DNA from: an uncultured Pelagibacteraceae bacterium
Lineage (GTDB): Bacteria > Pseudomonadota > Alphaproteobacteria > Pelagibacterales > Pelagibacteraceae
DNA: 49,385 nt
Reading direction: 5' to 3'
Assembly (NCBI GenBank): GCA_902537895.1
Contig: CACBCU010000006.1
Span: 1 to 49,385 of the forward strand
Position 1 is the stretch's first letter, and every line of letters begins with the position of its first letter. Position numbers and translations under genes: made by a program. Of this stretch, positions 1 through 49,385 are shown piece by piece. The notes beneath the pieces were generated by a model that did no database searches, was not told the DNA's origin, and worked only from the letters and a program-made list of their open reading frames with translations.

Positions 1-283
1 TGTCTGTTGTTAATTCTTGATAGATCATTACAGAAATAGTGTTTAAGTTTTCAATAACTCTTTCATAATCCCATGAGAGATCAACATTATTACAATTTAG
101 TTCTCTAAAATAATAAACTTCTGTTAATGGGATAGCTGGTTTTATCTCAGCTGCAATAATATTAAGATCACTTGTTTTTTTTTCAATTGCGAAGTTATAT
201 CTGCAAACGTTTGAGGTTGCCCAATACATCAATGATGTAATTATGATTGCAACAAAAATCATTACTTTGCTTATACCAAACAT
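1..283 (-). CDS. Membrane-anchored protein of unknown function, truncated by the window edge
   Basis: An open frame starts at an ATG whose complement is 281-283 and runs off the left edge after 94 codons without a stop. The first ~22 residues (MFGISKVMIFVAIII...) are hydrophobic and look like a signal anchor or signal peptide. They are followed by a polar region containing YYFRELNC and a Trp-Asp-Tyr segment. It begins 11 bp after the stop of the GAF/SpoIIE phosphatase on the same strand, so the two are probably co-transcribed. I do not recognise the family. The N-terminal anchor and the position behind a signalling phosphatase are the only functional hints. Confidence 0.6.
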   Translation of the reverse strand, partial: MFGISKVMIFVAIIITSLMYWATSNVCRYNFAIEKKTSDLNIIAAEIKPAIPLTEVYYFRELNCNNVDLSWDYERVIENLNTISVMIYQELTTD

Positions 284-294
284 AAAATAAAAAA

Positions 295-1644
295 TTATTT
301 CCCATCAACAACGACTATAGTTAAATCATCTTTTTGTATACGACCTGATCTAATAATATCTTCAACTATTTTATTTAGTCTCTCATGGTTTGGTACTTGC
401 TGATATTTTTTTATATAATTTTTAAAACCTTCAGACTCTAACATGTCTCCCTTAGAATTTTTAATTTCAGTAATACCATCAGTAAAAATATACATTGAAC
501 TATTTTTAAAATTAATTTTTGTTTCTTTGAATTTATATTTCGGTGCAATGCCTAACGGTGGACCAGCTTCTTCGAAATTAGAAAAGTTTCCATCATCAGA
601 ATAAATTATCGGTGGTTCGTGTCCTGCATTTGCTAAAGTTAATTCTTTTTTGTTACTATCATAAATTCCTATTAACATTGTAACAAACATTCCTCTTGAA
701 GTGGTCTCACATATTTCTGAATTTAAAATATCTAAAAGTTCTGCTGCCGAATAATTTGTTTTACTTAAACATCTATAAAGACTTGACGCCTTTGACATTA
801 GTAACGAAGATTTAATTCCTTTTCCTGATACATCTGCAACGCCAAAACCATAAACTCCTTCAGAAAGTTTTGCAAAATTATAAAAATCTCCTGAAACAAC
901 TTTCGCTGGAATATTTATACCAGCAATTGGGAAATTTTCTTTTTGATTTTTGGAGAGTAAAGTTTTTTGTATCTCACCAACTATTTCAATTTCTTTTTGC
1001 ATTCTGTTCTTATCAATTAAATCTTTTGCCATCTTTGCGTTTCTTATCGCTAAAGCTGCTGGACCAGATAAAGTTTCCAAAAGTTTTCTATCGTTTTCTT
1101 CAAAAAGTTTGTTACTTGTTTTTTTATTCAAACAATGAATAACACCAATACATTCCTCTGATACGATCAATGGTGAACATAGCACTGAGTATGTCGTAAA
1201 ATTTGTTTTGTTATCTAAATCAAAATAAAATTCAGCAATCTCTCTTATATCTTTTCTTACATCGCCAACTCTAATACATTTTTTCATTACCGCTGCTTTT
1301 CCCATCACACCTTGTGTAATAGGAATTTCAAAATCTTCTAAATAAGCTTGATGTTTTGATGCAATACATTGGAAGCTTTGACTTTTATCATCTATTAAAA
1401 AGATGTTTGCTGCTTGTGCATTTATTCTTTTGATTATTAATTCCAACGAATTGTTTAACGTTTCTTTTAGGTCAAGAGACATTGCAAACTCTTGATTCAT
1501 TTTTGTAATTAGCTCTAAATCTTTGCTACTGGTATCTTCTTTTACAGGGATTTCTTTTTTTCTAGAGCCAAAAAACATATTATTTATAAATTGATATTCA
1601 TTTAATTTTTGATATTTTTGAAAGTGATGGATATCATTATTCAT
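295..1644 (-). CDS. GAF-domain PP2C/SpoIIE-type serine phosphatase (RsbU-like)
   Basis: This 449-residue protein has a GAF sensor domain at about residues 55-202 and a SpoIIE/RsbU-type PP2C phosphatase domain at about 235-449. The metal-binding signatures are clear: SGD at 251-253, DVSGKG at 271-276, NAGH at 339-342, TDG at 388-390 and DD at 439-440. Such enzymes usually dephosphorylate an anti-sigma-factor antagonist (STAS protein) or another phosphoserine protein in partner-switching pathways, with the GAF domain sensing a small ligand. No STAS or HPK-like kinase partner is visible in the window. It has no signal peptide, so it is likely cytoplasmic. It is divergent from pilD and faces the pilus cluster, so a role in pilus or surface control is possible but is only inference. 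Confidence 0.9.
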   Translation of the reverse strand: MNNDIHHFQKYQKLNEYQFINNMFFGSRKKEIPVKEDTSSKDLELITKMNQEFAMSLDLKETLNNSLELIIKRINAQAANIFLIDDKSQSFQCIASKHQAYLEDFEIPITQGVMGKAAVMKKCIRVGDVRKDIREIAEFYFDLDNKTNFTTYSVLCSPLIVSEECIGVIHCLNKKTSNKLFEENDRKLLETLSGPAALAIRNAKMAKDLIDKNRMQKEIEIVGEIQKTLLSKNQKENFPIAGINIPAKVVSGDFYNFAKLSEGVYGFGVADVSGKGIKSSLLMSKASSLYRCLSKTNYSAAELLDILNSEICETTSRGMFVTMLIGIYDSNKKELTLANAGHEPPIIYSDDGNFSNFEEAGPPLGIAPKYKFKETKINFKNSSMYIFTDGITEIKNSKGDMLESEGFKNYIKKYQQVPNHERLNKIVEDIIRSGRIQKDDLTIVVVDGK

Positions 1645-1672
1645 ACGCCCAATTTCTATTTACACCTAGCCG

Positions 1673-1700
1673 ATGCAATGGTTTTTGTACAATATTGCAT
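1673..1700. promoter_or_regulatory. Inverted repeat between divergent phosphatase and pilD genes
   Basis: The 99-bp divergent gap holds a perfect 7-bp dyad, ATGCAAT (1673-1679) and ATTGCAT (1694-1700), separated by 14 bp. A second, imperfect pair, GCCCAATTT (1647-1655) and AAATGGGC (1701-1708), partly flanks it. The position suits an operator serving both promoters, or a hairpin in either 5' leader. No regulator is identified and the assignment rests on symmetry and location only. Confidence 0.35.
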
Positions 1701-1743
1701 AAATGGGCTCATAGAACTTTCCTCTCAAATTAAGTTATAGTTT

Positions 1744-2508
1744 GTGCTCTATATTATAGCATTTATCTTTGGAAGTATATGGGGGAGTTTTAGTAACGTT
1801 TGCATTCACAGAATTCCCAAAAACATGGGTATTATTAAAGATCGATCGATTTGTCCAAACTGCCAAAAAATGATTAAATGGTATGACAACATTCCATTAT
1901 TATCTTTCATTATTCTAAAAGCTCAATGTAGAAACTGTTCAGCAGATATTAGTTGGAATTATTTTGTAGTTGAATTGATTGCAGCTATCAGTTTTGTCAT
2001 AATATTTTATTTTTTTGGGATCTCTTTAACAACACTTCTTTTTTTTATCTTAAGTATTTGTTTTATTGTAATTTTTTTTATAGATCTCAAACATTTCATA
2101 ATTCCAAATGAAATAACATACCCATTAATGGTGATTGGTTTTCTAAAATCATTCGACCCAAATTTAAATACTAACTTATTTCCAAATTTTCTTAACTCTT
2201 TAATAGGTGGACTGTTTGGTTTTGCTATCATTTGGTTAATAATTTTTATTTATAAAAAGTTGAGAAATAAGGAAGGTATGGGTTTGGGAGATGCTAAATT
2301 ACTTTCGGCAATGGGTTTTTGGTTCGGCTGGGTTTCAATTCCGTTTATAATTTTTTTTTCATCAGCGATAGCTCTATTAAGTGTAATTCCTGACTTAATT
2401 AAAAATAAAAAAAAACTTTCCTCCCAAATACCTTTTGGACCACATTTAATTATTGGAAATATTATTTTTATTACTTTTGTTGATCAAATTAAATTATTTT
2501 TGATCTAG
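1744..2508 (+). CDS. pilD: Prepilin peptidase / N-methyltransferase (type IV leader peptidase)
   Basis: This 254-residue polytopic membrane enzyme cleaves the leader of type IV prepilins after Gly and N-methylates the new N-terminus. The zinc-binding cysteine pairs of the methyltransferase part are present (C37/C40 and C62/C65). Both aspartates of the aspartic peptidase are visible, D114 in FFIDLKH and D183 in the GMGLGD motif. The start is a GTG that gives the usual hydrophobic N-terminus with GSF-N-V-I-R-P features. It converges on pilY1, sharing the four bases CTAG across both stop codons. Its substrates are presumably the four minor pilins encoded just beyond pilY1. Confidence 0.95.
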   Translation: MLYIIAFIFGSIWGSFSNVCIHRIPKNMGIIKDRSICPNCQKMIKWYDNIPLLSFIILKAQCRNCSADISWNYFVVELIAAISFVIIFYFFGISLTTLLFFILSICFIVIFFIDLKHFIIPNEITYPLMVIGFLKSFDPNLNTNLFPNFLNSLIGGLFGFAIIWLIIFIYKKLRNKEGMGLGDAKLLSAMGFWFGWVSIPFIIFFSSAIALLSVIPDLIKNKKKLSSQIPFGPHLIIGNIIFITFVDQIKLFLI

Positions 2509-5500
2509 AACCCTGTGTCTCTCCATCCACCTTTGTTAGATAAAATTTCCCCAGGCACTGATAGAATTGAGTATAAAGTTTCTGCATTCTCGCTAGGCCC
2601 AGCAACGTTTGCAAATAACTTATCTCCGAAGATAACTAGCTCAGATAAAACCCCTTCTCTTACGAAAGTACAAGTCTGAACCGAAGCTTCTCTGCCTTTA
2701 ACAAGTTTGTGTGAATTGTCAGTTCCACATTCATCATCGTGTACACAAATAAATGCATTACCAATATTACATACATTTTGTCCCGCAGGTGGTTCGTACA
2801 CAGGAAAATAAACTTGTCCTTTAAATAATGTCGGTGGCGCAGATGCTTTTCTAAAACCAGAGTTTGGCACAGTGTCCTGGTCCTGAGTTCCAGCAGTTGT
2901 CCCAAGATTAGTAGTTGGAAGAGTTATAGGATCTAGATGATACACCCAAGCATCTTCTGCATCTGGACAAGCATCACCTGTATCGTCTAAAGAGACATCT
3001 GAACAATGTGTAGCATCATCAATAGATTTTGCTGCATCAGCGTCAGCATGCGCAGCAGAGACGAAGATGTCAGAGCTTTGTAGTGGCACCTGAGAGGGCA
3101 CGAAAAAAGGATACTCTCTATCTCTTATACCATATAAAATATTATCCATGCCTATAGTTTTGTCTCCAAGCGCATTAAAGTCTCCTGTCCCACCAAATAA
3201 CCAGAAATCTTTTGTTGTATTACCTATTCCAGCGTCCATTCCAAAAAATGAGTACCTTCTATTAGTAGTATTCGCGTTTAATCTAAATAATGTTTTCTGA
3301 TTGAAAAGAGCTGCACCATTTGCAGTGGAGTCTGTTAAATTTATTTTTGTAATTTTTCCTTCTCTGTCATTTATATAAACCATTGCTCCTCGCCAAGGAA
3401 TACCAAAGGCTGTATCAGGAGTGATAACTACTGGTGTAGTGGGAACAGCATTATTGATTTCACTACCGTTTGCTGTTGTAATTCCACTATTTCCAAAAGC
3501 AAATCCTGTAGGATGAGTGTCAACAATAGTTATTGGACCACCATTAGTCGACGAACCATAAAGTCTTCCAGGATTAGCGGTATCAGATAAATCAACCAAA
3601 AATAAAGCTGATCCAGTACATGCATTTGCAGTAGACATTCCGCCGCCCATAATTGCTACATATTTATCGTTTAAAGGTTCATCTTGCTCACCTTCAATGT
3701 CGGAAGGGAGCCTCACTATTCTTGGTGTTGACCAAGTTTCTCCTAATTTACTATAATCAAATTGCGCATCGGCAATCGTTGTTGCCGTACATGATGTCTG
3801 GATAAAAATATTGTCAGATTGCGATGTAGTGACATTTCCTGCAGCATCAACTGTTGATGAGTCCCCTCGGTCAATAGTTTTGCTTGTATTAAAAGTAATT
3901 ACAAGTTCGTTATTTTGCATTCTTGCAGAGGTAAAATCAATCTTTTCGAATGTGCCATCAACTAGCTCAGTAACATTTAGTAAGGCTCTATCAATATCTT
4001 GACCTTCTGCTGTGTTAAGCTGAATATCCCTGAAGGTATAAGTTCTACCCGTATAACAGGAATTTGTTCCATCCACTATAAAGTTATCAATATTCCCATC
4101 AGCTGGATCTGGTCCTTGGCAACTTGAACGATTATCTCGATTTGTAGTTGGAGCTGGTATCTGTATATCTCCAACTTGTGGAGCAGTATCAACTGTAAAC
4201 GTACCATCTGCAATTGCATCATCTATTGTATCTTGTGTCCAAAGAGTGTCCTCTCCATCATCTTGACGGGCCTGATTGTAATTATTAAGTGCTATTTGTC
4301 CCTCCTCTGACTGAGTTAAAGAAGCCTGACCTGATGCGTACTCATAACTAGTTAAGTCTCCATCATGGTCTGCGATGTGGACAACGTTGTTTATGTAATC
4401 ATTATATACTGTGAACATGTGAAGAGGACCTGCTGCTGGCTCAACAATTGGATTTGTAACGTCGAGGACAGTAAAACCGGATCCACCTCTTCCAAATGGA
4501 ACAAACAATATAGTATGCCAACTTGGGCTTTCCTCGATTGTTCCCAGAGGTGTTAAACCTTTTATAAACACATCGTGCACAACTGGTGAGCCATCGACAC
4601 CAAATATTGCATTACTTCCTCCCTTGCTTCCATCAACAGAGCCATTGAGAGATTCATTAATTATATTTGGTAGCTTACCAATTAATATTGGTGGGAGAAA
4701 TGCCCACTCTTCATCACCAGTCTCAGCGTTAAAAGCATGTATCAACCCACTGTTTGAACCAGCATAAATGACGTTTCTTCTATTTTGTTGTGCAGTCTTA
4801 AAGGCTTGATAATTATTAATAGACCTGAAATAAGCCTCTTCATTATTTGAAGAGAATTCAACATTACCGTCTGGTGCTCCAACTTCTATTAACTGAGAAT
4901 GATATATATCACCGAGAACATGATCCCTTAATTCTGTTGTTCCTGTATCGTTTGCCCCAGTTGTACAATCTCCGTCGTAATCAAAAAAATCCTGGCCAGC
5001 TAAGAAGCGGAAAAGACCTTTCACTTCATCATCTGTAGTGTCATCTCCACCACACCTTGAAGTCGAAGTATGATAATTAGTTATTTGAAAACCTAACATC
5101 TCCATATCAGGTTCAAGAAGAAGTGCGTTGTCATCATTAAGATTATCCCAATTTCCAATATAGCCACCACCTTCCACATCACTTATTACCGTCCATAGGT
5201 TTCTGCTATCATCAGTACTATAATTTCCAGCACTATTAGAAGATTGATTTCGAACTTGTATAGATGCATCCCAATTTCCAGGATAATCTATTTCATGCTC
5301 GACTGTACCATCAGCATTTAAGTGTTTTCTTAAAATAGTTCCTTGCCATTCACCAAATTGTTCATAAGAAAATTGCGCTTGATACAGTGAACCTCCTTTT
5401 TCAATAGTTGCCGTAATTGAGGGTGCAGTAAATGACAAACGTTCAGCTAAAATTTGTCTAATTTTTTGTTGAAGTTGAGTTGTGAGCTCTTCGGGAGTTC

Positions 5501-7451
5501 TTGCAATAATTGTGGGCTCACAGTCTGGTTGCCCAGCTGCAGCGCATGATCCAACTACCGCTAATTCATCAAATGATTGCATTCCCGCTGGATTTATTCC
5601 ATCTCCATATGCAACGAATAAAGTTTTAACACTGGGGGTCATGTTCCTTAAAGCCTCTAGTCTTGCAGCAGTTCTGCCTCTGTTTCTACTTGATGGTAAT
5701 CCAGTTTTCTTTTGCATTCCATCGCCAATAACAATCACATAATTTAGCTGACAGTCAGAATTAGGATCATGAGGACTAACACCCTCACCACCAGTAAAAT
5801 AATCATGAGCAATTTGAGAAAAAGCTTCTGCGTCTGTACCAAAGGCTGTTCTTATTCTACGTACCTCTGGTATAGCTAAAGCGGCACCCTCCGGTCCAAC
5901 TCCAACGTTTAAACAAGAATTAGTCGTACAAATTCTACTTCTAGTACCGGTCCATCCTCCATAATAATTACAAGGATTATTGTTGTTATGACACCAGCTA
6001 CCACCCCTTCCTCTAGGCCTTCCCCGATCAGGTCTTACACCTGTACCAAAATTTCGTTCACCAGCGTTCCAATGACCAAAACCAAAATTTGCCCCAGAGG
6101 TTAATGTATTGTCAGATAAAATCGCGATGATTGCCCGCTTTGCTCCTTCCAGTCTAGAAAACTGCTGTCCACCGTATTGAACTTGCCACGCGGTGTCTTG
6201 TGTTCCTTGAACAAATCCATTAGTGAGCAGCTCATCCACAAAGCCATCATGAGTAAATATAATTCTATTGTTAGATATATTTAGTCCACCTAGAGCTTGA
6301 ACTATACGTATATCGGTAGAAGCTAAATCACCTGCGGCGATTGCATCTCCATTATCATCAACGTTTGCGAGTGTGCTTGCTGTTCCTGCGAAAACAGTTG
6401 CAAAACAACTTCCGTCATTTTGCCATGAAATACGTTGAATTATACGTTCACGGTTACCCCCAACAACCATTTCATCATCATTGACTAAATCAAACACAGT
6501 AGTAAATGTCATTTCCAGTCCCGCTCGTCTAACTACTCCATCGCAAAACCTAGTCCTTTGACTTCTATCAGTTACAACTCGAGTATTTCCTCGTGCCTCT
6601 GTTGTGTATCCATGAACATCTCCATCATCAGAAATATACATCATAGTTGAATCGCTATTTAATCGTAATCTCGATCCATCTCTAAGTCTGTCCCATATAT
6701 TGCCTCTCCGAGCTCGATTTGCAACACGCGCGCACTCTCCTGCTGCCAGATTACATGAGAACATGAAACCATTTCTACTGTCTCTACCATAAACAGCAAC
6801 GATAGTTTGACCAGCAGCATTCTGACTAATATCAAATCCTCTAATTTGAAAACCTCTTCTGCCACCCCCTGGAACTAAAGCAAGTCTGCATCTAAAATTT
6901 TCATCTAAAGCAAAAACTGCAGTCATGTTATTGTTTTGTTGATATTGACCCACAAATAAAAGGTTCTCTCCATTAATGTTGGTTCGGCCGACAGTGACAT
7001 TTCTCAAATAACGCACACCATGATATGATCGATTTGTAGAAATATTTGTATTCATTCCTACCCTGTTATTACGATTGATTGACCAGTCACAACTTCGGTC
7101 AGTACCAGCTCCTGCAACCCATTTTCTTACTTCATAAGAAGATCCGTTGTCTCTAAGCCCTGTCATATTAGCTCTTTCCCCAGCAGCATCGATAAGATAT
7201 AGACCTCCACCACGTCTGCTGGCAGCTGTTAAGTATCTTTCTCCAGTGTCAGGATTGATCGTTACAGATGTGATGTTAGGCAGACCATCACCTATATTAT
7301 TATCCATACTGGCAGAGCTATCTAATAAAATTAGAATATTCGCCCTAACATCACCTTCTCCAGATCCTGGTGGAAGGGGTTTTGCATAAGTAAATTGATT
7401 AAAATTTAAAGTAAAAATCAATAAAAATAATATTTTATATAAGCTTTTCAT
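2505..7451 (-). CDS. pilY1: PilY1-type pilus tip adhesin with inserted domain in its VWA region
   Basis: This 1648-residue secreted protein has a signal peptide (residues 1-23, cleavage near TYA-K). A von Willebrand A MIDAS motif, DSSASM, lies at 44-49. The rest of the VWA fold appears only much later (helix RLEGAKRAII from 433, strand NYVIVIGDG near 571). Between them is an insert of roughly 370 residues with propeller-like strands. The C-terminal half matches the PilC/PilY1 beta-propeller: VIYAGSNSGLIHAFNAETG near 892, a DHDGD calcium-type loop near 1029, and KYVAIMGGGMS. PilY1 sits at the type IV pilus tip with the minor pilins and acts in adhesion, pilus extension and surface sensing. It is the last gene of the pilT-fimT-pilVWX operon, 15 bp after the 173-residue gene. 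Base composition is higher in G+C than in neighbouring housekeeping genes. Confidence 0.92.
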   Translation of the reverse strand: MKSLYKILFLLIFTLNFNQFTYAKPLPPGSGEGDVRANILILLDSSASMDNNIGDGLPNITSVTINPDTGERYLTAASRRGGGLYLIDAAGERANMTGLRDNGSSYEVRKWVAGAGTDRSCDWSINRNNRVGMNTNISTNRSYHGVRYLRNVTVGRTNINGENLLFVGQYQQNNNMTAVFALDENFRCRLALVPGGGRRGFQIRGFDISQNAAGQTIVAVYGRDSRNGFMFSCNLAAGECARVANRARRGNIWDRLRDGSRLRLNSDSTMMYISDDGDVHGYTTEARGNTRVVTDRSQRTRFCDGVVRRAGLEMTFTTVFDLVNDDEMVVGGNRERIIQRISWQNDGSCFATVFAGTASTLANVDDNGDAIAAGDLASTDIRIVQALGGLNISNNRIIFTHDGFVDELLTNGFVQGTQDTAWQVQYGGQQFSRLEGAKRAIIAILSDNTLTSGANFGFGHWNAGERNFGTGVRPDRGRPRGRGGSWCHNNNNPCNYYGGWTGTRSRICTTNSCLNVGVGPEGAALAIPEVRRIRTAFGTDAEAFSQIAHDYFTGGEGVSPHDPNSDCQLNYVIVIGDGMQKKTGLPSSRNRGRTAARLEALRNMTPSVKTLFVAYGDGINPAGMQSFDELAVVGSCAAAGQPDCEPTIIARTPEELTTQLQQKIRQILAERLSFTAPSITATIEKGGSLYQAQFSYEQFGEWQGTILRKHLNADGTVEHEIDYPGNWDASIQVRNQSSNSAGNYSTDDSRNLWTVISDVEGGGYIGNWDNLNDDNALLLEPDMEMLGFQITNYHTSTSRCGGDDTTDDEVKGLFRFLAGQDFFDYDGDCTTGANDTGTTELRDHVLGDIYHSQLIEVGAPDGNVEFSSNNEEAYFRSINNYQAFKTAQQNRRNVIYAGSNSGLIHAFNAETGDEEWAFLPPILIGKLPNIINESLNGSVDGSKGGSNAIFGVDGSPVVHDVFIKGLTPLGTIEESPSWHTILFVPFGRGGSGFTVLDVTNPIVEPAAGPLHMFTVYNDYINNVVHIADHDGDLTSYEYASGQASLTQSEEGQIALNNYNQARQDDGEDTLWTQDTIDDAIADGTFTVDTAPQVGDIQIPAPTTNRDNRSSCQGPDPADGNIDNFIVDGTNSCYTGRTYTFRDIQLNTAEGQDIDRALLNVTELVDGTFEKIDFTSARMQNNELVITFNTSKTIDRGDSSTVDAAGNVTTSQSDNIFIQTSCTATTIADAQFDYSKLGETWSTPRIVRLPSDIEGEQDEPLNDKYVAIMGGGMSTANACTGSALFLVDLSDTANPGRLYGSSTNGGPITIVDTHPTGFAFGNSGITTANGSEINNAVPTTPVVITPDTAFGIPWRGAMVYINDREGKITKINLTDSTANGAALFNQKTLFRLNANTTNRRYSFFGMDAGIGNTTKDFWLFGGTGDFNALGDKTIGMDNILYGIRDREYPFFVPSQVPLQSSDIFVSAAHADADAAKSIDDATHCSDVSLDDTGDACPDAEDAWVYHLDPITLPTTNLGTTAGTQDQDTVPNSGFRKASAPPTLFKGQVYFPVYEPPAGQNVCNIGNAFICVHDDECGTDNSHKLVKGREASVQTCTFVREGVLSELVIFGDKLFANVAGPSENAETLYSILSVPGEILSNKGGWRDTGF

Positions 7452-7466
7452 AATTTTAAATTAATA

Positions 7467-7988
7467 CTACATCATAATTTCTATTACATCAGGTCCAAAC
7501 ATAAATTCCTTTAGTTCAGGTTTGGAAATGGTTAATGTTTCATAATTACCTTTAGTATCACTAACTCGACCATAGATTACATCCTCACCAAAAGACTCGA
7601 GTGGTATGCCACCAACCCAATCTTCATCTAAAACTTCTTGCGTTGTAAATCCCAAAGTACTATTAGCAAAATTAAAAATTTTATTAGTACTCGCTTCGCC
7701 AAATCCCCCAAAAATTTCAGTTCCGATAATTTTACCCTCTCTAACGTATACTCTAATAGTTGAGTTTTCTAGTTCAGTGTTCTCACAAAAATCAAAGCTA
7801 TCATACTCATTTACAAATGTTAAAGGCTCAGCGGGATCAACTGTTGGATCATTTAAAAGATCGTATTTTTCAGTTAAAGTTGTCATTGGGGTTCCTATTT
7901 TTTCTTTCAAAAATTCACATGCGAAACTAAAATTTATCGTCCCGATAAATAAAACGAATGATGTGAAGATAACAAAGATTCTTTTCAT
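7467..7988 (-). CDS. Unrecognised secreted protein inside the pilus operon (between pilX and pilY1)
   Basis: This encodes 173 residues from the ATG complementary to 7986-7988. A TTG 18 bp upstream would extend it, but the ATG gives the better signal peptide, with a Lys-Arg start, a hydrophobic core and SFA before Cys. The mature part is acidic, with two cysteines near its N-terminal half (C after SFA, and in DFCEN) that could form a disulfide, several short beta-like stretches, and a C-terminal GPDVIEIMM. I cannot assign it to a family. It is in the position where other pilus clusters keep small accessory genes near pilY1. An export chaperone, a minor tip subunit or a PilY1 partner is possible, but nothing in the sequence decides. 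Confidence 0.75.
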   Translation of the reverse strand: MKRIFVIFTSFVLFIGTINFSFACEFLKEKIGTPMTTLTEKYDLLNDPTVDPAEPLTFVNEYDSFDFCENTELENSTIRVYVREGKIIGTEIFGGFGEASTNKIFNFANSTLGFTTQEVLDEDWVGGIPLESFGEDVIYGRVSDTKGNYETLTISKPELKEFMFGPDVIEIMM

Positions 7989-8059
7989 TAATAAAATATT
8001 ACCCAATTTTTTGAAAAAATAAAATTATACATTTTGTTAATCGACTGACCATTTTGAGT

Positions 8060-8920
8060 TTAGCTTGACAAAATTATTAAGCTTTCTAGAGGAATTAATA
8101 TATCGGGATCAGCAAATTCATCATCCGCAGCATCCCGTGGCATTAAATACCCGCAACCATAAATCCTATAAGCTGTTCCTTGCCTTTGCGTATTAGTTGC
8201 TGTTTTTTTAATACTAGTTCCAGTTCCTTTGAAAATTGCCGAACCTGCATTGACTGAAAAAAATTCATATCGGAATCTCCGTAAATACTCTAGCTCCTCT
8301 GCTGCCTCTTCATTAGTTAATCCAACAGTAATTCCTTCTGTTAAAATTGGCGCGATTACATCTCCAAAATTTAAATTTACAAAATGATCCGTGACTAATA
8401 TGGTATCTCTTTCTCTAAAGTCTCCTATTTGCGGGTTACCAAGGTCGGCCTTTTGTTCCTCCGTTAGCGCGTCTAATTCTTGCTTTGAATAAAAGAAATC
8501 TTGTTCCCTAATTAAATTTCTGAAACTGTTGAAACACGGGCTCAATGTCGGTGTGACTAAATTTCTTGGAATGTCTCTTCCCTCGGTATGCCGAACAAAA
8601 CTATCAGGAGTGTATCCTGCATCTGTAAATGTAGCTACATAATTGTTATGAGCAGTTTGCTCTGTCACTTCTGTAAATGTTTGACCAGAAAAATCTGAAA
8701 GTTGCATCCACGGCCCAAGCATTCGATTTGAAATTCTTTTTTCTGCTTCCATTAAAGCATGTTCTGCCACATAAAATGTTTGTTGATATTGATCACTAGT
8801 ATTATTGCTCTGATGATCTCCAGAAGAGATGACTATAAGACTTCCTCCCATCAAAGACATCACCAATAATAAGACGAGTGATAAAACTAATGTAAATCCA
8901 TTTTGATTTTCTTTTTTCAT
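8060..8920 (-). CDS. pilX: PilX-type minor pilin
   Basis: A 286-residue protein begins with a short basic leader (MKKENQNG) and a long hydrophobic helix starting FTLVLSLVLLLVMSLMG, as in PilX N-terminal domains. The sequence after the helix (SSGDHQSNNTSDQ... AEHALMEAEKRI) also follows the PilX pattern of an A-E-x-A-L helix. Predicted cleavage is after Gly8. The +5 position of the mature pilin is Leu rather than the Glu found in its three neighbours. It overlaps pilW by one base (TAATG), which implies translational coupling. It presumably works in the priming complex with PilV, PilW, the FimT-like pilin and PilY1. Confidence 0.88.
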   Translation of the reverse strand: MKKENQNGFTLVLSLVLLLVMSLMGGSLIVISSGDHQSNNTSDQYQQTFYVAEHALMEAEKRISNRMLGPWMQLSDFSGQTFTEVTEQTAHNNYVATFTDAGYTPDSFVRHTEGRDIPRNLVTPTLSPCFNSFRNLIREQDFFYSKQELDALTEEQKADLGNPQIGDFRERDTILVTDHFVNLNFGDVIAPILTEGITVGLTNEEAAEELEYLRRFRYEFFSVNAGSAIFKGTGTSIKKTATNTQRQGTAYRIYGCGYLMPRDAADDEFADPDILIPLESLIILSS

Positions 8921-9864
8921 TAATATATATTTTTCTCCACAACATTTCTTGTATACACAGTCACCACAACGCTTTCTCTTAAATTCCTGTCAGTGTATGA
9001 TTTGATATTTCTTGTAAAACCACTTATTTGTCTTGGGTTGCCTTGCCCTCTTTCAAATTTAAAAAAGGGTTTTTCAGACACAAATGCAATTCTCATATCT
9101 ATTGCTCTTACTTTATATAGATTCCTTCTTGCATCTTCTGTTCTGGGACTTGGATAGGGGCTTAAAACTCTTCCATTCTTATCAAGTGGAATAAATTCCA
9201 TATCTTCAACATAGTCTTTTATCAACTCTCTGTCATAACATGTAGGACAATTGGGGTTCCAATCTCCAGTTGTCTGATTTAAACTTTGTTCCCAAGCTAT
9301 TTTAGATTTAAAAACAGCGTACCTCTGATTTGTTGGGTTTTGTTCTGTGCCATCAGTTTCAATGTCTGCAAAATAAGTTACTCTATATCTTTTATAAGGT
9401 TGATTTTCATCCAAATGATCAAAATCGTCATAAACAAAATGAATTTTATCACAACAAGCATCTACTTGGCCTTGAATAAGATTATTTTTAGTAGGACGAG
9501 TATACCCGTCTGGGTCTGTGATATCGTGACCCAAAGTATCTTTTTCAATTATAATTGGATCATGACTTTCCCAAATTCTAGTTCCTCCAGTTAAGAATTG
9601 TAAATTTGATTGTGATGGGAAACCTAAATTATTAGTTCCTAAATAATATTTATAACCTGCCATGCGTGCATCTCGAATTAGTAGTTCAATTAAATCTCTT
9701 GAAGATCGACTGACTTTGGCTTTCTCTAAAACTTGATTGTAAGTTGTATTGACAATTGAATAAGTTGTATAGATAGCTGCCATCATAATTGATGAGACTA
9801 TTATTCCAATTAGAATTTCAATTAATGTTAGTCCAGTATTAGGTTTGAACTTTTCTTTAATCAT
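8920..9864 (-). CDS. pilW: PilW-type minor pilin
   Basis: This 314-residue type IV pilin-like protein has an 11-residue leader ending in Gly, then LTLIEILIGIIVSSIMMAA with the canonical Glu at mature position 5. The length, the R-D-L-I-E segment and the RDARMAGYK segment after the helix are typical of PilW. The C-terminal domain contains a CCDK pair and a CPTC pair. It shares TAATG junctions with both pilV upstream and pilX downstream. Its role would be in the minor-pilin tip complex that initiates assembly and presents PilY1. Confidence 0.88.
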   Translation of the reverse strand: MIKEKFKPNTGLTLIEILIGIIVSSIMMAAIYTTYSIVNTTYNQVLEKAKVSRSSRDLIELLIRDARMAGYKYYLGTNNLGFPSQSNLQFLTGGTRIWESHDPIIIEKDTLGHDITDPDGYTRPTKNNLIQGQVDACCDKIHFVYDDFDHLDENQPYKRYRVTYFADIETDGTEQNPTNQRYAVFKSKIAWEQSLNQTTGDWNPNCPTCYDRELIKDYVEDMEFIPLDKNGRVLSPYPSPRTEDARRNLYKVRAIDMRIAFVSEKPFFKFERGQGNPRQISGFTRNIKSYTDRNLRESVVVTVYTRNVVEKNIY

Positions 9865-10571
9865 TATGAGCCACCACCTTGATTACCCATTGGAGTTTGC
9901 ACACCAGGTAGATCTTTTTTAAGTCTATAATCCGCTTGAAAATATATGTATTTTCTTTTTTTTCCATTATTTAATTTCATCTCAACTCTTCCGATGTGCA
10001 TAGGTTCATCTGTTACGTTTGCTGAATTGAAAGTACAACTATCCCATCGACAAATATCAAACACTTCCAGCCTTTTATCTTCGAAAGTGCTTGTGCATTT
10101 TAAAAATCTATTTTCACTAATTATAGTATTCCACTTATTTTCTTTGTTTTGAAGAGCATCTACTTCTTGATCATTATAAACATTACTTGCTGGTTGACCA
10201 TTATTACCGGTACAGTTTGCAGCAGCGTCTGAATCCCATGCAGTCTCATTAAGACGCTCAACAAATGTATATAAAAGCCCGTTCTGATCTGTAAAATTAC
10301 TATCAGTATGAGTGGCACGCCCTTGGCTATCATATGATATGTTTTCATCATCCGAGCTAACCCCCCAGAAAGAGTCTCTACTTCCAAGCACATCTTCCAC
10401 CATCATTTCAGTTAGAAAATTTGCTTTAGTTCTATCTCCAGAATTATCAATTGATTGAACTGAGAAATTAGTCATTTGTAAAATAGCGATAAATCCAATG
10501 CCAACAATTACAGTTGAAACAATTGCTTCTAAAATAGAAAGTCCAGAAACTTTACTAATCTTTTTCATCAT
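9864..10571 (-). CDS. pilV: PilV-type minor pilin
   Basis: From the ATG complementary to 10569-10571 this encodes 235 residues: a 10-residue leader MMKKISKVSG, then LSILEAIVSTVIVGIGF with Glu at mature position 5, as in PilV. A further ATG at 10593-10595 would add eight residues and overlap the preceding gene. I prefer the inner start because it lies one base after that gene's stop and gives a leader of usual length. Several cysteines occur in the C-terminal domain. The position between the FimT-like gene and pilW fits the conserved minor-pilin order. Confidence 0.85.
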   Translation of the reverse strand: MMKKISKVSGLSILEAIVSTVIVGIGFIAILQMTNFSVQSIDNSGDRTKANFLTEMMVEDVLGSRDSFWGVSSDDENISYDSQGRATHTDSNFTDQNGLLYTFVERLNETAWDSDAAANCTGNNGQPASNVYNDQEVDALQNKENKWNTIISENRFLKCTSTFEDKRLEVFDICRWDSCTFNSANVTDEPMHIGRVEMKLNNGKKRKYIYFQADYRLKKDLPGVQTPMGNQGGGS

Positions 10572-10572
10572 T

Positions 10573-11295
10573 CTATTGGTTGACCCATCCAGCATTATTA
10601 TTCCATCTCGCTAAAACCACATTACCAAACCTTGACCATTCTATTGAATATAAATACCTATGTTCCACTTCTGGGTTTCCCGTGTCGTTAACTTCACAAG
10701 TATTTCGGTTAATACCTATATCACATATGAAAAGTGCACTATCTGGAACACCCCCTGCTGCCAATTGTCCAGCTCCGCTAAACCATTGGTCGTTTTTGCC
10801 AAAACAAATTGCGCCTGTAGCTTCTGAGTCTCCCGATCCCCTAAAAGTCGTTGCTAAATTTTCTACTTGGATTTCTCTTACCTCAATTAAATCATCTCTT
10901 CCACCATCAGCATCCCAATAATCAGGATCTTCAATATTGCATCTTCCTGCAGCATTTGTCCTCCAGGCACTAGCACGATCATTTAAAAAATTTGCAAGAG
11001 TCTCTGGTTTCATACCTTTAGATGTTATATTTAAAACTCGATCACTATCTTCATCTTGAGTTTCAGCAATCTCATCTACTCGTACTTGAACGAATGCATA
11101 TTGCCCTCTTTGAACTTGAGCTACTATTCCCTCAATCAAAGTTTTGGTTGCAATTGCAAAACTTTTAACTTCTCTATCTTTTCGCCATTTACTAATTTCA
11201 GGGTATCCTAATGCTGAAACTATTCCAACAATGAGCAGCACTACAATTAATTCAAGTATGTTAAAACCTTTAGTTTTCTCGTCCAGCACTCGCAT
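10573..11295 (-). CDS. FimT/FimU (GspH-like) minor pilin
   Basis: A 240-residue pilin-like protein has a 10-residue leader (MRVLDEKTKG) and the mature start FNILELIVVLLIVGIVSALGYPEI, with Glu at +5 and the Pro-containing helix end seen in FimT, FimU and GspH. It is the first minor pilin of the operon, the place FimU/FimT occupies elsewhere. Its start lies 26 bp inside pilT, which indicates coupling. I cannot separate FimT from FimU or from a PilE-like subunit by reading alone. A major pilin gene is not evident in the window. Confidence 0.8.
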   Translation of the reverse strand: MRVLDEKTKGFNILELIVVLLIVGIVSALGYPEISKWRKDREVKSFAIATKTLIEGIVAQVQRGQYAFVQVRVDEIAETQDEDSDRVLNITSKGMKPETLANFLNDRASAWRTNAAGRCNIEDPDYWDADGGRDDLIEVREIQVENLATTFRGSGDSEATGAICFGKNDQWFSGAGQLAAGGVPDSALFICDIGINRNTCEVNDTGNPEVEHRYLYSIEWSRFGNVVLARWNNNAGWVNQ

Positions 11296-12283
11296 CTATT
11301 TTTCCTGCTTTCACTAGTTCTTCTAATGATTTGGTCATAGTGATCATACCATCTTTCACAGCAGTTTGCATTATGCTCGGAATTTGATGAATTTTAGATT
11401 CCCTTATCAAGTTTTGAATTGGAGGTGTACACTTCATCACTTCAAAAGCACCGCAACGGCCTTGACCATCTTTAGTTTTTAGAAGTCTTTGAGTTACTAC
11501 CATTTTCAAAGAAGTAGAAATTTGCGCTCTGATTTGTGCTTGTTGTTCAGGTGGGAACACGTCAATAATTCTGTTTATGGTACTAGGCGCACCACTTGTG
11601 TGCAATGTTCCAAATACCAAATGACCAGTTTCTGCAGCAGTTAATGCTAGTGAAACAGTTTCTAAATCTCTCATCTCTCCAACTAGAATTACATCTGGAT
11701 CTTCTCGAAGAGCTGCTTTCAAAGCTGTTGCGAATGTTTGAGTTTGCTTTCCTACTTCTCTATGTGAAACAATACTCTTTAAATCTTTATGAATAAATTC
11801 AACTGGGTCTTCTACAGTAATAATATTTGACGTTCTAGTCTTATTAATTTCATTTACTATCGCAGCAAGAGTTGTTGATTTTCCTGAGCCGGTAGGACCA
11901 GTTACTAAAACTAAACCCTTATGCATATCAACAATATCATAGAGCACCTGCGGTAAATCAAATTGGTCCATTGATGGTATTACACTTTCAACTCTTCTTA
12001 AAACTGCTGCCGGGCCTTGAATAGTTTTATAAAAGTTAGCTCTAAATCTTAAACCACTCAAAGTCACTGATGAGTCGAGTTCATGAGTTTCATTAAATCT
12101 TTTTAATTCAACTTCATTACAATTTGTCGACAATAAATCCTGAAGATCTTGGGCTTTAACCATTACATCAGGTATCTTATGAATTTCACCAGTTTGTCTG
12201 TATGCGAGTGGCCAGCCGGTTCTTATATGAAAGTCAGAAATTTTTTTATTGTTTTTTGCAAGATCTTCTAATTTTTCAAACAT
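11270..12283 (-). CDS. pilT: Type IV pilus retraction ATPase PilT
   Basis: This 337-residue secretion ATPase belongs to the PilT branch. It has Walker A GPTGSGKST at 129-137, an Asp box around ITVEDPVEF (156-163), a Walker B region VILVGEMRD (198-206) and the His box HLVFGTLHT at 221-229. The GEMRD form is typical of PilT. It powers depolymerisation of pilin and hence twitching or DNA uptake. It heads the minor-pilin operon, which is unusual because pilT is often unlinked from fimU-pilVWXY1. The extension ATPase PilB, PilC and the PilMNOPQ alignment complex are not in this window. Confidence 0.95.
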   Translation of the reverse strand: MFEKLEDLAKNNKKISDFHIRTGWPLAYRQTGEIHKIPDVMVKAQDLQDLLSTNCNEVELKRFNETHELDSSVTLSGLRFRANFYKTIQGPAAVLRRVESVIPSMDQFDLPQVLYDIVDMHKGLVLVTGPTGSGKSTTLAAIVNEINKTRTSNIITVEDPVEFIHKDLKSIVSHREVGKQTQTFATALKAALREDPDVILVGEMRDLETVSLALTAAETGHLVFGTLHTSGAPSTINRIIDVFPPEQQAQIRAQISTSLKMVVTQRLLKTKDGQGRCGAFEVMKCTPPIQNLIRESKIHQIPSIMQTAVKDGMITMTKSLEELVKAGKIDASAGREN

Positions 12284-12287
12284 TACA

Positions 12288-12307
12288 AATATTTATATAT
12301 AAATATT
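12288..12307. promoter_or_regulatory. 20-bp perfect palindrome just upstream of pilT
   Basis: The bases 12288-12307 form an uninterrupted 20-bp palindrome made only of A and T, four bases before the pilT start codon. It occupies the place of the ribosome binding site, so it could be an operator or a weak leader hairpin. Chance is a real alternative in such A+T-rich intergenic DNA. Confidence 0.3.
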
Positions 12308-12355
12308 AGAAAAAACAATATTAACTTAGCTCACTTTGAGTAAAATAGTTCATTA

Positions 12356-12697
12356 TTAATAAAAAACATAATACAAAACCCACACAATTAATGAATATTC
12401 AAAAAATGTTTTTGTAGTATTAAGTTGCTTTTCACTAAATTTTGACTTTAAAAATTTACCTAAAAATTTAAATCCAAAATGGACTAAAATAATAGAGAAA
12501 ATAATACCTGCCAAAATGTACTCAACAGAAAAATTTTTATATCCAAAATAAATTGCGACAATTAGGGTTAACCAAGAAACCTTGGTGATAAACAATTTAA
12601 AAATAAGACCTGACTTTTTACTGAAAATAGATTGTGTTTTAATTAAAGAGTAAGACCAGATCAAACCTATCAAAAAACTTAAATATTTTAAGATCAT
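12356..12697 (-). CDS. Small polytopic membrane protein, unknown
   Basis: The 113-residue product is almost entirely hydrophobic, with about four membrane segments: residues 3-20, 30-52, 58-80 and a C-terminal one ending in LIVWVLYYVFY. A basic loop (KFLGKFLKSKFSEKQ) lies before the last helix. It is on the same strand as pilT, 72 bp upstream, and could be the first gene of that transcript. I do not recognise the family. Coding is supported by frame length, a clean hydrophobicity pattern and the lack of a competing frame. Confidence 0.6.
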   Translation of the reverse strand: MILKYLSFLIGLIWSYSLIKTQSIFSKKSGLIFKLFITKVSWLTLIVAIYFGYKNFSVEYILAGIIFSIILVHFGFKFLGKFLKSKFSEKQLNTTKTFFEYSLIVWVLYYVFY

Positions 12698-12836
12698 CAG
12701 TAATTAAATAAATTAATAAATTCAACTATCAATATATAATTAGGATTTATCAAACTTTTCGACCCAAAATGGTAACTTTCATAAATATTATCTAAGACTC
12801 TTTTTTTGATTTATTTTACAATTATTAAAAAAAAAT

Positions 12837-13076
12837 ATGAGTACAGAGAACTTAAAAACTAACCAATTTCACGATGCAGTTAGAAGCTCGGAGATAAGTG
12901 AATATATTGAAAATAGTTTAGATAATTTTTCTAATAAAAATAATAATGAAGGTTACTGGAGACTGTACAATAAAGATAATCCTAATGAAAACGCTGATCA
13001 AGTAAAAACTGTTTCTGGTATATGTTTTACTTTTGTAACATTATTTGTTTTGGGAACTTATTCTTGTCTGTTTTAA
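12837..13076 (+). CDS. Small protein with C-terminal membrane anchor, unknown
   Basis: A 79-residue frame starts at an ATG after a poly-A stretch. The first ~58 residues are hydrophilic and rich in Asn, Glu and Ser. The last ~18 (ICFTFVTLFVLGTYSC) form a single hydrophobic segment ending almost at the C-terminus, so a tail-anchored topology is likely. Upstream is a 139-bp A+T-rich divergent gap in which I see no clear site. It converges on the oxygenase gene, 26 bp away. No family is recognised and a spurious frame cannot be excluded. Confidence 0.45.
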   Translation: MSTENLKTNQFHDAVRSSEISEYIENSLDNFSNKNNNEGYWRLYNKDNPNENADQVKTVSGICFTFVTLFVLGTYSCLF

Positions 13077-13102
13077 GCTATTAAATTTTTTAAAATTACT
13101 TA

Positions 13103-13765
13103 TTATTCAACTTTCCAATCAGTTTGGAAGGTTACATAATTTACTTGAATACATCTTCTTTCTTTTACAATTTTCTTCTTTTCCATACCATGCCAAGTAT
13201 TAGGGCCACTTGAGAACAAATAACCGTAATTATGTTTATATGGCACTGTCTTAACTTTTTCTAATTTCTCATTATAAAAATCAGTACCCAAATCATCAGA
13301 TTCATTCTCTTTGTTCACAAAAATTAGTCCCGACATTAGTTTTTCTTTAATATCACAGTGTGGTTTTAACCAAAAACCCTCACGATCACATATTACTTCC
13401 ACTCTTACATAAGAATTGGAAAGATCTTTGTTAACCATTTTTGAAATTGTCTCATAAGTATCTTTAGATTGTAATTCATTTATAAATTTTACTAAATTTG
13501 GAAATTGTGATGAGTTTTCTTTGGTGACAAAACATCTAAATTTTATTGCTTTACCACCTGATGCTATTCCCTCTCTAAACTCAGCAGCTCCACCATCAAT
13601 AGCTCTTGTTCCGTCATAATTTAAATTATGCTTACTGACATCTGGTATATCTGCTGTGATTATTTCTTCAATTGCACTATCACTAAGGGCATTACTATAT
13701 TCCCAATGATCAAATGGAAAATCATATTTTTTTGAATTTTTTAAAATAGAATTAAGAAATGTCAT
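13103..13765 (-). CDS. 2-oxoglutarate/Fe(II)-dependent oxygenase family protein
   Basis: In this 220-residue protein the double-stranded beta-helix iron ligands are visible: H136-x-D138 in KPHCD, and H192 in NTWHGME. An Arg (203 or 204, in KERRCIQVNYV) is placed to bind the 2-oxoglutarate carboxylate. The fold resembles prolyl-hydroxylase-like or small-molecule hydroxylases of the 2OG-Fe(II) superfamily. The substrate cannot be told. The start overlaps the end of the ELM1-family gene by 14 bp, so the two are co-transcribed. Confidence 0.8.
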   Translation of the reverse strand: MTFLNSILKNSKKYDFPFDHWEYSNALSDSAIEEIITADIPDVSKHNLNYDGTRAIDGGAAEFREGIASGGKAIKFRCFVTKENSSQFPNLVKFINELQSKDTYETISKMVNKDLSNSYVRVEVICDREGFWLKPHCDIKEKLMSGLIFVNKENESDDLGTDFYNEKLEKVKTVPYKHNYGYLFSSGPNTWHGMEKKKIVKERRCIQVNYVTFQTDWKVE

Positions 13766-14702
13766 AGTTTTTTATCTTACTCTTTATATATCCCGATATT
13801 CTATCTGTTTCATTAAGTTTTTCATACTTCCAATCTTCTAATTTGTCATCAAGATCTCTAATGATATTCAGTTTTTTGAACATTTCAAAAAATTTCTGAA
13901 ATCTAATATTATTTTTTACAGGAGGCATTTGTGCCACGTATATCGGTTTACCTGTAATTGCTGCTTCAGATATCATGGAGGTAGAGTCGCACGTAACAAC
14001 TATATGATTTGCAAGTTTTAAAGAAGATAAGTAGGCTTTTTTATCAATATCGGTAATTATGACCTGATTTTTATCAAAGTAATTTATTGCACTATCGATA
14101 ACACTTTTTGGAGTTCGCATAGAAGGGATAAAAATTAATTGATAACCACTATCAATAAAATTCTTTTTTATTTTACTAAAAATTTTTTCTACTTCTATAT
14201 CTTTATAATCATAATATTGATTAGGTCCTCCAACAATGAGTGAGACTATTTTTTCTTTATTCAATCTGGGTTTTAAATATGACATATTTTCATCTAATTC
14301 ATTGTCTCTAAGGTAGTGAATAGCTCCTATGCTAGCTATTACGTTTTTACCCCTTAATCCATCATGCTCGGGTGCTACAACAAAGTCAAAGTTGGATAGT
14401 GAAACTTTCGGATCTTGGATATGAACATTGATAATTTTATCTTTAAATTTCTTTTTTAAAAAGATTGATGGAATTACACTTTTTCTTCCACAAGATATAA
14501 CAATGTTAAAATCTTTCATAATATCGTTCTTAAATACAAAATTTTGAATTGGAGTTATTTTTGGGGGTATAAGCTTCCAAAAATTATTAAGTTCAATTTT
14601 TTCGTGTATAAAATCAAGATCTAAAGCTTTTGCTAGTCCTTCAACTTGACTAATCATACCGTGCATACCTTCGGTCAATAATAAACCTTTTAATTTAGTC
14701 AT
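13752..14702 (-). CDS. ELM1-family (mitochondrial fission ELM1-like) protein
   Basis: The 316-residue sequence fits the Mito_fiss_Elm1 family found in alphaproteobacteria and plant mitochondria. It has an N-terminal half with ISCGRKS and HIQDPKV, then VSLIVGGPNQYY, and a C-terminal glycosyltransferase-like motif TCDSTSMISEAAITGKP. The layout recalls GT-B glycosyltransferases. In plants ELM1 takes part in mitochondrial division; the bacterial role is not settled, and an envelope glycosyltransferase-like activity is a guess from the fold. It is divergent from trxB with only 21 bp between the start codons. Confidence 0.85.
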   Translation of the reverse strand: MTKLKGLLLTEGMHGMISQVEGLAKALDLDFIHEKIELNNFWKLIPPKITPIQNFVFKNDIMKDFNIVISCGRKSVIPSIFLKKKFKDKIINVHIQDPKVSLSNFDFVVAPEHDGLRGKNVIASIGAIHYLRDNELDENMSYLKPRLNKEKIVSLIVGGPNQYYDYKDIEVEKIFSKIKKNFIDSGYQLIFIPSMRTPKSVIDSAINYFDKNQVIITDIDKKAYLSSLKLANHIVVTCDSTSMISEAAITGKPIYVAQMPPVKNNIRFQKFFEMFKKLNIIRDLDDKLEDWKYEKLNETDRISGYIKSKIKNYDIS

Positions 14703-14723
14703 TTATCACTATATAGCTTTCAT

Positions 14724-15668
14724 ATGAGTCAAAATCCAACTAAACACACAAAAGTGTTAATAATTGGATCTGGTCCAGCCGGATACACGGCCGCTGTTTA
14801 TGCTGCAAGAGCAATGCTCAATCCAATTTTAGTATATGGATCAGAACCAGGTGGACAGTTAACTACAACTACTGATGTCGAAAATTATCCAGGGTTTGCT
14901 GATGCTATTCAAGGACCTTGGCTAATGGATCAAATGAAAGAGCAAGCTAAAGCTGTTGGAACTGAAATGATAGAAGATCACATCAGTTCAGTAAATTTAA
15001 AAACTTCTCCATTTGAAGCCATCGGTGATACTGGCCAGAAATACACTGCTGACAGCATTATTATTTCAACTGGCGCCCAAGCAAGATGGTTAAATTTAAA
15101 ATCAGAGCAAGATTTCAGAGGGTTTGGTGTTTCGGCGTGTGCTACTTGTGATGGTTTTTTTTTCAAAGATAAAGAAGTTGCTGTCGTAGGTGGTGGTAAT
15201 GCAGCTGTAGAAGAAGCAATGTTTCTGACAAAATTTGCATCCAAAGTAAAATTAATTCATAGAAGAGATAGTTTAAGAGCAGAAAAAATGCTCCAGAAAA
15301 AACTAATGGAAAATAAAAAAATTGAGATTATTTGGGACTCTGTCGTAGAAGATGTTGTTGGAGATAAAGATCCTAAAAATGTTAAGGGAATTAAAATAAA
15401 GAATGTTAAAACAAATAAAATTGATGAGATAAAATTAGATGGGGTATTTATTGCTATAGGCCATGATCCAGCTACACAACTTTTTAAAGATCAATTACAA
15501 ATGGATAAAGAGGGTTATCTAATCACTAAACCAGACTCAACAGAAACAAATATTCCTGGTGTTTATGCAGCTGGCGATGTTAAAGATAAAACGTTTAGAC
15601 AAGCAGTAACTGCAGCAGGAATGGGCTGTATGGCAGCCTTAGAGGCAGAAAAATTTTTATCACACTAG
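14724..15668 (+). CDS. trxB: Thioredoxin reductase
   Basis: This 314-residue flavoenzyme transfers electrons from NADPH to thioredoxin. The FAD-binding GSGPAG is at 15-20, the redox-active CATC at 139-142, the NADPH-binding GGGNAA near 155, and a C-terminal FAD motif AAGDVKDK. The length and domain order are those of low-molecular-weight bacterial TrxB. The next gene starts one base after its stop. Confidence 0.96.
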   Translation: MSQNPTKHTKVLIIGSGPAGYTAAVYAARAMLNPILVYGSEPGGQLTTTTDVENYPGFADAIQGPWLMDQMKEQAKAVGTEMIEDHISSVNLKTSPFEAIGDTGQKYTADSIIISTGAQARWLNLKSEQDFRGFGVSACATCDGFFFKDKEVAVVGGGNAAVEEAMFLTKFASKVKLIHRRDSLRAEKMLQKKLMENKKIEIIWDSVVEDVVGDKDPKNVKGIKIKNVKTNKIDEIKLDGVFIAIGHDPATQLFKDQLQMDKEGYLITKPDSTETNIPGVYAAGDVKDKTFRQAVTAAGMGCMAALEAEKFLSH

Positions 15669-15669
15669 A

Positions 15670-16617
15670 GTGAGGAATAATCTACATGTATTTTTAGGTG
15701 CAACCGTAGCTGATGCTGCTGCAAGGCCTTTGCATTGGGTTTACAATCAAAAAAAACTGAATTCTTATATTAAAGGAAAAAAAGATTTCTCTTTCCTTAA
15801 AAAAAATAAAAGTCCTTTTTATAATATCAAAACGGGTAAAGTTTCTGGATATAATGAAATTGGTCAAGTCATGTTCAAAACCTTGCAAGAGGGACACGAT
15901 AATATTAATGAACGGTTTAAGAAAAACATTAAAAAAAATTTTGGTCCTGGGAGTATTTATTGGAAAAACTTAGGTCTCAGATCAAAATATAAAAAAGTAA
16001 AAGACTGGCGGGGCATTATTAAAGGGCCATGGATACATCAAAACGTAATTGAGACTATTAGAAATATTAAATTAAAAAAGAAAGTAACGGGTGGAGTTAA
16101 AGTTAATGAGTCTGATGGTTTTTGTGCAAGCCTTCCTTATTTTCTTTATGGTTTTGATTTTAAAAGTTTAGAAAAAATAATCTCAACTGTAACGATTTCA
16201 AAAATAAGTCATAAGTATGCCCTAGCTAAATTTCATATAATAGACTTAGCTCTCAAAGGAGCACAAAATCCAATAAATGAATTTGTCAAAAAATTTGAAA
16301 AAGATCCCAAATATAAAATTATTATTAATGACATAATCAAAATTAAAAAATTAAAATCAAATGCTCACCCATCTGTTGTCAAAAAACTTGGTATGGCTTG
16401 CAGTTACCCAGGGACTTTTAATAGCTCAATACATGCAATATTAAGTTCAACAAGTTATAAGGTAGCTATTTTAAAAACGATAAAAGCTGGTGGATGCAAT
16501 TGCTCTAGAGCAAACTTTATTGGAGCATATTTTTCTGCTTTAAAAGGATTTAATTCTATTCCAAAATCCTGGATTAAAAAGACCATACCAGCTAAGAAGA
16601 TTCTAGATCAAAAATAA
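15670..16617 (+). CDS. ADP-ribosylglycohydrolase-family protein with altered metal motif
   Basis: This 315-residue protein begins at a GTG one base after the trxB stop. The N-terminal GATVADAAARPLHWVY and the C-terminal GGCNCSRANFIGAYFSAL (from about residue 273) mark the ADP-ribosylglycohydrolase/crystallin J1 superfamily, which removes ADP-ribose from proteins or small molecules using two Mg ions. Relatives of this subgroup, as I recall them, carry an Asp in the GGDNC position. Here it is Cys (codon TGC), so a metal ligand may be lost. The protein also has many lysines. It may be a divergent hydrolase or a non-catalytic binder. Confidence 0.7.
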   Translation: MRNNLHVFLGATVADAAARPLHWVYNQKKLNSYIKGKKDFSFLKKNKSPFYNIKTGKVSGYNEIGQVMFKTLQEGHDNINERFKKNIKKNFGPGSIYWKNLGLRSKYKKVKDWRGIIKGPWIHQNVIETIRNIKLKKKVTGGVKVNESDGFCASLPYFLYGFDFKSLEKIISTVTISKISHKYALAKFHIIDLALKGAQNPINEFVKKFEKDPKYKIIINDIIKIKKLKSNAHPSVVKKLGMACSYPGTFNSSIHAILSSTSYKVAILKTIKAGGCNCSRANFIGAYFSALKGFNSIPKSWIKKTIPAKKILDQK

Positions 16618-16619
16618 AA

Positions 16620-20002
<3,383 letters not shown>

Positions 20003-20021
<19 letters not shown>

Positions 20022-20758
20022 TAATTACTGGTGGCGCAACTAGAATAGGTGCTGCGATCGCTGAGAAATTATCAGGACCAAATAAACAAATTATAATTCA
20101 TTATAATAAATCAAAAAAAAAAGCTGAAAATTTAAAAAAGAAACTAGAGAATTTTGGTTCAAAAATTTATTTGATAAAAGGGGATCTTGGTAAAGAAAGA
20201 GATGTTATTAAAATTATAAAATTTGCTAAATCAAAACTAAAATATTTTGATTGTTTAATTAATAACGCTTCCTTATTCGAAAATGATAAATTAGAAAACT
20301 TTAGTTCAAAGAGTTGGGGAAATCACATTTCAATAAATCTTAAAGCTCCTGCTCTTTTATCAAAAGAATTCTCAAAGAATATTAGAGGAAAAAATAATAA
20401 TATTATTAACATAATTGATCAAAGAGTTTTTAAACTAACTCCTTTCTTTTTTTCGTACACAATAAGTAAGGCCGGACTTTATACTCTTACAAAAACTAGT
20501 GCAATGAGCCTATCACCAAATATAAGAGTTAATGGCATAGCCCCAGGACCCACAATCAAAAATAAAAGACAGTCTGAAAAACATTTTAAAAAACAGTATT
20601 TAGCTACACCACTAAAAAAACAAGTTGATGTAAAAGAGATATGTGATGCAGTTGACTTTTTTATAAAAAACAGCTCTATTACAGGACAAATTTTAGCTAT
20701 TGATAGTGGTCAAAGTTTAAACTGGCAGACACCAGATATAATGAGAGGGAAAGAGTGA
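20003..20758 (+). CDS. Short-chain dehydrogenase, pteridine reductase-like (FolM/PTR1 type)
   Basis: In this 251-residue SDR enzyme the cofactor motif is TGGATRIG at 9-16, the TGxxxRxG form characteristic of FolM and PTR1 pteridine/dihydrofolate reductases rather than the common TGxxxGxG. The catalytic YTISK is near residue 152, INNAS supports the active site, and NGIAPGPT follows. It overlaps uvrB by 19 bp and folB by 4 bp (GTGA). Placement against folB supports a role in tetrahydrobiopterin or dihydrofolate reduction, possibly in place of FolA. That role is inference. Confidence 0.85.
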
Positions 20759-21180
20759 AAAAAAATAATCTTAAAATTGTTAAGATTGATAAATCTAAAA
20801 ACTTGTTTAATTACGAGAAAAAAATTCTTATTAATGATTTAATTTTGGATTTAAAACTTGGTTACTATGATTTTGAAAAAGAAAAACCTCAGAAAGTTAA
20901 ATTTAGTTTAGAAATTGACTACCAGGATAAAAAACCTTCGAATGATAAAGATATTAAATCAATTGTTAATTACAGTACGATTGTCAAATTAGTAACAAAG
21001 CTAGTTAAAAAAAAACATTATAATTTTTTAGAAACTTTAGCAGAGGCTGTCTTTGATGAGTTATTCAAAGACAAAAGGATTGCAAAAATAATGCTTAAAA
21101 TTGAAAAATTAGAAATCTTAAAACAGTGTTCATCTGTTGGTATTCAAATTACCAAAAAGAGAAGTCATGATAAGTTCTGA
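20755..21180 (+). CDS. folB: Dihydroneopterin aldolase
   Basis: The 141-residue product converts dihydroneopterin to 6-hydroxymethyl-dihydropterin in folate synthesis. Recognisable parts are [17 protein letters not shown] near the N-terminus, the YSTIVKLV helix, and [15 protein letters not shown] with the family's conserved Glu. The start is a GTG overlapping the previous stop as GTGA, with a purine-rich GAGAGGGA a few bases upstream as a good ribosome binding site. About 25 N-terminal residues precede the usual domain start. The C-terminus overlaps uvrC by 14 bp. Confidence 0.9.
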
Positions 21181-23002
21181 AATTGGAAAAGAAGTAATTA
21201 AAAAAGAGCTGCCTTTAATACCTAAACTACCTGGTGTTTATCGGATGCTAAATGAAAAAGGGGAAATTCTTTATGTTGGCAAAGCAAAAAATTTACCCAA
21301 CAGACTTAAAAGTTATATAGCGGAAAAAAATCATATTATTAGAACTGAAAGAATGTTGTCTCAAACAAAAAACCTCGAGATTACGACTACTTCAAATGAG
21401 AGTGAGGCTTTATTACTGGAGGCCAATTTAATTAAGAAGCACAAACCAAAATTTAATATTCTTCTAAGGGATGATAAATCTTTTCCTTTTATTTTTATTG
21501 GTAATAAGGACATGTGGCCACAAATAAAGAGGCATAGAGGAAAAAAGACCAAGGAAGGTTTTTACTTTGGTCCTTTTGCATCCGCAGGTTCAGCAAATTG
21601 GACTATAAAAATGATACAAAAAATTTTTCATTTAAGGGTATGTGATGACACTGTTTTCAAAAATCGTGAACGACCATGTATTCTGTACCAAATTAAAAGA
21701 TGTTCTGGACCTTGCGTTGGCTACATTGAAAAAGAGGAATATAAGAAAACTGTTGAAGATGCGATAGAATTTGTCTCTGGAAAATCGAGAAAAATTCAAA
21801 AAAGTCTCTCAGATCAAATGGAAAAAGCTAGTGAGGATTTAGATTTTGAGAAAGCTGTAATTTTAAGAGATAGAATTAAGTCTTTAAATATTATTCAATC
21901 TTCTCAAAGAATTAATGAGGCAAATTTAATTGAAGCAGATGTAATCGCAGGTTACAAAGAGTCAGGAAAAACTTGTATTCAAGTTTTTTTTTATCGTTCA
22001 AAACAGAATTGGGGTAATCAAGCATTTTTTCCAAAACATGATCCAGATGAAAGTCTTAGTAATATACTTAATTCTTTTGTTTCACAATTTTATGAAAATA
22101 AAAGTGTACCTTCATCGATAATAATTTCTGAGGAAATAAAAGAAAAAAATTTGATAGAAAAGGCACTTTCAAAAAAAGAGGGTAAACAAGTTAATTTATC
22201 TGTTGCAAAAAAAGGATCAAAATTAAAAGTCATTAATCAAGCAATTAAAAATGCAAAAGAAAGTTTAAATCGAAAACTTTATGAAAGTCAGAATAATAGG
22301 GAATTATTTGATTCAGTATCGAGTAAGTTTAATCTTGAGACTAATATAAATTTAGTAGAGGTTTATGATAATAGCCATATTCAGGGAACAAATAGTGTTG
22401 GGGCTTTAATTGCATTCGGTGAAGAGGGTTTTGTTAAAAAAAGATACCGAAAATTTAATATCAAAATGAAAAAAAATGAGCAAGACGATTACGGAATGAT
22501 GCGAGAGGTATTGAACAGAAGATTTAAAAGAGCAATTCAGGAAAAAGATAATTATCTATCATTTCCTGACTTAGTTATAGTTGATGGCGGAAAAGGCCAA
22601 TATTCAGTTGCAAGAGAGAGTTTAAATGAATTAGGTCTTCATGAAATCCCAATAATTGCAATTGCCAAGGGGAAATTTAGAAATAGTGGAAATGAAACTT
22701 TTTTTCACAATGGAAAAGAATATAAGTTTAATAAAAATGATCCCACCCTTTTCTTTTTACAAAGGATTAGAGATGAGTCTCATCGTTTTGCGATAAGTGC
22801 TCATAGAGCAAAGAGAAAAAGGGGGATTAGTAAGTCTTTGTTAGATCAGATTGAGGGTATTGGATCTATAAGAAAAAGGGCTTTATTAAATCATTTTGGA
22901 TCTGCCCGAGCAGTGGAATCCGCCAGTCTTGATGAAATTAAATCTGTTGATGGTGTAGAAGAAAAAGTTGCAAAAAAGATATATAACTTTTTTCACGAAT
23001 AA
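21167..23002 (+). CDS. uvrC: Excinuclease ABC subunit C
   Basis: This gene product (611 residues from MISSEIGKE) makes both incisions around lesions marked by UvrB. The N-terminal GIY-YIG nuclease is seen in [20 protein letters not shown] Cys cluster follows ([15 protein letters not shown]). The UVR domain [15 protein letters not shown], the RNase H-like C-terminal nuclease ([10 protein letters not shown] and VIVDGGKGQ) and a helix-hairpin-helix end complete it. A longer upstream start is open but would sit deeper in folB. The chosen ATG gives the standard N-terminus. Confidence 0.96.
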
Positions 23003-23006
23003 TATT

Positions 23007-23591
23007 ATGCTTAGAAAAATACCAAATATTTTAACTGTCGGAAGAATTTTGATTGTTCCATTTTTTGTTTTGGCTTTTTATTTACCTGGTTTTTATGGAG
23101 ATCTTACTGCACTAATTCTTTTTTTAGTCGCGTCATTTACTGATTTTTTAGATGGTATGTTGGCTAGATTACTTGGAGAAGAGTCTAGGCTTGGAGAATT
23201 ACTAGATCCAATCGCAGACAAAATAATTGTTGCTGCAGCTCTTATTCTTTTAGTAATGGATGGTACTATTCGAAATTACGAAGTTGTTGCTGCTATAATA
23301 ATTCTTACACGTGAAATATTAGTTTCTGGCCTAAGAGAATTTTTGGCTAAAGGCAAAATTAAACTGCCTGTTTCAAATCTCGCTAAATTGAAAACTGTCT
23401 TACAAATGGTTTCAATTGCTCTTCTATTGTCTGGGGAAACTGGAAATAAAATAATAAATTTTCAAGATTATAATGCTCAAACAATCGGAATTGTTTTACT
23501 GTGGCTCTCTGCAGCTCTAACACTTTTTACCGGATACGAATATATGCGGAAAGGGATTGATCACGCGATCTCAGAAGATAATAAGGATTAA
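23007..23591 (+). CDS. pgsA: CDP-diacylglycerol-glycerol-3-phosphate 3-phosphatidyltransferase
   Basis: This 194-residue integral membrane enzyme makes phosphatidylglycerol phosphate. The CDP-alcohol phosphotransferase signature D-G-x2-A-R-x8-G-x3-D-x3-D is complete in DGMLARLLGEESRLGELLD followed by PIAD. There are about five or six membrane helices. The ATG five bases after the uvrC stop gives the classical MLRKIPNILTVGRI start. An upstream extension overlapping uvrC is rejected. The uvrC-pgsA order is common in proteobacteria. It shares TTAA with the stop of ilvE. Confidence 0.95.
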   Translation: MLRKIPNILTVGRILIVPFFVLAFYLPGFYGDLTALILFLVASFTDFLDGMLARLLGEESRLGELLDPIADKIIVAAALILLVMDGTIRNYEVVAAIIILTREILVSGLREFLAKGKIKLPVSNLAKLKTVLQMVSIALLLSGETGNKIINFQDYNAQTIGIVLLWLSAALTLFTGYEYMRKGIDHAISEDNKD

Positions 23592-24469
23592 GCTGCTTTT
23601 TTCTTTTTTACCAAAGTTTGATAGCTTTCATTAAGGTTAATTATCATGTCACAAACTTTATATTGGTTTTCAGCGATGCAAGATACTGGGGTTACTTCTG
23701 CAGCTGTCCCAGTTAAGAAACATCCAACAAAATTTGGAAGTTCACTTGGATTTATTTTTCTTTCGTGAACTTTTATATTTTTAGATTTTGCAATCTCGAT
23801 TACAGTTCTTCTTGTAATACCATCTAAAAATGAATCTGGTATTGGAGTATGTAGCTCTCCATTTTTATCTTTGAAAAAAATATTTGCACCTGTAGCCTCT
23901 GCAACATTTCCTTCGTAATCTAACATCAATGAATCTGTATATCCTTGTTTTTCTGCTTCATGCTTTGAAAGAGTACATATCATATAAAGTCCTGAAGCTT
24001 TTGTGTCCCAGGGGATAGTATCTGGTGCAGGTCTTCGCCACTTAGATATATTTAATTTAATACCCTCTACTTTAAGCTTTGGATCGAAATAAGATCCCCA
24101 CTCCCAAGTTGCTATCGCTACATGAATTTTTGTATGCTGAGCAGATATAGCCATCATTTCACTTCCTCGCCAAGCGACTGGTCTAACATATCCATTTTCA
24201 ACTTTTTGGGTTGCAATTATTTTTTTACTAGCTGAATTGATTTCCTCTTCTGTATATGGAATTTCGAAACCCATTCTTTTGGCTGAATAAAATAATCTTG
24301 AAGTATGCTCTTCTAATTTAAAGATCGAACCATCATAAACTCGCTCTCCCTCAAAAACACAACTTGCATAATGTAAACCATGGCTTAAAACATGTAATTT
24401 AACATCTTGCCAATCAACTAAATCACCATTGTACCATATTTTTCCTGATCTTTTATCGTAAGGTATCAT
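23588..24469 (-). CDS. ilvE: Branched-chain amino acid aminotransferase
   Basis: This 293-residue fold-type IV PLP enzyme performs the last step of leucine, isoleucine and valine synthesis. Seen are the N-terminal SHGLHYASCVFEGER, RPVAWRG, the PLP-lysine region near IPWDTKASG, the EATGANIFF motif and the C-terminal GTAAEVTPV. The length is usual. It points away from the MarR-type gene, with 66 bp between their start codons. Confidence 0.95.
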   Translation of the reverse strand: MIPYDKRSGKIWYNGDLVDWQDVKLHVLSHGLHYASCVFEGERVYDGSIFKLEEHTSRLFYSAKRMGFEIPYTEEEINSASKKIIATQKVENGYVRPVAWRGSEMMAISAQHTKIHVAIATWEWGSYFDPKLKVEGIKLNISKWRRPAPDTIPWDTKASGLYMICTLSKHEAEKQGYTDSLMLDYEGNVAEATGANIFFKDKNGELHTPIPDSFLDGITRRTVIEIAKSKNIKVHERKINPSELPNFVGCFLTGTAAEVTPVSCIAENQYKVCDMIINLNESYQTLVKKKKAA

Positions 24470-24507
24470 GTATGAAATATTTATTTTCTAAAAAATATCT
24501 TTGTATC

Positions 24508-24513
24508 TATAAT
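24508..24513 (+). promoter_or_regulatory. Candidate -10 box for the MarR/response regulator/kinase operon
   Basis: A perfect TATAAT lies 22 bp before the ATG of the MarR-type gene in the divergent gap with ilvE. Transcription would start near 24520, leaving a leader of about 16 nt. No convincing -35 element is seen, and such hexamers are frequent in A+T-rich DNA. Confidence 0.3.
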
Positions 24514-24535
24514 ATGTCAATATAACTTACCTATA

Positions 24536-24973
24536 ATGAAAGAACTTTTATATCTAAAAGATGACCAATTGAAAGATTTGATTGAGAAAATATTTGTCGG
24601 CTATAGAGAAACCTTTTCAGACTCAAAGAAAATTCTAGATAAATACTCAATTGGTTTAGCTCATCAAAAAGTTATACATTTACTATCAATGTACGAGGGT
24701 ATTTCAATTTCTAAATTACTTGCAAAACTAAAAGTAACAAAACAAAGTTTAAATAGGGTATTAAAAGATTTAATAAAACTTGAGACAATTGTTTTTAAAA
24801 AAGATGAGATAGACACAAGAATTAAACATGTTTATTTAAATGAAAAGGGTAAAAAAATTTTCGAGGAAATATTTTTGTTACAAAAAAAAAGAATTTATAA
24901 TGCGCTACTGGACTCAAGTTCTGAAGAAGTAATTAATTTCGATAAAGTTTTAAAAAAAATTATTAATGGATAA
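24536..24973 (+). CDS. MarR-family transcriptional regulator (PetP-like)
   Basis: This 145-residue winged-helix regulator has an N-terminal dimerisation helix, then a recognition region SISKLLAKLKVTKQSLNRVLKDL, then the wing with DEIDTRIKHVYLNEKGKK, which has the D-x-R of MarR proteins. It overlaps the following response regulator by 8 bp. In Rhodobacter a MarR-type gene (petP) is paired with the response regulator petR next to the bc1 operon. The same pairing here, about 10 kb from petABC, suggests homology. The ligand and targets are unknown. Confidence 0.85.
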   Translation: MKELLYLKDDQLKDLIEKIFVGYRETFSDSKKILDKYSIGLAHQKVIHLLSMYEGISISKLLAKLKVTKQSLNRVLKDLIKLETIVFKKDEIDTRIKHVYLNEKGKKIFEEIFLLQKKRIYNALLDSSSEEVINFDKVLKKIING

Positions 24974-25643
24974 TTTTATTGCACATTTATTAGTTGTGGA
25001 TGATGATGACGGAATAAGGTCTTTAGTAAAAAAATATCTAAATGAAAACAATTTTTTAATATCTACAGCAGAAAACGCCGAGGATGCAAATAAAAAGATA
25101 GAATTAATAAAGTTTGATTTAATAATATTAGATATAATGATGCCAGGTAAGAGTGGATTAGAATTTATTCAAGAAAATAAAAAAAGATTGGATACTCCAA
25201 TAATTTTATTAACTGCTAAAGGTGAACCAGATGAGAGAATTGAGGGTTTAGAAATAGGAGCTGATGATTATTTATCTAAACCTTTTGAACCTAAAGAATT
25301 AATTTTAAGAATTAAAAATATCTTAAATAAAACAAAAAAAATTATCCAAAAAAGAGTAATTGAATTTGATAAAATTAAAATTGATCTTAATAAATTTACA
25401 ATTCTAAAGAAAAACAAAGAATTTAAGATTAATAATACTGAAAAAATCATTTTAGAGAAAATGATTAATAATCCAGGCAAGACTTTTTCTAGAGAAAATA
25501 TTGGGACACTAATTAATTTAGATAAAGAAAGATCTATAGATGTAATTATTACTAGATTGAGAAAAAAAATTGAAGATGATCCAAAAAACCCTAAATTTTT
25601 ACAAACAATTAGAGGAGCTGGGTATGTTTTATGGATTAAATAA
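24966..25643 (+). CDS. OmpR-family response regulator (PetR-like)
   Basis: The 225-residue product has a receiver domain and a winged-helix output domain. The acidic pocket is VVDDDDG, the phospho-acceptor is D56 in LDIMMPG, the switch Thr is in LLTAKGE, and the conserved Lys is in YLSKPFEPKEL. The C-terminal Trans_reg_C domain ends with VITRLRKKIEDDP and RGAGYVL. It is coupled to the MarR gene upstream and the kinase downstream (20-bp overlap), so it is presumably phosphorylated by that kinase. Confidence 0.93.
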   Translation: MDNFIAHLLVVDDDDGIRSLVKKYLNENNFLISTAENAEDANKKIELIKFDLIILDIMMPGKSGLEFIQENKKRLDTPIILLTAKGEPDERIEGLEIGADDYLSKPFEPKELILRIKNILNKTKKIIQKRVIEFDKIKIDLNKFTILKKNKEFKINNTEKIILEKMINNPGKTFSRENIGTLINLDKERSIDVIITRLRKKIEDDPKNPKFLQTIRGAGYVLWIK

Positions 25644-26943
25644 AATTATAAAAAATATTCTTCCAAAAAGTCTATTTTATAGAGCACTGCTTATTGTTGC
25701 GGTCCCAGTCCTGGTGTTACAGCTTGTTGTAACAGTTGTTTTTTTCGACAGCTTATGGATCAAAACAACTAAAGGTATGACCAGAGCGTTAGTAAATGAA
25801 ATGAGTACGCTTCTTGAATTGTATAAAGATGAAACTTACGATAAAGATGAAATAAATAATCTTTTTTCTATTTACCAAGACTTAAATTTTGAATTTGTAA
25901 AAGATGAAAAGTTTGATTTTAATTATACCGATAGATGGTTTAGTCCAATCGATCGAACCTTAAGACGTGAGCTAAAATCTAGGTTTAAGTTGGATAATTT
26001 TTGGTTTGATACAACCAACTATAAAGAATTAATCGACATTAGAATTAAATATGAAAATGGTTATATCAAATTTCTTGTGCCAAGAGATAGAGTTACTAGT
26101 TCATCAGCAAGAATATTTGCACTTTGGATAACTGTTCCAGCTTTGATTATGGTTTTAATATCTTTAATTTTTTTGAAAAATCAAACAAGGCCCATAACTA
26201 ATCTAGCTAAAGCTGCAGAAAAATTTGGTAAAGGTGAAGAGATTGATGAATTTAAACCATCAGGTGCTTCAGAAATAAGACGAGCGGGTTACGAGTTCGA
26301 TAAAATGAGAAAAAGAATACTAAGACATCTAAATCAAAGATCTGAAATGTTATCAGGAATTAGTCATGATTTAAGAACTCCCCTAACAAGAATGAAATTG
26401 CAAATAAATTTTATAAAAGACAAAGAACTATCAAAAAAATTGACGGAAGATGTTGATGAAATGGAAAAAATGCTAAATGAGTATCTTCAATTTACAAGTT
26501 CATCTTATACCGAAAAGGATGAAATGTTCAATTTAACAGATCTGATCAATGAAATTATAGAAAAATATGATAACGATAATATTTCTTTAGAGCTTACGCC
26601 AAGAGTTTATTTTAATGGAAAAAAAAATTTAATTACTCGTTGTATAAATAATCTTCTAAATAATGCAATTAAGTATGCAAAAAAAGTAAATATAGAGTTA
26701 AATAAAAATAACAATAATCTTTTCATTAAAATTGAGGATGATGGTCCAGGTATTCCAAAAACTGAGTATGAAAATGTATTTAAACCATTTTATAAAATTA
26801 ATAAAGGCAGAGCAGACTCAAAATCTAGTGTAGGGTTGGGATTATCTATAGCATCAGATATAATAAAATCCCACGGAGGTAATATTAAATTAGATAAATC
26901 TAAGATGAATGGTTTGAGCGTTAAAGTTTTTTTGCCCGTTTAG
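25624..26943 (+). CDS. EnvZ-type sensor histidine kinase
   Basis: The protein has 439 residues from MFYGLNKI. Its membrane segments are at about 15-37 and 165-187, with a periplasmic sensor loop between them. A HAMP linker follows (TRPITNLAKAAEKFGKGEEI). Next come the dimerisation helix with phospho-acceptor H248 in SGISHDLRTPLTRM and an HATPase domain with N box NNLLNNAIKYAKK, G1 DDGPGIP and G2 GLGLSIA. It phosphorylates the regulator whose gene it overlaps. The 3' end overlaps the convergent ubiK by 23 bp. Confidence 0.93.
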   Translation: MFYGLNKIIKNILPKSLFYRALLIVAVPVLVLQLVVTVVFFDSLWIKTTKGMTRALVNEMSTLLELYKDETYDKDEINNLFSIYQDLNFEFVKDEKFDFNYTDRWFSPIDRTLRRELKSRFKLDNFWFDTTNYKELIDIRIKYENGYIKFLVPRDRVTSSSARIFALWITVPALIMVLISLIFLKNQTRPITNLAKAAEKFGKGEEIDEFKPSGASEIRRAGYEFDKMRKRILRHLNQRSEMLSGISHDLRTPLTRMKLQINFIKDKELSKKLTEDVDEMEKMLNEYLQFTSSSYTEKDEMFNLTDLINEIIEKYDNDNISLELTPRVYFNGKKNLITRCINNLLNNAIKYAKKVNIELNKNNNNLFIKIEDDGPGIPKTEYENVFKPFYKINKGRADSKSSVGLGLSIASDIIKSHGGNIKLDKSKMNGLSVKVFLPV

Positions 26944-27172
26944 ATTTAATATTTTTCTTTGATTTAATCTTTTCAATTTTTCTTTCTAAAATTTCAACCC
27001 TTTTTGAAAGGATCTCAAACTCATCTTTGCTAGTTAATTTAAGTTTAAAAACCAATTCATCTCTTTTAGATTTTAAAATAGTCATAATTTCATTAGCTAT
27101 GTCTTTTGACGATACTAAGCCTTGTTCAAATAATTTAGCAAGTTTTTCAATTACAAACTTTGAGTTTTTCAT
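26921..27172 (-). CDS. ubiK: UbiK/YqiC-family ubiquinone biosynthesis accessory factor
   Basis: An 83-residue protein has an N-terminal amphipathic helix and a C-terminal coiled coil (FEILSKRVEILERKIEKIKS). The pattern F-V-x-R-V-E-x-L-E matches the BMFP/UbiK family. UbiK assists the aerobic ubiquinone complex with UbiJ and lipids. A highly basic tail replaces the usual end. It is convergent with the kinase gene, overlapping by 23 bp, and 50 bp from the lgt start on the other side. Confidence 0.8.
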   Translation of the reverse strand: MKNSKFVIEKLAKLFEQGLVSSKDIANEIMTILKSKRDELVFKLKLTSKDEFEILSKRVEILERKIEKIKSKKNIKSKRAKKL

Positions 27173-27222
27173 ATATTAATCTAATAACTTATTATAATTA
27201 TAATCTATATTTAAAAATAAAA

Positions 27223-28005
27223 ATGTTCATTAATAATTTTGACCCAGTCGCTTTTCAAATTTTTTCCTTTGAAATCAGATGGTATTCTTTAGCTTATATT
27301 GTTGGTATTTTATTGGGGTGGTTTTTAAGTAAAAAATTTTTTATTTCTGAACCAAAGGTAGAAGAAAAATTTGATGATTACTTAACTTTTCTAATTTTAG
27401 GTTTAATTATTGGTGGTAGATTAGGATATGTTATATTTTATAACCTTGAATTTTATATTAACAATTCATTGGATATTTTTAAAATTTGGCAAGGTGGTAT
27501 GTCATTTCATGGAGGAGTTATAGGGATCGTAATTGCAAGTTATTTTTTTGCAAAAAAAAATTCACAAAATTTATTTAATTATTTGGATATTGTATCTCTT
27601 GTTGCACCCATAGGTATTTTTTTTGGGAGAATAGCAAATTTTATTAATTCAGAACTTTATGGTGTTGAAACTAATGTTGCTTGGGCAGTCCAATTTATAC
27701 AAATAGACAACTTGTATCGACATCCAACTCAGTTATATGAAGCATTTTTTGAAGGTATAGTTCTATTTTTAATTCTAATCTATTTTAGAAATAAGAATTT
27801 CTCCAAAAGACCTGGATTTATCTCTGGTATATTTTTAGTTTTTTACTCAATTTTTAGATTTATAATTGAATTTTTAAGAGTTCCCGATGACCAACTGGGT
27901 TATTTATTGTTCAATCTGACTATGGGACAACTTATAAGTATCTTTTTTTTAATGATCGGATGTTACTTATCAATCTCTAAATATGAAATCAGACAAAATA
28001 GTTAA
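27223..28005 (+). CDS. lgt: Prolipoprotein diacylglyceryl transferase
   Basis: This 260-residue polytopic inner-membrane enzyme transfers diacylglyceryl from phosphatidylglycerol to the lipobox cysteine. Family motifs are present: FEIRWYSLAYIVG near the start, GGRLGYV, SFHGGVIG, the Lgt signature GRIANFINSELYG, and HPTQLYEAFFEG. The ATG giving MFINNFDPVAF is chosen over an upstream open extension of 21 residues. It overlaps the methyltransferase gene downstream by 23 bp. Confidence 0.95.
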   Translation: MFINNFDPVAFQIFSFEIRWYSLAYIVGILLGWFLSKKFFISEPKVEEKFDDYLTFLILGLIIGGRLGYVIFYNLEFYINNSLDIFKIWQGGMSFHGGVIGIVIASYFFAKKNSQNLFNYLDIVSLVAPIGIFFGRIANFINSELYGVETNVAWAVQFIQIDNLYRHPTQLYEAFFEGIVLFLILIYFRNKNFSKRPGFISGIFLVFYSIFRFIIEFLRVPDDQLGYLLFNLTMGQLISIFFLMIGCYLSISKYEIRQNS

Positions 28006-29026
28006 TCTACCCTTAGACAAGTTTATCAGTATCTCTCTGTATAATAAAAAGTCTGGGTATTATATAAAAAAAAACCCATTTGGCAAAAAAGGAGATTTTA
28101 TTACAGCTCCTAATGTATCAAGATTATTTTCTGAAATGATTGCTATTTGGGTTGTAAGTTTTTGGAAAAGTATTGGGTCACCAAAAGAATTTAACTTAAT
28201 CGAACTTGGTGCAGGAAACGGCGCGATGATGAAAATTCTTATAGAAAGTTTTAAAAGATTCCCGTCATTTTTTAAATCCTGTAGGTTGGTAATTCATGAA
28301 ATAAGTCCTACTTTGAAAAGAATACAAAAAAAAGAATTATTAAATTCAAATATAATTTGGATTAACGATTTAAAAAAAATTAAGAAAATTCCTAGTATAT
28401 TTGTTGCAAATGAGTTTTTTGATGCACTTGCAATTAAACAATTTCAAAAAAAGGGGAATTTATGGTTTGAAAAATTTGTTAGTTCAAACAAAGAAAGAGC
28501 CTTTTTTTCGGAAAAAAAGATTAATATGAAAAATTATGAAAAAAAGATTGATTTTAGAATATCTAAGAATCAAAATTTTATAGAATATTCAGAGCTTGGT
28601 ATTAATTACCTCAAAAAAATTTCAAAGATAATCAAAGTGAGATCCGGAGGAATTTTAATCATAGATTACGGATATAATGAGGATAAAATGAAAAATACTT
28701 TACAAGCATTATATAAACACAAATATTCTAATATTTTAGCTAAAATTGGAAGTTCCGATATCACGCATAATATTAATTTCCGATTATTTGAAAAAATAGT
28801 TAAGAAACTTGGGGGATTAAAGCATAGTTTAACAACACAAAAAGAATTTCTTACAAAAATGGGTATCCATAAAAGAGCTGAGATGATTGCAAAAAATCAA
28901 AACTTTTTAAAAAAAGCAGATATTTATTACAGATTAAAAAGGCTAACAGATGAAAAACAAATGGGAAAATTGTTCAAAGTTATGTTAATAAAAAATCAAA
29001 ATAACAATTTTAATTTAGGATTTTAA
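27983..29026 (+). CDS. MidA/NDUFAF7-family SAM-dependent methyltransferase
   Basis: The 347-residue protein belongs to the DUF185/MidA family, whose mitochondrial member NDUFAF7 methylates an Arg of the complex I subunit NDUFS2. Seen are the N-terminal SGYYIKKNPFGKKGDFITAP, the SAM-binding LIELGAGNG, VIHEISPTLKRIQ, the NEFFDAL motif and a C-terminal IIDYGY. The alphaproteobacterial role probably parallels that in complex I assembly. The gene is coupled to lgt upstream, and pgeF begins one base after its stop. Confidence 0.92.
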   Translation: MKSDKIVNLPLDKFISISLYNKKSGYYIKKNPFGKKGDFITAPNVSRLFSEMIAIWVVSFWKSIGSPKEFNLIELGAGNGAMMKILIESFKRFPSFFKSCRLVIHEISPTLKRIQKKELLNSNIIWINDLKKIKKIPSIFVANEFFDALAIKQFQKKGNLWFEKFVSSNKERAFFSEKKINMKNYEKKIDFRISKNQNFIEYSELGINYLKKISKIIKVRSGGILIIDYGYNEDKMKNTLQALYKHKYSNILAKIGSSDITHNINFRLFEKIVKKLGGLKHSLTTQKEFLTKMGIHKRAEMIAKNQNFLKKADIYYRLKRLTDEKQMGKLFKVMLIKNQNNNFNLGF

Positions 29027-29027
29027 T

Positions 29028-29786
29028 CTGATCACCTCCCAAAAATTATTAAATAATAAAAGTATAAGCCATGGTTTTTTTAATAAGAATGGGGGTAAAT
29101 CAAAAGGAATATATAAAAGCCTCAATTGTGGCCTTGGTTCTCTTGATAACAAAAATACCATTTTAAAAAATTTAAGAATTGTCAAAAATAAAATAGGAAA
29201 AAAAACAAAAAATATTTATTTAGTTCATCAAGTACATAGCAATAAGTTGGTTTTTCTTAATGAAAATTCTAATTTAAAAAAAAGAATTAAAGCTGATGCA
29301 ATTATAACTGACCAAAAAAAACTTCCGGTAGCTGTATTAACCGCTGATTGTGTACCGGTGTTGTTATACGACTTTGAAAAAAAAATTATCGCAGCTATAC
29401 ATGCTGGTTGGAAAGGTGCGTATAGAGGCATAATCAAAAACGTTATTAATTTTATGCTTAAAAAAGGCTGTAATCCAAAAAATATTATTGGAGCAATTGG
29501 TCCATCAATTACTCAAAAAAACTACGAAGTAAAAGCTGAATTTAAAAAAAAATTTATTAAAAAACACAAAAAAAACAAAGTTTTCTTTAAATATAAAAAC
29601 AAGTCAATTTATTTTGATTTACCAAATTATGTCAAAACTCAACTTAAATCACAAAAAATCAATAGAATTGATATGATTAAAATTGATACATTCGATAAAA
29701 AAAATAATTTTTTTAGTGCAAGAAGATCATTAAAATTAAATCTTAATGATTATGGTAGAAATATTTCAATAATTATGATTAATTAA
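29028..29786 (+). CDS. pgeF: Purine nucleoside phosphorylase/laccase-domain protein (YfiH family), apparent CTG start
   Basis: The 252-residue YfiH-family protein has TADCVPVLL and [11 protein letters not shown] carrying the Cys and His that form the active site, plus GAIGPSI. YfiH acts on purine nucleosides and edits peptidoglycan precursors. The first ATG/GTG/TTG in frame lies about 70 codons in, yet the family's N-terminus ([27 protein letters not shown]) is encoded upstream. The frame is bounded by a TAG at 29016-29018. The CTG at 29028 begins a plausible (M)ITSQKLL and has AGGA (29017-29020) seven bases before it. I therefore place the start there. Confidence 0.85.
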
Positions 29787-29793
29787 GTTTTTC

Positions 29794-30726
29794 ATGAAAT
29801 TATTAACTGGAAATAGTAATAAAATCCTAAGTAAAAATATCGCTAAATATTTAAAATCTAAACTTGTTAATTCCAGTATAAGAAAGTTTGCAGATGGTGA
29901 AATTTACATCGAAATAAATGAAAACATAAGAGGGAATAGTATTTTTATAATTCAATCAATTTCTTCACCAGCTAATGATAATTTAATGGAATTATTGTTA
30001 TGTATTGATGCTTTAAAAAGATCATCAGCAAAAAATATAACTGCTGTAATTCCTTATTTTGGTTATGCAAGACAAGATAGAAAAGTTGTACCAAGAACCT
30101 CTATATCAGCAAAGCTTGTTTCAAATTTAATTACTCAGGCTGGAGCAGACAGAATTGTTACAGTAGATTTGCATGCTGGTCAGATTCAAGGTTTTTTTGA
30201 TATCCCAGTAGATAATCTTTTTGCAACTCCAATATTTGCGCGACATATTAAAAAAAAAATTAAAAGTAAAAATATAATCTGTGTTGCACCAGATGTTGGT
30301 GGTACAGAAAGAGCTAGGGCTCTAGGAAAAATTTTAAATGTTGGACTTGCTATAGTTGATAAGAGGAGACCTAAACCAGGTCAATCTCAAGTAATGAATG
30401 TAATTGGTGATGTTAAAGGTAAAACTTGTATTCTTGTTGATGATATAATTGACTCCGGTGGAACTATAGTTAATGCAGCTAAAGCTCTAAAAAATAGAGG
30501 TGCTAAAGATGTTTTTGTTTATATTACACATGGAGTATTGAGTGGAGACGCAGTAAAAAAAATTAAAAATTCTGTCATTAAAAATTTAGTAATAACTGAC
30601 ACAATTGACAATTTTGAGAGAACAAAAAATGTAAAAAATATAGAAGTTTTACCAATTTCTGGCCTTATGGGTGAGGCAATTAAAAGAATTTCTAATTCAA
30701 CTTCAGTTTCAGATTTATTTAAATAA
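29794..30726 (+). CDS. prs: Ribose-phosphate pyrophosphokinase
   Basis: This 310-residue enzyme makes PRPP from ribose 5-phosphate and ATP, feeding purine, pyrimidine, histidine and tryptophan synthesis. Seen are [10 protein letters not shown], the ATP site [10 protein letters not shown], the metal-binding [12 protein letters not shown], the catalytic loop region around KRRPKPGQ and the PRPP loop [11 protein letters not shown]. The length is standard. It lies seven bases after pgeF. Confidence 0.97.
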
Positions 30727-30744
30727 TTACCTTGATTATTTATC

Positions 30745-30767
30745 AACATGGGTTAAAAACCTGTGTT
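30745..30767 (+). promoter_or_regulatory. Hairpin touching the rplY start codon, with a two-codon mini-ORF
   Basis: Bases 30745-30754 and 30758-30767 can pair over 10 bp with two G-U wobbles and an AAA loop. The stem ends two bases before the rplY ATG and is followed by a short U run. It could end prs transcription weakly or occlude the rplY ribosome site. Inside it, ATG GGT TAA (30748-30756) is a minimal ORF. Confidence 0.4.
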
Positions 30768-30769
30768 TT

Positions 30770-31498
30770 ATGAATTCATTAGAAGCTAACATCAGAGATA
30801 ATAAGACTAAGGGCGAATTAAATGCTATCAGAAAAAATGGAGAGGTGCCTGCAATTGTTTATGGTGGTAAAGACGAAAATCAAAAAGTTTCTATTTCAAA
30901 AAAAAAGCTTAAATACTTAATCGAAAAAGAGAATTTTTTATCTAATATTATAACATTGAATGTCGGTGGTAAAAATCTTAACGTTTTACCAAGAGAAGTA
31001 AAATATCATATCTTAAGTGATGATCCTACACATGTTGATTTTTTGAGAATTTTACCTGGTGTTAAAATCAAAATTGAGGTTCCAGTAAACTTTATCAATC
31101 ATGAAAAATCTCCAGGACTTAAAAGAGGTGGTGTATTAAATATTGTTAGAAGAAAAGTTGAATTAAAATGTCCTAGCGAAAAAATTCCTGAAAATATAAC
31201 AATTGACTTAGATGGTGTAGATATTGGTGAAAGTTTTAAAATTTCTTCTGTAGAATTAGATAGTGATGTAACTCCTACGATTCAAGGAAGAGATTTTGTA
31301 ATCGCAACCTTAGCAGCGCCGACAGTAATGAAAGAGCCTGAAAAACCAGCTGAGGCCGAAACGGCAGAAGGTGAACCAGGAGCAGAAGGATCAGAGGCAG
31401 CAGCAGGTGATGCTGAAAAAACACCAGCTGAAGGTGAAAAAAAAGATGCTGATGATAAAAAGGCTGCTGATAAAAAAACTTCAGAAGAAAAAAAATAA
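30770..31498 (+). CDS. rplY: 50S ribosomal protein L25/general stress protein Ctc
   Basis: The 242-residue product has an N-terminal 5S rRNA-binding L25 domain (residues 1-95, with RKNGEVPAIVYGG) and a C-terminal TL5/CTC beta domain (HVDFLRILPGVKIKIEVPV, GGVLNIVRRKVE). It ends in a ~55-residue low-complexity tail rich in Ala, Glu, Lys and Asp. The start is the ATG at MNSLEANIRDN. An upstream open extension into prs is rejected. No clear ribosome binding site is seen because a hairpin occupies the leader. Confidence 0.94.
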   Translation: MNSLEANIRDNKTKGELNAIRKNGEVPAIVYGGKDENQKVSISKKKLKYLIEKENFLSNIITLNVGGKNLNVLPREVKYHILSDDPTHVDFLRILPGVKIKIEVPVNFINHEKSPGLKRGGVLNIVRRKVELKCPSEKIPENITIDLDGVDIGESFKISSVELDSDVTPTIQGRDFVIATLAAPTVMKEPEKPAEAETAEGEPGAEGSEAAAGDAEKTPAEGEKKDADDKKAADKKTSEEKK

Positions 31499-31532
31499 TC
31501 TAATTAAATTGGATATAACTTCTCAATAATTT

Positions 31533-32093
31533 ATGCTTTTGTTTGTAGGTCTAGGTAATCCAACTCCAGATAGCGAAAATAACCGTCATAATGTTGGTTT
31601 TAAGATCATAGACAACATTAATAAAAAATTTAGCCTTTCTAAGCAAAAGCCAAAATTTAAAGGTCTTCTTACAACTGGGAATATTAACAATAAAAAAATT
31701 TATGCAATTAAGCCTCTAACATTTATGAACAATTCAGGTATTTGCATAAGAGAATTAATTGAATATTTTAAAATTGATGCTGAAGACGTGATAGTTTTTC
31801 ATGATGATCTTGATGTTGAATTAGGAAAAATTAAAGCAAAATTCGGTGGGTCTAGTGCAGGTCATAATGGGATTGCCTCAATCGATAAATTCATCGGTAA
31901 AGATTACTCAAGAGTTAGGATAGGTATTGGAAAACCCAAGAATGGTATTGAAGTTGCAGATTATGTTTTACAAAATTTTGATGAGGATGAAACAGTTGGT
32001 ATTAAAAAAATTTCAGACAGCATTACTGAGTCAATTTCTATTTTGGTAGAAAAAAAATTAGATCTATTCTCAAGTACTGTTAATAATAAATAA
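31533..32093 (+). CDS. pth: Peptidyl-tRNA hydrolase
   Basis: The 186-residue enzyme releases peptides from stalled peptidyl-tRNA. Motifs are the N-terminal GLGNPTPDSENNRHNVGF with catalytic His, KPLTFMNNSG, and FHDDLDVELGKIK with the catalytic Asp, followed by GGSSAGHNGI. It follows rplY, as in many bacteria, and overlaps ychF by one base (TAATG). Confidence 0.96.
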   Translation: MLLFVGLGNPTPDSENNRHNVGFKIIDNINKKFSLSKQKPKFKGLLTTGNINNKKIYAIKPLTFMNNSGICIRELIEYFKIDAEDVIVFHDDLDVELGKIKAKFGGSSAGHNGIASIDKFIGKDYSRVRIGIGKPKNGIEVADYVLQNFDEDETVGIKKISDSITESISILVEKKLDLFSSTVNNK

Positions 32094-33166
32094 TGAGCTT
32101 GAAATGCGGAATTGTTGGTTTGCCAAATGTTGGTAAATCCACATTATTTAATGCTTTAACAAATTCAAATAAAGCACAAGCTGCAAATTTTCCATTTTGT
32201 ACAATTGATCCTAATGTGGGTATTGTTGCTGTACCTGATAATAGACTTGATAGTTTAGCAAAAATATCCAAATCTAAAAAAGTCATTAATACAACAATCT
32301 CATTTGTTGATATTGCAGGATTAGTCAAAGGTGCTTCAAAGGGTGAAGGTCTTGGAAATAAATTTCTTTCTCACATAAGAGAAGTTGATGCAATCATTCA
32401 TATGATAAGATGCTTCGACTCTAATGATATACAAAATGTTAATTCAACTGTAGATCCAGTAAGAGATCTAGAAATTATTGAAACAGAAATGATGCTTGCT
32501 GACCTTGAGTCGATACAAAAAAGGCTCGAAAAGAACAATAAAAAAAATGTCGACAAGTTAATAATTAAAATTCTTGAGAATGCTTTAGATTGTATTAACA
32601 ATGATAAGGATATTTCTATATTAAAAAACCAATTTGATAAAAAACTATTGAATCAAAGTGGGCTATTGTCTCTCAAACCTAAAATATTTGTATGTAATGT
32701 TGATGAAAAAAGTGTTCAGAGTGGGAACAATTACTCAAAATCTTTTATAGATAAATTCGGCCAAGAAAACACATTGGTTATATCTGCTGATATAGAAAAT
32801 CAAATTAACGAATTAGACATTGATGAAAGAAAAAACTATATGAATATGATTGGTTTAAAGAGCACAGGTTTAAGCCTATTAATACAAAAAGCTTATAATA
32901 TTCTCGGATTAGAAACTTACTTCACGTCTGGTCCAGAAGAAACTAGAGCATGGACTATTCAGATGAATAGTACTGCGCCTCAGGCAGCGGGTGAAATTCA
33001 TTCAGATTTTGAAAAAGGATTCATAAGAGCTGAAACGGTTTCATATGACGATTTTATTAGTAATGAAGGCTGGGTGAACTCAAAAACTAATGGTAAAATG
33101 AGATTAGAAGGTAAAGATTATATTGTTCAAGATGGAGATATTCTAAACTTTCGTTTCAATACGTGA
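32093..33166 (+). CDS. ychF: Ribosome-binding ATPase YchF (Obg-like)
   Basis: The 357-residue protein has a P-loop GLPNVGKST at 7-15, switch region FVDIAGLVKGASKGEGLGN, and NVDE in place of NKxD, the change that makes YchF an ATPase. A coiled-coil insertion and a C-terminal TGS domain (TFFTSGPEETRAWT-like region, RAETVSYDDFI) follow. The pth-ychF pair is a common arrangement. It converges on petC, overlapping by 24 bp. Confidence 0.96.
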   Translation: MSLKCGIVGLPNVGKSTLFNALTNSNKAQAANFPFCTIDPNVGIVAVPDNRLDSLAKISKSKKVINTTISFVDIAGLVKGASKGEGLGNKFLSHIREVDAIIHMIRCFDSNDIQNVNSTVDPVRDLEIIETEMMLADLESIQKRLEKNNKKNVDKLIIKILENALDCINNDKDISILKNQFDKKLLNQSGLLSLKPKIFVCNVDEKSVQSGNNYSKSFIDKFGQENTLVISADIENQINELDIDERKNYMNMIGLKSTGLSLLIQKAYNILGLETYFTSGPEETRAWTIQMNSTAPQAAGEIHSDFEKGFIRAETVSYDDFISNEGWVNSKTNGKMRLEGKDYIVQDGDILNFRFNT

Positions 33167-33922
33167 CCAAATTCTTTTCATACTAAAGTAAACTAAAATT
33201 GTAAGAATAATTAAGTATACGATTGCTTTAAATCCCATTTTATGTCTAGATTCTAAATGAGGTTCAGCTGCCCACATCAGAAAAGTAGTGACATCTTTTG
33301 ACATCTGTTCAACAGTGGCCTTTGTACCATCTGAATACTCAATTAACCCATCAGATAATTGATTGGCCATTTTTATTTTATTACCGTACATATATTTATT
33401 GTAATAAACTCCATCATCTAAAGTAACTCCTGGTGGTGGATCTTCATAACCTTGCAATAATGAATAAATATAATCTACTCCACCTCCCCTTGCTTTAACT
33501 AGCACGGACATATCAGGTGGATAAGCCCCTCCATTAGCAGCTTGGGCTGCTTTTACATTTTCGTAAGGCATCACAAATTTATCTGACAATTTTCCAGGTC
33601 TTGTGAACATCTCTCCATCAGAGTTAGGACCATCTGTCACCTCAAAAGATGCTGCGATTGCTTTGGCCTCAGCTTCAGTAAATTCGGGACCCCCCTCTTG
33701 GGCTAAATTTCTATAACTTAAGTATTTCATAGAATGACAAGAGGAGCATACTTCAGTATAAACATGGTAACCTCTCTGTAAAGCTGAGCGGTCAAACTTG
33801 CCAAATAAACCTTTGAAACTCCAATCAGTGGTCAAATATTCGACCTTTTCTGCAGCATGTACCTGGGGCAAAAAAGGGATTAAAAAGAAAATGTAAAAAA
33901 ATAATTTTAAGGTTTTTTTCAC
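33143..33922 (-). CDS. petC: Cytochrome c1 subunit of the bc1 complex
   Basis: The 259-residue precursor has a signal peptide (cleavage after VHA), the haem-binding CSSCH at 59-63, a methionine ligand probably in NKIKMANQL, and a C-terminal membrane helix near 230-248 ([18 protein letters not shown]). It passes electrons from the Rieske protein to soluble or membrane cytochrome c. It is the last gene of petABC and overlaps petB by four bases (ATGA). Confidence 0.95.
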
Positions 33923-35187
33923 TTTAACTTTTCTAACCTACTATCATCTCTGGCGGCTGCTAAGTTTGAAGAGCCACCTAAAACTGGTTCTGTAATGCTT
34001 AATGGAACTGGTAATGTTCTCTCCTTAAAGCCTAAAATAGGTAAAATAACTAAAAAATGTAAAAAATAGTACGCGGTCGCTACTCTGGCAATAAGCAAAT
34101 ATAAACCTTCAGCGGGCATTGCTCCCACATATCCTAAAATTAAAACATCAGCTACAAGGATCCAATAAAATTGTCTGTATAAAGGTCTAAATACTGCTGA
34201 TCTTATTTTTGAGGTATCCAACCAAGGTAAGGCTGCTAAAATAAAAATAGCTGATAACATTGCTATTACACCCATTAATTTATCAGGTACTGATCTTAAA
34301 ATTGCGTAAAATGGTAATAGGTACCATTCGGGAACAATATGAGCTGGTGTAACAAGCGGATTTGCTTCTATATAGTTATCTGCATGACCTAAAATATTCG
34401 GTGTATAAAAAACAAAAAAAGCAAAAACAATCATGAACATTAGTAAAGCAAAAGCATCCTTTATCACTATGTAAGGATGAAAAGGTACAGTATCTTTAGA
34501 AGGTTTTTTAACGTCTATACCAATGGGGTTATTATTACCTGGAACATGTAATGCCCATATATGAAGAACAACTAAACCTAAAATTAAAAAAGGAATTAAA
34601 TAATGAAGAGTAAAAAATCTTGTTAATGTTGGGTTGTCAACAGAATATCCTCCCCACAACCATGTTACAATACCTTCACCAACTAATGGGATCGCGCTAA
34701 ACAAATTTGTAATAACAGTCGCTCCCCAAAAACTCATTTGTCCCCAAGGAAGAACATAACCCATAAAAGCTGCTGCCATCATTAATAAATAAATAATAAT
34801 ACCTATAATCCAGATTATTTCTCTAGGAGCTTTATAAGATCCGTAGAACAAAGATCTAAATATATGTATGTAGACAGCTAGAAAAAACATTGATGCTCCA
34901 TTTGCATGAATGTATCTTATTAACCATCCATAATTCACATCACGCATTATATGTTCCACACTATCAAATGCCATATCAGCATGAGCAATATAGTGCATAG
35001 CAAGAACTAAACCTGTAACTATTTGGGTAACTAAACAAAAGGTTAAAATACCACCAAATGTCCACCAATAATTTAAATTCTTAGGTGTTGGATAATCAGT
35101 TAAGTGGTTTGCTAAAGTTAATAATGGTAATCTGTCGTTGAACCATTTTCCAAAATTTGACTTGGGTGTGTATTCGTGATCACTCAT
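33919..35187 (-). CDS. petB: Cytochrome b subunit of the bc1 complex
   Basis: This 422-residue polytopic protein carries both b haems. Histidine pairs are visible in [21 protein letters not shown]-type (residues near 95 and 108) and [14 protein letters not shown] helices. The Qo-site PEWY motif occurs in [10 protein letters not shown], and a glycine-rich first helix is present. It catalyses quinol oxidation with PetA and PetC. Spacing to petA is six bases. Confidence 0.97.
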
Positions 35188-35193
35188 AGTTTT

Positions 35194-35703
35194 TTATCCA
35201 ATCTTAATAGTATTAGCGTTAACAAATTCATATTTAGGAATTTCCATGTTTGTAGGTGCCGGTCCTTTTCTTATTCTTCCAGAAATATCGTAATGAGATC
35301 CATGGCACGGGCAGAACCAACCGTTGTAATCACCTTTTTGATCCAAAGGTACGCAACCTAAATGCGTACATACTCCAAGCATCACTAGCCACTCTGGATT
35401 TTTAGCTCTATCCTCATCTTTTTCAGGGTGTTTTAAATCTTTCAGCTTAACTGCTTTTGCTTCATTAATTTCATCTTGAGTTCTTCTTCTTATAAAGACA
35501 GGCTTACCTCTCCACAAAACTGTTATTGTTTTTCCTGGGTTCACTGAACTCACATCTACTTCGGTGCTGGCCAAAGCCTTGACTGAAGCGTCTGGATTCA
35601 TTTGATCTATCATCGGCCAGACTGTAGCCCCTACTCCCACAGCTCCAACTGCAGCCGTGGCTGTGAATAAAAAATCTCTTCTTTCAGTTTTTTTTTTAGA
35701 CAT
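35194..35703 (-). CDS. petA: Rieske iron-sulfur subunit of the bc1 complex
   Basis: The 169-residue protein has a twin-arginine type N-terminus (KTERRDFLF) followed by a single membrane anchor. The 2Fe-2S ligands are in CTHLGC and CPCHGSHYD. The fold and length are usual for bacterial PetA. It opens the petABC operon, and transcription must start in the 92-bp gap shared with the divergent trmL. Confidence 0.97.
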
Positions 35704-35795
35704 TTCTAGTTTTAATTAAATATACCCAATTTTGATTTTTTCTACTTAAATATATGTTTCATATAATATAAAATACTCAATTTACTACTGAAAGA

Positions 35796-36272
35796 ATGAC
35801 ACATAATAGTTCAACATTTACAGGGCCTAAAATTGCTTTATTTGAACCTGATATACCCCAAAATACAGCAGCTATAATTAGAACTTGTGCCTGTCTTGGG
35901 GTAGAATTAGAAATTATAGAACCATGTGGCTTCTTATTGAGTGACAAGAGATTTAAAAGAGTTGTAATGGATTATATGGATAATAAAGTAATTAGATACT
36001 ATCAAAGCTTTGACAGATTTTATAAGGATAAAGAGAATCATAGAATTGTATTGATGACAACTAAAGCTTCAATTTCATATACTAAATTTAAGTTTGAAAA
36101 GAGTGATACTATTTTATTTGGAAGGGAAAGTGCTGGGGTGCCAGAAAAAGTACATAAATTAATTAAAAACAAATTAAAGATACCTATGAAAAAAAATAAG
36201 AGATCTCTTAACATCTCTTCATCTGTTGCTATTATTTTGGCCGAAAGCTTAAGGCAAACAAATTTAATTTAA
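35796..36272 (+). CDS. trmL: tRNA (cytidine/uridine-34-2'-O)-methyltransferase
   Basis: This 158-residue SPOUT enzyme methylates the wobble nucleotide of leucine tRNAs. Motifs are LFEPDIPQNTAAIIRTC near the N-terminus, IEPCGFLLSDKRFKRV, LFGRESAGVP forming the knot, and LNISSSVAIILAE. The short length matches TrmL rather than larger SpoU proteins. A TATAAT at 35762-35767 lies about 30 bp before the start as a possible -10 box. Confidence 0.93.
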   Translation: MTHNSSTFTGPKIALFEPDIPQNTAAIIRTCACLGVELEIIEPCGFLLSDKRFKRVVMDYMDNKVIRYYQSFDRFYKDKENHRIVLMTTKASISYTKFKFEKSDTILFGRESAGVPEKVHKLIKNKLKIPMKKNKRSLNISSSVAIILAESLRQTNLI

Positions 36273-36273
36273 C

Positions 36274-37101
36274 ATGGATTTTGAAATTAGAAAAGATTTA
36301 ACAAGTAATTGGTTTAAAACTTTACAGGACTCAATATGTCATAGCATAAGTGAGCTAGAAAAAAATAAAATCAAATTTAAATCAACAACATGGAAAAGAG
36401 ATCAAAATAATGATGAAGGTGGTGGTGAATATAGAATACTTAAAAATGGCAGAATATTTGATAAGGTAGGAGTAAATTTTTCAAAAGTTTATGGAAAATT
36501 TCCAAAACATTTTCAAAAACAAATACCAGGTGCTGAAAAAAATCCAAAATTTTGGGCATCGGGTATTTCTGTAGTTATGCATATGAAAAACCCCTTGATA
36601 CCAGCGATGCATTTTAATACTAGATATATTTGTACATCTCATGATTGGTTTGGTGGAGGTATGGATGTTACTCCATCCAAAAAAGACGAGAATGAGAAAA
36701 AAGAATTCCATAAAATATTAAAAAGTATGTGTAATCGTCATGACAAAAAATATTATCCAAAATATAAAAAATGGTGCGATGAATACTTTTATTTGCCTCA
36801 TAGAAAAGAGGCAAGAGGTATTGGGGGAATTTTTTTTGACTATAAAAAAGATAATTTTGAAAAAGATTTTAAATTTGTCAGGGAAGTCGGTACCACATTT
36901 GAATTAATATTTAAAAAAATTATAAAAAAAAAAATTAAAAAAAAATGGACTTTAAGAGATAAGGAAATGCAGTATATAAAAAGAGGTAGATATACAGAAT
37001 TTAATTTGCTTTACGATAGAGGGACAAAATTTGGATTACAAACAGGTGGAAATGTTGAAGCTATTTTAATGTCACTACCGCCTATTGCAAAATGGAAATA
37101 A
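36274..37101 (+). CDS. hemF: Oxygen-dependent coproporphyrinogen III oxidase
   Basis: This 275-residue enzyme converts coproporphyrinogen III to protoporphyrinogen IX with O2. Signature segments are [27 protein letters not shown] and the C-terminal [21 protein letters not shown]. It begins one base after trmL. The coding sequence contains runs of 11 and 9 adenines near 36924-36945, encoding a lysine-rich helix, where polymerase slippage or sequencing error would shift the frame. The frame is intact here. Confidence 0.96.
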
Positions 37102-37102
37102 A

Positions 37103-37579
37103 ATGGAAAAAGAGCCAATTACCTTAAACGGTTTAAATAAACTTAAAGAAGAACTAATTTTTTTAAAAGAAAAAAAACGTCCCAAAATTGTTGCTGCAAT
37201 TGCGGAAGCACGCTCACATGGAGACCTGAAAGAAAATGCTGAGTATCATGCTGCTAAAGAGGAACAATCTCATAATGAGGGAAGAATTACTGAAATCAAT
37301 GACATAATCGCAAGAGCAAACATTATTGATGTTACAAAACTGAATAATGACGGCAAAGTTATTTTTGGATCGACAGTCTTCTTGGAAAATTTAGATACAG
37401 GTGAAAAAATAAATTATAAGATTGTTGGAAGGGATGAGGCAGATCTCAAAAGTAAATTAATTTACTATCAATCACCAATAGGAAGAGGGCTTATTGGAAA
37501 AAATAAAAATGATCTAGTCGAAATTAGTACTCCAGCTGGTAAAAAAAACTTTGAAATTAAAGATGTTAAATATATTTAA
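37103..37579 (+). CDS. greA: Transcription elongation factor GreA
   Basis: The 158-residue protein has an N-terminal coiled coil with the acidic tip ([17 protein letters not shown]), which enters the RNA polymerase secondary channel to trigger transcript cleavage, and a C-terminal FKBP-like domain ([21 protein letters not shown]). The ATG one base after the hemF stop is used. A TTG 18 bp upstream is rejected. It shares the bases TTAA with the stop of pcnB. Confidence 0.96.
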
Positions 37580-38850
37580 TTATTAATTATGTTTTCAATC
37601 TGTTGCTCTGATATTTGAAAATTATTTTCGATCCATTTACTCTCAATAAGTTTTAGTTTTTCTCCTAACATTTTTCCCTCTGGAATATCATATTTTGACA
37701 TTAAAAAATCTGCTTTAAATGGCATTGTCGGTACCGACTTTATTTCAAATTTGCTAATTAATGCCAATATATTGTTATCTAATTTGTTAGTTTTTAATAT
37801 CCTATAATTTAGAATATCCAAGACTGTCTCTTTGCCTGAATGATAAAAGATCAAATTTAAATTTTTTTCAGTAAAAGTTTTTGAAGTTATTTTTTTTTTA
37901 TAAAAATTACTTATATTTCTAATCCTTTTTTGGTCCTTTTTAGATAAGTTAAACTTATAAATGAAATACTCCTCATTATCAGTTTCATCGATAATTAATA
38001 ATGAAATAATAAAGATAAAATCAACTTTGGAGAGCTTATCCTTTAGATTAGTATTTAGCTTAGAAAAAATATTAAAGTGTTTTAATTGAGGAAAAACTGA
38101 AACAAAAATTTCTAAAGTTATTTTATCTTTTGACAAACTTTCTAACACATTTGGTTTGAGAGTCTTTCTTAGTTCATCTAAAAGTCTTTCTTTAGAAAGA
38201 TTTGCGATGCCCATAAGATTCATTTTTAAAACTTTAACAATTTTATGATCATGTGGTTGTTTAGAATAATTTAAAAAAAATCGTAAATATCTTAATATTC
38301 TCAAGTAATCCTCTTTTATTCTTTTTTCTGGGTCACCAATAAAATTAATTTTACCTTTTTTAATATCCTCGTAACCGTTATATGGATCAAATAAGTTGCC
38401 TTCTTTATCTGAATAAATAGAGTTGATGGTGAAATCTCTTCGTGAAGCGTCAGTTTTCCAATCTTTAGAAAATTTGACTTTTGCATGACGGCCATCAGTT
38501 AAAATATCTTCTCTTAAACTCGTAATTTCAAATTTACTATTCCCTATTATCGCTGTTACTGTGCCATGATCTATTCCACTCTCATAGAATTCAATGTTGC
38601 TTTTTTTGAGTGCAGAACAAACCTCTGTTGGATCTATATTTGTTGCTAAATCGATATCATCAAAAATTTCATTATTTATAACTTTTCTTATACAACCACC
38701 AACATATCTAAGTTCACTTGAAGTTGAATAAGAATTTATAGCATTAAATATTTTAGATACTGGAGTTTTTTTTGATATGTCTTTTATTCTATTACTTATC
38801 GGATCTAGATTATTTTGTCTGAAAAAAAATTTGTCTATTAAACTTTTCAT
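37576..38850 (-). CDS. Poly(A) polymerase / CCA-adding tRNA nucleotidyltransferase family
   Basis: In this 424-residue class II nucleotidyltransferase, the N-terminal [19 protein letters not shown] metal motif and [10 protein letters not shown] motif are complete, followed by the RNA-binding [17 protein letters not shown] region. It either adds CCA to tRNA or poly(A) to RNA; reading alone does not tell which. The start codon lies only three bases after the encoded CCA end of a tRNA-Gln gene on the same strand, so the messenger would have almost no leader once the tRNA is released. Confidence 0.93.
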
Positions 38851-38853
38851 ATT

Positions 38854-38927
38854 TGGCTGGGGCGCTAGGATTCGAACCTAGGATGCAGGTACCAAAAACC
38901 CGTGCCTTACCGCTTGGCTACGCCCCA
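38854..38927 (-). tRNA. tRNA-Gln (anticodon TTG)
   Basis: On the minus strand a full cloverleaf is read: acceptor TGGGGCG paired with CGCCCCA, a D arm with GGTAAGGC, an anticodon stem CGGGT/ACCTG around loop TTTTGGT giving TTG, and a T arm CTAGG-TTCGAAT-CCTAG. CCA is encoded (complement of 38854-38856). It lies between ispE and the nucleotidyltransferase gene on the same strand. Confidence 0.95.
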
Positions 38928-38960
38928 ATATAAAATTGATATAGCACAAAAAAATAAAAT

Positions 38961-39803
38961 TTATATAGTTTTTGAGCTTATACACCAATATTTTGTATAA
39001 TCTTTGTTAAATTGTCTAAGTGCTTTGTCGCATTTTTTTTTAGAATTATAATAGGCAATAAAAGCTGATCCAGAGCCAGTCATTCTTACAAACTCAGGAT
39101 TATACAAATTTGTTAAGTAAATTTTAATTTTTTTTAAAATTGGGTATTTAATTAAGACAATTTTTTCCAGAGAATTACTCATTTTTTTTAAAAAATTAAG
39201 ATTAAACATTTTTTTTCTCGGAGTATTAAATTTGGCAGTCTCATAATTTCTTACATCTGCGTAAATAGCTTTTGTCGAGCAACCGAAATTAGGTTTAACA
39301 ACTAATGTATATAATTTTTTACAATTTTTGAATTTTTTAGTCTGGTTTTTAGAAGTTAAAACTTGATAATCATTAGTTAATCCTAAAATAACATCTGATC
39401 CTAAATATCTAGCTATCGAACGAATTTTTTCTATGTCTAAAGAGAATATTTTTTCCTTAATAAAATAATTAAGAATACTAGCGGCATTCATTGAACCCCC
39501 TCCTAAGCCAGACTGTTGCGGTACATTCTTGACTATTTCAATATGGAATTTTTCTTGAAGTAATTTTTTTTTATCAAGTATTCTTAATAATTTAGTGACA
39601 CTATTGTTTGAGTTAATATTTTTTGAAAATTTTCCTCTAAATTTTACAATATGATTTTTTTTATTAATTTTTTTTATCAGTATCAGATCATAAATATTTA
39701 TGAAAGCAACCAGGCTTTCTATTTTATGAAGCTTTGAAGATTTACCTAAAACATTTAGTGCTAAATTAATTTTAGCATATGACTTAATCTTCTTAAATCG
39801 CAT
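38961..39803 (-). CDS. ispE: 4-diphosphocytidyl-2-C-methyl-D-erythritol kinase
   Basis: This 280-residue GHMP kinase of the non-mevalonate isoprenoid pathway has the N-terminal SYAKINLALNVLGK, which carries the catalytic Lys. It also has the ATP loop PQQSGLGGGSMNAAS and a C-terminal MTGSGSAFIAYY. The central GSDVILGL bears the catalytic Asp. It lies three bases downstream of the TPR gene, a frequent alphaproteobacterial pair. Confidence 0.95.
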   Translation of the reverse strand: MRFKKIKSYAKINLALNVLGKSSKLHKIESLVAFINIYDLILIKKINKKNHIVKFRGKFSKNINSNNSVTKLLRILDKKKLLQEKFHIEIVKNVPQQSGLGGGSMNAASILNYFIKEKIFSLDIEKIRSIARYLGSDVILGLTNDYQVLTSKNQTKKFKNCKKLYTLVVKPNFGCSTKAIYADVRNYETAKFNTPRKKMFNLNFLKKMSNSLEKIVLIKYPILKKIKIYLTNLYNPEFVRMTGSGSAFIAYYNSKKKCDKALRQFNKDYTKYWCISSKTI

Positions 39804-39806
39804 TAA

Positions 39807-41495
39807 TTAAGATTTATTTATGCCTATTATTAATTTGAGATTAATCTTATCTTTCATTTCTTTCTCTGCTTTTTTCATTTTAAGCACATTTTTCCAAAAA
39901 TATCTTGCTTGTATTTTTTGGTCTAATTTCCACAAGATATCACCATAATGATCATTTACTATTGGATCTTCAGGCATCAACTCCACTGCTCTTTGCAAAA
40001 ATTTTTCAGCTTTAGAATAATCCTCTATTAAATAATAAGCCCAACCAATTGAGTCAATTATATATGGATCATTACTTTCTAATTCATAGGCTATTTTAAG
40101 CATATCTAATGCTTCATCTATTTTATAATCTCTTTCAAGCCATGAATATGCTAAATAATTTAAAACATAGGCATCATTTGGTTCTATATTTAAAGACATT
40201 AACAAATCTTTATCTGATTTTTCATATTCACCAATTCTCTCATAGCTTCCGCCCCTTCTGTAGAGTACATCAGCCTTAATTATGTTATTATCGCCTAGAT
40301 CTTCAATTACTTTTGAATAATACTTTATTGCATTCTCATAATCTTTAGAACTTTTATAAAAATTAGCTATATCAAAAATCATCTTATGATTATGTTTTTT
40401 AATTTTATTGAATTCAGACGTTATAAAAGCAACTGATCTTTTTTTGTTATTATCTTCCTCGGCTATAATTTGTGCCTCTTTTTTAATACGAAACCAATAA
40501 TAAATTTTGTCCTCTTTATCAAATCTCTTTAAAATTTTTTTGGCTTTAATAAAGTCTTCATTAAAGTAATAATTCTCAGCTACTAAAGACAAATTGTATA
40601 TAAACTTTGGATTTAAATAATTTGAGAGATATAAATAAAAATTAGATTTTTCAAAATCGTCTTGGGATGAATAAAGATTAGAAACTAAAAATAAAAATTC
40701 ACTAATTACATGATTGTGATTTTTGCATGAGAATATATTCGTAAAATTTTCATATTTCCTATTCTCCACCCAGTTTTTAGATTGGGATATTAATAGTTTA
40801 GAATTAATGTAATCATATTCTGATAAAACATTACGAATGTTAGAGAATCTCCCTTTTTCAATCAAATAACTAACATAAAAAAACACGTATCTTGAATAAT
40901 CAGAGTCACTTTCATTAATTACTTTCAAGAAATAATTTTCAGTATTTCTATCATCTAAATAGCATTTTTGAAAAGCGTCTGAAATTTTCGATAAATTTCC
41001 ATAACTTGTTCTATTTTCAAAATAGTTTTTTTCTTTAAAAACATAAATGTATTCTTTTAAAATATTAAGTATTGCCAACTTTAATTTTTCTTCACTAAAA
41101 TAATCTGTTACTCTATTAATCTGATCGTAGGCATCGTCAAAATTACCACGTTTTAAACTATCTATAATTAATAATAAATATGCATCAAAAAATTTTGTAT
41201 TTTCATTCTCTTTATTTAACCTAATAATATTCATCGCTTGAGAAACTTTATTTTCTAATACTAAACTTGTTACATATCTTTTTAGATATGGATCATGCTG
41301 ATTAATCAATATTTTTGATGAATTGTAAAAATTCAATGCATCAGAATTTTTTTTATTTTCGAAAGCAACTATACCAGAAAAATAATTCGATAAATTTTTT
41401 GGATTGAAATTATTGAAACTATTGCTTTTAGAATAAAGATGAGTCTGATAGAATAATATAAATATTATTGCCGTTAAAACTTTTTTTAAACACAT
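39807..41495 (-). CDS. Secreted tetratricopeptide-repeat protein
   Basis: A 562-residue protein has an N-terminal signal peptide (MCLKKVLTAIIFILFYQTHLY). Helical repeats run throughout, and recognisable TPR units occupy roughly residues 375-530 (KDYENAIKYYSKVIEDLGD, YEKSDKDLLMSLNIEPND, IDEALDMLKIAYELES, YSKAEKFLQRAVELMPED). TPR proteins are scaffolds. The periplasmic location and the partner are unknown. It is followed by ispE and is divergent from the UDG-like gene, with only 11 bp between the start codons. Confidence 0.85.
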   Translation of the reverse strand: MCLKKVLTAIIFILFYQTHLYSKSNSFNNFNPKNLSNYFSGIVAFENKKNSDALNFYNSSKILINQHDPYLKRYVTSLVLENKVSQAMNIIRLNKENENTKFFDAYLLLIIDSLKRGNFDDAYDQINRVTDYFSEEKLKLAILNILKEYIYVFKEKNYFENRTSYGNLSKISDAFQKCYLDDRNTENYFLKVINESDSDYSRYVFFYVSYLIEKGRFSNIRNVLSEYDYINSKLLISQSKNWVENRKYENFTNIFSCKNHNHVISEFLFLVSNLYSSQDDFEKSNFYLYLSNYLNPKFIYNLSLVAENYYFNEDFIKAKKILKRFDKEDKIYYWFRIKKEAQIIAEEDNNKKRSVAFITSEFNKIKKHNHKMIFDIANFYKSSKDYENAIKYYSKVIEDLGDNNIIKADVLYRRGGSYERIGEYEKSDKDLLMSLNIEPNDAYVLNYLAYSWLERDYKIDEALDMLKIAYELESNDPYIIDSIGWAYYLIEDYSKAEKFLQRAVELMPEDPIVNDHYGDILWKLDQKIQARYFWKNVLKMKKAEKEMKDKINLKLIIGINKS

Positions 41496-41506
41496 TAGTA
41501 TATTTT

Positions 41507-42226
41507 ATGTCTAAAAAACCCCTAAATCAAAACACTAAATTTACGCAAGATTTCATTAAAACATTTGAGACGGATTTTATCTTCAATAATGAGCCACAAA
41601 ATAGATATAAAGATTTAAAAAGTAATTTAATAAATTCAAATTCGGAAAAAAAACAAAAACTATCTGATCTCAAAAATCTAATAAATACAATTGAGGATTG
41701 CAATCTAAAGAAGGCTTCAAAAAATCTTTTATTTGGTAGTGGAAATATCAACAGTTCTATAATGTTAATTGGCGATGCACCTGGTGAGGAAGAAGATGAG
41801 TCAGGGTTACTTTTTCAAGGTGATGTTGGAAAACTTTTAGAAAAAATGCTCTTAGCTATCAATGTATCAATGGATAATATTTATTTAACTTATTCAATAA
41901 ACTATAAGACAACTGATGAAAGAAAACCAAATACTAGTGATATAAAAAGATATTCTAAATTTTTGAGAGAACATATTTCAATAATTAATCCACAAATTTT
42001 GATTCTAATGGGTGGAACTGCTATGGAGGCTGTCACTGGGTTAAAGAGTAAAATTTCAACTGAAAGAGGGAAATGGAGAGAAATAATTATAGGAAGCAAA
42101 ACTGTTCCCTTAATGATTAGTTATAGTCCATCATATTTAATTAGGTTTCCAGAAAATAAGAAATATTCTTGGGAAGATTTAAAAATGATAAAGCAAAAGA
42201 TTCAAGATCTAAATATAAAGTTTTAA
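41507..42226 (+). CDS. Uracil-DNA glycosylase family protein, divergent, without Fe-S cysteines
   Basis: The protein has 239 residues from MSKKPLNQN. The superfamily is recognisable from MLIGDAPGEEEDESGLLFQGD (residues ~90-110), the PQILILMGGTAMEAVTG segment and a late SPSYLIR motif. Classical family 4 enzymes bind 4Fe-4S through four cysteines and have HPSYLLR. This protein has a single Cys and Ser in place of that His. It may be an alphaproteobacterial cluster-less branch or have altered activity. It is coupled to rnhB by TAATG. Confidence 0.75.
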   Translation: MSKKPLNQNTKFTQDFIKTFETDFIFNNEPQNRYKDLKSNLINSNSEKKQKLSDLKNLINTIEDCNLKKASKNLLFGSGNINSSIMLIGDAPGEEEDESGLLFQGDVGKLLEKMLLAINVSMDNIYLTYSINYKTTDERKPNTSDIKRYSKFLREHISIINPQILILMGGTAMEAVTGLKSKISTERGKWREIIIGSKTVPLMISYSPSYLIRFPENKKYSWEDLKMIKQKIQDLNIKF

Positions 42227-42798
42227 TGAAAGTAATTGCTGGAGTTGATGAGGTTGGACGTGGAAGTTTAGTAGGACCTGTATATGCAGCGGCTGTAGTT
42301 TTAAATCACTCGATAAACAAAAAACTATTAAAAGACTCTAAGAAGTTATCGAAAAAAAGGAGAGAAATTTTAGCTCAGTATATCAAAAAAAATTCTACAT
42401 GGGCCATAGCAAAAGCATCGATCAGTGAGATTGAAAAAAAAAATATTTTACAGGCTAGTTTGATGGCAATGAAAAGAGCAATCCTTAAATTGAAAAAAAA
42501 ACCCTCAATTATTTTAATTGATGGAAATAAATTACCAAAGATAGAAAACTACAAACTTAAATCTGTAATCAAGGGAGATCAAAAAATACCATCAATTTCT
42601 GCTGCATCAATTATCGCAAAAGTAGCTCGTGATAATTTTATTTCAAAGTTAGGTATTAAATATAAAAGTTACTCATGGGGAGAAAATTATGGGTATGGTA
42701 CCAAAAAACATTTAAGAGCTATCAAAAAGTTTGGGGCCACAGTTCATCACAGAAAGACTTTTTCACCCTTAAATAAATTAAATATCTCAAAGCAATAA
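42226..42798 (+). CDS. rnhB: Ribonuclease HII
   Basis: The 190-residue enzyme removes ribonucleotides and RNA from RNA-DNA hybrids. Catalytic acids are visible in IAGVDEVGRGSLVGP (Asp, Glu) and LIDGNKLP, with KGDQKIPSISAASIIAKVARD and the C-terminal YGYGTKKH. The start ATG overlaps the previous stop (TAATG). A longer frame inside the upstream gene is rejected. Confidence 0.96.
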   Translation: MKVIAGVDEVGRGSLVGPVYAAAVVLNHSINKKLLKDSKKLSKKRREILAQYIKKNSTWAIAKASISEIEKKNILQASLMAMKRAILKLKKKPSIILIDGNKLPKIENYKLKSVIKGDQKIPSISAASIIAKVARDNFISKLGIKYKSYSWGENYGYGTKKHLRAIKKFGATVHHRKTFSPLNKLNISKQ

Positions 42799-42838
42799 AC
42801 ACTAGATATAGATATTTCAAAAATTAAATACACAAATT

Positions 42839-42893
42839 GAGTCTTCATAATTCAATCATAGGTTGACCCAAGAATCTTTTTCGAGTCTAATTT
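42839..42893 (+). promoter_or_regulatory. ccrM upstream region with three GANTC sites and a candidate promoter
   Basis: GANTC, the target of the enzyme encoded just downstream, occurs three times in 49 bp: 42839-42843, 42872-42876 and 42883-42887. TTGACC at 42863-42868 is a good -35 element, and TCTAAT at 42886-42891, 17 bp later, a possible -10. Two of the GANTC sites lie in the spacer or touch the -10. The transcript would have a very short leader before the ATG at 42904. In Caulobacter, GANTC sites at the ccrM promoter link its transcription to methylation state. Confidence 0.6.
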
Positions 42894-42903
42894 ATTTTTA
42901 TAA

Positions 42904-43974
42904 ATGAACTCGATTTTCAAAAATAAACTAATTAATGGTGATAGCCTGAAGGAATTAAAGAAAATTCCAGATGAGACTTTTGATTTAATTTTTGCAGATC
43001 CACCCTATAACTTACAATTAAAAAATGAACTTACAAGACCTGATAGAACAAAGGTTAATGCAGTAAGTGATAAATGGGATCAATTTAAAAATTTTAAAGA
43101 GTATGATGACTTTACTTATTTGTGGTTAACTGAATGCAAAAGGATTTTGAAAAAGAACGGAGCTATTTGGGTAATTGGTAGTTATCACAATATCTTCCGA
43201 GTTGGTACGGTAATACAAAATTTAGGTTTTTGGATTTTAAATGATGTCATTTGGAATAAAAAAAATCCTATGCCAAATTTTAGAGGGACACGATTTACAA
43301 ATGCTCATGAAACTTTAATTTGGGCTTCAAAATCTGAAAAATCAAAATATACTTTTAACTATCAATCTTTAAAATGTTTAAATGATGATCTGCAAATGAG
43401 GTCTAATTGGGAATTACCGATTTGTAATGGTTCTGAAAGATTAAAAAAGAACGGTAAAAAAGTACATTCTACACAGAAACCTGAAGCTCTACTTCACAGA
43501 ATTTTACTAGCAACTTCAAATAAAAATGATTTAATTTTAGATCCTTTTTTAGGGTCAGGAACAACAGCATCTGTTGCTAAAAAATTAGGAAGAAATTATT
43601 ACGGAATTGAAAAAGAAAAGACTTATTTTAAAGCTGCTGAAAAAAGATTAATGGAAACTAAACCTATAGAAGATAATTATTTAGATACTCTACAGAACGG
43701 TAGATCTAAACCAAGAATACCATTTGGCTCTTTAGTTGAATTAGGAATAATTAAACCAGGCACCACTATTTTCGATAATAAAAAGAAAATCAGTGCAAAA
43801 ATTATGGCTGATGGCAGTATCAAACATGCCCAGACTGAGGGCTCAATTCATAAAGTAGCAGCTACAATCTTAGGCGCTGAAAGCTGTAATGGATGGACCT
43901 ATTGGCATTATAACTTAAATGGAAACGCAGTTCCTATCGATCATTTAAGACAAAGGTTGATTTCTAGTAGTTAG
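42904..43974 (+). CDS. ccrM: Cell-cycle adenine methyltransferase CcrM (GANTC)
   Basis: This 356-residue beta-class N6-adenine methyltransferase has the catalytic DPPYNL near residue 31, followed later by the SAM-binding DPFLGSGTTASVAKKLGRNYYGIE (read in two parts around residues 217-240). The C-terminal ~85 residues (FGSLVELGIIKPG, GSIHKVAA, WTYWHY) form the extra DNA-binding domain typical of CcrM. It methylates GANTC after replication and coordinates the alphaproteobacterial cell cycle. It shares a 4-bp stop overlap with the convergent monooxygenase gene. Confidence 0.95.
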   Translation: MNSIFKNKLINGDSLKELKKIPDETFDLIFADPPYNLQLKNELTRPDRTKVNAVSDKWDQFKNFKEYDDFTYLWLTECKRILKKNGAIWVIGSYHNIFRVGTVIQNLGFWILNDVIWNKKNPMPNFRGTRFTNAHETLIWASKSEKSKYTFNYQSLKCLNDDLQMRSNWELPICNGSERLKKNGKKVHSTQKPEALLHRILLATSNKNDLILDPFLGSGTTASVAKKLGRNYYGIEKEKTYFKAAEKRLMETKPIEDNYLDTLQNGRSKPRIPFGSLVELGIIKPGTTIFDNKKKISAKIMADGSIKHAQTEGSIHKVAATILGAESCNGWTYWHYNLNGNAVPIDHLRQRLISSS

Positions 43975-45116
43975 TTTTTATATATTTTCCCAAGATAGGC
44001 CTCTAAAAACTTTTTGTTTTTTACTAATCTTTTCAAAAAAATATTTCTTAATAATGTTGTTAAAGGATTAGATAAATGAAAAGCAAATTGATTAAATTTT
44101 GAGCGATTATTTACCATCTTTATTTTATCAACTCTATTTCTAAAAAAATTACTCTCAGTATCATTTTCTATATTCTCAAATAATTCATATGCGCCCTCTA
44201 TTGATTGCGATGCACCTTGGGCAAATGATGGTGAAAAAGCAAAAAAAGCATCTCCTATTAGATGAATATTGTTATTATTTACCTCAAAAAAATCATGGCT
44301 TACAAATACTGGGTATATCTTTAAATCATTAATACTGTCAAAAAATTCCTTATTTAAGTGTGGAACTTTTTCTAAAATATTTCTGATAAAATTGTCATTT
44401 TTAAACAACAAAAAATCTTTTTGCTCATCTCTTGAAAGTTTGAATTTCATTACAGCTATAAAGTTTAAATCACCATTAGGAGATACCGGATAAATAACAT
44501 AATGAAAATTTGAACCCAAAAACAATGAGATGTTTTTTTTATCAGCCATGTTTGAAGAACTTGGTATAATCCCTCTGATAGCTAACGTGTTATTAAATTT
44601 TGGTTCAATTTGATTATTTGATAATAGATTTTTACTCTTAGAAAAAACTCCATCTGAAATAATTAGATAATCAAATTCATAAATTTCATTATTTTCAAAA
44701 GAGATTTTAACAATTTGATCTTGTTGTTCTATCTTTGAAATAGTGTGGTCAAATTTTATTTCTTTTTCTAAATCCTTTTTCAAAAAATTAATAAGTGATG
44801 ATCTTTTAAGAGTAGTATATTTACAATTTTCAGTATTAAAATCTGATATATTTAACTCACATATCTTATTAGAATTCTTAACTGAGTAAAAATTAATTTT
44901 ATCTGGATTAAATTTTTCACTGTTTTCTAATTTATCAAACTGAATTTTATTTAATAGTTTGATGCTGTTAACAGATAATTGAATACCGTAACCTTCTTTT
45001 GAATTAATTAAGCTATTTCTCTCAAAAATATTTACTTGATACTTTTTGTTTCTCTTAAATAAATTGGCAATAAATAGCCCTGAAATTCCAGCACCAATTA
45101 TAGCTACTTTTTTCAT
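43971..45116 (-). CDS. FAD-dependent monooxygenase (UbiH/kynurenine monooxygenase-like)
   Basis: This 381-residue class A flavin monooxygenase has the FAD motif GAGISGLFIANLF at 8-20 and the acidic strand end IFERN. The DG-type motif is in LIISDGVFSKSK, and the second FAD motif is HLIGDAFFAFSPSFAQGASQ with a following Glu-Gly-Ala. It hydroxylates an aromatic or quinone-type substrate. Whether it is a ubiquinone-ring hydroxylase or a catabolic enzyme is not decidable from reading. It is coupled to mutY by a one-base TAATG overlap. Confidence 0.82.
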   Translation of the reverse strand: MKKVAIIGAGISGLFIANLFKRNKKYQVNIFERNSLINSKEGYGIQLSVNSIKLLNKIQFDKLENSEKFNPDKINFYSVKNSNKICELNISDFNTENCKYTTLKRSSLINFLKKDLEKEIKFDHTISKIEQQDQIVKISFENNEIYEFDYLIISDGVFSKSKNLLSNNQIEPKFNNTLAIRGIIPSSSNMADKKNISLFLGSNFHYVIYPVSPNGDLNFIAVMKFKLSRDEQKDFLLFKNDNFIRNILEKVPHLNKEFFDSINDLKIYPVFVSHDFFEVNNNNIHLIGDAFFAFSPSFAQGASQSIEGAYELFENIENDTESNFFRNRVDKIKMVNNRSKFNQFAFHLSNPLTTLLRNIFLKRLVKNKKFLEAYLGKIYKN

Positions 45117-46096
45117 TAATTTTTCTCTAAATATTTAACAACTTTCTTAGTGAATGATGGAAGCATATAATTATCTAATTTTCTTCTATCAAACCAGTAA
45201 GATGAAGGAAATCTTTTTGCATTTTTGAGATATTGAATTTTTATGTTCATATTCATGTTTGACATTTTAAAATTAAGATTTTCATTAAAATTTTTTGGGT
45301 TTGATAGCTCTTCCATTGGAAAAATTGCTAAATTTTTAAGAAAACTGAATTTTGTGTTTTTTATAAGCAAATACCTTTGATTTTTTTTATAAACTTTAAG
45401 AATAAAATATTTTTCTTTATTCTTTTTTGTAATTTTAGCCAAATCAAAATCTTTCTTCTTAAAAGACTTACAATTTTTTGAGATTGGACACACACTACAT
45501 TCAGGATTTTTTGGTTTGCAAATAATTGCTCCCAATTCCATTAAAGCTTGAGCATAATCGCTTGCCCTTGATGAAATTCCAAAAATAGATTTTTTTTCTA
45601 TTAGATTGTCTTTTTGAATTTCCTTATCTTTTTTTAAGTAAAGATACCTTTTTAAAACCCGTTCAATGTTTCCATCTAGAGGAATACAGGATTTATTAAA
45701 GGCGATAGCTAAGATTGCATTAGCAGTGTAATTGCCGATACCAGGTAAAGATATTAGATCCTCATAATTATTTGGAATTTTTCCATGAAATTTACTAATT
45801 ATAATTTTAGCAGTTTTTTGTAAATTTCTTACTCTTGAATAATATCCAAGACCTTCCCATAATTTTATTAATTCTATTTCTCTAACTTTAGCTAAGTCCT
45901 TTAGTGAAGGTAATTTTTTTATAAATCTATTAAAAAAAGGAATAACAGTTACAACTTGTGTTTGTTGTAACATAAACTCACTTATCAATGTATAATAATG
46001 CTTTTTATAAGAAGGTACTTTTTTCCGCCATGGTAAATTTCTTTTATTTAAATCATACCATTTAAGAATTTTTTTTGTTATTATCTTTTCTGTCAT
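45116..46096 (-). CDS. mutY: A/G-specific adenine glycosylase
   Basis: The 326-residue enzyme removes adenine opposite 8-oxoguanine. Seen are SEFMLQQTQV with the catalytic Glu, the helix-hairpin-helix LPGIGNYTANAILAIAF, LDGNIERV with the catalytic Asp, and the 4Fe-4S motif C-x6-C-x2-C-x5-C in CKPKNPECSVCPISKNC. A reduced NUDIX-like C-terminal domain follows. The start codon abuts that of dciA with no intervening base (CATATG). Confidence 0.95.
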   Translation of the reverse strand: MTEKIITKKILKWYDLNKRNLPWRKKVPSYKKHYYTLISEFMLQQTQVVTVIPFFNRFIKKLPSLKDLAKVREIELIKLWEGLGYYSRVRNLQKTAKIIISKFHGKIPNNYEDLISLPGIGNYTANAILAIAFNKSCIPLDGNIERVLKRYLYLKKDKEIQKDNLIEKKSIFGISSRASDYAQALMELGAIICKPKNPECSVCPISKNCKSFKKKDFDLAKITKKNKEKYFILKVYKKNQRYLLIKNTKFSFLKNLAIFPMEELSNPKNFNENLNFKMSNMNMNIKIQYLKNAKRFPSSYWFDRRKLDNYMLPSFTKKVVKYLEKN

Positions 46097-46585
46097 ATGT
46101 ATTTCAAAAATAATACTAAGCAGAGATTAAGATCCATTCAAGGCTTAAGATCTTTTAAAGACACCTTACCAACAAGTGTAAAAAAAGTTATCAACAAAAG
46201 AGGCCATATTTTTTCTGAAATACTTAATAATTGGAAATTTTTGGTAGGAGAAAGTCTATTTAAAGTTTGTTTCCCAAAATCATTTAAAAATTCAAATAAA
46301 TTTGGAGTTAGTACGTTATTAATTATGGTTAAGAGAGGTCATGAAATAGATTTAGAATATTCAAAAAAAGAAATCATGGATAGAGTAAATAATTTCTTTG
46401 GAAATATAATAATTGAAAAAATCAAATTTACTACTTTTGAGGAAGAACGAAAGCAGGTAATCAGTCACAAAATAGAGAAAAAAGCTGTGACAAGAAAAAC
46501 ATACCACAAAAAAATCGAGAGTGTTAAAAATGAAAAAATCAAAAAATCCTTAATAGAACTAACAAAAGTATTTAGAGAAAAATGA
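46097..46585 (+). CDS. DciA-like (DUF721) protein
   Basis: The 162-residue basic protein has an N-terminal DUF721/DciA domain: LPTSVKKVINKRGHIFSEILNNWKFLVGESL, then VSTLLIMVKRGHEIDLEYSKKEIMDRVNNFFG. DciA loads the replicative helicase in bacteria without DnaC. Alphaproteobacterial members occur between mutY and dsbA, as here. The C-terminal 40 residues are Lys/Glu-rich and likely disordered. It is divergent from mutY with zero intergenic bases and overlaps dsbA by ATGA. Confidence 0.87.
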   Translation: MYFKNNTKQRLRSIQGLRSFKDTLPTSVKKVINKRGHIFSEILNNWKFLVGESLFKVCFPKSFKNSNKFGVSTLLIMVKRGHEIDLEYSKKEIMDRVNNFFGNIIIEKIKFTTFEEERKQVISHKIEKKAVTRKTYHKKIESVKNEKIKKSLIELTKVFREK

Positions 46586-47157
46586 AAAAAACTATTTTAT
46601 TAATCTTAATTATTTTAGGACTTTCTATTAAGGTAAATGCTGAGATTAATCGTATTGTTTCCGGACAAGATGATGCCAAAATAACAATTATTGCTTACGA
46701 GTCCCTGACTTGTAGTCATTGCGCAGATTTTCACAATAATATTTATCCGTTACTTAAAAAAGAATTTATTGATACTGGTTTGGTAAAAATAGAATTTAGG
46801 CACTTTCCCTTAGATATTATCGCTCTTAATGCATCAAAAATTTCACAGTGCAAACAAGATCAAAGTTTAGAAATTATGATGAGTTTATATTCTGATCAGC
46901 AGGCATGGATTAAAGGCAAAACAATAGAGGAGGCTAATGAAAACTTGAAAAAATTTGTTAAAAACAAAAATTTTACTTTAGATTTTGAAAAGTGCATAAA
47001 CGATAAAAAAATTGAAGATTTTGTTTTAAGCGATCGAATCGAAGGCACTAAAAAATTTGAGATAAATTCCACTCCTACGATAATAATTAATGGAAAAAAG
47101 TTTGAGAAAACTCTTAATTATAAAAATTTAAAAAAATCTCTAGAAAAGCTGATATAA
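46582..47157 (+). CDS. DsbA-like periplasmic thiol-disulfide oxidoreductase
   Basis: The 191-residue product has a signal peptide (MKKTILLILIILGLSIKVNA) and the active site CSHC at 44-47. The cis-Pro loop STPTIIINGKKF is followed by a C-terminal helix. The family is DsbA/thioredoxin_4 of the alphaproteobacterial DUF721-linked type. It introduces or shuffles disulfides in exported proteins, for which the Cys-bearing pilus proteins of this window would be possible clients. It precedes smc by eight bases. Confidence 0.92.
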   Translation: MKKTILLILIILGLSIKVNAEINRIVSGQDDAKITIIAYESLTCSHCADFHNNIYPLLKKEFIDTGLVKIEFRHFPLDIIALNASKISQCKQDQSLEIMMSLYSDQQAWIKGKTIEEANENLKKFVKNKNFTLDFEKCINDKKIEDFVLSDRIEGTKKFEINSTPTIIINGKKFEKTLNYKNLKKSLEKLI

Positions 47158-47165
47158 GCTAATTA

Positions 47166-49385
47166 ATGGAGTTTAAAAAAATCCAACTAAATGGGTTTAA
47201 GTCTTTTGCTGATAAAACCAATTTCTTAATCGAAGATGGTTTAACTGGTATAGTTGGACCTAACGGGTGTGGAAAATCAAATATTGTCGAGTCCATTAGA
47301 TGGGTTATGGGCGAAACATCTGCAAAAAGTTTACGTGGCTCAGGAATGGAGGATGTAATTTTTTCTGGTACTTCAAATAAACCATCTAAAAATATTGCTG
47401 AGGTTTCTATAACAGTTAAAAATGATAGCGGTGAGGGACCTATTCAATATCGAGAAGTTAATGAGATTAATGTTAGAAGAAAAATTGAAAAAGATAAAGG
47501 ATCCAAGTTTTACATCAATGATAAAGAAGTAAGAGCAAGGGACTCTCAAATGTTTTTTGCTGATTTATCCACTGGAGCTCATTCTCCATCTATGATTAGT
47601 CAGGGTAGAATTGGGGCTCTAGTGACGGCTAAACCTACTGATAGAAGAGCAATTCTTGAAGAAGCAGCCGGTATCTCTGGTCTACATGTAAGACGACATG
47701 AGGCTGAATTAAGATTGGGCGCAGCTGAAAATAATCTTAAGAGAGCAGATGAATTAAGAAAACAGCAAGAAAGACAATTGGCAAATCTTCAAAAACAAGC
47801 GGAAGAGGCTTCAAAATATAAAAATATAACAGATGAAATAAAAAAAATTGAAGCTGGTCTTTACTATCTGAAATTAATGGAAATTGATAAAGAAATAACA
47901 ATTGAAAATGAGATAAACAAAGAGGCCGAAGGTGAGGTTAGTGGATTTAATGAAAGAATTACAGAAATTGAAAAGTTAATCAAACTAGAAACAGAAAAAG
48001 TTACTCCATTAAGAGAAAAAAACATTGAAAATTTGTCTAAAATCCAAAGATTGAATTTAGAACTTCAAAGTTTGGATAAAGAAAATACAAGAACTCAAGA
48101 TGAAATTGAGAATATTAAAAAATCATTAACAACACTTGATGAAGATGTTTCAAGAGAAAAAGGAATTATTATAGATGCTAATTCCAATGAGAAAAGACTC
48201 AAAGAGGAAAAAAGTGACCTAATAGAAGTTGATTCAAAATATTTTGAGACAGAAAAAAAATCAAATGAGGATCTTGATAATTCAAAAAATAATTTAATTG
48301 ATGAAATAGGAAAAATTAAAACTTTAATAAGTTCAAATCAAAATGATACTGCGTTAGATAGTCTAAATGATCTTGAAAAAATTATTGATAAATATGCTGA
48401 TAGCTATAGTAAAAATCAAAATATCAAAAAAGAATCTGTTAAAAGAAATGAGAGAATCAAAATAATTGAAAAAGAGATTGAAAGCTGGAAAAATTTACTT
48501 TCAAATTCTGACAAAATGGTAAATGAATTAACTGGTAGAAAGAATAGTCTAACCGATCAATTAGAAATACTTGATAACCAACCAAAAATACAAGCCGAAA
48601 AAAAGGGACAAATTTCAGAGAATTTAAGAAATTCAGAGGAAGAAAAAAAAGAAAATGAAAAAATTATAAACCATACTGATGAAAAAATTGACTCACTCAG
48701 AACGAAGCTGAATGAAATACAAGAACAATCTATACAAATAAGAGAGAGAAAAGCAAGTTCAGGTGCAACTGTCGAGGGATTAAGAAAAAGAAAAAATGAT
48801 TTAATAGATCGAATTACTTCTGAGCTTAATTTAACTGAGGAAAATATCTTAGAGAATTCAAATTTAAATGGTGTTGAAGAATTACCTGACGCTGTCAATC
48901 AAGAAGATTTATTAGATAAAAAAAAACAGGAGAGAGAAAAATTAGGGTCCGTTAATTTAAAAGCAGATGAAGAAACCAATAAATACGAAACTGAAATTAA
49001 AAAAATGGAGTCTGACCGAGCGGATTTAGTGACAGCAATTGTAAAATTAAAAGACAGTATTAACGAACTCAACCAAAAGGGTAGAGAAAGATTGGTTGAG
49101 GCCTTTGAAAAAGTTAATAGAAAATTTAATGAAGTTTATACAAAATTGTTTAATGGTGGCAACGCAAAACTTGAACTCGTTGACTCAGAGGACCCTCTGG
49201 AAGCAGGTTTGGAAATGTTGGTTAGTCCACCAGGAAAAAGACTTCAATCAATAACTCTATTATCGGGTGGAGAACAAGCTTTAACTGCACTATCACTTAT
49301 CTTTGCAGTTTTTTTAACTAATCCTTCTCCTATTTGTGTACTAGATGAAGTAGATGCTCCTTTGGATGACGCCAATGTCACAAGA
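47166..49385 (+). CDS. smc: Chromosome segregation SMC protein, short-armed and apparently hingeless; cut by window end
   Basis: I translated this frame from the ATG at 47166; it is open for 740 codons to the window edge. The N-terminal head has EFKKIQLNGFKSFADKT, Walker A GPNGCGKSN (31-39) and the Q-loop region SQGRIGALV. The C-terminal head has the ABC signature SGGEQ (700-704) and Walker B VLDEVDAPLDD with D727/E728. Between the heads lie only about 475 residues (165-640), nearly all charged coiled coil, with no globular Gly-rich hinge. The conserved LGSVNLKADEE is near 593. From the remaining family length I expect about 850 residues in total, against about 1150-1200 usual. SMC organises and segregates chromosomes with ScpA/ScpB. 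Confidence 0.93.
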   Translation, partial: MEFKKIQLNGFKSFADKTNFLIEDGLTGIVGPNGCGKSNIVESIRWVMGETSAKSLRGSGMEDVIFSGTSNKPSKNIAEVSITVKNDSGEGPIQYREVNEINVRRKIEKDKGSKFYINDKEVRARDSQMFFADLSTGAHSPSMISQGRIGALVTAKPTDRRAILEEAAGISGLHVRRHEAELRLGAAENNLKRADELRKQQERQLANLQKQAEEASKYKNITDEIKKIEAGLYYLKLMEIDKEITIENEINKEAEGEVSGFNERITEIEKLIKLETEKVTPLREKNIENLSKIQRLNLELQSLDKENTRTQDEIENIKKSLTTLDEDVSREKGIIIDANSNEKRLKEEKSDLIEVDSKYFETEKKSNEDLDNSKNNLIDEIGKIKTLISSNQNDTALDSLNDLEKIIDKYADSYSKNQNIKKESVKRNERIKIIEKEIESWKNLLSNSDKMVNELTGRKNSLTDQLEILDNQPKIQAEKKGQISENLRNSEEEKKENEKIINHTDEKIDSLRTKLNEIQEQSIQIRERKASSGATVEGLRKRKNDLIDRITSELNLTEENILENSNLNGVEELPDAVNQEDLLDKKKQEREKLGSVNLKADEETNKYETEIKKMESDRADLVTAIVKLKDSINELNQKGRERLVEAFEKVNRKFNEVYTKLFNGGNAKLELVDSEDPLEAGLEMLVSPPGKRLQSITLLSGGEQALTALSLIFAVFLTNPSPICVLDEVDAPLDDANVTR

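Follow-up and report, generated by a model that had tools for sequence, protein, structure and literature searches.

The PilY1 proteins of Pseudomonas aeruginosa and its relatives share a C-terminal PilY1 domain, a minor-pilin gene neighbourhood and an N-terminal VWA domain with a MIDAS (PMC13190605; this paper and those cited below are drawn on from the portions of text available). The N-terminal domains that the same source, a 2026 survey of PilY1, names in the portion available are vWFA and DUF4114. A cryo-ET model of the Myxococcus pilus proposes that PilY1 has its C-terminal domain proximal to the pilus and its N-terminal VWA domain at the ultimate tip, with the PilY1 complex acting in priming, in adhesion and as a cork (PMC7541494). 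A force-sensing role has been described for the VWA domain in Pseudomonas (PMC11891296). Insertions into this domain are already known. ComC of Acinetobacter baumannii is a PilY1-type pilus-tip protein with lineage-specific insertions on the VWA scaffold; in one variant the insertion is a Tyr-rich, finger-like protrusion (residues 166-256) and not a propeller (PMC10374093). PilB of Streptococcus sanguinis, and RrgA as compared with it, likewise have, at the pilus tip, a VWA domain with a MIDAS flanked by protruding arms, although PilB is a pilin, not a PilY1, and its arms are small, with one folding as a four-stranded sheet (PMC8179133). Integrin α subunits with an I domain also combine a VWA domain with a β-propeller by nesting one in the other: their propeller has seven blades, and the VWA domain is inserted between blades 2 and 3 (PMC12422189). 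We describe here a PilY1 protein in which the nesting is predicted to be the inverse.

The window, by which we mean the whole 49,385-nucleotide stretch of DNA that was analysed, is contig CACBCU010000006.1 of an uncultured Pelagibacteraceae bacterium. The source assembly comprises 1.0 Mb in 40 contigs. The window contains a PilY1 gene and, just upstream of it, FimU/GspH-, PilV-, PilW- and PilX-like genes with PilT beyond them:

2505..7451, minus strand: PilY1 gene, 1648 amino acids (open reading frame; Pfam T4P_PilY1; PDB 3hx6)
7383..7451, minus strand: N-terminal hydrophobic leader, residues 1-23, a probable signal peptide (reading of the sequence)
4419..4916, minus strand: start of the C-terminal PilY1 propeller, residues 846-1011 (Pfam PF05567)
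8060..8920, minus strand: PilX-like minor pilin gene (PilX_N 3.9e-5, 24.0 bits, cut-off 25.5)
8920..9864, minus strand: PilW-like minor pilin gene, named by position only (N_methyl prepilin motif 7.6e-5)
9864..10595, minus strand: PilV-like minor pilin gene (TIGR02523 1.7e-7, under the curated cut-off; no Pfam match)
10573..11295, minus strand: FimU/GspH-like minor pilin gene (TIGR02532 prepilin motif 3.7e-5; weak GspH; no Pfam match)
11270..12283, minus strand: PilT/PilU family retraction ATPase gene (TIGR01420 1.7e-124)

The Pfam model PF05567 (T4P_PilY1) matched the window protein at residues 846-1011 (5e-12, 45.9 bits against a cut-off of 28.1), and this match spans only profile positions 1-162 of 411. 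The sequence of the Pseudomonas PilY1 crystal structure, 3hx6, matched the window protein at 1.8e-12 and the family profile at 1.5e-14. Among the neighbouring genes, the matches to PilV, GspH and PilX_N fall short of the curated cut-offs, and those to the prepilin motifs TIGR02532 and N_methyl exceed them. Modeling of the C-terminal part of PilY1 with AlphaFold2 (residues 695-1648) gave a pLDDT of 60.6 and no Foldseek match at 0.001, and this model was set aside as too weak for structural conclusions. Many PilY1 proteins, though not all, have an EF-hand-like calcium motif in their C-terminal propeller; one non-structural regular expression of the D-x-[DN]-x-[DNS] type had no match in the window PilY1. 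The nearest named relatives come from 37 loci, mostly in Pelagibacteraceae single-cell genomes and MAGs with one record titled Nitrosomonadales, and the closest of them is 96% identical to the window PilY1 in its best segment.

An earlier reading of the DNA, made from its sequence only, had claimed that a propeller-like domain at positions 6161-7286, which correspond to PilY1 residues 56-431, separates the MIDAS motif from the rest of the VWA fold. This claim was based on recurring hydrophobic strands, and the motifs it quoted are at the places given (DSSASM at 44, LLFVGQY at 164, TIVAVYG at 216, TMMYISDDG at 269, EMVVGGN at 327, RIIFTHDG at 396 and RLEGAKRAII at 433), as are the second strands that it placed about ten residues after most of them (AVFALD at 178, FMFSCNL at 229, VHGYTTE at 279 and IIQRISWQ at 337). 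NYVIVIGDG is present as well, with its start at residue 570 rather than 571. Alignment and structure prediction led us to the following division of the N-terminal part:

7305..7343, minus strand: VWA strand β1 with the MIDAS DxSxS motif, residues 37-49 (D44, S46, S48) (modelled strand; invariance in 53 of 53 sequences)
6168..7289, minus strand: inserted six-bladed NHL-type β-propeller, residues 55-428 (AlphaFold2 strand list, fold comparison, profile links)
5412..6167, minus strand: rest of the VWA domain, α1 to α7, residues 429-680 (strands alternating with helices in the model; VWA Pfam matches of relatives)
5835..5837, minus strand: MIDAS threonine T539 in the GTDA loop (T in 53 of 53)
5721..5723, minus strand: second MIDAS aspartate D577 in VIGDG (D in 53 of 53)

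We take T539 and D577 to be MIDAS residues from what is known of VWA domains. An alignment of 53 Pelagibacterales PilY1 sequences showed that the complete DxSxS...T...D set (D44, S46, S48, T539 and D577) is unchanged in every one of them. In the AlphaFold2 model, β1 is at model residues 14-21 and is followed in order by the insert, α1, β2 and so on to α7, giving an alternating β/α VWA topology that is split after β1. This topology is modelled with moderate confidence, the pLDDT blocks of the VWA part being 46-87. Since β1 and the MIDAS come before the insert and α1 comes after it, the insert sits in the β1-α1 loop. This loop is on the ligand-binding face of known VWA domains. Relatives with recognizable domains agree with this arrangement: the Pfam VWA models match three of them (L161 at 9.2e-8, L162 at 2.2e-7 and L163 at 2e-5) from profile position 13-18 onward and only after the propeller. 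The window PilY1 itself had no match to Pfam VWA, four of 25 VWA parts matched this model with E values of no more than 1, the best being 0.00032, and a profile search of the PDB with the VWA part gave 0.17 at best. From the alignment and the model, the VWA domain is predicted to be whole around the insert. Thus, the long insert of about 374 residues between D44 and the first VWA helix at 433 was recognized correctly, and so was the use of the residue-44 MIDAS by this VWA domain.

To model the N-terminal part we ran AlphaFold2 on residues 24-835 with 26 sequences (overall mean pLDDT 75.7, pTM 0.61). The insert was modelled as an all-β domain with pLDDT blocks of 76-95, and the strand pairs quoted in the sequence-only reading appear in it as β strands at their places. 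We count six blades, at about residues 60-99, 143-193, 201-246, 261-292, 319-355 and 387-427, both their number and their borders being our reading of the strand list of the model. There is an additional hairpin region at about residues 105-136. The propeller deduced from five recurring strands was therefore right as to fold and one blade short, because the first blade, directly after the MIDAS, had not been listed. Comparison of the model with known structures using VIA-align, in which neighbouring rows are ties, placed the NHL region of SOQ1 at the top (Z 23.4, 290 residues, 3.5 Å), followed by NHLRC2 (Z 22.7, 286 residues, 3.8 Å) and TRIM2 (Z 22.4, 255 residues, 2.9 Å). TRIM71 and Thin come next, together with the designed protein Pizza6, and propellers of the SOD and phytase types are interspersed. 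The matches run across model residues of about 29-405, equivalent to about 54-428 in the window protein, and NHL and Pizza6 structures score Z 18 to 23 over the insert. The list ranked by Foldseek itself contained mixed propellers with poor global rmsd, as is expected of an 812-residue query. Two outcomes had been named beforehand as speaking against the proposed insertion, namely a model with no blade-like fold and a complete VWA domain elsewhere that makes no use of the residue-44 MIDAS; neither was seen. The insert is, as modelled, a complete six-bladed NHL-type propeller.

We examined whether an NHL ancestry is also visible by sequence. A scan of the window protein and of its insert gave no match to Pfam NHL, and a profile of the close clade of the window (13 sequences) found no NHL structure in the PDB; its lone match there was unrelated (0.088) and was rejected. 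HZS_alpha, at 0.05-0.06 in the Pfam scan and below its cut-off, was also rejected as the identity of the insert. A broader profile of 36 Pelagibacterales inserts matched Pizza6 (1.5e-6), NHLRC2 (1.7e-6) and PknD (9.4e-6) in the PDB. Pfam NHL matched nine of these 36 insert sequences at E up to 1 (best 1e-5). It was found in the PilY1 proteins L163, from the same genus (7.7e-12), and L161 and L162, both from another family (1.4e-8 and 2.9e-8), as well as in L020, which belongs to that other family too (6.2e-5); all four are above the cut-off. L163 matched the NHL domain of Drosophila Thin at 1.1e-25. Using hhalign, we compared 13 long-form inserts, with the window first, to 10 NHL-type forms and obtained a match over 270 columns (96.9% probability, E 1.9e-10). 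Three paralogues from one genome (L164-L166) matched the insert profile and not Pfam NHL, so that in these proteins, as in the window clade, the assignment to NHL is based on the fold and on intermediate sequences. Given the broad profile, the NHL-bearing relatives and the profile-profile link, we take the window domain to be, most likely, an NHL propeller that has diverged. It shares with the NHL propellers of TRIM71, Thin, NHLRC2, SOQ1 and PknD a six-bladed fold over the whole insert and a homology traceable through relatives, and differs from them in that the window clade is beyond direct detection and in being nested in a VWA loop.

The place of the insert is the same in the PilY1 proteins of the order, as judged from the alignment and the insert profile. 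All 53 distinct Pelagibacterales PilY1 sequences, the window included, have 291-467 residues in place of window residues 50-430, and the insert profile, which was built from 36 of these 53, matches every one of them (E up to 3.1e-18). When rows were left out of the profile one at a time, five of six were still found (the window at 6.1e-86, L009, L012, L017 and L019) and L020 was missed by the profile of the remaining sequences. Among 40 further PilY1 proteins, searched with --max, the profile found all six from Pelagibacterales (E at most 5.2e-6) and none of the 34 from outside the order (best 0.03). The profile may miss diverged members; because without L020 it does not find L020, we added a Pfam NHL scan of all 34, and no match at E up to 0.01 was found in their first 700 residues. 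At least two of the 34 (L135 and L160) are open at the N-terminus, and the two class relatives of one family (f25; G201 and G332) are truncated, N-terminally uninformative sequences that lie outside this judgement. A search with L163 in 299 genomes of the phylum gave no frame with both a propeller and a PilY1 match among the matches listed. These results indicate that the predicted propeller insert occurs in two families of Pelagibacterales; as judged by the profile and by Pfam NHL, the 34 PilY1 proteins from outside the order differ in lacking it. For PF05567 itself, matches came from 46 of 147 genomes in the order, three of 289 in the class and 66 of 249 in the phylum, with the window's own genome counted each time. 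In a SAR11 paper, a table in the part available labels a PilY1 cluster 'All except HIMB114'.

In their first 700 residues, the PilY1 proteins from outside the order contain VWA-type Pfam models in some cases, a PA14 domain in one and an L-type lectin domain in one. Fifteen of the 34 have a YNP-type motif, and in 13 of these it follows a MIDAS that could be read. Measured by regular expression, the distance from the MIDAS to the DG motif is 122 residues in L149, as in a compact VWA domain, and 273-350 residues in L140, L144, L146, L148, L151, L155 and L158. The values for L141 (169), L147 (727) and L169 (735) were left out of account, as they may be doubtful matches or reflect a different kind of insert. 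Going by these distances, other PilY1 proteins have other material in the same stretch.

Within Pelagibacterales, no part of the protein is less conserved than the insert. Identity to the window, averaged over 33 loci, was 0.33 for the insert and 0.60 for both the VWA domain and the C-terminal part. Positions conserved in at least 90% of the 53 sequences number ten of 374 in the insert (C188, G222, N234, Y272, Y329, G356, R396, W422, G427 and G428), 52 of 252 in the VWA domain and 166 of 808 in the C-terminus. These ten positions bear on the idea that the propeller is an enzyme displayed on the pilus, of the SOD, phytase, lactonase or DFPase type. Propellers of these four types are in the fold list at Z 19-22. 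However, the ten positions include no shared acidic or histidine cluster able to form an active site, and the absence of conserved polar clusters from the insert weakens this explanation to the point that we consider it very improbable.

Median dN/dS over 83 non-independent pairs was 0.23 for the insert, 0.08 for the VWA domain and 0.15 for the C-terminus, with the insert exceeding the VWA domain in 81 of the 83 pairs and the C-terminus in 75. Among the pairs listed, nearly all have an insert dN/dS below 1, so that the fast change may reflect relaxed constraint rather than selection. In keeping with this, the propeller could serve as a passive spacer or plug, filling the mouth of the secretin or shielding the MIDAS, and vary because little constrains it. 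Both the scarcity of conserved insert positions and the raised dN/dS, mostly below 1, are what such a part would show, and the VWA domain of Myxococcus is proposed, in the text available, to plug the pilus machine (PMC7541494). Yet the insert profile was found in all 59 Pelagibacterales PilY1 proteins with N-termini examined, despite the small genomes of these bacteria (0.5-1.5 Mb), and adhesion, twitching and DNA uptake in Acinetobacter are described as depending on the ComC insertion, which lies in the same domain (PMC10374093). We therefore regard a spacer or plug as unlikely. As the least conserved region, the propeller is probably what makes contact with the target of the pilus, and its low conservation is in line with a variable recognition head at the tip.

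Our preferred explanation, which we consider probable, is that this PilY1 is a tip adhesin of the type IVa pilus in which the MIDAS loop has expanded into an NHL-type propeller that acts as a variable ligand-recognition head. PilY1 would be the tip adhesin of the Pelagibacteraceae pilus, and its outermost module would be the VWA domain with the MIDAS-bearing β1-α1 loop grown into the six-bladed propeller. In other PilY1 proteins, the minor pilins are where the C-terminal domain docks, and the N-terminal part faces outward; the same arrangement here would place the propeller next to the MIDAS at the distal end of the pilus. The propeller could then be the part that recognizes variable ligands, the conserved VWA domain could be its metal-dependent mount and possibly a force sensor for it, and PilT would power retraction after contact. 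By analogy with the described systems, a recognition head on a metal-dependent VWA mount is the most likely role of the SAR11 propeller. It is also plausible that the NHL-type propeller provides a putative second binding surface besides the C-terminal PilY1 propeller, as the sequence-only reading had proposed.

In a limited search of the literature, we found no description of an NHL propeller in PilY1, leaving aside a dataset of 68 PilY1 architectures cited in the available part of PMC8179133, among which an NHL-containing one may be present. The nesting of an NHL propeller in the PilY1 VWA domain would add the case of a whole domain to the idea that the VWA domain of PilY1 is a scaffold for exchanged recognition inserts. 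A fast-evolving propeller predicted to be outermost in every examined N-terminus of the order also means that the targets of the SAR11 pilus, whether particles, cells or phages, could be tested with one soluble domain.

Synonymous divergence is uneven along the gene. It was 0.13 in the insert and 0.53 in the VWA domain for the pair L047-L048; between insert and flank, it was 0.07 and 0.50 for L012-L014, and 0.51 and 0.25 for L015-L018. Insert values this far from those of the flank in some pairs suggest recombination within the pilY1 gene. A further explanation takes in both this and the likeness to integrins: the protein may be an inside-out counterpart of an integrin α subunit, in which the metal site of the VWA domain and a face of the propeller combine into a single binding site at the tip, gated by force or by metal, and the propeller may be diversified, and swapped by recombination among SAR11 lineages, to change recognition or to escape pilus-binding phages. 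We consider this fuller scheme possible, though unlikely. Uneven synonymous divergence would also suit a pilus for DNA uptake with the NHL propeller as its DNA-binding tip, comparable to the RNA-binding NHL domains of animals; complexes of NHL domains with RNA are among the closest folds (TRIM71 with lncRNA, Lin41 and Brat), and some inserts are basic, up to +17. Against this, a search for the ComEC family that was positive in 10 of 14 control genomes found it in none of the 121 genomes examined from the genus, including the 19 that are at least 90% complete. Together with the near-neutral insert of the window, this weakens a role in DNA uptake, which we judge to be decidedly improbable. Of 53 sequences, only 40% have an insert with a positive net charge, and that of the window insert is +1.

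The propeller that the window's PilY1 carries inside its VWA domain is not the only module found in the N-terminal part of this protein family. When 34 PilY1 proteins from outside the order Pelagibacterales were scanned, the N-terminal part of L130 was found to contain a PA14 domain and that of one other protein (among L131-L169) a legume-type lectin domain, both of which are likely to be other binding modules. The Pelagibacteraceae genome G068 has three PilY1 genes (L164, L165 and L166), and the match of their inserts to the profile built from Pelagibacterales propellers differs greatly in strength among the three.

In the PilY1 of the window, the propeller and VWA domain are near neutral in charge, whereas residues 681-1648 (window 2508-5411, reverse strand) are strongly acidic, with a net charge of -21 in the linker and -59 in the C-terminal part. 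The VWA domain contains a second loop:

5907-6068, reverse strand: loop after beta2 (PilY1 residues ~462-515), with a YYxGW motif and Cys residues

Comparison of 26 sequences showed that the YYxGW motif, C508 and C513 are invariant; C487 and C494 are absent from some homologues. This loop is a low-quality region of the predicted structure.

Between the pilX-like minor pilin gene and pilY1 there is an additional open reading frame:

7467-8006, reverse strand: ORF of 179 residues with a hydrophobic N-terminus

Homologues occur in all 37 related loci and adjoin pilY1 on its upstream side in each of the 14 listed. No family in Pfam, NCBIfam or PHROG matched the ORF, which is a candidate SAR11 pilus-tip component outside the named families.

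No match to the ComEC family was found in the 121 genomes of the genus, with matches in 10 of 14 genomes in the control search. By contrast, the window's genome contains a PilQ-family match, although this is below its cut-off.

Two genes lie on the 3' side of pilY1:

1744-2508, forward strand: prepilin peptidase (A24) gene, convergent with pilY1
295-1644, reverse strand: GAF-SpoIIE phosphatase gene, next after the prepilin peptidase gene

The phosphatase gene has 89-99% identity across the 14 related loci listed.
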